From a virus: 42,278 nt of DNA. The notes below the pieces were generated by a model. It was not told the origin of the DNA, did not search any database, and worked only from the letters and a program-made list of their open reading frames with translations. The first letter of the stretch is position 1, and the number at the start of each line of letters is the position of its first letter. Position numbers and translations under genes: made by a program. The stretch is from the IMG/VR virus record IMGVR_UViG_3300027754_000183, positions 1-42,278 of that record; one strand, written 5' to 3'. Shown here piece by piece: positions 1-42,278 of the stretch.

Positions 1-2
1 CG

Positions 3-233
3 CAACGTTCTTTAAAGGCTTGGGGCGAACAAAAGTGGACGACCAAGTCAGGGAAGAAGTCGTCCGAAACAGGCGAGCGGTACCTGCCAAAAAAAGCAAT
101 ACAAGCGTTAAGCCCGCAGGAGTACGCAGCAACGACAAAAGCAAAGCGAGCAGGAAAAGCACAGGGGCAGCAGTTCGTGCCGCAGCCGCAAAAGGTAAAA
201 GCAAAAGTAAAACCGTATCGGAAGATTAAGTAA
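3..233 (+). CDS. Small basic phage protein, 5' end outside window
   Basis: This frame is open from the window edge to a TAA at 231-233 and gives 76 residues with no start inside the window, so the gene begins to the left. The visible part has a patterned sequence (a WGEQKWTTKSGKK stretch, then SSETGERYLPKKA and EYAATTKAKRAG) that resembles short basic proteins often found beside head/neck genes in aquatic phages. The C-terminus is rich in Lys, Gln and Pro. Its stop overlaps the next ATG as TAATG, the junction style seen throughout this genome, which supports this frame. A different frame (20-229, TTG start) is also open but gives a low-complexity Lys/Ala/Ser string and is judged a shadow. The function is unknown; a basic DNA-associated or head-related role is a guess. 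Confidence 0.75.
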   Translation, partial: QRSLKAWGEQKWTTKSGKKSSETGERYLPKKAIQALSPQEYAATTKAKRAGKAQGQQFVPQPQKVKAKVKPYRKIK

Positions 234-1150
234 TGGCAAATACTTCGGGCTTAACTGCTTTTAATCTAGACCTCTCAGAGTTAATTGAGGAAGCGTATGA
301 ACGCGCCGGTTTAGAATTACGTTCGGGTTATGATATGCGTACTGCCCGTAGGTCTTTAAATCTTTTAACAATTGAATGGGCTAACCGTGGCATCAACTTA
401 TGGACTATTGAACAAGGCCAAATTACTATCAACACTGGGCAGGCTATTTACGCTTTGCCTAATGATACTATTGATTTGTTAGACCACGTTATCCGTACTG
501 GCACCGATCAAAACCAAATAGATATTAACATCACCCGTATTTCTGAATCAACTTACTCTACTATACCAACTAAGAATGCAAACGGGCGTCCTATTCAGGT
601 CTGGATTAACCGTCAATCAGGCCAAACTAATACCTCTAGTGTTACGCTAAACGGAACAATCACCGCCACCGACACTACTATTACTCTTAGTTCTACAGTC
701 GGTTTAGCGACAACAGGGTTTATTAAAATTGACTCTGAGATAATTAGCTACCAAAACGTATCTGGAAATCAACTGCTCAACTGCTTCCGTGGTCAAGCGT
801 ACACAACTGCAGCATCTCATACAACTGGTGCAGCGGTATCCATTCAGAACCTGCCTAATATTAACGTATGGCCTACAGGTGATGGCGGTGGTCCCTATAC
901 TTTTGTTTACTGGCGACTACGTCGTATGCAAGATGCTGGTAGTGGTGTAAATGTACAAGACATTCCTTTCCGTTTTATTACGTGTTTGGTGGCTGGTTTG
1001 GCGTTTATGATTGCGGCTAAAAAACCAGAAGTTGCCCCCGAAAGAGTGTTGTTTTTAAAGTCTGAATACGAACAGCAATGGCTATTGGCTTCACAAGAGG
1101 ATAGAGAAAAAGCTTCAGATAGATACGTACCAAGACAGTTGTTTTATTAA
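233..1150 (+). CDS. Neck protein, head-tail adaptor-like (P22 gp4-type candidate)
   Basis: A 305-residue virion protein. The N-terminal third (about residues 14-60: LIEEAYERAGLELRSG, then RRSLNLLTIEWANRG) is the helical pattern typical of podoviral head-completion/tail-accessory adaptors such as P22 gp4, which bridge portal and tail. Residues about 115-130 and 205-240 (GRPIQVWINRQ and NVWPTGDGG...YTFVYWRLRRMQD) look like the two halves of one beta segment. Between them, about residues 134-204, sits an extra Thr/Ser-rich beta domain of a type seen in many phage surface proteins (IDSEIISYQ and CFRGQAYTTAASH motifs). The gene starts at a TAATG overlap with the gene before it and lies at the left of the neck/tail block, which fits a connector. 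The adaptor assignment rests on pattern and position and is moderately sure; that it is a virion protein is likely. Confidence 0.6.
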   Translation: MANTSGLTAFNLDLSELIEEAYERAGLELRSGYDMRTARRSLNLLTIEWANRGINLWTIEQGQITINTGQAIYALPNDTIDLLDHVIRTGTDQNQIDINITRISESTYSTIPTKNANGRPIQVWINRQSGQTNTSSVTLNGTITATDTTITLSSTVGLATTGFIKIDSEIISYQNVSGNQLLNCFRGQAYTTAASHTTGAAVSIQNLPNINVWPTGDGGGPYTFVYWRLRRMQDAGSGVNVQDIPFRFITCLVAGLAFMIAAKKPEVAPERVLFLKSEYEQQWLLASQEDREKASDRYVPRQLFY

Positions 1151-1158
1151 GGTAAGCT

Positions 1159-1545
1159 ATGCCTAGTAAATATTCTTCGGGTAAGTTTTCCATCGCCGAG
1201 TGCGATAGATGCGGACAACGTTATAAGTTAAAAGAGTTACAGAAACAAGTACTTAAGACAAAGATATATAATATTAAGGTATGCCCCACATGTTGGGATC
1301 CAGACCAGCCGCAGTTGCAGTTAGGTATGTACCCGGTTAGTGACCCACAAGCTGTACGGGAGCCACGACCTGACATAAGTTACTATGCTTCGGGCTTGGA
1401 TGAGTTAGGCAACATATCTGGAGGCAGTAGGGTGTTTCAGTGGGGTTGGGCACCAGTGGGTGGGGCAAGTAGTTTTGACGCAGTTTTAACGCCTAACTAC
1501 CTAGTAGCATTAGGGCAGGTAGGTACAGTAACAATATCAACTTAG
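1159..1545 (+). CDS. Zinc-ribbon phage protein, probable virion component
   Basis: A 128-residue protein with an N-terminal zinc-ribbon pattern: CDRCG at residues 15-19 and CPTCW at about 42-46, giving four cysteines in two CxxC pairs separated by about 23 residues. A conserved-looking linker follows (LQLGMYPVSDPQAVREPRPD, then SYYASGLDE). The C-terminal third is Gly/Ser/Ala-rich and beta-like, ending in VGTVTIST. Proteins of this kind occur next to neck and adaptor genes in many uncultured aquatic phages. The fold suggests a structural zinc site, not catalysis. It lies 8 bases after the adaptor-like gene and is preceded by a GGTAAG-type ribosome-binding site. The exact role is unknown. Confidence 0.65.
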   Translation: MPSKYSSGKFSIAECDRCGQRYKLKELQKQVLKTKIYNIKVCPTCWDPDQPQLQLGMYPVSDPQAVREPRPDISYYASGLDELGNISGGSRVFQWGWAPVGGASSFDAVLTPNYLVALGQVGTVTIST

Positions 1546-1554
1546 GAGTAAGTC

Positions 1555-1737
1555 ATGGGATACAAAAAAGATGCAGATGGCGTAGCTAGCAAAGGGAAAA
1601 CACAAGTTGAAGTGTTTCCTAATGATGGCAAAAAAGTCGTTGATAAAGGCCCAAAAGCCAGCAAAAGTTCTTTAAATAAGAACTACAAATCTATGGGTCG
1701 TAATATGGCTCGTTGTGCTAATCAAAGAGGACGTTAA
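1555..1737 (+). CDS. Small basic phage protein, unknown function
   Basis: A 60-residue, strongly basic protein (many Lys, with Asn and Gly) ending NMARCANQRGR. An AGGAGTAAGTC ribosome-binding site precedes the ATG. No domain, membrane segment or catalytic motif is visible. It sits between the zinc-ribbon protein and another small basic protein, with gaps of 9 and 2 bases, so it belongs to the same late operon. The small size, charge and low complexity suggest a nucleic-acid-associated or minor virion role, but this is inference. Confidence 0.6.
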   Translation: MGYKKDADGVASKGKTQVEVFPNDGKKVVDKGPKASKSSLNKNYKSMGRNMARCANQRGR

Positions 1738-1739
1738 TC

Positions 1740-2021
1740 ATGGTTAAATTTTCGCAAAAAATAATGGGTAAAGAAGTTGGTAATGCCGAAGTTTATGCCG
1801 AGCCACACGATATGTCAGGTAAAAAGATGACTCAGGCTCCTGTAGAATTTGGTACAAACCCCGGCTACCCGCCTAATCGCAGCAAAGCTGATACGGTTGA
1901 TATGTCTGTTGGACACATTAGCAAGTCTGCTGGTAACGAACCCATTAAGACTTCTGGCATGAAAATGCGTGGTACAGGTTGCGCCACTAAAGGCACAATG
2001 TCTCGTGGGCCAATGGCTTAG
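1740..2021 (+). CDS. Small phage protein with GTGCATKG-type C-terminus
   Basis: A 93-residue protein, Gly/Met/Lys-rich, without predicted membrane segments. The C-terminal sequence RGTGCATKGTMSRGPMA belongs to a recurrent tail found on small proteins in the neck region of many aquatic phages (the GTG-ATKG-GPM pattern). It begins 2 bases after the stop of the preceding gene and is read from the same late transcript. Its role is not known; a minor virion or assembly protein is plausible from position alone. A 249-base ORF on the opposite strand covers it but has no ribosome-binding site and breaks the operon, so it was ignored. Confidence 0.6.
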   Translation: MVKFSQKIMGKEVGNAEVYAEPHDMSGKKMTQAPVEFGTNPGYPPNRSKADTVDMSVGHISKSAGNEPIKTSGMKMRGTGCATKGTMSRGPMA

Positions 2022-2035
2022 TAGGGTAAACCCGA

Positions 2036-2953
2036 ATGAACTACGTACAACTGTACCAAGCAATACAGGATTATTCTGAGAATACAGAGTCGCTATTTGT
2101 ATCTAACATATCAACTTTTGTTCAAGAAGCCGAAGAACGTATATACAACTCAGTTCAAATCCCTTCGTTACGTAAGAACGTAACAGGTACGTTTACGGCT
2201 AGCAATAAGTATTTGTCGTGCCCTAACGATTATTTGTCTACGTTTTCTATGGCAGTTATTGATACCGACACTTCGTACAAATACTTGCTTAACAAAGACG
2301 TTAACTTTATTCGTGAGGCATACCCAACCCCAACAGATACTGGGCTGCCTAAATATTACGCACTATTTGGTGCTCAATATAATAATGCTAACGAGCTGTC
2401 TTTTATTGTTGGTCCTACCCCTGACTCTGCTTACAGTGTAGAACTGCACTATTTTTACTACCCAATTTCTATTGTGCAAGGAGCTATTTCTAGCTACAAC
2501 ACGCCTACTGGGGGTTCTTCTTATACCAATGGCGTATACCCCAACATACCACTAACAGGTGGTCAAGGTTCTGGAGCTACAGCTACCGTTACTGTTGCTG
2601 GTAATACCGTTACTACTGTAACTATTAACAACGGCGGTCAGTTCTACGCTGCTAATGACAGTCTTACTGCGGCTTCTTCCTATATTGGTGGCACAGGTTC
2701 TGGTTTCTCTGTAACGGTAAACTCTGTTAACAACGCTGCTGGCACAAGCTGGCTTGGCGATAACTACGACCCAGTTTTATTCTACGGCGCTATGCGTGAG
2801 GCAATGCTATTTATGAAGGGTGAGCAAGATTTGGTTAAATACTACGAAGACAAGTACACCGAGGCTCTTATGCAACTTAATCGTTTGGGAACTGGTCTTG
2901 AGCGTGGTGACGCATACAGGGACGGGCAAGCTAAAATCCCGGTTAATCCATGA
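2036..2953 (+). CDS. Phage adaptor / tail-tube-like neck protein
   Basis: A 305-residue protein. The start (YVQLYQAIQDYSENTES, FVQEAEERIYNSVQIPSLR) is the helical opening of a neck adaptor family widespread in podoviruses, of the SU10-adaptor/tail-tubular-A type, which docks under the portal. Residues about 60-145 continue with a beta core (SCPNDYLSTFSMAVID, LLNKDVNFIREAYP, LPKYYALFG). The C-terminal part (GTSWLGDNYDPVLFYGAMRE, then a helical LMQLNRLGTG) completes the family pattern. Between residues about 148 and 232 lies an inserted Gly/Thr/Ser-rich beta module (PLTGGQGSGATATVTV, IGGTGSGFSVTVNSV) not needed for that core. The gene ends with an ATGA overlap to the next. Virion role likely; exact family name inferred. 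Confidence 0.65.
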   Translation: MNYVQLYQAIQDYSENTESLFVSNISTFVQEAEERIYNSVQIPSLRKNVTGTFTASNKYLSCPNDYLSTFSMAVIDTDTSYKYLLNKDVNFIREAYPTPTDTGLPKYYALFGAQYNNANELSFIVGPTPDSAYSVELHYFYYPISIVQGAISSYNTPTGGSSYTNGVYPNIPLTGGQGSGATATVTVAGNTVTTVTINNGGQFYAANDSLTAASSYIGGTGSGFSVTVNSVNNAAGTSWLGDNYDPVLFYGAMREAMLFMKGEQDLVKYYEDKYTEALMQLNRLGTGLERGDAYRDGQAKIPVNP

Positions 2954-3372
2954 CAATCCAACAAGGTCAATGCACAGTATTTAAACAAAACTGTTTAAGC
3001 GGGTTGGAGAACTTTGCCTCTGGAACTTCCTATGTCTACAAGATTGCTTTATATACGGCTAATGCGGACTTATCATATTCAACGACTGCATACACGACTT
3101 CTAATGAAATCAGTGGTACGGGGTATACGGCAGGGGGTCAAACGCTCACTCCAATAGTCCCGACTTCTAGTGGGCAGACAGCTTATGTGTCTTTTAATAA
3201 CGTGACTTGGACAAGCGCCAGCTTTACCTGTAGGGGTGCTTTAATATATAATAGCACTACAAATGCTGCGGTAGCGGTACTGGATTTTGGCAGCGATAAA
3301 ACAGCAGGCCCAAATTTTACAATTACTTTTCCAACGGCTGATGCTACTTCAGCCATTATTCGATTTAGCTAG
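2950..3372 (+). CDS. Small beta-rich virion protein
   Basis: A 140-residue Thr/Ser-rich beta protein. The pattern YKIALYTANADLSYSTTAY, then SGTGYTAGGQTL, RGALIYNSTTNAAVAVLDFG and ending in TSAIIRF is a family often seen next to neck and fibre genes in environmental phages, usually annotated as a hypothetical or structural protein. The ATG lies inside the stop of the previous gene (ATGA overlap), which points to coupled translation. No catalytic residues, signal peptide or membrane segment are visible. It could be a head decoration or neck/tail accessory protein; the sequence does not decide between these. Confidence 0.6.
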   Translation: MTIQQGQCTVFKQNCLSGLENFASGTSYVYKIALYTANADLSYSTTAYTTSNEISGTGYTAGGQTLTPIVPTSSGQTAYVSFNNVTWTSASFTCRGALIYNSTTNAAVAVLDFGSDKTAGPNFTITFPTADATSAIIRFS

Positions 3373-3380
3373 GGGCGTTT

Positions 3381-3995
3381 ATGAGCAATGAACTATCAAA
3401 TTTTGGCGATATTTGCGATGCAACTGTTACTCGCAACGCTAATCACGATGAGAATATGGGCATCCAAGGTTTCTACCACGTTGTTTGCAAAGATAAAGAT
3501 GGCAATATTAAATGGGAAGATGACGCTCCTAATCTAGTAACCGCAGTAGGCAAACAAGCTTTGTTTGATTTTTACTTCGGTGCTACAGGCACTGCCGGTG
3601 GTACAGCATCTGGTGTTAACTATCTAGGTCTTTGCACAGGTACAGGCACTTATACGGCTGCTGACACTATGGCTTCTCATACTTGGTTAGAAGCTGGCCT
3701 AGCTAATGCTCCTACTTACTCAGGAAACCGCCAATCTCCATCATGGACAGCAGCTACATCTTCTGGCACAACACCATCTAACATAACCACTAAAACTGCT
3801 TCCTCTTTAACATTTTCTATGACAAGCGGTGGAAGCGTTATTGGTTGTTTTATTAACTCTGGGGCAAGTGCATCAGCTACTAAAGATACTACTACTGGCG
3901 TTTTGTATTCTGCTGGTAATTTTACTGGTGGTACAAAAACTGTATCTAATGGTGATTCTTTAGCCATTACTTACACAACAACGGCTACTAGCTAA
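3381..3995 (+). CDS. Virion structural protein, beta-rich
   Basis: A 204-residue protein. Residues about 28-55 carry a conserved-looking opening (QGFYHVVCKDKDGNIKWEDD, then PNLVTAVGKQALFDFYF). Residues about 75-130 contain LGLCTGTGTYTAADTMASH and NRQSPSW. The C-terminal half is Thr/Ser/Gly-rich strand-forming sequence. This pattern occurs in phage proteins near fibre genes and probably forms a small jelly-roll-like unit exposed on the particle. The gene follows the previous stop by 8 bases and is preceded by a GGGCG ribosome-binding region. Structural role is likely; whether it sits on the capsid, neck or tail is not visible. Confidence 0.6.
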   Translation: MSNELSNFGDICDATVTRNANHDENMGIQGFYHVVCKDKDGNIKWEDDAPNLVTAVGKQALFDFYFGATGTAGGTASGVNYLGLCTGTGTYTAADTMASHTWLEAGLANAPTYSGNRQSPSWTAATSSGTTPSNITTKTASSLTFSMTSGGSVIGCFINSGASASATKDTTTGVLYSAGNFTGGTKTVSNGDSLAITYTTTATS

Positions 3996-4005
3996 GGAGT
4001 CTTAG

Positions 4006-4500
4006 ATGGCTCTTGTTTTAGCAGATAGAGTACAAGAAACAGGTACGGCTAATACTACAGTTAGCTTTACTTTAAGCGGAGCATCAACTGGATTTCAGTC
4101 ATTTACCGCTGGCGTTGGCAACACTAATACAACCTACTATAGCGCTTTTGATGCAACAGGAAACTGGGAAGTTGGGCTAGGCACATACTCAACCACAGGT
4201 CCAACCCTAACTAGAACCACTATTTATTCGTCTTCTAATTCTGGTTCTGCAGTCACATTTAGTGGTACTGTTAACGTTTTTGTTACTTATCCTGCTGGTC
4301 GTTCTGTTAATCAAGATACGTTAAATACTGCAACTGCCCCGCAAATTTCAGCGTCTAATGGTCTTTTTGTAAACAACTTAACAGTAGGCGCTAATTATTC
4401 TATTCCTACTGGATATTCAGCCACTTCTGTTGGACCTATTACCATATCTAGCGGAGTTTCCGTAACCGTGCCTACGGGCAGTAGATGGGTGGTTCTATGA
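4006..4500 (+). CDS. Tail fibre/virion surface protein
   Basis: A 164-residue beta protein. The N-terminal half shows a module common in phage fibres: ALVLADRVQETGTANTTVSF, FQSFTAGVGNTNTTYYSAFD, WEVGLGTYSTTGPTLTRTTI, and VNVFVTYPAGRSV at about residues 90-102. These modules usually sit at the base of receptor-binding fibres. The C-terminal part is a short repetitive beta tail ending GSRWVVL. An AAGGAG ribosome-binding site lies just before the ATG. The gene ends with an ATGA overlap to the next fibre gene. This is the first of a row of fibre-type genes reaching 11800. It likely helps attach or build fibres; the receptor is unknown. Confidence 0.6.
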   Translation: MALVLADRVQETGTANTTVSFTLSGASTGFQSFTAGVGNTNTTYYSAFDATGNWEVGLGTYSTTGPTLTRTTIYSSSNSGSAVTFSGTVNVFVTYPAGRSVNQDTLNTATAPQISASNGLFVNNLTVGANYSIPTGYSATSVGPITISSGVSVTVPTGSRWVVL

Positions 4501-5075
4501 GTTCAGTAGTCATTTCAGGCGATACATCAGGCGCTATAACAATATCCGCCCCAGCCATAGCTGGTACTAATACATTAACATTACCTACAAGCACAGGCAA
4601 CGTGGTGGTGGACGTTGCTACACAAACACTTACTAATAAAACGTTAACAAGCCCTATTTTAGGAACACCCACATCTGGTACTTTAACTAATTGCACAGGA
4701 TTACCAACATCAGGAATTGCAGCAACTGCTTGGACTTCTTATACACCAGTCATAACCGCTTCAACAGGGTCATTCACAACTGTAAGTGCAACTGGCGCAT
4801 ATCAAGTTATTGGTAAAACTTGTTTTGTGTCTATTAATATAACAATCACAACAGTAGGCAGTGCATCCGGTCTTATTTACGCAACGCTTCCATTTACATC
4901 AGCGGCAAGAATACAAATAGGTGGGTGGGGCATGGAAACATCTTCTACAGGAAATATGCTAAAAGGCTATATTCCAACATCGTCAACTCAATTACAATGG
5001 ACAACTTACAGCAACGGATTTACTATTGGTGCTGGGTATACTCCAACCATGAATGTTGTTTATGAAATTGCTTAA
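4497..5075 (+). CDS. Tail fibre protein
   Basis: A 192-residue protein read from the ATG in the ATGA overlap at 4497; an ATG four codons upstream (4485) is also in frame, but the overlap start matches the junction style here and gives the usual fibre opening SSVVISGDTSGAITISAP. Residues about 10-65 carry the fibre signature TNTLTLPTSTGNVVV and QTLTNKTLTSPILGTPTSG, which forms a repetitive beta shaft in many tail fibres. Residues about 75-190 form a C-terminal beta domain with aromatic residues (YQVIGKTCFVSINITI, GGWGMETS), a likely receptor-binding head. The next small gene follows after 9 bases. Confidence 0.65.
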   Translation: MSSVVISGDTSGAITISAPAIAGTNTLTLPTSTGNVVVDVATQTLTNKTLTSPILGTPTSGTLTNCTGLPTSGIAATAWTSYTPVITASTGSFTTVSATGAYQVIGKTCFVSINITITTVGSASGLIYATLPFTSAARIQIGGWGMETSSTGNMLKGYIPTSSTQLQWTTYSNGFTIGAGYTPTMNVVYEIA

Positions 5076-5084
5076 GGAATAATT

Positions 5085-5246
5085 ATGGAAAACAAGCAAC
5101 AGCCCACTTATTCAATTTTAAGAACTCAAGAATACCCATCTATTGGTGACCAGCTTGATGACCTATTTAAGCAAGGTGCATTCTCGGCTGAAATGACTGC
5201 CAAGATTCAAGCTGTCAAAAACAAGTACCCTAAAGAAAACACATAA
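5085..5246 (+). CDS. Short tail-fibre-assembly-type protein, 53 aa
   Basis: A short gene between two fibre genes. An AAGGAATAATT ribosome-binding site precedes the ATG, and the TAA overlaps the next ATG as TAATG. The 53-residue product contains EYPSIGDQLDDLFKQGAF and AKIQAVKNKYPK. This is the pattern seen at the C-terminus of many phage tail-fibre assembly proteins and in the XkdW-type small proteins coded next to fibres. It is mostly helical, unlike the beta-rich fibres around it. The likely role is help in folding or attaching the fibre coded before or after it; this follows from family resemblance and position and is not proven. Confidence 0.75.
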   Translation: MENKQQPTYSILRTQEYPSIGDQLDDLFKQGAFSAEMTAKIQAVKNKYPKENT

Positions 5247-5680
5247 TGGCATCTACTATATCTGCTGGAACTACAAGCGCAACCGCACTTAATATGAGTG
5301 GGGATACTAGTGGGCTTTTTTCTTTTGTACCAGCTAATGGTTTAACTTCATTTACTGGCACGGGGTATTCTCCTACAATTACATTAACTGATGCAGCAAC
5401 AATTGCATGGTCTACAACTACTGGTCAAGTAGCTACATTTACTTTTGTATCATCTAACCGCACTATGGGCGCTCCTACAGGTTTGGTTAACGGAGGGTTT
5501 TATTCTTTATGCGTTATTCAGAATGCTGGATCTAATACATTGACTTGGAATAGCATATTTAAGTGGGCAAACGGAGCAGCTCCCGTTTTATCTACTGCAG
5601 CTAGTGCAAAAGACTTCTTTGTATTCCGTAGTGATGGTACTAATTTGTATGAACAAGGTCGTGCTTTAGGAGATGCTTAA
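5246..5680 (+). CDS. Small tail fibre / receptor-binding protein
   Basis: A 144-residue beta protein. The N-terminus is Thr/Ser-rich (STISAGTTSATALNMSGDTS), like short fibre stalks. The C-terminal domain (ATFTFVSSNRTMGAPTGL, GGFYSLCVIQNAGSNTLTW, WANGAAPVLSTAASAKDFF, FRSDGTNLYEQGRALGD) is a small jelly-roll-like unit that recurs in phage fibres and tail proteins. It starts and ends with TAATG overlaps, between the small assembly-type gene and the 1061-residue fibre. It may be a separate fibre tip or a base unit for the large fibre. No enzymatic residues are visible. Confidence 0.6.
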   Translation: MASTISAGTTSATALNMSGDTSGLFSFVPANGLTSFTGTGYSPTITLTDAATIAWSTTTGQVATFTFVSSNRTMGAPTGLVNGGFYSLCVIQNAGSNTLTWNSIFKWANGAAPVLSTAASAKDFFVFRSDGTNLYEQGRALGDA

Positions 5681-8600
5681 TGTCCTTAGCAATGGCTGGA
5701 AGTGCTACTAGTGGCTATAACTTAACTAAATCTTTAAGGTTTAGAAGTAGTGCTTCTGCTTATTTAAATAGGACTTTTGGAACCCCAACAAGTGCAACTA
5801 CATGGACAATTTCAACTTGGGTAAAGCGTGGTCAGTTAGGAACTGAACAAGTATTATTTGGAGTATTTAATTCAGCCACAGATTATTTTTATTTTGGCTT
5901 TGATGCAACTGATGTATTACAAATTTTTGACAGACCTTCAGGCGGTGGAACAAACTGGCTTACTACAACTCAAGTATTCCGTGATCCAGCGGCTTGGTAT
6001 AATATTGTTTATGTTTTTGACACAACACAAACTACATCTACAAACAGACAAAAACTATACATTAATGGGGTTCAAGTAACATCGTTTTCTACTCAAACTC
6101 CGGGTACTCAAAATTCAGTTGCTAGATGGAATGCTTCTGGAAATGTTAGTTATATAGGTCGTTCAGGTAATAGTAGTGGTCAAGCATACATTGATATGTA
6201 TCAAGCTGAATTAAACTTCATTGATGGTCTAGCCCTTACCCCATCTTCATTTGGTTCTACAAACGCTGCAACTGGTGTATGGCAACCAGCTAAATACACA
6301 GGTACTTATGGCGCTAATGGTTTTTATTTGCCATTTATAGACAATTCAACTACTACTAGTTCAATAACTGGTAATACAGGTATTGGTAGAGACTTTAGCG
6401 GAAATGGTAACTATTGGACTACCAATAACATTTCTTTAGCTACTGGTACATATTCATCATTAACTTCAGGTTCAGGCAATTACACAGTACCTGCTGGAGT
6501 TACATCACTTAGCTACCTTGTAGTAGCTGGCGGTGGTGGCGGTTATTCAGGCGGTGGCGGTGCTGGTGGTTTGTTATTTGGAACTATGGCTGTAACACCT
6601 GGTCAAACTATTGCCTACTCTGTAGGTGCTGGTGGTACTGGCGGTAACTATGGAAGTAGTATTAACGCCACTAATGGAACAGATACAACATTTGGTGCTT
6701 TAACCGCAATAGGTGGTGGTGCTGGAACTTCTGCTGGAAATAACGGTAATACTGGTGGTTCGGGAAGTGGTGGTGCAGGTTCAGGAAGCGGAACTACAGC
6801 AGGCGGTGCTGGAACATCAGGGCAAGGTTTTGCTGGTGGTGGTAATGCTGGATTTATTGCTAGTCCATACCCTTCAGGTGGCGGTGGCGGTGCAAGTGCC
6901 GTTGGTAACAATGCGGCAAACTCTACAACATCTGGTGCTGGTGGTGCAGGTTTAACATGGATTAACGGTTCTACTTATGGCGGTGGCGGTGGTGGTGGTA
7001 CATTTAGCCCATCAAACCCTGCTGGTGCTGGTGGTTCTGGCGGTGGCGGTGGAGGTGGTTCTACAGGAAATGGTACTGCTGGAACTCCAAATACTGGTGG
7101 CGGTGGCGGTGGCTCTCCTTTAAGTGCTATTGGCGGTGCAGGCGGTTCAGGTGTAATTATTGTTGGTTATGGTTCAAGCGTAACTTACGATTCAATGACT
7201 GATGTACCTACATTGACAAATCCAACTACGGCTAACTATTGCGTATTGAATCCTTTAGACCAAAGGTCTTTGATTGCTTTAAGCAATGCCAATCTTCATG
7301 TGCAAGCTGATAGTAGCGGTAGTTGGGGTCAGGTACGCAGTACTGTTGCTTTCCCAACAACAGGAAAATGGTATTGGGAATTTGTATTTAATACTGGCAC
7401 AAATTCATTTTCCACTAATGGAATTGGAAACTCAGGAACATCCCTCAGTTTAGACTATGCTCCTAGCTCTTGGGCTAATATTTATCAATTTATGGGTAAT
7501 GGCACTTTATATGCCAACAATACATCATCAAGTTATGGAAGTTCGCTTTCGTCAGGTGATGTGTTAATGGTTGCTTTTGATAGGGACAATAGTGCTATTT
7601 ATTTTGGTAAAAACGGAACTTGGTTTAACTCTAGCAACCCAGCTACCCAAACAAGTCCAGCCGCTTCAAGCATTTCAACTTCATTAACATTCTTCCCAAT
7701 GTGCGGTTCAGTAAATGCTAGTGGTGGTGATATTAACTTTGGTCAGCAAGGATTTGCTTACACTCCACCAACAGGCTTTGTAGCGCTCAATACTTACAAC
7801 TTACCTAACAGCACAGTTGTTAAAGGCAATACAGTAATGGATGCTACTACTTATGCTGGAACAAGTGCAACTCAATCTGTAACAAATACTGCTGGATTTA
7901 AGCCTGATTTTATTTGGGTTAAAAATAGAACTGGTGCTAATGACAATATTCTTTTTGATTCAAATAGAGGAAGTAATGGCTCATATTATTATGAGTTAAT
8001 TTCAAATGGAACTGTTGCTGAAAATTATTATTCCCCAGGCAACTATGGAATGGTATCAGCAATAAATAGCAATGGATTTACGCTTGCTTCTTCTAATAGC
8101 AACTGGAATTTATCAAATGCAACTGGCAACAATTATGTAGGATGGCAATGGCAAGCTGGTCAAGGTTCGTCATCATCTAATACAGACGGTTCTATTACAT
8201 CAACAGTAAGTGTTAGCAAACCCGCTGGGTTTAGTGTTGTTACTTATACAGGCACAGGAAGCAATGCTACTGTAGGACACGGGTTGGGGGTTGCGCCTAG
8301 TATGATTATTGTAAAACGCAGAGATGCTGGCAGTTCAGGATGGTCTGTATATTTCATAACTTTAGCTGCTGGCTATATATTGGCTTTGCAATCAACTGCC
8401 GCACAAGCAAATTCAGCAGCTAGATTTACCACTACTTTACCGACATCAACTGTATTTAGTATTGGAACTGATAGTGATTTAAATGCTAGTGCTGGTACTT
8501 ATGTAGCCTACTGCTGGACACCTATTGCTGGCTACTCTGCTTTTGGTAGCTATACAGGTAATGGTTCTACAGATGGTCCATTTATTTATACAGGATTTAG

Positions 8601-8865
8601 ACCTAAATTTGTAATGTTTAAAGCATCAAGCGGAACAACAGGTAATTGGGTTCTTTTAGATACATCAAGAGATACCTATAATATGGCAGTTAATGTATTA
8701 GAACCTGATGTTTCTGATGCTGAAGCAGTATTAAGCCCTATGATTGATATTCTTTCCAATGGATACAAAATTCGTAGGAGTAGTGCTGGCACAAACGGAA
8801 GTGGTAACACATACATTTATATGGCATTTGCCGAAAACCCTTTTAAGAACGCTTTAGCGAGGTAA
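5680..8865 (+). CDS. Large mosaic tail fibre: LamG-like, Gly-rich, SPRY-like domains
   Basis: A 1061-residue receptor-binding protein made of clear modules. Residues about 15-225 are a LamG/concanavalin-like sandwich (TTWTISTWVKRG, AWYNIVYVFD, KLYINGVQV), a fold that often binds sugars. Residues about 255-500 are a glycine-rich lattice (runs such as GGGGGYSGGGGAGG) similar to the receptor-tip domains of some phage adhesins. Residues about 560-700 are SPRY-like (KWYWEFVF, DVLMVAFDRDNSAIYFGKNG). Residues about 735-1061 hold three degenerate units, each with an (F/V)xPxxxxxK core (near 740-750, 870-880 and 972-981), like the DUF7483-type ends of environmental phage fibres. Start and stop are tightly packed with neighbours. 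This is the best candidate for the main host-range determinant. Confidence 0.75.
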   Translation: MSLAMAGSATSGYNLTKSLRFRSSASAYLNRTFGTPTSATTWTISTWVKRGQLGTEQVLFGVFNSATDYFYFGFDATDVLQIFDRPSGGGTNWLTTTQVFRDPAAWYNIVYVFDTTQTTSTNRQKLYINGVQVTSFSTQTPGTQNSVARWNASGNVSYIGRSGNSSGQAYIDMYQAELNFIDGLALTPSSFGSTNAATGVWQPAKYTGTYGANGFYLPFIDNSTTTSSITGNTGIGRDFSGNGNYWTTNNISLATGTYSSLTSGSGNYTVPAGVTSLSYLVVAGGGGGYSGGGGAGGLLFGTMAVTPGQTIAYSVGAGGTGGNYGSSINATNGTDTTFGALTAIGGGAGTSAGNNGNTGGSGSGGAGSGSGTTAGGAGTSGQGFAGGGNAGFIASPYPSGGGGGASAVGNNAANSTTSGAGGAGLTWINGSTYGGGGGGGTFSPSNPAGAGGSGGGGGGGSTGNGTAGTPNTGGGGGGSPLSAIGGAGGSGVIIVGYGSSVTYDSMTDVPTLTNPTTANYCVLNPLDQRSLIALSNANLHVQADSSGSWGQVRSTVAFPTTGKWYWEFVFNTGTNSFSTNGIGNSGTSLSLDYAPSSWANIYQFMGNGTLYANNTSSSYGSSLSSGDVLMVAFDRDNSAIYFGKNGTWFNSSNPATQTSPAASSISTSLTFFPMCGSVNASGGDINFGQQGFAYTPPTGFVALNTYNLPNSTVVKGNTVMDATTYAGTSATQSVTNTAGFKPDFIWVKNRTGANDNILFDSNRGSNGSYYYELISNGTVAENYYSPGNYGMVSAINSNGFTLASSNSNWNLSNATGNNYVGWQWQAGQGSSSSNTDGSITSTVSVSKPAGFSVVTYTGTGSNATVGHGLGVAPSMIIVKRRDAGSSGWSVYFITLAAGYILALQSTAAQANSAARFTTTLPTSTVFSIGTDSDLNASAGTYVAYCWTPIAGYSAFGSYTGNGSTDGPFIYTGFRPKFVMFKASSGTTGNWVLLDTSRDTYNMAVNVLEPDVSDAEAVLSPMIDILSNGYKIRRSSAGTNGSGNTYIYMAFAENPFKNALAR

Positions 8866-8867
8866 TT

Positions 8868-9374
8868 ATGTTTTATAAAGCACCGAACCAATACATTCAA
8901 GAAGGCAATGCTTTTGAAATTAATGGCAATCAATACCCTGCTAACTGGTTAAATTTATCCACTCCAGAAGAAAAGGCAGCTATTGGGTTAGAGGAAGTTA
9001 TTGCGACTAATCAACCAGCAAACGACACTTATTATTGGGTTAGTCAAACATTAAATGGCGCTTCTTTAACCTATACCAATACCCCAAAAGACCTTGATCC
9101 ATGCAAAGCTAATGTAGTAAATCAAACTAATGCAGCGGCTTATTCCATTCTTTTACCTACTGATTGGATGGTAGTTAAAGCCACTGAAACAAATACAACA
9201 GTACCGGATGCGTGGAATACTTGGCGGCAAACCATTCGTACTCAAGCTCAAAACTATGTTGCCTCTGTTAATGCTTGCACAACAATTGACCAACTAGCTG
9301 CGCTACCATCTGTGCAATGGGCTAGGGACCCTAATTATGTAGAACCCGTAGCACAAGAAGGAGAACAAGCATGA
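8868..9374 (+). CDS. Tail-fibre-assembly-like protein
   Basis: A 168-residue soluble protein directly after the large fibre, with a GAGG ribosome-binding site before its ATG. The N-terminal part (YIQEGNAFEINGNQYPANWL, STPEEKAAIGLEEV) and the Asn/Trp-rich middle resemble the small accessory proteins (DUF4376 type and fibre-assembly chaperones) coded after phage fibres. The helical part (about residues 100-155: AWNTWRQTIRTQAQNYVASV) is typical of those proteins. It likely helps fold or attach the preceding fibre. It ends with an ATGA overlap to the next fibre gene. The assignment rests on motif resemblance and gene order. Confidence 0.6.
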   Translation: MFYKAPNQYIQEGNAFEINGNQYPANWLNLSTPEEKAAIGLEEVIATNQPANDTYYWVSQTLNGASLTYTNTPKDLDPCKANVVNQTNAAAYSILLPTDWMVVKATETNTTVPDAWNTWRQTIRTQAQNYVASVNACTTIDQLAALPSVQWARDPNYVEPVAQEGEQA

Positions 9375-9952
9375 CCACAGTCATTAACGGCTCAAGCCCA
9401 TCTATAACATTTAGCGACTCAACCACTCAATCTACTGCTGGGTTAACTTCTTCTAGTTCTTTAAATGCTACAAATTTAACTAGCGGAACAGTTCCAGCCG
9501 CTAGATTACCAGCAGGTAGTGTATTGCAAGTAACTCAATACGTAAATACAACTCAATATTCTGGTAGTGGAACTGCAACAATTTTTTCAACCACATTTAC
9601 TCCAACCAGCGCAACAAGTAAGGTGTTATTAATTGTCTCTATTGCAATGGGGGCTTGGAATCCAAATGGCGGTATTCAAATCATAAGAAATGGAACATCA
9701 GTTCAAGATGCCGGTGGCACTTATGGTGGTGGGGCCGGTTACTATTCTTCAGATGAATTTATAGCTTCTGCTGGCTCATACGCACTGTATCCGTTTACAG
9801 TTATTTATTTAGATAGCCCAGGTACAACAAGCGCTATTACTTATGGAATAAAAGCAAACGGAACAACTGCATACTATGTAAATCAACCTGCAGTAGGCGC
9901 ATCATCGGGCTATGGTACAACTACAATTCAATTTTTGGAGATTGCAGCATGA
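9371..9952 (+). CDS. Tail fibre protein
   Basis: A 193-residue beta protein. The first 50 residues are a fibre stalk of the common kind (VINGSSPSITFSDSTTQST, then NATNLTSGTVPAARLPAGSV), the last part being a widely shared fibre linker. Residues about 55-190 form a compact C-terminal head (TATIFSTTFTPTSATSKVL, GGIQIIRNGTS, YALYPFTVIYLDSPG) of the type found at fibre tips. It begins inside the stop of the preceding assembly-like gene and ends inside the start of the next one (both ATGA), so the three are probably translated together. Receptor unknown. Confidence 0.65.
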   Translation: MTTVINGSSPSITFSDSTTQSTAGLTSSSSLNATNLTSGTVPAARLPAGSVLQVTQYVNTTQYSGSGTATIFSTTFTPTSATSKVLLIVSIAMGAWNPNGGIQIIRNGTSVQDAGGTYGGGAGYYSSDEFIASAGSYALYPFTVIYLDSPGTTSAITYGIKANGTTAYYVNQPAVGASSGYGTTTIQFLEIAA

Positions 9953-10218
9953 GTATATTTGTTAATGCAATTAGAAATCTAAGCCTAAATGCTTCTTGGG
10001 TATGTGTTGGGGCCGAGCTATATGAAAATATTGATTGGCAAGATAACGTTAATGCAAAACCAAGCAAAGAACAAGTGGAAGCTGAAATAACTAGATTACA
10101 GTCTATTGCTGATTCAGAAAATCAAGCACAAATAAACGCAAAGGCTTCTGCAATAGCTAAACTAACTGCGCTTGGTTTAACCCAAGATGAAGTAAAAGCG
10201 TTGGTAGGAATTAGATAA
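9949..10218 (+). CDS. Small tail-fibre-associated protein
   Basis: An 89-residue protein following a fibre gene with an ATGA overlap. The N-terminal half carries aromatic residues (SWVCVGAELYENIDWQD). The C-terminal half is helical and ends in a pattern (AIAKLTALGLTQDEVKALVG) common at the end of small phage proteins coded beside fibres. Charged helices with many Ala, Gln and Glu suggest a chaperone-like assembly role, as for the other two small proteins that alternate with fibres here (5085-5246 and 8868-9374). It ends with a TAATG overlap to the next gene. Confidence 0.6.
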   Translation: MSIFVNAIRNLSLNASWVCVGAELYENIDWQDNVNAKPSKEQVEAEITRLQSIADSENQAQINAKASAIAKLTALGLTQDEVKALVGIR

Positions 10219-10700
10219 TGTTTGGCTATGCAGCTTTTGCTCAACCTACTTTTGCTGGATTAGGCGGGAGCTATTACGCTGTTAATATTTTAGAGGCTTT
10301 AACTTTAGCTGACAATCAAGAAGGAATTCGTGTTCAAAATGCCGCTATATCAGAAGCAATTATTGCAATATCTGATATTGAATCAGTTATTGCTGCTTTT
10401 AGTTCTTCAATTACAGAAGTCATTACTGTAGCTGATAGTTCTTCTGCAATAGCAAGTTTTGTTAGTTCAATCTCTGAATCCATTACTTTGGCGGATTCTA
10501 TAAGCGCTTTAAGAACGGCTTATGGGGATGTTTCCGAGTCAATTACTGTTGCAAACGCCCAAATTACTACTGGATGGTTTAAAATTGATGATAGTCAAAT
10601 AGTAACGTGGGTTGCTGTTAACAACGTTCAAGGCAGCGGATGGACTCAAATAGACAATTCTGCAACGGTTGTTTGGACTCAAATTAATAATATTCAATAA
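10218..10700 (+). CDS. Repeat-containing virion protein
   Basis: A 160-residue protein with visible internal repeats. Residues about 22-115 hold five copies of a 20- to 21-residue unit around the motif (S/L)E(A/S/V)(I/L)xxADS, with the key Glu at residues 26, 46, 67, 87 and 107. Residues about 119-160 hold a second duplicated unit (GW-x-xID-S-x-V-W-x-x-NN-Q). Such alternating hydrophobic and small residues suggest a repetitive beta or trimeric stalk. Similar repeats are found in structural proteins of environmental phages. It lies between fibre genes, so a stalk or connecting fibre element is likely. No enzyme motif is visible. Confidence 0.6.
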   Translation: MFGYAAFAQPTFAGLGGSYYAVNILEALTLADNQEGIRVQNAAISEAIIAISDIESVIAAFSSSITEVITVADSSSAIASFVSSISESITLADSISALRTAYGDVSESITVANAQITTGWFKIDDSQIVTWVAVNNVQGSGWTQIDNSATVVWTQINNIQ

Positions 10701-10708
10701 GGAAAATT

Positions 10709-11800
10709 ATGGCATCTACTTACTCACCATCGCTACGGCTTGAACTTATTGGGGACGGAGACCAATCTGGTATTTGGGGCCAAACTACCAACAATAACCT
10801 AGGCGGATTAATAGAACAGGCGGTTTCTGGGGTTGTTACCATTACCATGCTTGACGCTACCTACACCATGTCTAACTTCAACGGTGTGGTTGATGAGGCT
10901 AGAAATCAAGTTTTGATGGTTAACGGCACAAATACTGCAGTGCGCAATTTAATTGCCCCGTTGGTTGAAAAAACATATGTTGTTCAAAACAACACTACAG
11001 GTGGCTATGCTATACAGATTATTGGTTCTAGTGGACTGGGTGTAACAATCCCTAATGGCATTGCAGCGTACGTATATTGTGACGGCATTAACTTCTACAA
11101 CGCTATTAGCGGTTCTGTAGGCAACTTTGCAGTTAACGGCAATTTATCGGTAACAGGCACAACCGCTTTAACAGGCGCTTTAACGGCTACTACGGCAGCT
11201 TTTTCAGGTGCAATCTCTTCGGTATCTCCAACGTTTACAGGAACCCCACTAGCGCCGACAGCTACTGCAGGGACTAATACAACTCAAATAGCAACTACAG
11301 CTTTTGTGTTATCTAACGGCGCTCCTACAGGCGGTTTGATTATGTGGGGTACAGGAACTGCTCCTTCTGGATGGCTACTTTGTGCTGGCGCTGCGGTGAA
11401 TAGAACTACATACGCCGCACTTTTTGCGGTGATTGGTACGACCTTTGGGGTTGGTGATGGCTCTACTACGTTTAATTTGCCTGACTACACAAATCGTATG
11501 CCATACGGAACAACTGTTGGATCTACGGGCGGTTCTGCAACTACAACACTAATTACGGCTAACTTGCCAGCCCATACCCACAATAACACTATTACAGACC
11601 CCGGACACTTCCACAATGCCACCAGTACAACTGGAGCAAATATTAACTGGGTTGGCACAGGCGGTGCCGCCGTTCTTGTAAATAGCGTAACAAGCACAGC
11701 TACTACTGGCGTTACTATTACTAATGCGTCAGCTGGTTCTGGCACTGCAGCAACTACAATTTCACCATACCTTGGTATTAATTTCATTATTAAGACTTAA
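10709..11800 (+). CDS. Short tail fibre with phage collar domain
   Basis: A 363-residue fibre. The N-terminus (YSPSLRLELIGDGDQSGIWG, NNNLGGLIEQAV) is a conserved particle-attachment opening found on many phage fibres. Residues about 140-200 are a repetitive shaft (PTFTGTPLAPTATAGTN, TQIATTAFV). Residues about 206-266 are the phage tail collar domain (GLIMWGTGTAPSGWLLCAGA, FNLPDYTNRMPYG), known from T4 gp12-type short fibres. After it come two HxH motifs (H289/H291 in PAHTHNN, H300/H302 in GHFHN), the metal-binding pattern that stabilises trimeric fibre tips in that family. An AAGGAAAATT ribosome-binding site precedes the ATG. The role is adsorption; this is one of the firmest calls in the fibre region. 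Confidence 0.85.
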   Translation: MASTYSPSLRLELIGDGDQSGIWGQTTNNNLGGLIEQAVSGVVTITMLDATYTMSNFNGVVDEARNQVLMVNGTNTAVRNLIAPLVEKTYVVQNNTTGGYAIQIIGSSGLGVTIPNGIAAYVYCDGINFYNAISGSVGNFAVNGNLSVTGTTALTGALTATTAAFSGAISSVSPTFTGTPLAPTATAGTNTTQIATTAFVLSNGAPTGGLIMWGTGTAPSGWLLCAGAAVNRTTYAALFAVIGTTFGVGDGSTTFNLPDYTNRMPYGTTVGSTGGSATTTLITANLPAHTHNNTITDPGHFHNATSTTGANINWVGTGGAAVLVNSVTSTATTGVTITNASAGSGTAATTISPYLGINFIIKT

Positions 11801-11820
11801 TAAGGTGCAAACAGTGAGAT

Positions 11821-12267
11821 ATGTCAGACCCGTTTGGAATAACCGATGGTGTTAAATCCGTTACTAGTTCAATTAATGAATCGGTAAAGGCTAGTCAAGA
11901 ACTATCTAAAGCAATTGACGGGGTATTAGAAGTAGCAGACAAAGCAGCAAAAGACAGAACAGCAGCAAGAAAAAAAGCTAGACAGGTTAATCCTGATACT
12001 ACGACAATTATTGAAGCGGTTGATGAGTGGCAAAGACTTTTAATAGCACGGCAGTCAGAAGCAAAGATTCAAGAACAAATAACCAAGAAGTATGGCAGTC
12101 ACGCTTGGGAAGAAATACAAGGTATTAAAGCTAGAAAGCAATGGGAAGATAAACAAGATAGGTATTTAGAACAGCATGACAGGCGGGTTATGAAAAGCGT
12201 AATGTTGCTTTGTTATATATTTGCTGGTTGGATTTCGTATGAATTAACTTGGGGTATATGGAGATAA
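11821..12267 (+). CDS. Membrane-anchored lysis-cassette protein, unknown class
   Basis: A 148-residue protein: a long charged helical region (residues about 15-120, probably coiled coil, with many Lys/Glu/Ala) and a single C-terminal hydrophobic segment at about residues 125-142 (VMLLCYIFAGWISYELTW). There is no signal peptide. It lies directly before the holin and endolysin genes, 1 base from the holin start. Its topology, with a large soluble head and one C-terminal membrane anchor, fits an accessory of the lysis cassette, such as a holin partner or an unusual spanin-like protein, but no known spanin motif is visible. The ribosome-binding site (GTGAG) is modest. Confidence 0.5.
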   Translation: MSDPFGITDGVKSVTSSINESVKASQELSKAIDGVLEVADKAAKDRTAARKKARQVNPDTTTIIEAVDEWQRLLIARQSEAKIQEQITKKYGSHAWEEIQGIKARKQWEDKQDRYLEQHDRRVMKSVMLLCYIFAGWISYELTWGIWR

Positions 12268-12268
12268 T

Positions 12269-12679
12269 ATGTTTGGAGTAGATGACATCATTAGTGTAGG
12301 GATGAAAATCCTAGACAAAGTTATACCTGATCCAGCCGCTAAAGCTGAAGCACAAGCTAAGTTGCTAGAAATACAACAACAAGGCAGGATGGCTGAGTTG
12401 CAAGCAGATAGCGTAGAGGCCCAAGAACTTACTAAGCGTCAAGAAGCAGATATGGCTTCCGACTCTACGCTATCTAAGAACATCCGCCCAGCTACCCTTG
12501 TATTTATATTGGTTGTCTATTCCACTTTTGCAATGATGTCGGCGTGGGATATAGAGGTAAACAACAACTATGTAGAGTTGCTTGGGCAGTGGGGTATGCT
12601 GATTATGTCATTTTATTTTGGCGGGCGTACCCTTGAGAAAATTATGGATATGAAGAGGGGTAAAGATGAGTCTAAGTAA
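12269..12679 (+). CDS. Holin, GTA-type 3TM family
   Basis: A 136-residue protein with the GTA_holin_3TM pattern: VIPDPAAKAEAQAKLLEIQ at residues 18-36, a charged helix, EADMASDSTLSKNIRPATL at about 59-77, then hydrophobic segments at about 75-93 and 103-118. Proteins of this family form membrane lesions that release or activate the endolysin at the end of infection. The C-terminus is basic and cytoplasmic-looking (MKRGKDESK). The gene overlaps the endolysin start by 14 bases, a usual holin-endolysin arrangement. The family call is firm; I see two clear hydrophobic segments, a third is not obvious. Confidence 0.8.
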   Translation: MFGVDDIISVGMKILDKVIPDPAAKAEAQAKLLEIQQQGRMAELQADSVEAQELTKRQEADMASDSTLSKNIRPATLVFILVVYSTFAMMSAWDIEVNNNYVELLGQWGMLIMSFYFGGRTLEKIMDMKRGKDESK

Positions 12680-13256
12680 TGCCCTAACCGTCCTTGGTAT
12701 TGACCTCAAATGGAAAGAACCTTTACAGGCTACCTTTGATAAGTACGATATTAATAGCCCTAGACGTCAAGCTGCGTTTTTGGGGCAGTGTGCTCACGAG
12801 TCTGGTAACTTTAAAACTCTGCAGGAAAACCTTAACTACAGCGCCGAGGGGCTTATGAAAACCTGGCCTTCTAGGTTCCCAACTTTAGAATATGCCAATC
12901 AATACGCACGGCAGCCAGCTAAGATTGCTGGTAAAGTATATAACGGACGCTTAGGCAATACTAGCGAGGAAGAGGCTGCTAAGTATTTGGGCAGGGGGCT
13001 TATCCAGTTAACAGGCAAAGAAAACTATGAACGATGCGGAGTGGCTATTGGCGTTGACCTTTTATCTGACCCTACTTTACTGTTAGATCCACGATATGCA
13101 GCTATGTCGGCAGGATGGTTCTGGAACAAAAAAGGACTAAACGAATTGGCTGACCAACAAGAGCACGGCATGATTACAAAACGTATTAATGGCGGCACCT
13201 TGGGGCTAGATGATAGAATTGCTAAAACAACCAAAGCAGCGCAAGCATTAGGGTAA
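12666..13256 (+). CDS. Endolysin, glycoside hydrolase family 19
   Basis: A 196-residue muralytic enzyme of the GH19 (chitinase class I-like) lysozyme group, which cuts the glycan strands of peptidoglycan. Visible family features are FLGQCAHESGNF at residues 38-49 with the catalytic-type Glu45, NYSAEGLMKTWPSRF, the KVYNGRLGNT segment, YLGRGLIQLTGKENY at 107-121, and the C-terminal SAGWFWNKKGLNELAD and TKRINGG. There is no signal peptide or membrane segment, so it needs the holin coded just before it. A GAGGGGTAAAG ribosome-binding site lies within the holin gene. Length is normal for phage GH19 endolysins without an added binding domain. Confidence 0.9.
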   Translation: MSLSNALTVLGIDLKWKEPLQATFDKYDINSPRRQAAFLGQCAHESGNFKTLQENLNYSAEGLMKTWPSRFPTLEYANQYARQPAKIAGKVYNGRLGNTSEEEAAKYLGRGLIQLTGKENYERCGVAIGVDLLSDPTLLLDPRYAAMSAGWFWNKKGLNELADQQEHGMITKRINGGTLGLDDRIAKTTKAAQALG

Positions 13257-13262
13257 ACCAGT

Positions 13263-15497
13263 ATGCCATTACAAAAACTAGTCTTTAAACCCGGTATAAA
13301 CAAAGAGGGTACAAACTACACTAACGAAGGTGGTTGGTTTGACTGCGATAAAGTACGGTTTCGTTCTGGTAATGCAGAAAAAATCGGTGGGTGGACTCGT
13401 CTATCTAATGATACATATCAAGGCACAGCTCGTGCTCTTTGGAACTGGGGTACTTTGGCTGGGGCTAACTTACTAGGTGTTGGTACTCACCTTAAGTATT
13501 ACATTGAGCAAGGCGGTGAATATAACGACGTAACGCCTCTTAGAGCTACTTACACAACTAGTACAAGCCCTAGTACTAACAACATGTTCTCTACAACAAA
13601 TGGCTCTAATGTTGTTACTGTAACGCTTTCTGGTTATGGTGGGGAAAATAACGATTTTGTTACTATTTCTGGTTCTACTGCGGTTGGTGGTATTCCTGCC
13701 GCAGAATTAAATATTGAGCAACAGATAACATACGTATCTACCAGTCAATTTACGTTTACTACAACAACCGCCGCTACCTCTACCGTGGCTGCTGGTGGTG
13801 GCACTGCTATTACCGCTGCGTTTCAAATTAATACTGGTTTGGATGTTGAGATTTCGGGTACTGGATGGGGTGCAGGTACTTGGCCTTCTTACGTTGATAC
13901 AACCCTTACTAACCCGTTTACAGCCGCTAGTGCAGGGGTTTCTGTTCTTACGGTTACTAAAACAGCGCACGGTTTAACTACTGGTGATTATGTGTATTTT
14001 TCTAGTATTTCTGCAAATGCTTGCGGTATAAACCGACTTGTACTTCAAAAGGCATTTCCAATAACTAATACTGGGGCTAATACTTTTACTATATCTACAG
14101 TCATAGGTTCTAACACTTACACAACATCTTCTACAGCAGCTTCTGGTGGCACTGTGGTTATTAATACTCCTGTAGCTCCAGTTCGTGGGTGGGGTGCGGT
14201 AGCTAGCGTTGGTATTGCACAGCAATTACGCTTATGGACTAACGACAACTTTGGTCAGGACTTGGTTCTTGCTCCTCGTGGGGGTGAAATTTATTACTGG
14301 GTACCAACAGGTCAAACATATCCAAGTGGCGCTGTTGGAGGGCTTGGTACTAGAGCACAGCAGTTATCAGTAGAATCAACCGCAGCGGGGTACTCAGGAC
14401 AGTTTGTACCTAATAGCACCAACCAAATTATTGGTTCAGCAATTCAACGTTTTGTTGTAGCTTTTGGCGCTAATCCGTACGACCCTGCAAATGCTAATAA
14501 TGCTTTTGATCCGCTATTAGTTCGTTGGTCAGATCAAGAAAACCCGTATGAGTGGGTACCAGCAATAACAAACCAGTCTGGTGAATACCGCCTTAATATT
14601 GGTTCTTTTATTGTATGCGCACGTTCAACCCGTCAAGAGATATTGGTTTGGTCTGATGCTGCACTTTACTCCATGCAATACCTTGGACCTCCTTATATTT
14701 GGGGTTTTCAATTATTACAAGACAACATATCTATCATGGGACCAAATGCGTCTATCACGGTTAATAACGTAACTTACTGGATGGGTACGGATAAATTTTA
14801 TCGTTATAACGGACGTGTAGAAACTTTACCATGTGCACTGCGTCAATACGTCTATCAAGATATTAATCAAAATCAAAACTTCCAAGTATTTGCTGGCTCT
14901 ATTGAAGGGTATAACGAAATTTGGTGGTTTTATTGTTCTGCTGACAGCAACACTATTGATCGCTACATTATTTACGATTATCTAGATGATGTCTGGGCTT
15001 ATGGCACTATGAGCCGCACTGCGTGGTTAGACTCAGGTTTACGTACATTTCCAATGGGCGCTGATACTGTTAATTACCGAATTCTTTATCATGAAAATGG
15101 TGTTGATGATGTATCAGGATTAACCCCTGAGCCTATTGTGTCGTATATACAGTCCTCTGATTTTGATATTGGTGATGGATATAACTTTGGGTTTGTCTGG
15201 CGCATATTACCAGACTTGACTTTTAACGGTTCTAGTGCAAATTTACCAGAAGTTACTATGGTGGTATTGCCTCGTGTTAACGCAGGAACAGCTTATGGAA
15301 CGCCTAATGCTCCTGGAGTAGCAAGCACACAAAACTACACAGCTCAAAAAACTTATGCGGTGCAACAATTTACTGGGCAGGTCTATACTCGGATTAGAGG
15401 TAGGCAGATGGCATTTAGAATTGAATCTACTGGGTTAGGTGTTGCTTGGCAAATGGGTTATCCACGTATTGATATAAGACCAGACGGACGCAGATAA
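13263..15497 (+). CDS. Tail nozzle / tail-tubular-B-like protein
   Basis: A 744-residue virion protein. The opening (FKPGINKEGTNYTNEGGWFD, then CDKVRFRSGNAEKIGGWTRL) and the later segments (GTARALWNWGTLAGANLLGV, RWSDQENPYEWVP, DNISIMGPNASITVNNVTYW, GYNEIWWFYCSADSNTIDRY) form the beta-propeller-like pattern of podoviral nozzle proteins related in role to T7 gp12 and P22 gp10. These proteins close the tail tip and hold the packaged DNA. Residues about 95-290 contain Thr/Ser-rich inserts (TKTAHGLTTGDYVYFSSI) that look like added beta modules. The gene follows the endolysin and abuts the next gene with a TAATG overlap. Nozzle role likely; exact homology needs profile search. Confidence 0.7.
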   Translation: MPLQKLVFKPGINKEGTNYTNEGGWFDCDKVRFRSGNAEKIGGWTRLSNDTYQGTARALWNWGTLAGANLLGVGTHLKYYIEQGGEYNDVTPLRATYTTSTSPSTNNMFSTTNGSNVVTVTLSGYGGENNDFVTISGSTAVGGIPAAELNIEQQITYVSTSQFTFTTTTAATSTVAAGGGTAITAAFQINTGLDVEISGTGWGAGTWPSYVDTTLTNPFTAASAGVSVLTVTKTAHGLTTGDYVYFSSISANACGINRLVLQKAFPITNTGANTFTISTVIGSNTYTTSSTAASGGTVVINTPVAPVRGWGAVASVGIAQQLRLWTNDNFGQDLVLAPRGGEIYYWVPTGQTYPSGAVGGLGTRAQQLSVESTAAGYSGQFVPNSTNQIIGSAIQRFVVAFGANPYDPANANNAFDPLLVRWSDQENPYEWVPAITNQSGEYRLNIGSFIVCARSTRQEILVWSDAALYSMQYLGPPYIWGFQLLQDNISIMGPNASITVNNVTYWMGTDKFYRYNGRVETLPCALRQYVYQDINQNQNFQVFAGSIEGYNEIWWFYCSADSNTIDRYIIYDYLDDVWAYGTMSRTAWLDSGLRTFPMGADTVNYRILYHENGVDDVSGLTPEPIVSYIQSSDFDIGDGYNFGFVWRILPDLTFNGSSANLPEVTMVVLPRVNAGTAYGTPNAPGVASTQNYTAQKTYAVQQFTGQVYTRIRGRQMAFRIESTGLGVAWQMGYPRIDIRPDGRR

Positions 15498-16171
15498 TGG
15501 CACTTAATAGATCCGCACCAATTCGCCCTTCAAAGGCACCCAACTTACCCAACGCTCCAATACAAGGGTATAACGCTAACTACTTTGACCAATACTCCAA
15601 CGTACTACGTTTGTACTTTAACCAGATAGATAACTTTGGGGCAAGTCTTTTAAACGGTTCTGGTGGTGGTTCGCTTACTTTCCCTTATGGTGCATTTTCT
15701 AGCACTCAAACCCAAACAGCGGCATCAAATACGGCTACCGCATTTACTTTTAATACTACTGATTTTGCCAATGGGTTTTCTATTGTCAGCAATTCTAGAA
15801 TAACTCCTGACTATGCGGCCCTTTATAACCTTCAGTTTAGTATTCAAGTTAAAAGCCTTTCTAGTGCTACAGAAGACGTATATGTATGGTTTAGACAATA
15901 TACAGCAGCAACAGCTACTTTAGCCGATATCCCAGTATCAAATAGTCTTATTGGTTTATTAGCAAGAAAAGGTCCTGGAGACCCAAATCATGGTGTTTTT
16001 GGTTGGAATTTTTATGTTTCTTTGGCAGTTGGCGATTATGTGCAAGTAATGTGGTCAACTTCAAACGGCACAGATGTTACTGTCCCCTATCTTCCCGCCA
16101 GCGGTAGCCCTACTAAACCTGCTACACCATCGGTAATCGCAACAATGACCTTTGTATCGGCGCAATATTAA
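15497..16171 (+). CDS. Tail protein next to nozzle gene
   Basis: A 224-residue protein. Residues 1-60 (RPSKAPNLPNAPIQGYNANY, FDQYSNVLRLYFNQIDNF) look like a particle-binding segment shared by several phage tail proteins. Residues about 65-224 form one beta sandwich (PYGAFSSTQTQTA, DYAALYNLQFSIQVKSLSS, DVYVWFRQYTAATATLADIP, VQVMWSTSNGTDVTVPYLP), similar to small jelly-roll domains of fibres. Its TAATG overlap with the nozzle gene suggests joint production. It may decorate the nozzle or form a secondary fibre. No catalytic residues are visible. Confidence 0.6.
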   Translation: MALNRSAPIRPSKAPNLPNAPIQGYNANYFDQYSNVLRLYFNQIDNFGASLLNGSGGGSLTFPYGAFSSTQTQTAASNTATAFTFNTTDFANGFSIVSNSRITPDYAALYNLQFSIQVKSLSSATEDVYVWFRQYTAATATLADIPVSNSLIGLLARKGPGDPNHGVFGWNFYVSLAVGDYVQVMWSTSNGTDVTVPYLPASGSPTKPATPSVIATMTFVSAQY

Positions 16172-16208
16172 TGTTAAAATCAACCAAATCTATTCCCAAG
16201 GGGCAAGT

Positions 16209-17603
16209 ATGAGCCTACACCACATAGCAAAAAACCTAGAAAATAGGGGTCGAGGCAAAGACTCCGTCCTAGTGCATATGACCCCCCATGAGGTTGGTGG
16301 TCTTGAAGCTTTAGCTAAGGCACATGGTGGTAGTTTAACTCGTAACCCTGAAACAGGACTGTATGAAGCTGGCTTTTTAGAACAGGTCTTGCCTATTGTG
16401 GCTATGGCTGCAGCTACTTACTTTACGGCTGGGGCTGCGGCACCTATGTTAATGAGTGCTGGTATGGGTGCTACTTCTGCTGGTATCCTTGCTGGTGCTG
16501 GTGCTGGTGCCCTTATTTCGGGTGGTAGTGCAGCTATACAAGGTGGTGACGTAGGTAAAGCAGCTCTTACTGGTGGTATAACAGGCGCTATTGGTGGTGG
16601 CCTTAGTGGGTTAGGTGCTGGTGCTGACCCTAATGCCGCTTTAACTGCAAGCACCGAAGTAGGTACTAACGCCCTTACCGTAGCTCCATCTACAGGCGCT
16701 CCAATTGACCCGCTAACTGGAGCAGCAAATGTACCGTTTGGTGGTGTTGGACCTGGTTCTGGCAATGTTCCTGTTGGACAAGCTCCTCAACTTCCCGGTG
16801 CTCCTACACAACCCGGAATAAATGCTTTAACCCCAAATGCGTCTGTACCTCCGCAAGGTAGTGGATTAACAGTTGACCAAATGATTGCAGGTTCTGGACG
16901 TCCAGAACTATCAGGGCAAACAAACACATTTGATCCGTTCGCTAAAGTACCAGGAGAAAACCTTGCATCCGCTCCCGCCCAACCTAATACCCCAATGAAC
17001 GCTGGGGATAGAATTCTTAAACAGCAAGCAGATGCAGTAGCTGCAGCAAAAGCAGACCCTAATTCAAGCTGGTGGTCTAAACAAACACCAATGGAAAAAG
17101 CTGGATATACAACAGCTGGGGCTGGTATTTTAGCTGCTATGAACCCACAACAAAAAACAATGCCGGTAGAAGATACGTCTGACGATGGCAACTACCTTAA
17201 GCGTATATCTCCTAATTTCCGTGCGCAAGAACCAATACAACCAAATCCTTACTACAAAGCAAAATACCCAACCTATGCGGCTGAAGGTGGAATTATGATG
17301 GCAGGGGGAGGCATTGCTAACTTAGGTAGTTATTCAGATGGTGGTCGTTTACTTAGAGGTCCTGGAGATGGCGTATCAGATAACATTCCTGCTACTATAG
17401 GGAGTCATCAACCTGCCCGTCTTGCGGATGGTGAATTTGTAATTCCAGCTCGTATTGTGTCTGAACTAGGTAATGGTTCTACAGATGCAGGTGCTAAACG
17501 TCTTTATGCAATGATGGATCGAGTGCAAGCCAAACGTAAAAAGTCTATGGGTAAAGGTAAATTTGCAGTTAATTCTAAAGCAGCTAAGGCGTTACCAGTA
17601 TGA
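16209..17603 (+). CDS. Internal virion / ejection-type protein
   Basis: A 464-residue protein. The start chosen is the ATG at 16209 behind an AAGGGGCAAGT ribosome-binding site; a TTG at 16152 is in frame but would overlap the previous gene and lacks a site. The N-terminus (SLHHIAKNLENRGRGKDSVL, VHMTPHEVGGLEALAKAHGG) is a recurring opening of ejection-module proteins in aquatic phages. Residues about 65-150 are Ala/Gly-rich and hydrophobic, which could enter or cross a membrane. A Pro/Asn-rich linker follows. The C-terminal part (GGIMMAGGGIANLGSYSDGG, GPGDGVSDNIPATIG, ARLADGEFVIPARIVSELGN) is a conserved block seen in many such phages. It probably travels inside the particle and helps DNA entry. 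Confidence 0.6.
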   Translation: MSLHHIAKNLENRGRGKDSVLVHMTPHEVGGLEALAKAHGGSLTRNPETGLYEAGFLEQVLPIVAMAAATYFTAGAAAPMLMSAGMGATSAGILAGAGAGALISGGSAAIQGGDVGKAALTGGITGAIGGGLSGLGAGADPNAALTASTEVGTNALTVAPSTGAPIDPLTGAANVPFGGVGPGSGNVPVGQAPQLPGAPTQPGINALTPNASVPPQGSGLTVDQMIAGSGRPELSGQTNTFDPFAKVPGENLASAPAQPNTPMNAGDRILKQQADAVAAAKADPNSSWWSKQTPMEKAGYTTAGAGILAAMNPQQKTMPVEDTSDDGNYLKRISPNFRAQEPIQPNPYYKAKYPTYAAEGGIMMAGGGIANLGSYSDGGRLLRGPGDGVSDNIPATIGSHQPARLADGEFVIPARIVSELGNGSTDAGAKRLYAMMDRVQAKRKKSMGKGKFAVNSKAAKALPV

Positions 17604-18073
17604 GCGGGATGAGCGGGAGCGGCGGAGTATTAAGCCAAGCAATGGGGCAAATGGCTAACCAAACAGGAGCTGGTAGAGATGCGTCTATGCCGGCTTATGG
17701 GTCTAAAACAAATAGCCCAACGGCAAATCGTTACACGCCTACCTATAGCCCAATGCAGCAGAATTCACAACAAACCCCATTAGAACAAGCTCCAAAACAA
17801 ACGGTACAGGATATGGGTTTAGAAGCGCTTTATCAAAGCATGGCTAGTCAATACGCCCCTATTTCACAACAGTTTAATAGTATGGATCAGTTTTACCAGC
17901 AACCAATGCAGCAAATGCCTTCATACGGAAATTCTTATAGACCAGATATGTCGGGAATTGGTGCTAATTTAAATAGAGTAGCCCCAAGCGTATCGTTACA
18001 ACAAAGTCAAGCAGCGGAAGAAACGGCGAGGCAAGCAGCAGCAAATCCACAACCTACTTATGGTGGCGAATGA
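17600..18073 (+). CDS. Gln/Met-rich internal virion-type protein
   Basis: A 157-residue low-complexity protein, rich in Gln, Met, Ser, Pro and Tyr, starting inside the stop of the preceding gene (ATGA overlap). The middle (TVQDMGLEALYQSMASQYAP, ISQQFNSMDQFYQQPMQQM) is probably helical. No domain is recognisable. It lies within the ejection module and ends with another ATGA overlap to the GNAT-like gene. The composition is shared with the ejection-type gene at 18480-19595, so it may be a small internal or assembly protein. Function unknown. Confidence 0.55.
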   Translation: MSGMSGSGGVLSQAMGQMANQTGAGRDASMPAYGSKTNSPTANRYTPTYSPMQQNSQQTPLEQAPKQTVQDMGLEALYQSMASQYAPISQQFNSMDQFYQQPMQQMPSYGNSYRPDMSGIGANLNRVAPSVSLQQSQAAEETARQAAANPQPTYGGE

Positions 18074-18483
18074 ACTTAACGGTTAAATCTGTTTCAATTA
18101 ACTTTTTCCACCAAACTTGGCCTTTAGTTGAGCATTTTTTTGTTGATGCGTTAAAATGGGGTGGTGATGACTATACCTTAGACCAAATAAAAGGTTTGTT
18201 ATCTAAAGGCGAATGGTTACTTTTGGTGGCGGTAGATGAAGAAAACAGTGTACACGGGGCAGCAGCAGTTAGTTTTATTAATATGCCTAACGATAGAATT
18301 GGGTTTGTTACTGCTATTGGTGGTAAGTTAATTAGTAGTAAAGATACATATGAGCAGTTAACTGTTCTACTAAAGAGTTATGGCGCTACTAAGATTCAAG
18401 GTGCCGCTAGAGAATCTATTGCACGTTTGTGGACTAGATATGGGTTTAAAGAACGCTACAGGATTGTAGAGGCTAAGATATGA
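18070..18483 (+). CDS. GNAT-like protein, possible T7 gp13-type internal virion protein
   Basis: A 137-residue protein with an N-acetyltransferase (GNAT) like pattern: an N-terminal helix (FHQTWPLVEHFFVDALKWGG), a strand pair (GEWLLLVAVDEENSVHGAAA), a central strand (IGFVTAIGGKLI), a helix and the C-terminal motif SIARLWTRYGFKERYRIVEA, typical of GNAT motif B. The acetyl-CoA loop (Q/RxxGxG/A) is not evident, so enzymatic activity is doubtful. T7-like phages code a GNAT-like internal virion protein (gp13) at the head of their ejection module, and this gene holds a comparable place. It overlaps both neighbours by 4 bases. The gp13 analogy is inference from fold pattern and position. Confidence 0.6.
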   Translation: MNLTVKSVSINFFHQTWPLVEHFFVDALKWGGDDYTLDQIKGLLSKGEWLLLVAVDEENSVHGAAAVSFINMPNDRIGFVTAIGGKLISSKDTYEQLTVLLKSYGATKIQGAARESIARLWTRYGFKERYRIVEAKI

Positions 18484-19595
18484 GCATATTAAGAAGCAAA
18501 CACAGCGGTTGGACCCACGAGGGTACACGTACTCCTTTTATGGGTGGTGGTGGGCAATCTCCCCCCACACAAACTTATTCACAAACCTCTAACGTTCCTG
18601 AATACGCACGCCCCTATGTAGAAAACATGTTGCAGTCTGCACAAACGCAGATTTATAACGACGACATGACTTCGTTTCGCCCATACAAAGCGTATAGTTC
18701 CAATCCAGATGATTATGTAGCAGGGTTTTCACCACTGCAAACGTCTGCTCAAAACCAAGCGTATAACATGCAAATGCCAGGTCAGTTTAATGCTGGTTCC
18801 GGTTTAGCTGGTATGGCAGGTATAGGTTCATTAGGAGTTGCAGGACAAGCTGCTGGTGCAGGACAACAATATGCACAACAAGCACAAGATCCAACGGCAA
18901 TGCAAAATTACATGTCGCCTTACATGCAGAACGTGGTTGACTACCAAAAACAATCTGCGTTACGTGATTATCAAATTGCTCAACCAATGAGACAAGCACA
19001 AGCTACAGCTAAAGGTGCATTTGGTGGTAGCCGTCAAGCTATTGAAAACGCTGAAGCACAACGTAATTTAAATACACAGTTACAAGGTATCCAAGCTACT
19101 GGTACACAAAACGCATTTCAAAATGCCCAACAGCAACAACAGTTTGGCGCTCAACTTGGGTTACAAGGGCAGCAAGCAGCGCTTCAAGGTTACGGTCAAG
19201 CTGGTCAAGCTGGAGCTACATTAGGTCAGTTAGGTACTGCCCAACAAAATGCTCAACAGGGTATTATTGGTACTCAATCTCAAATTGGCGCTGCAATGCA
19301 ACAACAAGAGCAGCAGAAAATTAACCAGTCTATTCAAGATTACGCTACGGCTCAACAGTATCCGTTTATGCAATTGGGTATGATGAATGCTATGTTGCGT
19401 GGTCTTCCATTACAACAGGCTACTACTCAACAGTATCAAGCAGCCCCTAATCAATTATCTCAGTTGTCTGGTCTTGGTTTAACTGGTGCAGCAATGTACG
19501 GTATGGCTAAGAAAGAAGGCGGTCAGATTAAAGAGAAAAAAGGTAGTGGTTTAGCTGCACTTGAGTTAAACAGATTAATGGGTAAAAAATCATGA
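18480..19595 (+). CDS. Ala/Gln-rich ejection-type protein
   Basis: A 371-residue protein. Residues about 1-80 have an ordered look (SNVPEYARPYVENMLQSAQT, DDYVAGFSPLQTSAQNQAYN). Residues about 95-300 are Ala/Gln/Gly-rich helices containing the recurring block DYQKQSALRDYQIAQPMRQA followed by KGAFGGSRQAIENAEAQRNL. The C-terminal end is basic (MAKKEGGQIKEKKGSG, LELNRLMGKKS). This block recurs in podoviral internal proteins from water samples and is reminiscent of the alpha-helical T7 gp14/gp15-type proteins that build the channel for DNA entry. It overlaps both neighbours (ATGA). Role inferred from composition and place. Confidence 0.6.
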   Translation: MSILRSKHSGWTHEGTRTPFMGGGGQSPPTQTYSQTSNVPEYARPYVENMLQSAQTQIYNDDMTSFRPYKAYSSNPDDYVAGFSPLQTSAQNQAYNMQMPGQFNAGSGLAGMAGIGSLGVAGQAAGAGQQYAQQAQDPTAMQNYMSPYMQNVVDYQKQSALRDYQIAQPMRQAQATAKGAFGGSRQAIENAEAQRNLNTQLQGIQATGTQNAFQNAQQQQQFGAQLGLQGQQAALQGYGQAGQAGATLGQLGTAQQNAQQGIIGTQSQIGAAMQQQEQQKINQSIQDYATAQQYPFMQLGMMNAMLRGLPLQQATTQQYQAAPNQLSQLSGLGLTGAAMYGMAKKEGGQIKEKKGSGLAALELNRLMGKKS

Positions 19596-21157
19596 GAAGC
19601 ATAATTAATAATCCTATGCACGAGTATGCTCAAATTGCAAAATACTTAGCAGATCCTGCAGTTAAAATTGACAAATTAGCGCAATATGCACAGGGCACAA
19701 ATCCTAGAGTTCCAGAGTTTTTAGCTTTAGCAGAAATTAAAAAACGTCAAAGTGCGGTAACGCCTTCTGGCATAGCTGGTCCTGTACAAACGGTTAAAGA
19801 AGATTTAGTAGGGGCGATGACGCCTCAACTCATGCAACAAATGCCTCAACCTATGCCACAACAAATGGCTGGTTTACCTACTATGCAGCGTACTCAAGGT
19901 CTAGCCGCTTTGCCTAGCGGTATGGATGGAGAAAGCATGGCTGGTGGTGGTATTGTTGCGTTTGATGATGGCGGCTATGTAGATGACTATGCTGGTGGTG
20001 GTATTGTTGCGTTTTCTGGTGATAAACGTAGTGACGTAGAAGACCCATATGCTAACAATGAATATATGCAACGTGTTTTACGTAACCAAGAAGCCGTGTC
20101 TGGTGATTTTGGTTTAGGTGAATTAGCAAAACTTAGAAATTGGGATCCAGTACAAAGCAGTTATCGTGCAGTTAAGCAAGGCATTATGGATCCTTGGAGC
20201 AGGTTTATGAAACAATCTCCTGGAGAGCAAGCTGTAACTTACAACATGGGTAAAGAAGCCCGTACAGGGCAACGTCCGATGTTTGTTAACCGTCCTGAAG
20301 ATACTGCCCGTGACGTTGCAGCTGTAGAAGAAGCAAAACGTAAAGCTGCAATTCCTACTACTTCCGAACAAGTTAGAAAGATGATGCCTGCTGAAGGAAC
20401 TAGTGGCACTGATGAAGAAAAACTCTTTAAAGCGGAAGCACTTGCTAAGAAGATAGGTGCAGAAACAGGTAATAGGACTTTGCCTACTGTTGGTGAAAAA
20501 GGAAGAATGGCTGCTACAACTAAAGCGGATCTTGATTCTGAAGGTAAGACAAAAGAACCTAAACAAGACAAGTATGCTGAGTACGAAAAAATGCTTTTAG
20601 AAAATGCGGCTCAAGGTAAAGTAGACCGTCAGCAAGATAAGTATATGCGTTTACTTGAAGCAGGTCTTGGCATTATGGGTGGTACTTCACAGCACGCACT
20701 TACTAATATTGGTCAAGGTGCTATGGCAGCGGCTAAAGGTTATGCACAAGATAAAGCTGGATACAGAAAAGAAGACCGTGACAACATCAAAGAACTCATG
20801 GCTCTTGGTATGAAGAAAGAAGACGCTGCTCGTGAAACTGAAAAGCTTGCAATCATGAGAAAAGAAGCCGAAGACAAAGGCGGTTACTACGGAGCTTACG
20901 GAGAATTCCTTAAATCAAAAGGCGCTAATCTTGGCAATGCTAGTGAGACTGCTATGGACAAAGCAAATCTAGCCGCTATTGGAAAAATGCACTCAGGGTT
21001 ATTAAAAGAATCCGCTAAAATGGGTAGCCCATACTACGGAAAATCTGCAGAGGAACTATGGCAGTTAGCGCAAGGTTTAGTTTTAGGTGGTGGCGGTGGC
21101 CCTCCTGCACCTACTGTTTATCAGTTTAATGCTTTAGGCGCACCTCCAAAATCATAA
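19592..21157 (+). CDS. Internal virion-type protein with MAGGGI motif
   Basis: A 521-residue protein. Residues 1-55 are a helical domain (MHEYAQIAKYLADPAVKIDK, VPEFLALAEIKKRQSA). Residues about 70-110 are Met/Pro/Gln-rich. A duplicated glycine motif (MAGGGIVAFDDGGYV, then YAGGGIVAFSGD) occupies about residues 116-143; the related MAGGGI appears near the end of the protein coded at 16209-17603. The rest is charged and helical with coiled-coil potential (about 280-470), ending in a Gly/Pro tail. It starts in an ATGA overlap and is followed by the giant ejection gene after 9 bases. Likely part of the ejection machinery; no enzyme motif seen. Confidence 0.55.
   Translation: MRSIINNPMHEYAQIAKYLADPAVKIDKLAQYAQGTNPRVPEFLALAEIKKRQSAVTPSGIAGPVQTVKEDLVGAMTPQLMQQMPQPMPQQMAGLPTMQRTQGLAALPSGMDGESMAGGGIVAFDDGGYVDDYAGGGIVAFSGDKRSDVEDPYANNEYMQRVLRNQEAVSGDFGLGELAKLRNWDPVQSSYRAVKQGIMDPWSRFMKQSPGEQAVTYNMGKEARTGQRPMFVNRPEDTARDVAAVEEAKRKAAIPTTSEQVRKMMPAEGTSGTDEEKLFKAEALAKKIGAETGNRTLPTVGEKGRMAATTKADLDSEGKTKEPKQDKYAEYEKMLLENAAQGKVDRQQDKYMRLLEAGLGIMGGTSQHALTNIGQGAMAAAKGYAQDKAGYRKEDRDNIKELMALGMKKEDAARETEKLAIMRKEAEDKGGYYGAYGEFLKSKGANLGNASETAMDKANLAAIGKMHSGLLKESAKMGSPYYGKSAEELWQLAQGLVLGGGGGPPAPTVYQFNALGAPPKS
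19940..20014 (+). repeat. In-frame 24-bp direct repeat coding AGGGIVAF
   Basis: Two identical 24-base copies lie at 19940-19963 and 19991-20014, 51 bases apart start to start, which keeps the frame. They code the duplicated glycine motif of the internal virion-type protein. Exact identity at DNA level suggests a recent duplication or conversion. Slippage or recombination between them would remove exactly 17 codons. Confidence 0.8.
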
Positions 21158-21166
21158 GGAATTGTA

Positions 21167-24100
21167 ATGCCGTATAACGTTCAACTTCCTGACGGAAGAA
21201 TTGTTGAAGGTATTCCAGACGACGTATCTCAATTAGATGCGAAAAAAAGAATCCTAGAAGCTTTCCCTGATTTAGCCGCTAAACAAAAACGTGGTTTTGG
21301 CGAAGCTATTACTGACGTTGGAGCAAGTTTAGTTAGTGGTGTTGGGCAACTTGCACAGATACCCGGACAGATTTCTCAACTAGCTGGAATAACTAAAGCT
21401 GAAGACTCTGATACTGGACTACAAGGTTTAGGTAAACAACTAGAACAGTTTGGACAAGAATCTAAATCGCCTATTCTTAGAGGTAAAGAATTTGTACGGG
21501 CGCAAAAGATTGAAAAGGCTGATGGTATGTTGGCTGAGTTTGGTACAGCCATTAAAGAAACGGTTAAAGACCCAGCTTTGTTGACATCGTTTTTTGCAGA
21601 ACAAGTACCTAACTTACTTGGCTCATGGGGCGGTGGTCTAATTGCTCGTGGTACTACTAAAGCATTGATGGTTGGTGCTACTGAAGAAGCTCTTGGTAAA
21701 GCTGGTGTTCGTGGCGCTATTGGTACAGGTGCTGCAATGCAAGGTGCCGATGTTGGTTCAGATACTTATGTAGCCGCATTTAAAGAACTTAAAAAACAAA
21801 ACCCTGATATGCCCGATGAGGAAGCTACGGGTATTGCCTTAGCTAAAGGACGTGTTGCCGCTATTGAAGCATCGTTTCTATCTTTAGGAGCAGCTAGACT
21901 TCCTGGCGGTGCAACTATTGAACGTGCCCTTGCTGGTAAAGGTATGCCTGGCGTTGGTGGGTTTACTAGAGGTTTTGTAGGTGAAGCAGCATCTGAAGGA
22001 CTAGAAGAAGGTGGCGGTAAGTTTATATCTAACGTAGGCTTACAAGAAATTAACCCTGAACTTAGTTTAACTAAAGGTGTTGGTGCAGCAGCAGGTATGG
22101 GTGCATTGGGTGGTGGTCTATTTGGTGGTGTATCCGGCATGGTTACAGGTGGTAGAGAAGACCAAAGACTACAAGCTATAGCCGACATTGAGCAGTTTAA
22201 GCAAGACACAATTAAAGCACAGGAAGATGCGGTAGCAGCAATAGACCAAGCACGCCGTGATGCCTATGAAACTGAACAAAAAGATACAGAGATGCGCATT
22301 ATGCGTGAAAGACTTGGAGATAGGTTTACTCAGTCTGACGCATACAACGAACTATTAGCTGACGTTGAAGCTTCAAAAGCTAAAGCAGAACAATCTGCAC
22401 AGAATGCCGCAGCAAAACGAGAAGCAGCTATTACCCGCCAAGACGAATTAAAAGCTAGAGAATCTGCATTTACATACGCTGAACCTAATGCACAAGGTGT
22501 TATGGAAGCTGGTCGTCCAATTACAGAAGCTGATTTTAAAGCTATGAACATTGGGGCTACCAATAAAAAATTAAGAAACCAGTTACTAGGCAAAGATTTA
22601 AGTGACCCTAAAGTAGCAAAAGAAGTTAAAACTATTCTAGAAGATTATGCTGGTGGGGATCGTGGCGTTAAAATTATTGAAGGCGTTACTGGCTTTTTAG
22701 AGCGTCCTGAGTTTAGTATCCCTGAACCTAAGAAACGTGAAAGAAAACCAAAAGCTGTTGTAGAACAACAAGTAGCACCAGAAGCGGTAGCGCAAGAAGT
22801 AGTTAAGCCTAAGCGCCGCATGAAACCTTTAAAACCTACGGCGGAAGAGGTATTATCTCAGGAAGAGCAAGATTTAATTCGACAGGAGTTACAAGATGAA
22901 CAATCAGCTTTCAACCAGCAAAGTGCTAGGGAGACTCCTACAGCTGTCAGCGGACCAAGTGAGTCAAGCGTTCGAGTGCCTAGCGACGGATTTGGAACCA
23001 CCCCCGGAATTGACCAATCTAAACGACGAGGAATGGTTCCTGTTGGGAATGATGTTGGACAACCTATTGGAGGAGCGGCACCAGTCCAGCGTGCATTAGG
23101 ACAACAACCTTTAACACTAGAAGAAAAAGCGGCTCAAACAGTTGCCCAAAGAAATGCTCCTGTAAAAGCATACAACCCCGACATTCAAGAACCGTCTGTA
23201 AAACTTAACCCTCGTCAAGCTAAAGAGTATAGAGAAGCAATTGGCAACTACCTAGAAAAAGCAAACTACATAGGGGCTAAAGCCCTTGATGCCCTTGCTG
23301 GGGATATGCACGCTAAAGAAAATAGTAAAGATGCTAACCGTGCGTATCGTGGGTTATCTGAAGAACAAAAAGCTTATGTAGCTGAGCGCACTAAAGAATT
23401 AGAAAAGTATACCCGTCGTGGTAGTGCTTATGCTAAAAAGCAAAATGAAGAAGTGGCAAGACGTAAAGCCTTTGAAGGTACTCTTGAAGAGGAGGAAGGC
23501 GCACCTGCCGTAAAACCTGCTAAAAAACCTAAAGAAAAAACTACTAAAGTTGGTCCTATTAGCGGTACTCCTCTACAACAAAATAAAGAATTTGCCCGCC
23601 GTATGGGGTATGTTGCTAGCGTAGGAGGACATCGTCTAAAAGGTGCGGTCAATAATAAGATGATGACTGCTGCTAAAGCTGGCGATATTAAAGGTGTGTT
23701 AGATGCGTTGGGTAAAAGTAAAAGCCCAATCTACCGTCAAATTGCTAGCATAGCTAGAAACGTAAAAGGTTTAAAGGTAGCCGTAGATAGCACCAAAATT
23801 GAAAAGAAGTTTAGTAAGTTTAAAGAAGGTGTTGATTCCGCTAAGATTACCATTGCCAATATTGATGCACTGCGTGAAGCTAAACGTAGAGTAGATTCGG
23901 GTATGACTGTAAGCAAAGCGGTTGAAGGTATTATTCAATTCCCTAAAGGATTAACTCCTGACGTAAAGTCTGACCAATCACTTTCAAACACGTTGTTTTC
24001 TAATAATGCCTTGTTTGAAAAAGATGCGTTTTACAAGTATGTTGCTGAACAAGAAGCAATGCTTGAAGGGTATGAAGAATCAAATAGATATGCGGCTGGT

Positions 24101-27100
24101 ACTCCAGTTGAAGTAGAAGCTATTCCTGGACTGTATGACCCTGAAACAAACACTATTTATATTGACGAGTATTTTGGTAAGTATGAAGATGTGCTTGCAC
24201 ATGAATTAACTCATGCTATTTCCCACGACTTTGTATCTAGCCCTAGAGCAAAAAATACCCCTACGTATAAAGCACTGGACAAGCTATACCAACATGTACT
24301 TGGTAAGTTTAGTGATAAAGACGCCTATGGGTTATCTAGTTTAGATGAGTTTGTTTCTGAAGGTTTGTCTAACCCATTGTTTCAAAAAGAACTATCTAAT
24401 ATTAAGTATGAGAATACAACTGCATGGAATAAGTTTGTTCAAAGCATTGCTAAAATTCTTGGACTTAAACCTGATAACGCACTAACAGAACTTCTAAACC
24501 TAACTACAACAGCGGCAGAACAAGGGCAATCTACAACCCGTACGGGCAAGCCAGCTTTTTTACTTCAAGCAGCGTCACTAGATGCGCTTTATGAAGCTAC
24601 TGGAGCCAATAGACGTGCCAAGCCTACTGAAGAAACAGGGGCTTTTCAAACTATTAAAGACTCTACAAAGAGTAGGCAAGCCGCTAAGTCTGCAGTTAAT
24701 AAGTTCCTAAACACCGCAGAGACAATGCTATTCTCCGCAGATTCTGCGTTGAATAACGCTATACGTAAAGAATTAGAAAGCAACAAAACTAATTGGGAAA
24801 CCGTTAAACAAATGATGTTTGAGGTAAGCACTTCCCAAGCTACCCACGCAGATGCAGTTGCAATGCAGTTTTTACAGCATGGTTCTCTTAAGTATGACCC
24901 TAAAGCCTATAAGTGGAGAGCAGAAAAAGCTGATGATAGCTGGGCAGGGATTGTTAGTAAGCTAGCAGACATCGCTAAAAATAACGGGTTATCTACAGAA
25001 AAAGTTACTAACTATGCACAACAAGCATTTGTTGCAGAGCGTTTAAAAGGGTTAGCAAAATCAGATCGTGAAATATATAGCCACATGACTCCTGAGCAAA
25101 TTGAAGCTGGGCTTAAGTTCTTTGAAATGCTTCCTGAATTACGTGACGTGCAAAAGAGTTGGAACGCCGTTCGTAAAAATACAATGGACATAGCAGTTCA
25201 AAGCGGGTTATACAACAAAGACCAAGCAAAAGAACTATTAGATATTATGGACTACGTGCCGTTCTACCGTGTTGAGCAATTAGCACAAAGAGCAGGTCCT
25301 AAAGAGTATGGTCGTGGTTTGATTGATTTTGCTAAAGGTTTTAAAATTAAAGGTAGTGAACAAGAAGTTGCCAACATTTTTGATAACATGGAACGTTGGA
25401 CTAGTTATACCGTAGCTCGTGCGGTAAAGAACCGTAGTGCATTAAACCTGTACGATACAGCTAAAAAACTATTTCCTGACGAAGTTAAAGATTTACGTCA
25501 AGACGAGACTGTGCATCGTGAACAAAATACTATTGACTTATGGGTAGATGGTCAACGCCAAAAAGTAGAGTTTAAAGACCCATTGTTTGTTTATGCCTTT
25601 ACGGGTATAGAGTCTGCCGCTATTCCTCATTTTGGTGTTGCTTCTGCTGCCTCAAATATTTTACGTAAAAATATCGTGTTGATGCCTTTGTTCTCTATTA
25701 GCCAGCTTTCCCAAGACTCGTTTGGTGCAATGCTTACATCAGGACTAAAGCATCCTTGGTTGTTACCTTTAGAAGTAGCTAAAGAGTTTACTAAAACCCT
25801 ACGAGGTAAAAGTGCGGCTGCTACTGAATTGACTAAGTATGGTGCGGTTGGGGTGCGTGATTACTCGGCTACGTTTATTAGGGAAAACGCTGAGATTTTG
25901 GCTGGCTTAAAGAAAGATACTAAGTCAGGTGCGTTTATGCGGGCGCTTGAAAACTTTGCTATGGCTTCTGATAATGCGGTACGTCAGGCGGTTTACAACA
26001 TGACCCTAAAAGAAACAGGGGATAAAGCATTAGCGGTTGAGCGTGCGTTTGAAATTATTAACTTTAAACGTGCTGGTGCGTCAGGCAACATTCAAATGTT
26101 ACGTCAGGTAGTACCGTTCTTTGGTGCGTATTTACAAGCTCAAAACGTGATCTACAAGACCCTATCAGGTAAAGGTATTGCGCCGCAACAAAAGAAAGAA
26201 GCGCATCGTATCCTTGCTTCTAACGCATTAAAGATTGGTGCTTTGGCATTTATGTATGCCGCATTAAGTGCAGATGATGAAGATTACCAAAAGATGGATC
26301 CAAGTATCCGTGATCGTCACTTGTTGATTCCAGGTACAGCCTTCATGTTGCCATTGCGTAGTGACTTAACTTTAATGCCTAAACTTATTGCTGAATATAC
26401 CTACTTGGGTATGACTGATAACTCATTTACTGATGATAAAAAGATTCGCCGTGCTATGAGCAGTGCATTAGCCGAAGCAGTACTTAGCCCTACTGTTGTA
26501 CCACAAGTATTTAAACCTTTCTTAGAAGTAGGCACAAACTACAACTTCTTTACAGGTCGTTCTATTATTGGTCAACACTTGGCAGGTTTAGAAACTGAAA
26601 AACAATATACAACTAGCACTTCTGAATTAGGTAAATTTATTGGTAGTTCGGGATTAATTGCCCCCGTAAACGTAGACCATATAATTAAAGGGGTTACAGG
26701 CACTACTGGCGGTTTACTTTTACATTTGACAAACGGATTGGTAAATGGTGTTAGTGACCAACCTAGACCTGAAAAGAGTTGGCAAGATGCGATTGCTAGT
26801 ACCCCTGGTTTAAGTGCGTTTGTTGCTAAAGAGTATGGCAATGCCGATAAAAATGATTACTATGAGCTTCGTGATGAAGTTTCTAAGGCGGTTAATACTT
26901 TAAGGGATATTGAGAAACACGGCACGGTGGAAGAGTACCGAGAATTTGAGAGTAAACGAGTAGACCTTCTCAAAACTAAAGACCAAGTAAACAATATCAA
27001 TAGGCAACTATCTGAGTTACGTGCGTACGAAAGAGACGTTATTGAAGCCCCTGAGTCTAGGATGGACGCAGAGAAAAAAGGTCAAGAGATTGAGCGTATC

Positions 27101-27163
27101 CGTCAGATGGAAAAGAAAATGCTTGGTAACGTAAATCAGTTACGACGGATGGCTGGCTACTAA
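21167..27163 (+). CDS. Giant ejection-type protein with HExxH motif (large polyvalent type)
   Basis: A 1998-residue protein, the largest in the window. The N-terminus (MPYNVQLPDGRIVEGIPDDV) is a small conserved opening of phage ejection proteins. Residues about 45-330 are Gly/Ala-rich with amphipathic segments, 340-430 are charged coiled coil, and 560-650 is a Pro/Gly/Ser linker that also overlaps a second gene in another frame. A zinc metallopeptidase motif HELTH lies at 1012-1016, with acidic residues in DEFVSEGL (E1061, E1065) as possible third ligand. Residues about 1500-1790 (FSISQLSQDSFGAML, INFKRAGASGNIQML, VVPFFGAYLQAQNVIY) resemble the large polyvalent-protein domain LPD38. Such proteins are packaged and injected, in the role of T7 gp16. 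It ends at the convergent terminator. Confidence 0.7.
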   Translation: MPYNVQLPDGRIVEGIPDDVSQLDAKKRILEAFPDLAAKQKRGFGEAITDVGASLVSGVGQLAQIPGQISQLAGITKAEDSDTGLQGLGKQLEQFGQESKSPILRGKEFVRAQKIEKADGMLAEFGTAIKETVKDPALLTSFFAEQVPNLLGSWGGGLIARGTTKALMVGATEEALGKAGVRGAIGTGAAMQGADVGSDTYVAAFKELKKQNPDMPDEEATGIALAKGRVAAIEASFLSLGAARLPGGATIERALAGKGMPGVGGFTRGFVGEAASEGLEEGGGKFISNVGLQEINPELSLTKGVGAAAGMGALGGGLFGGVSGMVTGGREDQRLQAIADIEQFKQDTIKAQEDAVAAIDQARRDAYETEQKDTEMRIMRERLGDRFTQSDAYNELLADVEASKAKAEQSAQNAAAKREAAITRQDELKARESAFTYAEPNAQGVMEAGRPITEADFKAMNIGATNKKLRNQLLGKDLSDPKVAKEVKTILEDYAGGDRGVKIIEGVTGFLERPEFSIPEPKKRERKPKAVVEQQVAPEAVAQEVVKPKRRMKPLKPTAEEVLSQEEQDLIRQELQDEQSAFNQQSARETPTAVSGPSESSVRVPSDGFGTTPGIDQSKRRGMVPVGNDVGQPIGGAAPVQRALGQQPLTLEEKAAQTVAQRNAPVKAYNPDIQEPSVKLNPRQAKEYREAIGNYLEKANYIGAKALDALAGDMHAKENSKDANRAYRGLSEEQKAYVAERTKELEKYTRRGSAYAKKQNEEVARRKAFEGTLEEEEGAPAVKPAKKPKEKTTKVGPISGTPLQQNKEFARRMGYVASVGGHRLKGAVNNKMMTAAKAGDIKGVLDALGKSKSPIYRQIASIARNVKGLKVAVDSTKIEKKFSKFKEGVDSAKITIANIDALREAKRRVDSGMTVSKAVEGIIQFPKGLTPDVKSDQSLSNTLFSNNALFEKDAFYKYVAEQEAMLEGYEESNRYAAGTPVEVEAIPGLYDPETNTIYIDEYFGKYEDVLAHELTHAISHDFVSSPRAKNTPTYKALDKLYQHVLGKFSDKDAYGLSSLDEFVSEGLSNPLFQKELSNIKYENTTAWNKFVQSIAKILGLKPDNALTELLNLTTTAAEQGQSTTRTGKPAFLLQAASLDALYEATGANRRAKPTEETGAFQTIKDSTKSRQAAKSAVNKFLNTAETMLFSADSALNNAIRKELESNKTNWETVKQMMFEVSTSQATHADAVAMQFLQHGSLKYDPKAYKWRAEKADDSWAGIVSKLADIAKNNGLSTEKVTNYAQQAFVAERLKGLAKSDREIYSHMTPEQIEAGLKFFEMLPELRDVQKSWNAVRKNTMDIAVQSGLYNKDQAKELLDIMDYVPFYRVEQLAQRAGPKEYGRGLIDFAKGFKIKGSEQEVANIFDNMERWTSYTVARAVKNRSALNLYDTAKKLFPDEVKDLRQDETVHREQNTIDLWVDGQRQKVEFKDPLFVYAFTGIESAAIPHFGVASAASNILRKNIVLMPLFSISQLSQDSFGAMLTSGLKHPWLLPLEVAKEFTKTLRGKSAAATELTKYGAVGVRDYSATFIRENAEILAGLKKDTKSGAFMRALENFAMASDNAVRQAVYNMTLKETGDKALAVERAFEIINFKRAGASGNIQMLRQVVPFFGAYLQAQNVIYKTLSGKGIAPQQKKEAHRILASNALKIGALAFMYAALSADDEDYQKMDPSIRDRHLLIPGTAFMLPLRSDLTLMPKLIAEYTYLGMTDNSFTDDKKIRRAMSSALAEAVLSPTVVPQVFKPFLEVGTNYNFFTGRSIIGQHLAGLETEKQYTTSTSELGKFIGSSGLIAPVNVDHIIKGVTGTTGGLLLHLTNGLVNGVSDQPRPEKSWQDAIASTPGLSAFVAKEYGNADKNDYYELRDEVSKAVNTLRDIEKHGTVEEYREFESKRVDLLKTKDQVNNINRQLSELRAYERDVIEAPESRMDAEKKGQEIERIRQMEKKMLGNVNQLRRMAGY
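22896..23099 (+). CDS. Nested out-of-frame gene, 67 aa, unknown function
   Basis: This gene lies wholly inside the giant ejection gene in another frame (+1 relative to it). The ATG is preceded by AGGAG at 22884-22888 with a 7-base spacer, a perfect ribosome-binding site in the middle of a coding region. The product is a coherent, non-low-complexity helical protein: LLQLSADQVSQAFECLATDL, then PPPELTNLNDEEWFLLGMML, then DNLLEERHQ. The outer protein in this stretch (residues 577-644) is a Gly/Pro/Ser linker with arginine CGA and glycine GGA codons where its other parts favour CGT and GGT, as expected if the inner frame is the constrained one. The function is unknown. It could be made separately from the late mRNA. 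Confidence 0.7.
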   Translation: MNNQLSTSKVLGRLLQLSADQVSQAFECLATDLEPPPELTNLNDEEWFLLGMMLDNLLEERHQSSVH

Positions 27164-27186
27164 AAAGGATCCCGCCGAAGCGGGAT
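27162..27186 (-). terminator. Intrinsic terminator for leftward transcripts
   Basis: A 7-bp perfect stem (ATCCCGC at 27169-27175, GCGGGAT at 27180-27186) encloses a 4-base loop. Read on the - strand the loop is TTCG, a very stable tetraloop, and the stem is followed by CC and five T residues (complement of the A run at 27162-27166). This is the form of a rho-independent terminator for the early operon ending at 27231. On the + strand there is no T run, so it would stop rightward transcripts less well, though it sits just behind the last late gene. Confidence 0.8.
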
Positions 27187-27215
27187 TAAGTCCTCAATGT
27201 GGGATCGAGGAGAAG

Positions 27216-27235
27216 AGTGATGTAACTATATCACT
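27216..27235. repeat. Near-perfect palindrome in convergent gap
   Basis: AGTGATGTA at 27216-27224 and TATATCACT at 27227-27235 pair with one mismatch around a 2-base centre. It covers the stop codon of the leftward gene ending at 27231. It may be a second weak hairpin at the meeting point of the two operons or a protein-binding site. No T run follows on either strand. Confidence 0.5.
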
Positions 27236-27431
27236 TAACTCTCCATAAGCGCAAGCCATATTTCCCATTTTCTACAACTTGTTTGCATTTAACCTCAATC
27301 CCCAGCCTTTCTGCTTCCTCCAGTAGGTCTTTTTCATGCGCCTTACGGTCTAAACAAGGGATGAATACAGACTGCTCAGGTTCAAGCCTCTTCCAAGGGA
27401 TCAAGAATATCTGATTTAATATTTTCAACAT
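27231..27431 (-). CDS. Small phage protein after primase gene, unknown
   Basis: A 66-residue basic protein starting inside the end of the primase-helicase gene (50-base overlap). The pattern SVFIPCLDRKAHEKDLLEEA, then LGIEVKCKQVVENGKYGLRL with a final W-R, looks like a compact alpha/beta fold seen in other small phage proteins. The ribosome-binding site is weak, so translation probably depends on ribosomes finishing the primase. It is the last gene of the leftward operon and is followed by the hairpin terminator. No catalytic motif is visible. Confidence 0.6.
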   Translation of the reverse strand: MLKILNQIFLIPWKRLEPEQSVFIPCLDRKAHEKDLLEEAERLGIEVKCKQVVENGKYGLRLWRVK

Positions 27432-30243
27432 TTAGTAAAGCTTCTTCCCTAAAGAACTCCAGCTTGGTAGCATCAAACACTAAGGCTGGTGCATTTAGAT
27501 TGGTATCTACAATAGTACCTGAAGTCATACGCTTGCGTTTCTGACCTAAAAAAGCACCACTCTTCTTGTGCATAGCCAACGATTCGTCAAAGTTTAACTG
27601 GGATTTATTACACTCAGCACGGTACTCCTTGGCAACCACGTATAAAAGCTTTGTATCGGGTTCGTAGCGTGCGGTTAATGCGCCCCTTGGTTCTCTAATC
27701 GGACCTGTCTCCAAGCCTGTTTTGTGGTCTTTCTTGCCGTTAATAACCAACACCTCGTGGAACTTACGCTGTATAAAGCCGCTAAGGAAGTCGCTATTTT
27801 CAGATACCATCTGTTTGTTTTGCGCCCTAGATTCTTTAATATGTTTAATAATATAAGCCATTACAGGTTTGTGGTCGATATTGTGCAGTCCTAGATTCTT
27901 AGCAATAATTCCGCCTGTGATAGCGATTGCCGACATAGCTGACCAATACCGTTCTTGTGATTTAATATCGGCGGCTTTTTCAATTTTTATCTGCACGTCG
28001 CCTAAGAACTTAATAACCTCGGGTAGATGTGAAACTACGTATTGCATAAATGGAAAGATAGCGTGTCCGTAGTTAGTATGTAGCCGACTAAAGTGTTGCC
28101 TTGCCCATACAGGATCATCATTGACGTCGTTAAAGATATGTAACTCCATCATACGCATTAGCTCGCCTTCAGGAAAAGCCTTGATAGAAAGTAAGTCATC
28201 ACGCAAGGAGCGATTAGATGTTGTAATTAATCCTGTTGCCCACTTGGTATGGTTAAGGCGCTCTGCATTGTTCTGAGACTGCATACGGTTCTTAGCACGT
28301 CCCTCAGTAATATCGTAAGCCAAGTTAGACTTCTGCTGGGGATCCATGTTTGTCATCTCGTCAAACAAAATAGGGATGTTTTGAAATGTACCAATGCGTT
28401 GTAGCTTCTGATTGTACGTATCTTTAACCCGCATAAAACTATCTTCGGGATGCCCGTAAATACTACCAATGGTGTGCAGTACTGTAGTCTTTCCTGATCC
28501 TGACCCCTGCGATTTAAGGCTAAGTAAATAACCCTTTAGGTTAGTAAACTTTAATAACACGTTGCCAAAACCCATAAAGAAAGCAAAAGCTTTAGCCTCC
28601 ATCTCCTCTCTAGCATACGCATTGATAACATCTTTCCAAACGTGGAAGTCACCTTTCTCCCTGAACATTGGTACAAGTTCAATAGTTGTAGCGGTAGGGG
28701 GGCTGTATTTAATTTCAGTAGACGTAATTTCTTTGTCGCCAATAATAAAACCCGAGTCGTCAGGTAGCCAACCAAATTGCTTGCGTGCTAGTTCTGCTTC
28801 TGTAGAGGCTTGTAGTTCTTCCACCCATCTAGTTATGTATGCCATAAGTATGTTTACTTTCTTACCTAGTATTGCTACTCCGTGTTTGCCAACGGTGTCT
28901 CTAAATCTTTCCATAGCCAGTACGTCAGTCAAAGGCATAATGAATTCTTTAACTCCGTCCTTTGGTAAATGCAAGCGTAGCAAAACGCTTTCTCCTCTGT
29001 CGGGGTCGTGCATACGCTTAACTGCATAAAAGTCATACGGGTAAACCAACGTCATCTCTTCGTCGCCATCTTCGTTCTTCAACTTGGTGTATATACCACC
29101 TGCCGCACCCCGTGTGTATGGGAATGGGAATTTAGGAATTTGATATATGGTAGGCGCTTCGCCTTCTTCGGCTGGAATTTCTACTACGTTATCTTCTTTT
29201 TTAGCTTCAGCAAACTCTTTACCTAATTGGATAGGAGAAGTAATGTTGTGAGGACATCCTTGACACGGTGTTGGATTTAGCTTTTTAAATGTAGAGCAGG
29301 TATAAGGACCTGTTGTCTGACTTGCTTTCTTTTCAGTAGCTTGAGCAGAATAATCGGGGTGCTTATTAGATAGGGTATGGATGGCTTTATCTCTATCCAC
29401 ACAGGCGTTGGCAATACTTAGCCCTCCTCTCCAAAGAGGCTCATCTATTGTCTCTTGATTTTCGTATATGTGTAAAAGTTGTGGGCAACCTGTACCCTTA
29501 GCGCTCTTAATCATAATTGTTTTAAAACGGGAAATGTTGTTACCCATTAAAGCTAGGGTCATTGTGTCCATCTGACGAGGTACAAAAGGCTTGCCAGTCA
29601 TACCAGCAAAAATATCTTCGCCATCAAAAGGTATATTTAAAACATCTTCTATAACACTCTTATCCACCAGGGGACCGGTAAGTAACATTTCTACTGGGAC
29701 TGGGTTTTGTGGGTCTTTAAAGTTAAGAGTATTTGGAATACGCAGTACCCGTGCTGTATCCGCAGTAACGGATGCGTCTGCCGCAAGCTTGTGCATAGCG
29801 CAAAGCGCTTTTAATTTCTCAGCTAGGGGTTTCCATTCCTCGCTTGGCAAAGCCGCCTGTAGCCCCCAATATGCGTGGATACCGTTGCCTGAATTAACTA
29901 CTGTAGGTTTAGGTAGCTTTGTATTTTTGATAAACTCTTTAAGCGCATTCATGCCCTCAGCTTGGTCAGCATAGGGTTTACCCACACCACAATCAATATC
30001 AATAAAGAAAGACTTTAATGCTTGTGCATTCTTGGCAGTCCTGCCTTCTTTGGGATCGGTGAATGAAGCTAAAGCAAAATAGGAGTTATACCCATCGTTA
30101 ACTAATTGTTCCGATAGTCTACATACTTCTGCGATACTTCCCACAAACTTTTGTCTTGGGCTTTCATCTTTCTTTAATCCCACCACGCAATACGACCCTG
30201 TATCAGGAAGTAATACGGATAGAAAATCATTTGTATTTAACAT
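27382..30243 (-). CDS. Replicative primase-helicase: AEP primase plus DUF927-type ATPase
   Basis: A 953-residue replication protein. The N-terminal domain is an archaeo-eukaryotic-type primase: the metal-binding FFIDIDCG (D82, D84), the SGNGIHAYWG motif with H123, and DTARVLRIPNTLNFK at about 162-176. A zinc-type cluster follows (C316, C327, C330). The C-terminal part is a DUF927-type helicase ATPase with Walker A GSGSGKT (580-586, K585) and Walker B ILFDEM (D628, E629), followed by TTSNRSLRDDLL, a sensor-like segment. Together these would prime and unwind phage DNA at the fork. It works with the polymerase, SNF2 helicase and ssDNA-binding candidate coded upstream. A TATAAT at 30261-30266 lies 18 bases before the start. 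Confidence 0.85.
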   Translation of the reverse strand: MLNTNDFLSVLLPDTGSYCVVGLKKDESPRQKFVGSIAEVCRLSEQLVNDGYNSYFALASFTDPKEGRTAKNAQALKSFFIDIDCGVGKPYADQAEGMNALKEFIKNTKLPKPTVVNSGNGIHAYWGLQAALPSEEWKPLAEKLKALCAMHKLAADASVTADTARVLRIPNTLNFKDPQNPVPVEMLLTGPLVDKSVIEDVLNIPFDGEDIFAGMTGKPFVPRQMDTMTLALMGNNISRFKTIMIKSAKGTGCPQLLHIYENQETIDEPLWRGGLSIANACVDRDKAIHTLSNKHPDYSAQATEKKASQTTGPYTCSTFKKLNPTPCQGCPHNITSPIQLGKEFAEAKKEDNVVEIPAEEGEAPTIYQIPKFPFPYTRGAAGGIYTKLKNEDGDEEMTLVYPYDFYAVKRMHDPDRGESVLLRLHLPKDGVKEFIMPLTDVLAMERFRDTVGKHGVAILGKKVNILMAYITRWVEELQASTEAELARKQFGWLPDDSGFIIGDKEITSTEIKYSPPTATTIELVPMFREKGDFHVWKDVINAYAREEMEAKAFAFFMGFGNVLLKFTNLKGYLLSLKSQGSGSGKTTVLHTIGSIYGHPEDSFMRVKDTYNQKLQRIGTFQNIPILFDEMTNMDPQQKSNLAYDITEGRAKNRMQSQNNAERLNHTKWATGLITTSNRSLRDDLLSIKAFPEGELMRMMELHIFNDVNDDPVWARQHFSRLHTNYGHAIFPFMQYVVSHLPEVIKFLGDVQIKIEKAADIKSQERYWSAMSAIAITGGIIAKNLGLHNIDHKPVMAYIIKHIKESRAQNKQMVSENSDFLSGFIQRKFHEVLVINGKKDHKTGLETGPIREPRGALTARYEPDTKLLYVVAKEYRAECNKSQLNFDESLAMHKKSGAFLGQKRKRMTSGTIVDTNLNAPALVFDATKLEFFREEALLNVENIKSDILDPLEEA

Positions 30244-30254
30244 AGCCGCCTTTA

Positions 30255-30292
30255 GCCGTCATTATAAAAAGGGATGGGCAGGGATAGACGGC
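30255..30292 (-). promoter_or_regulatory. Possible control site before primase: -10 box within inverted repeat
   Basis: A perfect TATAAT (- strand, 30261-30266) lies 18 bases before the primase ATG, but no good -35 box is seen at the usual distance. The box is enclosed by a 6-bp inverted repeat, GCCGTC at 30255-30260 and GACGGC at 30287-30292. An activator-dependent or repressed promoter is possible, and a DNA-binding protein is coded just upstream. Weak evidence. Confidence 0.35.
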
Positions 30293-30332
30293 GGTATATC
30301 CTTTTCGGTAGCTAACCTAGCCCCCCACACAA

Positions 30333-30563
30333 CTATTTCAATTTACCAACAAGTTTTTGCATCTTGTCCCAATGCTTCTCAGGGACATTAGTTTTGCCAC
30401 GAAACCAAGAGTACACCGTCATGCGGGATACGCTAAAAAATTCAGACACATCAGTTACAGGAATATCCCGTTTAGTGCAAGCAAGTCCTAGCTGTACCCC
30501 TATCTTGGATTTGTCCGAAGCATTTACCTCATTGATAAAGCTACTCGCATATCCTTTAGACAT
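30333..30563 (-). CDS. Small helix-turn-helix DNA-binding protein
   Basis: A 76-residue basic protein. Residues about 35-57 (PVTDVSEFFSVSRMTVYSWF) form a Cro/XRE-like helix-turn-helix, followed by RGKTNVPEKHWDKMQKLVGK. There is no second domain, so it would act as a small regulator, probably a dimer. A GAGGAG ribosome-binding site lies in the end of the ssDNA-binding gene upstream, only 2 bases away. It sits directly before the primase gene and an inverted repeat that brackets a -10 box, so control of the primase or of early promoters is a reasonable guess. Target sites are not proven. Confidence 0.7.
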   Translation of the reverse strand: MSKGYASSFINEVNASDKSKIGVQLGLACTKRDIPVTDVSEFFSVSRMTVYSWFRGKTNVPEKHWDKMQKLVGKLK

Positions 30564-30565
30564 GA

Positions 30566-31462
30566 TTACTCCTCATCATCCCAGTCAGAAAGAATCTTAC
30601 TTAAATCTTTCTTAGCGGCAGGTTCTTCTTTCTTGGTAGTACGTTTAGTCGGCTCTAAAGCTTCAGCTTCTTTTTCTACCTTGGTTACTTCTTCAGGGTC
30701 AGCAGATTTAGACTTAGCTGGAGCTTCTAATGCAGGGGTATCATCCTTAGGTTTAGCAACCGTCATAGTAATTGCTTTGATAGCTTCAGTACTCTTACCT
30801 TGGTCAATAGCCGTAGAAATTTCATTAGTTTCTAAGAAGCGTACTGGCTTGAATGTAATCTTAGGTGTAGAACTTGCAGTATCAAAACGCATCTCAGTTA
30901 CAACCGCAGTAATAGGAACACCCTTAGCACCGATCATCTTAGCGTACATCTGCAAAGGCCATTTACCAGCTTCACCCTCACCAAAGATCGAAGTAGAAGG
31001 AAGAACTAATTGGAATACATCTCCACCAATATCATTATCCAAAACTACTGCAATACGTTGGCTAAAGCGACAAGCACGACCTTCACCTTGCCCTGAACCT
31101 TTAATGTTCTGTGGGCAATTAGCGCATCCAGTAGACTGTGGTGCTTCAACAGATTTATCAGGATAGTCGCCGTTAGCAGACCAGCAATCAGGAGGTGCGG
31201 ATACACCCTTCTTGTATGTACCAGCGTAGTAAGTACGAGCGACCTTTGAGGAAGCCGCAACAACCACCACATTAAGATTGCGTTCTTCTTTCTGCGCAAT
31301 TTCTTTTCCGTTTACTAACAAGCGCCATACACCGCCCTCAATAGAAATACGTTTACTACCGCCACCACCACTACCCATAAGGGCTTTAGTAGTATCGTCC
31401 AACTCCAGCGACTGTAAGTGCGCTGGTAAACTCATGTCCAACATAGCAAGTTCTTTGCTCAT
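30566..31462 (-). CDS. Putative ssDNA-binding protein with zinc motif and acidic tail
   Basis: A 298-residue protein. The second of two tandem ATGs (31462) is chosen because it lies 6 bases from AGGAG; the first is too close. Residues about 35-190 form a beta-rich core (KRISIEGGVWRLLVNGKEIA, NLNVVVVAAS, RIAVVLDNDIGGDVFQLVLP) with four cysteines (C93, C113, C116, C131) that could bind zinc. A Lys/Glu/Ala/Pro-rich linker follows, then the tail SDWDDEE. An OB-like core with a flexible linker and acidic end is the plan of phage and bacterial ssDNA-binding proteins, and the place beside primase and helicase fits. No family was recognised with certainty. Confidence 0.55.
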   Translation of the reverse strand: MSKELAMLDMSLPAHLQSLELDDTTKALMGSGGGGSKRISIEGGVWRLLVNGKEIAQKEERNLNVVVVAASSKVARTYYAGTYKKGVSAPPDCWSANGDYPDKSVEAPQSTGCANCPQNIKGSGQGEGRACRFSQRIAVVLDNDIGGDVFQLVLPSTSIFGEGEAGKWPLQMYAKMIGAKGVPITAVVTEMRFDTASSTPKITFKPVRFLETNEISTAIDQGKSTEAIKAITMTVAKPKDDTPALEAPAKSKSADPEEVTKVEKEAEALEPTKRTTKKEEPAAKKDLSKILSDWDDEE

Positions 31463-31471
31463 CATCTTCTC

Positions 31472-31861
31472 CTATTTTCTAGATCGTGTTACTCGTACTG
31501 TGTAAGCCGCATCCGCTTGAAGCCCCGGCGGGTGCAAATCGGGGTTCTCTTCTAAAAATGTTTGCACATTAGTGTCCGAAATTCTTTGATGTAGAAAGTG
31601 AAAGGCATCATGCTCTTTAATAAAATTATAAAAAGATTGCCAATCACTTGTCCAATAACGTTTCTTTAATGTTCTGCTAACTGTACCAAATGAAGTCTTT
31701 AACCCATCAGTACCTACTTCTTTGCAGATGTTTGCTAATTCGCTTTTAATTATTTCCTCTTGTTCTTCAAGTTCTCTGACTTGTTTCTCAAGGGCATAAC
31801 GTTCATCACGAATCTTTACATAGATTTTTACTAGCTTGTCTGCTGATGCTTCTTTATTCAT
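31472..31861 (-). CDS. Coiled-coil phage protein, unknown function
   Basis: A 129-residue protein. Residues about 5-50 are a coiled coil (LVKIYVKIRDERYALEKQVR, ELEEQEEIIKSELANICKEV). Residues about 52-110 are an ordered domain (TDGLKTSFGTVSRTLKKRYW, WQSFYNFIKEHDAFHFLHQR, VQTFLEENPD). The pairing of a coiled coil with a short beta/helical end and the GLKTSFGTVS segment is reminiscent of phage Gp157-type proteins, but the match is loose. AAGGAG lies 5 bases before the ATG, and a strong promoter with a palindromic -35 region lies just upstream, so this gene heads its own transcript with the ssDNA-binding, HTH and primase genes behind it. Confidence 0.65.
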   Translation of the reverse strand: MNKEASADKLVKIYVKIRDERYALEKQVRELEEQEEIIKSELANICKEVGTDGLKTSFGTVSRTLKKRYWTSDWQSFYNFIKEHDAFHFLHQRISDTNVQTFLEENPDLHPPGLQADAAYTVRVTRSRK

Positions 31862-31886
31862 CTCTTCTCCTTTTCGGTATACCTAT

Positions 31887-31915
31887 AATGTAGTACCAAA
31901 CATTGACATTGTCAA
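31887..31915 (-). promoter_or_regulatory. Sigma-70 promoter with operator-like palindrome
   Basis: On the - strand, TTGACA (31910-31915) and TACATT (31887-31892) are separated by 17 bases, a near-consensus sigma-70 promoter that would start about 20 bases before the ATG at 31861. The -35 box is one arm of a perfect palindrome, TTGACATTGTCAA on the + strand at 31903-31915, a typical size for a repressor half-site pair. Binding there would block polymerase. Confidence 0.7.
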
Positions 31916-33462
31916 GAGTCATCTTCAATTATATTTTTATAAAGGTCAATCATTTTTGTATGTATATCTACCTTTCCTTGCAACATCTTGTACATCTTCT
32001 TTTCTACTGGGGACCCCTGTAAGTGAACTACTGTGCAAGGGTTGTGTTGTCCTGCTCTATGTACACGAGCATTAGCTTGCAGATAAGTTTCAACTGAAGT
32101 AATAGGGGAAAACCATACCACTACGTTAGCCGCAGTTAGTGTTACTCCATGTGCGGCGGCTTGCGGTTGTATTACAAGAACCTTAGGGTTAGTGTCGTTT
32201 TGAAAACGAGCAAATATATCTGTGCGATTACTTGCTGAGACTGAGCCATTTATAATTTCTGCGGTGTATCCTGCTCTCTTCAATTCTTCTGTAATAATCT
32301 CAATGGCGTGGCGGTAGGGGACAAATATTAACACCTTATGACTAGCCTCGTCAATCACTTCCTTTAACTCATTGATTCTATTAGAGGCATCAAACTCAAC
32401 TACCTCTCCACTATCCGAATAGACTGCGCCACATGAAAGCTGGAGTAATTTATTCAAGTTTGCGGCGGCATTTACTGTTGTTATTTCTTCCCCTGCGGCA
32501 ACAGCTAACATATTTTTACGGATGATTTCGTAGTATTTTTCCTGCTGTGCAGTTAGTGGTACATCTCTAGTGGTGTAAGTCATGTCAGGTAGGTCTAGGC
32601 ATTCGTCTTTTGTGAAACGTATTGCAGGTTGCAATACTGTGTGGACTGTTTTTTCTGAATTAGGTTTTGGAACCCATTTGAATTGGGTTAACTTGTACAT
32701 AACCATGTCTCGGAAAGAACCATAGAATCTTGGTACTCCTTGGGGGTTAATTAACCGTGCTAAACCATACGCATCGGTGGGGGACTGCGAAGCTGGTGTG
32801 CCTGTTAACATCCATAACCAAGTCTTAGGTTTGATGATAGAGTTAAGGGTTTTCCAACGTGTTGTAGATACCGTCTTGTATGCGTTAGCTTCATCAATAA
32901 CTACTAGATCAAAGTCTTCTTCTATTACGGTATCCCTAATAATTCCAAGCCCGTCGTAATTACAAATAACAAACTCAGCGTCGCTTTGAACTGCTTGGAT
33001 TCTTTTCTCTCTTGAATAGCTATGAGCTATCGCTGTCGTCCTGTGCATAGCAAATCTAAATAGGTCGTTCTGCCAAGCTGATTGCATGATAGATAACGGA
33101 CACAAAACTAAAACACGTTTGATAACTCCTATGTTCATTAGGTAGTCTGCCGCCCATATAACTGAACCTGTCTTGCCTGTGCCTTGCTCGTTAAAACAAA
33201 ACGCTCGGCGGTGTAAAGTTAGGAATTCAGCAGTAGTACGCTGGTGGTCAAACGGTTTATATAACCCAGGCCACTTATAGTTAGCGCGTATTGGAGATGG
33301 CACGTCTTTGTATTTAAGGTTTTTTAATACTTGCGCTTCATCTAGCCCCCACTTGACTAGCACCCTACCATCGTCCAAAATTTTACTCTTTGGTATTACT
33401 GTAGTAATGCGGTTTGGGTCACGTACTTTAAGTAGTAACGCCTTGTTTTCTATGATCTGCAA
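31912..33462 (-). CDS. SNF2-type DEAD-box helicase
   Basis: A 516-residue superfamily 2 helicase of the SNF2 group. Motif I is NEQGTGKTG (K97), motif II is VIDEAN (D190, E191; DEAN in place of DEAH), motif III is LTGTPA (219-224), and motif VI is ANARVHRAGQ (R469). The DHQRTTAEFL region upstream of motif I is the Q-like motif. Such phage helicases move along double-stranded DNA and may act in replication, recombination or fork remodelling, as T4 UvsW does. I chose the TTG at 33462, 6 bases behind GGAG, since no ATG is available; a TTG at 33489 is in frame but has no site. A structured leader of about 137 bases precedes it. Confidence 0.85.
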   Translation of the reverse strand: MQIIENKALLLKVRDPNRITTVIPKSKILDDGRVLVKWGLDEAQVLKNLKYKDVPSPIRANYKWPGLYKPFDHQRTTAEFLTLHRRAFCFNEQGTGKTGSVIWAADYLMNIGVIKRVLVLCPLSIMQSAWQNDLFRFAMHRTTAIAHSYSREKRIQAVQSDAEFVICNYDGLGIIRDTVIEEDFDLVVIDEANAYKTVSTTRWKTLNSIIKPKTWLWMLTGTPASQSPTDAYGLARLINPQGVPRFYGSFRDMVMYKLTQFKWVPKPNSEKTVHTVLQPAIRFTKDECLDLPDMTYTTRDVPLTAQQEKYYEIIRKNMLAVAAGEEITTVNAAANLNKLLQLSCGAVYSDSGEVVEFDASNRINELKEVIDEASHKVLIFVPYRHAIEIITEELKRAGYTAEIINGSVSASNRTDIFARFQNDTNPKVLVIQPQAAAHGVTLTAANVVVWFSPITSVETYLQANARVHRAGQHNPCTVVHLQGSPVEKKMYKMLQGKVDIHTKMIDLYKNIIEDDS

Positions 33463-33599
33463 TCTCTTCTCCAATAGGAATACGACCAAAACACACGTTT
33501 TGATTGAAACAACTCCTTACGGGAGTTAATCGGTTGGGTCATTGCCAAGGAGGGAAGATACCCCGTGAAGGGAAAAATATCTAACTAGCAACCCCAACT
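33463..33599 (-). promoter_or_regulatory. Structured 5' leader of the helicase transcript
   Basis: Between the predicted transcription start (about 33599) and the TTG start lies an untranslated stretch, unusual in this packed genome. Two hairpins can form. One is at 33557-33581 (GATA/TATC outer and CCC/GGG inner pairs). The other is a 6-bp perfect stem, AACTCC and GGAGTT at 33511-33527. The second stem contains AAGGAG, a sequestered ribosome-binding-like sequence. A 30-codon ORF (33450-33542) is also open but has no site. This could be translational control or attenuation. Confidence 0.4.
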
Positions 33600-33605
33600 G
33601 ATACG

Positions 33606-33634
33606 GTTATGTAGGAAATGAGTTAACCTGTCAA
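33606..33634 (-). promoter_or_regulatory. Sigma-70-type promoter before helicase gene
   Basis: On the - strand a perfect TTGACA (33629-33634) and CATAAC (33606-33611) are 17 bases apart. The -35 is consensus and the -10 has four of six consensus bases. It lies in one of the few real intergenic gaps of the early half and would drive the helicase gene with a leader of about 137 bases. Confidence 0.55.
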
Positions 33635-33675
33635 TAGCACTCGTATCTTACTTCATGACCATACAACACCAACAA

Positions 33676-33987
33676 TTACTTTTTCTTGCGTTCTTTGACG
33701 CTTACTTCAGAAACTAAATTACCTTTTGAATCTCTTTTAAAACTACGATTCTTAGATGCTGATTGTAGTACTACTCCATCTTTATTGCTACCACCTTTAT
33801 CTAAAGCTTTTATGTGAGATACATCTTTACCATTACGCTTAGGAGATTTCTTTAATACTGTTCCTGTGTCACGTTTATCTATCTCACGCCTAGCACGTTG
33901 ACGCTCCATTCGGCGAGGGTGTTCCCCACGTTTCTTTTCCATATCGTATTCATGGGCATAAGGTCTAGGTGTTTTGGTATATGGCAT
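33676..33987 (-). CDS. Small HNH-like basic protein
   Basis: A 103-residue, highly basic protein. The ATG at 33987, one base behind the stop of the nuclease gene, is chosen over the ATG at 34014 because it gives the usual opening MPYTKTPRPYAHEYDMEKKR. The middle (HPRRMERQRARREIDK) is Arg-rich. The C-terminal part (GKDVSHIKALDKGGSNKDGV, SASKNRSF) has the shape of a compact HNH motif: His in SHIKAL, Asn in GGSN and a late Asn in KNRSF, but no clear last His. It could be a small nicking endonuclease or a DNA-binding relic. Related small proteins occur in many aquatic podoviruses. Confidence 0.6.
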   Translation of the reverse strand: MPYTKTPRPYAHEYDMEKKRGEHPRRMERQRARREIDKRDTGTVLKKSPKRNGKDVSHIKALDKGGSNKDGVVLQSASKNRSFKRDSKGNLVSEVSVKERKKK

Positions 33988-33988
33988 A

Positions 33989-34660
33989 TCAGTGGCTTTT
34001 TCCGTTGTGTTCACAGTCGGTTATAGAACACCATGCACGACATGAGAAGTTAGGTTTCTTATTCCAAACATTGTTTTGGATTGCCGCTTCTAATCGTTGG
34101 GTATCTTCTAACCATTTAGTCCAGTAAACCCCTTCACTATCCGATTCATAACTGTCTTTGATAAGGTCATTGGATACTACAAATAATAACCCACCTTTGA
34201 CCTTTTTGACGTGAGGAAAGTGTTTAAATAGCGCACAGGATAAAAGTTCTAATTGCTTAGTATCCGCATACTTAGCGGATTTTCCTGTTTTATAATCAAT
34301 GACATACGCTTTATCGCCGTTGATAATAATCAAATCTGCAACACCCCTCCACCATACATCTTTATCAAAGAACCCACAAGGCTCTAGATTACTTGTAAGC
34401 CCCATCCTATATTCGCAAAGCTTTTCGCCTTTGATAAGATTTAGCTTATCCAAGTGTTCTTTAATAAAGATGTATTTCTGAGGGATTGGAATGCCTTTCC
34501 CAATGTAATCTTCCGCCGCTTTATGCACTTCCAACCCATAATTTAAATGCTCTGCTGGAGGTTCAACAATGTCCTTTACCACCCGAAGGCGATAATACTT
34601 ATGTGGACATTGTTTAAAAAGATTTATTGAAGAGTACGACCAAGTGTATTTAACCGTCAT
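33989..34660 (-). CDS. Cas4/RecB-like PD-(D/E)XK nuclease with Fe-S cysteines
   Basis: A 223-residue nuclease of the RecB/Cas4 type. It has the opening SYSSINLFKQCPHKYYRLR with C18, then YGLEVHKAAEDYI (H46), the core GVADLIIINGDKAYVIDYKT (D109, D122, K124), the QxxLLxxALF helix (QLELLSCALF), and a C-terminal cluster C207, C211 and C216 (CRAWCSITDC). One early and three late cysteines are the usual ligands of a 4Fe-4S cluster in Cas4 and AddB enzymes. Such phage enzymes act as DNA exonucleases in recombination or host DNA breakdown. No cas1/cas2 genes or CRISPR array lie nearby, so a CRISPR role is not indicated. It overlaps the upstream gene by 4 bases. Confidence 0.8.
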   Translation of the reverse strand: MTVKYTWSYSSINLFKQCPHKYYRLRVVKDIVEPPAEHLNYGLEVHKAAEDYIGKGIPIPQKYIFIKEHLDKLNLIKGEKLCEYRMGLTSNLEPCGFFDKDVWWRGVADLIIINGDKAYVIDYKTGKSAKYADTKQLELLSCALFKHFPHVKKVKGGLLFVVSNDLIKDSYESDSEGVYWTKWLEDTQRLEAAIQNNVWNKKPNFSCRAWCSITDCEHNGKSH

Positions 34661-34968
34661 TTTTTCTTGGCTTTTTTCTTGGGTGTTGGAGTAGTTAAAG
34701 AGTTAAGTAGCTCTGCCCTTTTAGCTTTAACTTCATCGGATGCGTATTCGTTAAGGTTATATACCTTGCAGTATGTATCCATTAGCTTTTCGCAGTGCAT
34801 ATCTATTAATACTGAGATAGCGTGCAAGTGGTTGTACATTTCATCTTCAGTCATTTCCCTTGGATGGTCTAGATACCGCCACATAAGCGTGTCGACAATT
34901 TCTTTAACCCCCCATACTAAAGCAATACCATCTTCTATTTGGTGAGGTTCTGCCCATTTAACATTCAT
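34657..34968 (-). CDS. Helical phage protein with Lys-rich tail
   Basis: A 103-residue, mostly helical protein. The pattern EMTEDEMYNHLHAISVLIDM followed by HCEKLMDTYCKVYNLNEYAS suggests a compact helical bundle. The C-terminus is a run of Lys (TPKKKAKKK) that could bind nucleic acid. No catalytic motif is evident. It is linked to both neighbours by ATGA overlaps and lies just upstream of the Cas4-like nuclease, so joint expression is likely and a functional link is possible. Function unknown. Confidence 0.6.
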   Translation of the reverse strand: MNVKWAEPHQIEDGIALVWGVKEIVDTLMWRYLDHPREMTEDEMYNHLHAISVLIDMHCEKLMDTYCKVYNLNEYASDEVKAKRAELLNSLTTPTPKKKAKKK

Positions 34969-35279
34969 AGTATTTCCTTAGCAGGTTTTACATAGCTTGC
35001 ATAGTCAGATGACTTTACCGCAGGACTTCTAGGTTCATCGTAAAATTTGCGTTTCTTTATTGCATAACGATTGTGTGTAAACTCCATACCCCCTAAAGAA
35101 GGTACGGCATTAGTTGTAAACGCCATAGGGTTTTCTATATGCAGTTCGTATAACACTACATTAATTCGGTCTGCTATTGCTTGACTTTCATTTAATGTTA
35201 GCGCATATCTTTCGCCTGTTTTTATTCTACTTGCCGCATTCATTAAACGATTGCGTTGGTCATTTGATAATGTAATCAT
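34965..35279 (-). CDS. Phage protein of unknown function
   Basis: A 104-residue protein. The ATG at 35279 is chosen because it overlaps the stop of the sigma-like gene as ATGA and follows AAGGA; an in-frame GTG nine codons upstream (35306) is less likely. Residues about 1-50 are helical (ITLSNDQRNRLMNAASRIKT, LNESQAIADRINVVLYELHI). Residues about 55-100 are basic and Tyr-rich (GGMEFTHNRYAIKKRKFYDE). No known domain was recognised. Confidence 0.6.
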   Translation of the reverse strand: MITLSNDQRNRLMNAASRIKTGERYALTLNESQAIADRINVVLYELHIENPMAFTTNAVPSLGGMEFTHNRYAIKKRKFYDEPRSPAVKSSDYASYVKPAKEIL

Positions 35280-35470
35280 ATTGTTGGGTTCCTTTTCTTT
35301 TTCCACGTAAAAAAATCTTCCATCGTATAGCCACGTTTTGTTAATTCGTTTCGTAGCTTCCGTAATGCCCGTTTCTCAATGTCTGCTACCGCCGCTCTTG
35401 TAGTACCCAAAGCATCTGCAACTTCTTGCTGGGTCATGTCGGCTTGTATAGGTCTATCCCTTTTTTGCAT
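35276..35470 (-). CDS. Mini sigma-70 region 4-like protein
   Basis: A 64-residue protein whose residues about 12-40 (MTQQEVADALGTTRAAVADI followed by EKRALRKLR) follow the helix-turn-helix of sigma-70 region 4.2, the part that reads the -35 box. The pattern (T-x-x-E-V-A-x-x-L-G-x-T-R-x-x-V, then IE-x-RAL-x-KLR) is close to consensus. No regions 1 to 3 are present, so it cannot be a full sigma factor. A free region 4 could bind core polymerase, compete with host sigma or act as a DNA-binding regulator. It could matter for the early promoters here. It overlaps the upstream small gene by 17 bases. Confidence 0.7.
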   Translation of the reverse strand: MQKRDRPIQADMTQQEVADALGTTRAAVADIEKRALRKLRNELTKRGYTMEDFFTWKKKRNPTI

Positions 35471-35627
35471 CCTTTAAATCTTTCGCAATTTGCATTAATA
35501 GTCTAACTTCAGCAAACGTATTTAATGCGTGTTCGTATGCTCCGTCGAAGTCTCTTGTTATAACAGAATCCTCGTATAACTTCAAGTGCTTTCTTGCTTC
35601 TAATAAAAACCCTGCGTAGTCCATCAT
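35454..35627 (-). CDS. Small helical phage protein, 57 aa
   Basis: A short gene lying directly against the stop of the gene before it (TAG then ATG ATG) and overlapping the sigma-like gene by 17 bases. The product is one continuous helical stretch: DYAGFLLEARKHLKLYEDSV, then FDGAYEHALNTFAEVRLLMQ, ending IAKDLKDAKKG. The composition is normal for a soluble protein, and the packing against both neighbours supports it as real. The ribosome-binding site is weak (GGGTAAATTAG), so coupling to the preceding gene is likely. Function unknown. Confidence 0.65.
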   Translation of the reverse strand: MMDYAGFLLEARKHLKLYEDSVITRDFDGAYEHALNTFAEVRLLMQIAKDLKDAKKG

Positions 35628-35765
35628 CTAATTTACCCTGTGATATATGTTTGTGGGGTTTGCCAGCATTGATCTAATTAAGTGATCTATGTCGTTAAAC
35701 CAAGCCCTATGCCATCCGTCTTTGTCGTAGACTTTAAAACCCATCCCCCTGCTAGCATTCCCCAT
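35628..35765 (-). CDS. Small phage protein after DNA polymerase, 45 aa
   Basis: A 45-residue gene overlapping the end of the polymerase gene by 14 bases. The ATG at 35765 has GGAA 7 bases before it; an ATG seven codons later (35744) is also possible. The product reads NASRGMGFKVYDKDGWHRAW, then FNDIDHLIRSMLANPTNIYH. It looks like a small alpha/beta unit. Its end touches the start of the next small gene. The function is unknown. Without it the 124-base gap behind the polymerase would be unexplained. Confidence 0.6.
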   Translation of the reverse strand: MGNASRGMGFKVYDKDGWHRAWFNDIDHLIRSMLANPTNIYHRVN

Positions 35766-37578
35766 AACTGTTTCCAATTCCCGATTCGCAGTTAAGTGGT
35801 AGGTCGTACGCCCAATCAGGTCGCCATTTCATGCACTCTTCTACATACTGTTGCGCTTCTTCAGCTTCTACTTTAGGTGCTATGCAGGCTACCGCATCAT
35901 GTACCGTTAGAACTACTTTATAGCGTTTAGATATTTTAACCATTTGTTCGGCAATCACACAGCGTGCAATAGCTTGGCATAGATTCTCCACCACTTTTCC
36001 ACCATACAACTTGACTGCGCCACGTCTAGTCTTGTATTCAAACTGAGTTTTTCCTTGAGAATCAGTTACTTGGTAAAGCGTCTCATAGCGTTGCCATAAC
36101 CCACTAGGTAATAGAAAGCCTTTCTTTATGTGATCGAATGACACGACTCCTTCCAAGCCGAATGGCGCAGGTTTATTGGTGTAGATTGCTTCCAAGCACC
36201 TACCTGCCTCTTGCCAAAGCTTAGGGATTTGAGCATAAGTTTCCCGATATACCCTGATAATACGATTGGCTTCCCCCTCTTCAACGTCCACGCCAAACGT
36301 CTTGAGCTGGGCTTGGAATTTCTTACTACCCATCCCGTACCCCGCCCCCAAGATTGTCGTTTTGCCAACGAAACGTTCGTGTGCCGACACCTCATCAACT
36401 GCCTTTTGATAGATAGCCGAAGCCATGATTTTGTATACATCTTCTCCATTTGCAAACGCCTCCACTAAATCTGTCTGTCCTGATAACCATGCAACAATCC
36501 GTGCCTCAATTTGCGACGAATCGCAGTCAATCATTACATACTTACTAGGGGGAACAATAGCTTTCTTTAGCTTGCCTCCGTGTTGCCCACGACTAGGTAA
36601 GTTTTGTAAGTTGATCTTATCGTCACCACCCCACCTACCAGTATGAGCCGCATAGTATTTGATTGGTACGGGTAACTTTCCTCGCTTAGCTATGTCAATG
36701 AACCGTTGTGTGCGTGTTTCCTCAAGCGTAGACTTGTTTCCCAACCGAGCCGACACCAATGCTTGAACCCGAACGTCAGGATGTGATGCCAGTTCTTTGA
36801 AGCCCTCATCGGTCTTAGCAAACGCCCATGCTTCCTTACCTGTTTTCAAAGATGTTTTAGTAGGAGGGACAACCTTTAGAGATTTAAGTATCTCAGCGAA
36901 CTTATCATTAGACATAAGCGTATCTTTGTCAGCTAGGCAGGCTTCAAGCAAAGCTTCTTTACGTTCCTTAGTATCTTCTAAGTGTTGTTCTAGTAGGGGT
37001 AGATTTAACTCCAGTACGGGGTCTGTAAACATCCTTAGAGTTATGTCAATAACCTTTAGTTCTTTAGCAGGGAACTCAGGCTGTAAAACATTAAACAACT
37101 TCCACGTTAACTCTACGTCGTTGCGACAGTAACTTCCGTACTGCTCTAGGTCTTCAGAGGTAAAGTCTAAACGTTTTTTACCTAGGGCATCCAATATTTC
37201 TGTACCCTTGCGACCCAGTTGATACCGTTCAACCAAAGCTGAAAGACTGCCACCTGCATCCACTCCATGAAGCGCCCTAGCCATACAAAGGGTATCGAAC
37301 AAAGCTTTAGGATGTATGCCAAAATTCCAGCTAAGAATAGCGCCATCAAAAGAGGCATTGTGAGCGAGCAAAGCGCTATTACTCCAGTCATATGTATGCA
37401 GAAAATCGCTAACTTCTCCATGCGTACCCGTAAACCATTTCGTTTCTTTATTGTTTTCTTTAACGGCGACCCCAATGACCTCAAACCTATCATCACGGAT
37501 ATATTCTTCGGTAGTGAGTTTCGTGAGCGAGAAGTCTTTAGCATAGTATGTCTCAAAGTCCAATGTAATTATGTTCAT
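35752..37578 (-). CDS. polA-like: DNA polymerase family A with 3'-5' exonuclease
   Basis: A 608-residue replicative DNA polymerase. The N-terminal proofreading domain has ExoI LDFETY (D7, E9), ExoII AHNASFDGA (N74, D78) and ExoIII YCRNDVELTW (Y150, D154). The polymerase domain has the TGR segment (313-315), motif A MIDCDSSQIEAR (D353), motif B RFVGKTTILGAGYG (R402, K406, Y414) and motif C TVHDAV (D561). At the place matching Phe762 of E. coli Pol I this enzyme has Leu (L410). Motif C reads HDA where most family members have HDE. There is no 5'-3' exonuclease domain, as in T7. It overlaps both neighbours. It would copy phage DNA together with the primase-helicase. Confidence 0.92.
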   Translation of the reverse strand: MNIITLDFETYYAKDFSLTKLTTEEYIRDDRFEVIGVAVKENNKETKWFTGTHGEVSDFLHTYDWSNSALLAHNASFDGAILSWNFGIHPKALFDTLCMARALHGVDAGGSLSALVERYQLGRKGTEILDALGKKRLDFTSEDLEQYGSYCRNDVELTWKLFNVLQPEFPAKELKVIDITLRMFTDPVLELNLPLLEQHLEDTKERKEALLEACLADKDTLMSNDKFAEILKSLKVVPPTKTSLKTGKEAWAFAKTDEGFKELASHPDVRVQALVSARLGNKSTLEETRTQRFIDIAKRGKLPVPIKYYAAHTGRWGGDDKINLQNLPSRGQHGGKLKKAIVPPSKYVMIDCDSSQIEARIVAWLSGQTDLVEAFANGEDVYKIMASAIYQKAVDEVSAHERFVGKTTILGAGYGMGSKKFQAQLKTFGVDVEEGEANRIIRVYRETYAQIPKLWQEAGRCLEAIYTNKPAPFGLEGVVSFDHIKKGFLLPSGLWQRYETLYQVTDSQGKTQFEYKTRRGAVKLYGGKVVENLCQAIARCVIAEQMVKISKRYKVVLTVHDAVACIAPKVEAEEAQQYVEECMKWRPDWAYDLPLNCESGIGNSYGEC

Positions 37579-38006
37579 GAATAGTTAAATAGTTTTCCAA
37601 ATAGGGTTTGGTGTGGCTTTTTTAGGACAGGCTTTTTACGCACCTCTACTTTCATTGCGTTTACTTGCGCTCTTAACTGCTCGTTTTGTTCAATCATTAT
37701 TGAAGATATTGCGGGAATCGGAGTAGCCGAAACTGTAGCGCTCCCTCGCTTTGTAAACCACTTTCCCATATCGTCATCCTCCTCGGGAGCAAGTAGTTCT
37801 TTCATGACTAATTTGGTAAATTGTTCTTGGTGCAGTTTACTCATAGCTTCTTTTAATGCGTTTATATCTTCGGGTTCAAGAAAAGATTGATAGTCTGTAA
37901 GAATCCTTCCCCACCTTGTAGTTACGTGCAGTCCATTAGTCTTGTCATAAAACTCATCAGGATTAGTCTTCATCCTCTCTAACAATATCTTTACGCCTTC
38001 GTTCAT
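37575..38006 (-). CDS. Phage protein of unknown function upstream of polymerase
   Basis: A 143-residue protein with an AGGAGG ribosome-binding site 5 bases before its ATG. The opening (MNEGVKILLERMKTNPDEFY, then TTRWGRILTDYQSFLEPEDI) is a pattern found in other aquatic phages beside replication genes. The middle is acidic (LAPEEDDDMGKW), and the C-terminus is helical then basic (RKKPVLKKPHQTLFGKLF). No catalytic motif is visible. It overlaps the polymerase start by 4 bases, which may tie its level to the polymerase. A replication accessory role is only a guess. Confidence 0.6.
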   Translation of the reverse strand: MNEGVKILLERMKTNPDEFYDKTNGLHVTTRWGRILTDYQSFLEPEDINALKEAMSKLHQEQFTKLVMKELLAPEEDDDMGKWFTKRGSATVSATPIPAISSIMIEQNEQLRAQVNAMKVEVRKKPVLKKPHQTLFGKLFNYS

Positions 38007-38203
38007 TTCTTCCTCCTATATCTTATCGGCTTTACATATGCCTCATGCACTTCTACTTTGTCTTGGTCAAGTAGTTCGTATAAATACTTTCTAACCATCT
38101 GATACTCTACATCCATATACTTAGCAATTTCTCTTATAGTTCTTGGATTGCCTTGCAGGTGGTGCATTACCTGCGCCCAACGATACTCTCTATTCCGTTT
38201 CAT
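38003..38203 (-). CDS. Small winged-helix-like DNA-binding protein
   Basis: A 66-residue basic protein. The sequence RWAQVMHHLQGNPRTIREIA, then KYMDVEYQMVRKYLYELLDQ and DKVEVHEAYVKPIRYRRKK, fits a winged helix-turn-helix: three helices, with IREIAKYMDVEYQMVRKYL as the reader pair, then a beta wing. It could be a transcription regulator of the early genes or a DNA-binding accessory protein. It overlaps the DUF6378 gene upstream by 14 bases and the next gene by 4 bases. Confidence 0.65.
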   Translation of the reverse strand: MKRNREYRWAQVMHHLQGNPRTIREIAKYMDVEYQMVRKYLYELLDQDKVEVHEAYVKPIRYRRKK

Positions 38204-38495
38204 CGCACCGTTCTACTAGCGCCGCATACCCACAAATATCTACTAGGTTATCTCTATGGCTTGGGTCGTTCGCAAACCTAGCTACCTTAACCAACATCAT
38301 CAAAGCGGCAACATCTTTAGCGTTAATCTCTGCCTTTACTGCTCCATCTATTACACCCACCGCAGAAGACGCATCTATATAAGCGTTCCACATGACCGCA
38401 ATAGTCTTTAGGTTCTTACTAGGATGTCCGTAAGTCTTTTCTCTATCGCCGTAGATGATGGCATTAGCTTCTTTTAGTACGTTCATTTCACTCAT
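38190..38495 (-). CDS. DUF6378 family phage protein
   Basis: A 101-residue protein with the DUF6378 pattern: KEANAIIYGDREKTYGHPSK at about residues 8-27, then IAVMWNAYI, INAKDVAALMMLVKVARFAN and HRDNLVDICGYAALVER. The family is common in phages. Its helical His/Asp-rich core is like all-alpha nucleotide pyrophosphohydrolases (MazG-like), but no activity is proven here. A role in nucleotide pools during replication would fit the surrounding genes. It overlaps the small gene upstream by 8 bases. Confidence 0.8.
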   Translation of the reverse strand: MSEMNVLKEANAIIYGDREKTYGHPSKNLKTIAVMWNAYIDASSAVGVIDGAVKAEINAKDVAALMMLVKVARFANDPSHRDNLVDICGYAALVERCDETE

Positions 38496-38637
38496 GTTCT
38501 ACCGCCTTGTTTACTTGAGTTACTATTTCCAAAACATATTTAATATCGTTCGGGGTTAACTGCCCCAAAAGATGAATAATTTTCATCACCGCAACATCAT
38601 TGTCTAGTGGTTGTGGTTTAATTAAAGATTCAAACAT
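38488..38637 (-). CDS. Small helical phage protein, 49 aa
   Basis: A 49-residue gene in the gap before the DUF6378 gene. Its ATG overlaps the stop of the gene upstream by one base (TAATG), and its TGA lies inside the start of the DUF6378 gene. The product (FESLIKPQPLDNDVAVMKII, HLLGQLTPNDIKYVLEIVTQ) is amphipathic and helical. The TPNDIKYVLEIV segment resembles short helices of small phage proteins. Function unknown. The double overlap strongly supports it as a real gene. Confidence 0.7.
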   Translation of the reverse strand: MFESLIKPQPLDNDVAVMKIIHLLGQLTPNDIKYVLEIVTQVNKAVEHE

Positions 38638-38855
38638 TAACATCTCCCATCTGTATCAAGTTCTTCTTTTTTTGCTAACTTCTTGCGTAGCTTTACACCT
38701 TCTTTAGCGTTCTTCTCTTGCTCAATATACTTTTCTAGAATACGTAACACACCTTCTTGTACTAAAACTTCTAGCATTTCTTTATCGAACCGAACTATTG
38801 CATCGGCTGAACCATCCTTGTGTTCTTTAACTACTGTCAATCCCAAGTCCATCAT
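38637..38855 (-). CDS. Small phage protein, unknown
   Basis: A 72-residue protein starting in an ATGA overlap with the VRR-NUC gene; a second ATG follows directly. The pattern (LGLTVVKEHKDGSADAIVRF, DKEMLEVLVQEGVLRILEKY) begins with a beta hairpin and continues in helices, ending in a basic stretch (KLRKKLAKKEELDTDGRC). No catalytic motif. It is one of a chain of short overlapping genes between the nuclease and the DUF6378 gene. Confidence 0.6.
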   Translation of the reverse strand: MMDLGLTVVKEHKDGSADAIVRFDKEMLEVLVQEGVLRILEKYIEQEKNAKEGVKLRKKLAKKEELDTDGRC

Positions 38856-39184
38856 TCTTCTCCTTTAAGCATATCGTAAATAATTCCAGCTTTGGGGAAT
38901 CCTACACCCAACAATACTTTAAAATTATCTAACCCTGTCTCATTTACTATGATTGAAATACCACCTACATTCATAATGTCGATTAGATTCTTTTCTTGTA
39001 AGGCAGTCGGCTTACCCCCATTTGCTTTGCACTCAATACCAATAAACCGCCCTTTAATACAAGCCACAATGTCAGGTACACCTGACTTACCATACCCCCC
39101 AGTAGCAGGCATAAAGTAATAAGCACCGAACTCTGCCAATATCTTTTTGACTTTGTCCTTGACTTTCTTCTCAGGTGTTGTCAT
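38852..39184 (-). CDS. VRR-NUC domain nuclease
   Basis: A 110-residue single-domain nuclease of the VRR-NUC group (PD-(D/E)XK fold). The core is SGVPDIVACIKGRFIGIECK with D38, E51 and K53, followed by KPTALQEKNLIDI (Q63), and preceded by FMPATGGYGKSG. Stand-alone VRR-NUC proteins in phages are thought to be structure-specific nucleases that resolve branched DNA, a task needed during replication and packaging. Length is normal for the group. It starts in an ATGA overlap with the gene upstream. Confidence 0.85.
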   Translation of the reverse strand: MTTPEKKVKDKVKKILAEFGAYYFMPATGGYGKSGVPDIVACIKGRFIGIECKANGGKPTALQEKNLIDIMNVGGISIIVNETGLDNFKVLLGVGFPKAGIIYDMLKGEE

Positions 39185-39408
39185 TTCTCACTCGCTTTCT
39201 TTAGTATTGCTCTAGCAAAACCAATAACATCACTATTATTTAAAACCATGTCAGACAACTGCCATATTTCCTCATCTGTTAGTGTCTTTGCTGGATGGGT
39301 GTAGAGTGGAGTCTCAGTCATATCTTCCCAAATCATTTTTTCTTTAACAAAAGATAACTTTGATGCCCCGTTAGGCTTTTCATACATCCACGCTACTGGT
39401 TCACTCAT
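39181..39408 (-). CDS. Small phage protein, unknown
   Basis: A 75-residue protein. The ATG at 39408 follows GGAG by 7 bases and overlaps the stop of the small gene upstream (ATGA); a GTG at 39444 is in frame but unlikely. The pattern SEPVAWMYEKPNGASKLSF, then MTETPLYTHPAKTLTDEEIW and LKKASEK, is a widespread small phage protein type, with a beta part that includes the PLYTHP segment and a helical C-terminus. Its function is not known. Confidence 0.7.
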   Translation of the reverse strand: MSEPVAWMYEKPNGASKLSFVKEKMIWEDMTETPLYTHPAKTLTDEEIWQLSDMVLNNSDVIGFARAILKKASEK

Positions 39409-39578
39409 TGGATTTCTCCAACTTGTTTTATCAAGGCAGTACACTCGGTCTGCAACATCATTACTTCGTTTTCTAACTCTTTGATTCGGTGTTGTTGTAT
39501 ATGTATTTGATCTCTCAACATCTGCTGAGTATCTTCTTCATCATCTGCTAACCAACCAAAAAATGGTATCGGTATCAC
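39405..39578 (-). CDS. Small coiled-coil phage protein, 57 aa, GTG start
   Basis: A 57-residue gene using GTG, with AGGAG 6 bases before it and the GTG inside the stop of the gene upstream (GTGA). Its TGA overlaps the next ATG (ATGA). The N-terminus is hydrophobic (IPIPFFGWLADDEEDT), and the rest is a heptad-like coiled coil (LRDQIHIQQHRIKELENEVM, MLQTECTALIKQVGEIQ). It could be a membrane-touching or oligomerising small protein. The function is unknown; the gene itself is well supported. Confidence 0.75.
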   Translation of the reverse strand: MIPIPFFGWLADDEEDTQQMLRDQIHIQQHRIKELENEVMMLQTECTALIKQVGEIQ

Positions 39579-39781
39579 TTCGTTCTCCTCTTAGGTTTAA
39601 CGGCTACGATTCCTTCTTCTGCTTCAGTTTTATTTCGTCTCTCTAGCATTGCATCTGCTAATTCATAAGAACGTCTTGCAATACAATCTTCGGGCATCAG
39701 TTCGGGATGTAAACCACCCCTTGCAATAATGCCGTTCATCGCAAACATAGCAAAGCAATCCCTCAAGTCCTGTTCGTTCAT
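39575..39781 (-). CDS. Small phage protein, MNEQDLRDCFAMFAM type
   Basis: A 68-residue protein. The opening MNEQDLRDCFAMFAMNGIIA and the middle RRSYELADAMLERRNK are a recurrent pattern in phages of Proteobacteria; the C-terminus is basic (VAVKPKRRTK). It is helical with no catalytic motif. It overlaps both neighbours by 4 bases. The function is unknown in all relatives I can recall. Confidence 0.7.
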   Translation of the reverse strand: MNEQDLRDCFAMFAMNGIIARGGLHPELMPEDCIARRSYELADAMLERRNKTEAEEGIVAVKPKRRTK

Positions 39782-40101
39782 ACTTTAACCTCGTGGTATT
39801 GATTCCATTGTTTAGGGGATACTTGCACATAGTAGAGTTTGTTACCTCGCCACTTACCTATACCATCAACATCTACACCCTGCCCTGCCGTTCTAAGCAT
39901 GGCAACCTTGTCGGCAATAAAGCTAGGTAGTTCACCGTACTCGCAGTGGTAATACTTGGGTTCGAATAGCTTGCCTGCTTGTATCTCTATCTGCGTAGAT
40001 ATATGTATCTTATTGTCCGCAAACTCAACACGCACAGGGGCTAACTGTTCCTTAAACTTATCAAATATTGCATCCATAGCTTCCACAAAACCATCTTTCA
40101 T
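39778..40101 (-). CDS. Phage protein of unknown function with own promoter
   Basis: A 107-residue protein. The ATG at 40101 is chosen because AAGGA lies just before it and a near-consensus promoter lies at 40120-40148; the GTG at 40185 would run through that promoter. The product (KDGFVEAMDAIFDKFKEQLA, VRVEFADNKIHISTQIEIQA, YHCEYGELPSFIADKV) is alpha/beta. The C-terminal half (GQGVDVDGIGKWRGNKLYYV) is basic and aromatic. No known domain was recognised. It heads a transcript running leftward into the small-gene and nuclease cluster. Confidence 0.65.
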   Translation of the reverse strand: MKDGFVEAMDAIFDKFKEQLAPVRVEFADNKIHISTQIEIQAGKLFEPKYYHCEYGELPSFIADKVAMLRTAGQGVDVDGIGKWRGNKLYYVQVSPKQWNQYHEVKV

Positions 40102-40119
40102 ATTCTTCCTTATGTTTCT

Positions 40120-40148
40120 ATTGTAAAGATTACCTACCACATAGTCAA
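40120..40148 (-). promoter_or_regulatory. Near-consensus sigma-70 promoter
   Basis: On the - strand TTGACT (40143-40148) and TACAAT (40120-40125) are 17 bases apart, with five of six consensus bases in each box. Transcription would start about 12 bases before the ATG at 40101. It sits in the 49-base gap behind the gene ending at 40151 and is the best promoter match in the window. Confidence 0.75.
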
Positions 40149-40150
40149 TA

Positions 40151-40960
40151 CTATTGAACCAAAATAAAGTAGGTGTTTTCCCCACCCCGATAACCTACCT
40201 CGGGTAGTAGTGTGTCTTTCTCAACAAGTTTTAAAAGAGCGATATTAGTTCTGGTTTGTTCAGGTAGGTCGTCAACTGCGCCGAACTCTTTGGGTTGCAG
40301 GGCATAACCATTGGGTATAAAAACGGCTTTGTCAGGGCGCACGATAACCGTATCGAATTTAGGTTTAATGCTTATCTTGCGTCGCATCTCTTCATATGCC
40401 TCAATTCCTGCTGCCGCCTTTTTAAATTGCTCGGTTTTGAACTGAACTCCTGTGGATATCAGGTATTTAATCTCTTCATACATTTCTTCGTACCCAATTT
40501 TAAATGGGTAAATAGCCCTATTGTCTGCACTACTCCATTGCTCATGTGCTTGCTCTGCCCTACGCCTACCATTAGCAGAAACCTCATGCCACTCAAATGG
40601 TACTATGTTGGTCATCGCAATCTTCAATGCTTTCTTAACATCTTTAGTGCGTTGTGCTGAGTGTTCGTTACCCCAATGCCCGAACCTATCATTCTGAATC
40701 TTGCGTGAGGTAATCTTGTACTCGTGGTCACTACGCTTGCCGTATGTCCATTCCACTACACCCACAAAATCTATTAAAGCATCATCAGAAAAGCGGGCAT
40801 CGTTAAAACGTAACTGCCAATACTGATCTCTACCTGTGTTTTGTACCGCCGATACTGTCAGACAGTATCCTAACTTGGCGTGCTTTAGTTCCATCGCTTC
40901 CAGTATTTCTAATACAGGTGGGCTTAGTTGTGTTTTGTCTATGTTGTCTAGTTGTAGCAT
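40151..40960 (-). CDS. Phage protein of unknown function, 269 aa
   Basis: A 269-residue soluble protein behind an AAGGAG ribosome-binding site 8 bases from the ATG. No known domain was recognised. Residues about 40-130 (GRDQYWQLRFNDARFSDDAL, VGVVEWTYGKRSDHEYKITS, ALKIAMTNIVPFEWHEVSAN) are alpha/beta. Residues about 150-195 are helical (IGYEEMYEEIKYLISTGVQF, AAAGIEAYEEMRRKIS). The end (GYRGGENTYFILVQ) is basic then hydrophobic. It is the longest unknown gene in the early half and lies 14 bases from the gene upstream. A DNA-related role is possible from place only. Confidence 0.6.
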   Translation of the reverse strand: MLQLDNIDKTQLSPPVLEILEAMELKHAKLGYCLTVSAVQNTGRDQYWQLRFNDARFSDDALIDFVGVVEWTYGKRSDHEYKITSRKIQNDRFGHWGNEHSAQRTKDVKKALKIAMTNIVPFEWHEVSANGRRRAEQAHEQWSSADNRAIYPFKIGYEEMYEEIKYLISTGVQFKTEQFKKAAAGIEAYEEMRRKISIKPKFDTVIVRPDKAVFIPNGYALQPKEFGAVDDLPEQTRTNIALLKLVEKDTLLPEVGYRGGENTYFILVQ

Positions 40961-40974
40961 TTTTATTCTCCTTG

Positions 40975-41196
40975 TTAGTTAATTACTTCTACTTCTGCTT
41001 GGGTTTCTATCCATACCTTAGCACCGCAAGATAGGGGTTTGTCGGGGGAATAAACTATCCTACTATCCCCCTTGATTACTACTTCATGTGCATAGATGTT
41101 ATCTTTGTATGTTTTAACAGTTAGCACAGGGTTAGTAGTCCCATTCTTAGCGTTGGCTTTTATCTCATGTTGGTTTACATGAATTATGGTTTTCAT
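40975..41196 (-). CDS. Small beta-rich phage protein, unknown
   Basis: A 73-residue protein starting in an ATGA overlap behind GGAGGATGT. The pattern TIIHVNQHEIKANAKNGTTN, PVLTVKTYKDNIYAHEVVIK and IVYSPDKPLSCGAKVWIETQ suggests a small beta barrel. It recurs in early regions of aquatic phages without known function. A small basic barrel could bind nucleic acid or a host protein, but there is no direct sign of this. Confidence 0.65.
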   Translation of the reverse strand: MKTIIHVNQHEIKANAKNGTTNPVLTVKTYKDNIYAHEVVIKGDSRIVYSPDKPLSCGAKVWIETQAEVEVIN

Positions 41197-41612
41197 ACAT
41201 CCTCCACTTTTTTTAGTTTAGTTAAATCCATTGCCGTTTCTACTCTGCGTACCATATAGGGGTATTCCAGTTCATAGTCGTCATCATTGAACCATTCTTC
41301 TTCTGTGTCATCTGACTCCTCTCCTGTTCTTGCAAACTTAGCTTTAAAGTTGTTGTCAAAATCTCCAGCCATGTTAAGCAAATCCATAAAGCCGTTTTTA
41401 GAATCGTCATACCACTTCCAATGTTCATGGTAAAAGTGAACACCACCTTTCGGGTCATCATCTTCCATTGGTCTGTCTTTATAGTTTTCGATATACATAA
41501 ACCGCAAGAAGTCTTTGAATATATCTCGCCCATCTACTTTCATCAGGGCAACAAACTCCTCGGGGTCTTTTGTAAATTCGATATAAAACCCTACCTCGCT
41601 TCTGTATCCCAT
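41193..41612 (-). CDS. Acidic phage protein of unknown function
   Basis: A 139-residue acidic protein (many Asp/Glu, notably in ESDDTEEEWFNDDDYELEYP). The opening MGYRSEVGFYIEFTKDPEEF is a common start of small phage early proteins. The middle is aromatic (GGVHFYHEHWKWYDDSKNGF). High acidity and Trp/Tyr content suggest a protein that binds another protein, possibly a DNA mimic, but that is inference only. It overlaps the small acidic gene upstream by one base (TAATG). Confidence 0.6.
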   Translation of the reverse strand: MGYRSEVGFYIEFTKDPEEFVALMKVDGRDIFKDFLRFMYIENYKDRPMEDDDPKGGVHFYHEHWKWYDDSKNGFMDLLNMAGDFDNNFKAKFARTGEESDDTEEEWFNDDDYELEYPYMVRRVETAMDLTKLKKVEDV

Positions 41613-41773
41613 TACTCATCCTCCTGTATGTCATAGATTTCCCAGTCAATATCTACTGGCTCGTCCTCTACTTCTATATCCCACATTTTTTCTTTAGCTT
41701 CTTCCCATGTATCTGCTTCAACATGGACTAGAAAATACTCTTTTCTAATTACCCAACCTTTCCATTTCTTCAT
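41612..41773 (-). CDS. Small acidic phage protein, 53 aa
   Basis: A 53-residue gene in the gap before the acidic protein. AAGGAGG, a nearly full ribosome-binding site, lies just before the ATG, and its TAA overlaps the next ATG (TAATG). The product (KKWKGWVIRKEYFLVHVEAD, TWEEAKEKMWDIEVEDEPVD) is a short beta-alpha-beta unit with an acidic end, similar in plan to small phage proteins with a V-x-V-x-A-D-T-x-E-E-A pattern. Function unknown. Confidence 0.75.
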   Translation of the reverse strand: MKKWKGWVIRKEYFLVHVEADTWEEAKEKMWDIEVEDEPVDIDWEIYDIQEDE

Positions 41774-41782
41774 ACACCCTCC

Positions 41783-42277
41783 TTAGAACATAGATAAAAT
41801 ATCATCAACCTTAGACTTAACGCTAGTACGAATTGCTTCGCTTTCACGAATGTCTGAGGCATCTACACCATTTAATGCTTTCTCTAACTTCTGACGCATA
41901 GCTTCTAACTTAGGGTCGTCAGTCACATTGAGGCTTGTCAGCAACCCACACAGGTCAGAGGCATTGGTAATAGTAGAATCCCAAAACTTCTTTTTATTCT
42001 CGTCTGTGTAATCCATACGATCACTCAAATGAGTCAGGGTTTCATGCAACCTATCCCATGCGTCTTTCATAGCGTCAGCTAACTTGCCGTCGTAATACTC
42101 TTTGTATTGTTGTTGCAGTTCGTTCTTAGCCTGTTCCTCAACATCTATTCTGAAATCCCCTGCATCAGGTACAGGACAGAACACATACTTAAAGCGAAAC
42201 TTAGAACGCAAGTCCTCAACATCGGGATACTCGTTTCGGTCAAACAAAGCACCAAGCGTAAACGCAGAAGATGAAAC
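41783..42277 (-). CDS. Phage early protein, 5' end outside window
   Basis: The frame is open to the right edge, so the TTG at 42247 is not the real start and the N-terminus lies outside. The visible 164 residues begin VSSSAFTLGALFDRNEYPDV and continue with EDLRSKFRFKYVFCPVPDAG, helical segments (AKNELQQQYKEYYDGKLADA, WDRLHETLTHLSDRMDYTDE) and a C-terminal helix ending VDDILSMF. Similar sequences occur in early regions of other phages. The function is unknown. Its stop lies 9 bases before the next small gene. Confidence 0.7.
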   Translation of the reverse strand, partial: VSSSAFTLGALFDRNEYPDVEDLRSKFRFKYVFCPVPDAGDFRIDVEEQAKNELQQQYKEYYDGKLADAMKDAWDRLHETLTHLSDRMDYTDENKKKFWDSTITNASDLCGLLTSLNVTDDPKLEAMRQKLEKALNGVDASDIRESEAIRTSVKSKVDDILSMF

Positions 42278-42278
42278 C

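Follow-up and report, generated by a model that had tools for sequence, protein, structure and literature searches.

Comparative evidence for a small gene nested within the linker of a giant phage polyvalent-protein gene

Introduction

An open reading frame that is located out of frame within a larger gene raises the question of whether it encodes a protein and, if so, what its product might do. We have addressed this question for a locus in the viral record IMGVR_UViG_3300027754_000183, which was analysed over its full length of 42,278 bases (the window) and whose late structural module is found on the + strand. A preliminary description had pointed to a small gene hidden in a giant ejection-protein gene and had suggested that its product, made either early or late, could be a regulator or anti-host factor. 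The relevant features of the locus are as follows.

21167-27163, + strand: outer giant gene encoding a large polyvalent protein of 1998 amino acids with an LPD38 domain, presumed to be injected with the DNA
22875-22877, + strand: inner-frame stop TAA, 6 codons 5' of the inner ATG, speaking against frameshift entry from the outer frame 5' of this stop; the stop-to-stop frame extends from 22878
22884-22888, + strand: Shine-Dalgarno (SD) sequence AGGAG, 7 nt 5' of the inner ATG (AGGAG-TTACAAG-ATG)
22895-23098, + strand: outer-frame linker (DEQSAFNQQSARETPTAVSGPSESSVRVPSDGFGTTPG...PVQRAL) over the inner gene, 41% Gly/Pro/Ser/Thr
22896-23099, + strand: nested gene in frame +1 relative to the giant ORF, starting with ATG and comprising 67 codons and a stop
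24200-24214, + strand: HELTH zinc-metallopeptidase motif at residue 1012 of the outer protein, in a variable cargo region 3' of the nested gene

Results

Position and codon usage of the nested frame

The second position of inner codons coincides with the third position of outer codons and the third with the outer first. Both the location of the frame and the perfect AGGAG ahead of it were confirmed, as was the proposed switch of the outer gene to CGA and GGA codons, which account for 11 of 14 Arg and Gly codons in the overlap compared to 25 of 249 in the rest of the gene. The windows of lowest codon adaptation in the giant gene fall into the same region, with mean values of 0.46 for the inner frame, 0.53 for the outer frame in the overlap and 0.71 elsewhere. 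The length of the frame provides no evidence for a gene, since among 2000 synonymous shuffles of the giant gene, 642 harbour a +1 ORF that starts with ATG and spans at least 67 codons. Although the shift in codon usage is real, the case for a nested gene thus rests on comparison.

Homologues and their distribution

Searches of viral contigs identified 54 distinct homologues of the inner ORF, all from metagenomic records of uncultured phages. All 54 lie within a giant polyvalent-protein gene and are read in its +1 frame. With a profile built from the inner protein, 37 viral loci were detected, each encoding it in frame +1 of its giant ORF, and a second scan, based independently on the C-terminal region of the outer protein, retrieved 80 loci, where each inner copy found was again nested in the +1 frame. 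The gene is present exactly once in the described record and in each of the 15 carriers whose records were searched whole. In the first two relatives (L001 and L002), the inner protein is shared to 93% and 91%, respectively, and the similarity of the outer protein collapses right after the inner stop. Where the identity between outer C-termini drops to about 30%, the inner proteins still share about 45%.

No inner copy was detectable in a clade of 15 LPD38-containing loci with intact full-length giants, even in searches of the whole records, and the nested gene is thus not universally needed. On the LPD38 tree, the presence of the gene requires five changes compared to a mean of 20.5 after shuffling, with three 5'-truncated loci scored as absent. 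Cultured phages with related giants are devoid of the nested gene, five different inner sequences gave no credible match in cultured phages and plasmids, and a scan of bacterial genomes for the inner protein found none. A weak homologue in phage ctsTn925 (L074) was rejected, as it covers only 26 residues in a frame lacking the motif, and so were the conserved +1 ORFs of the clade without the nested gene (L097, L114, L121 and L125), which follow a conserved outer domain. The inner-less giants L117 and L137 contain short +1 ORFs (LSPKAR..) preceded by SD sequences near the usual position (around codons 636 and 625, respectively), which share weak similarity with each other and could represent either another nested gene or chance.

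Selection on the inner frame

In all 24 pairs, differences at third positions of outer codons are lower in the overlap (0.00-0.29) than outside (0.09-0.61), as exemplified by pairs with values of 0.04 versus 0.26 and 0.02 versus 0.41, and the amino-acid identity within the overlap is higher for the inner than for the outer protein. In 17 pairs, the differences at inner codon positions 1, 2 and 3 amount to 131, 68 and 219, most being synonymous in the inner frame. For the same DNA and pairs, the ratio omega (NG86), where defined, is 0-0.29 for the inner and 1.0-12.9 for the outer frame, values that are approximate for overlapping frames, whereas the switch in substitution phase is model-free. 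For L001 and L002, fourfold sites show zero differences in the 30-codon blocks starting at outer codons 571 and 601, compared to about one quarter elsewhere. In a scan for windows with an open +1 frame and a switched phase, the best window corresponds to the nested gene in seven of the eight listed pairs carrying the inner frame; the eighth pair is nearly identical and yields no window, and L140-L144 are too similar for one. These substitution patterns show purifying selection on the inner frame and bear out the earlier suggestion that it is the constrained one of the two. Among the homologues, the inner frame contains no stops, the SD-start pair is kept and outer synonymous change collapses, the opposite of what had been named beforehand as speaking against a gene.

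Translation initiation

An SD core is located 5-10 nt (mostly 6-7 nt) before the start in 53 of 54 homologues, with ATG serving as start codon in 42, GTG in 10 and TTG in one case. In random +1 stretches, an SD core precedes the start in 100 of 2291 cases, using a list of cores slightly stricter than the one applied to the homologues. The start with its SD sequence lies at the border of the conserved stretch of the inner frame, and an in-frame stop is found within 15 codons upstream, often at 0-7 codons, in 37 of 52 homologues, which in these cases disfavours entry by frameshift from the upstream outer frame. Together, the kept SD-start and the upstream stops make independent internal initiation the simplest route. 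Since the three promoter-like sites found 5' of the nested gene do not exceed chance (2.8 expected), it is presumably made from the late mRNA of the giant gene. Its location within a late virion gene also renders early production, one of the two timings initially considered, unlikely.

The outer protein and its linker

The giant protein contains a Pfam LPD38 domain at residues 1704-1874 (E 7.9e-23), and LPD39 and ART-PolyVal domains are found in its relatives, the combination of such domains in one long polypeptide being characteristic of the polyvalent proteins of phages and conjugative elements (Iyer et al., 2017, PMC5512222). It is encoded in a late virion-gene context with structural and ejection-like neighbours, including a gene located two genes 5' (18480-19595), whose product weakly matches the PHROG family 'DNA ejection protein'. 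Injection of the giant protein into the host is predicted (PMC5512222).

The description of the outer segment as a Gly/Pro/Ser linker in the overlap holds for this record and beyond: it is of low complexity in all loci, with a mean Gly/Pro/Ser/Thr content of 44% compared to 23% elsewhere, and the overlap is the segment of the protein richest in these residues in 45 of 66 loci. A recurring SEPSVxVPS pattern in the outer protein is the inner LSPEQVSQAF motif read in the other frame. Variable cargo follows downstream, comprising several types of metallopeptidases, ART-PolyVal, a YkuD-like domain or, in L057, no recognised domain. A metallopeptidase domain is present just 3' of the nested gene in most giants carrying it, and their C-termini contain either LPD38 or LPD39. 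The inner gene is thus retained when outer modules are exchanged, as in L099, whose N-terminus resembles that of L063 and whose C-terminus falls within the inner-less clade.

The outer protein is hypervariable among otherwise near-identical relatives from the nested gene to its C-terminal region (23147-24587), with metallopeptidases of the HELTH type in this record and of a HETTHGFLHAL-like type in close relatives pointing to an exchange of cargo in a polyvalent protein. ART-PolyVal is found in the cargo region of the giant L047:6194-12895 and, weakly, of L061:6131-12484, and a YkuD-like (L,D-transpeptidase) match in that of L050:6056-12568. The giants of L049, L051, L052, L056 and L066 harbour a second C-terminal type (LPD39 in L049, related in the others) together with the same nested gene, and the N-terminal modules of L066 and the LPD38-type L057 share 61% identity, which points to module exchange.

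Properties of the inner product

The inner product of this record (containing, for example, the peptide VLGRLLQLSADQVSQAFECLATDLEPPPELTNLNDEEWFLLGMMLDNLLEER) is an acidic protein of 67 residues with a pI of 4.24, for which AlphaFold2 predicts three helices (pLDDT 77). A relative of 58 residues, modelled with 53 sequences, is equally predicted to be helical (pLDDT 83). The 53 aligned products span 55-68 residues with a median pI of 4.44 and 53 of 53 carry a net negative charge; the more divergent copy in L127 was read as 75 residues. The product lacks a hydrophobic segment, with the mean Kyte-Doolittle value over 19 residues reaching at most 0.45, and a conserved cysteine (C28) is located mid-protein in a predicted helix. 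Despite its many homologues, it matches no family in Pfam, PHROGs, NCBIfam or PADLOC, known anti-defence and anti-host profiles included, and fold searches of PDB and BFVD gave no significant match. Annotation programs generally skip genes nested in another frame, which would account for its absence from the searched libraries.

Discussion

A protein-coding gene

The inner frame is conserved wholly inside another gene, is subject to purifying selection and has its own ribosome-binding site and start. With a probability of about 0.9, we thus regard it as a real protein-coding gene that arose by overprinting within the disordered linker of a polyvalent, presumably injected giant phage protein, a reading derived from comparison of sequences. 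The alternatives are weighed against the same data. A frame that is open only through the composition and constraint of the outer protein would agree with the abundance of equally long frames in the shuffles, yet it is refuted by the substitution phase, whose switch to the inner frame is seen in all pairs, and conflicts with the kept SD-start and the inner identity exceeding that of the outer C-termini; we give it hardly any credence. The same low standing applies to a conserved RNA or regulatory element, which could underlie the conservation of outer synonymous sites but not the codon periodicity of the mostly inner-synonymous changes, nor the retention of an SD sequence and start where the start codon itself varies. 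Only marginally less improbable is a programmed frameshift that would yield a shortened polyvalent protein ending in a different C-terminus. Although the offset between the two frames is invariably +1, the nearby upstream stops and the SD-preceded start at the border of the conserved stretch argue against this mechanism, the case being weaker for about 15 loci where the frame stays open further upstream.

As to the origin of the overlap, overprinting in a pre-existing linker, with the outer frame being older, is mildly favoured by the gradient in codon adaptation and by the fact that continuous giants lacking the nested gene exist. The reverse order, where the giant gene was extended through an older small gene, may also apply, since the inner product looks structured and the outer segment disordered.

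Proposed role of the product

If the gene is expressed as proposed, ribosomes would start independently inside the late mRNA of the giant gene and produce, together with the giant protein, one of about 55-75 residues that is soluble, acidic and helical. Tentatively, and short of considering it probable, we propose that this small protein has the giant itself as its target and serves it as a dedicated chaperone or as a partner in assembly or packaging, which might keep the modular protein soluble and export-ready or be co-packaged with it. This proposal is motivated by the obligate nesting, which would guarantee co-production, by the small, acidic and helical character of the product and by its persistence across changes of cargo and of C-terminal type. 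Nesting is weak in this respect, because overprinted genes that are simply unable to move would give the same pattern, and the evidence for a partner is also compatible with an independent role directed at the host. Proteins that are small, acidic and helical frequently act as inhibitors, and a putative anti-host or regulatory protein unrelated to the giant would be consistent with this character and with its retention by selection across many phages. Conversely, the product matches no family, its gene lies inside a late gene with no promoter-like signal beyond chance and, in the records searched whole, it never occurs elsewhere; we view such a role as possible but rather unlikely.

A protein that inhibits an enzymatic domain of the giant, such as the metallopeptidase, to protect the producing cell or virion would fit the frequent location of this domain just downstream. 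This idea is weakened by inner-carrying giants without detectable metallopeptidase, where the gene is kept with ART, YkuD-like or no recognised cargo. Since the cargo varies, no single enzyme would be the common target, and we consider an inhibitor or antidote improbable. In case the partner role applies, the nested genes might define a so far unannotated family of cognate polyvalent-protein partners, with effector and chaperone or packaging factor originating from the same mRNA, a rather doubtful extension that would provide a phage counterpart of dedicated secretion chaperones. With the nested gene, polyvalent proteins gain a component that had not been expected; how they are packaged and handled by the cells producing them is poorly understood. 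The locus illustrates how a gene that selection maintains in diverse phages can be missing from all family libraries searched, and it offers a strong test case for the discovery of overlapping genes from metagenomic alignments.

Comparison with known systems

The outer protein resembles described polyvalent proteins in its LPD38 domain, the metallopeptidase and ART cargo, the late virion context and the predicted injection (PMC5512222); the terms 'overlapping' and 'small protein' do not occur in the text of that study. A precedent for the arrangement is Rz1 of phage lambda, an outer-membrane lipoprotein for lysis whose gene is embedded in Rz and which together with Rz forms a two-component spanin (PMC6139136). 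In both cases, a small gene is wholly contained in the +1 frame of another gene of a dsDNA phage. The two spanin products work together, whereas a partnership with the giant is putative here. Unlike Rz1, the nested product shows no recognisable signal, lipobox or hydrophobic segment, its host gene is a late injected-protein gene, and an assignment as Rz1-type o-spanin was rejected, with the conserved cysteine located in a predicted helix mid-protein. Wholly contained genes are a known class in viruses (PMC7017920, PMC8227390) and comprise 30% of the overlaps in PMC7017920. In contrast to viral overlaps in general, the contained gene described here is well conserved and predicted to be structured, its container is linker-like in the overlap and the nested arrangement spans highly diverged phages.
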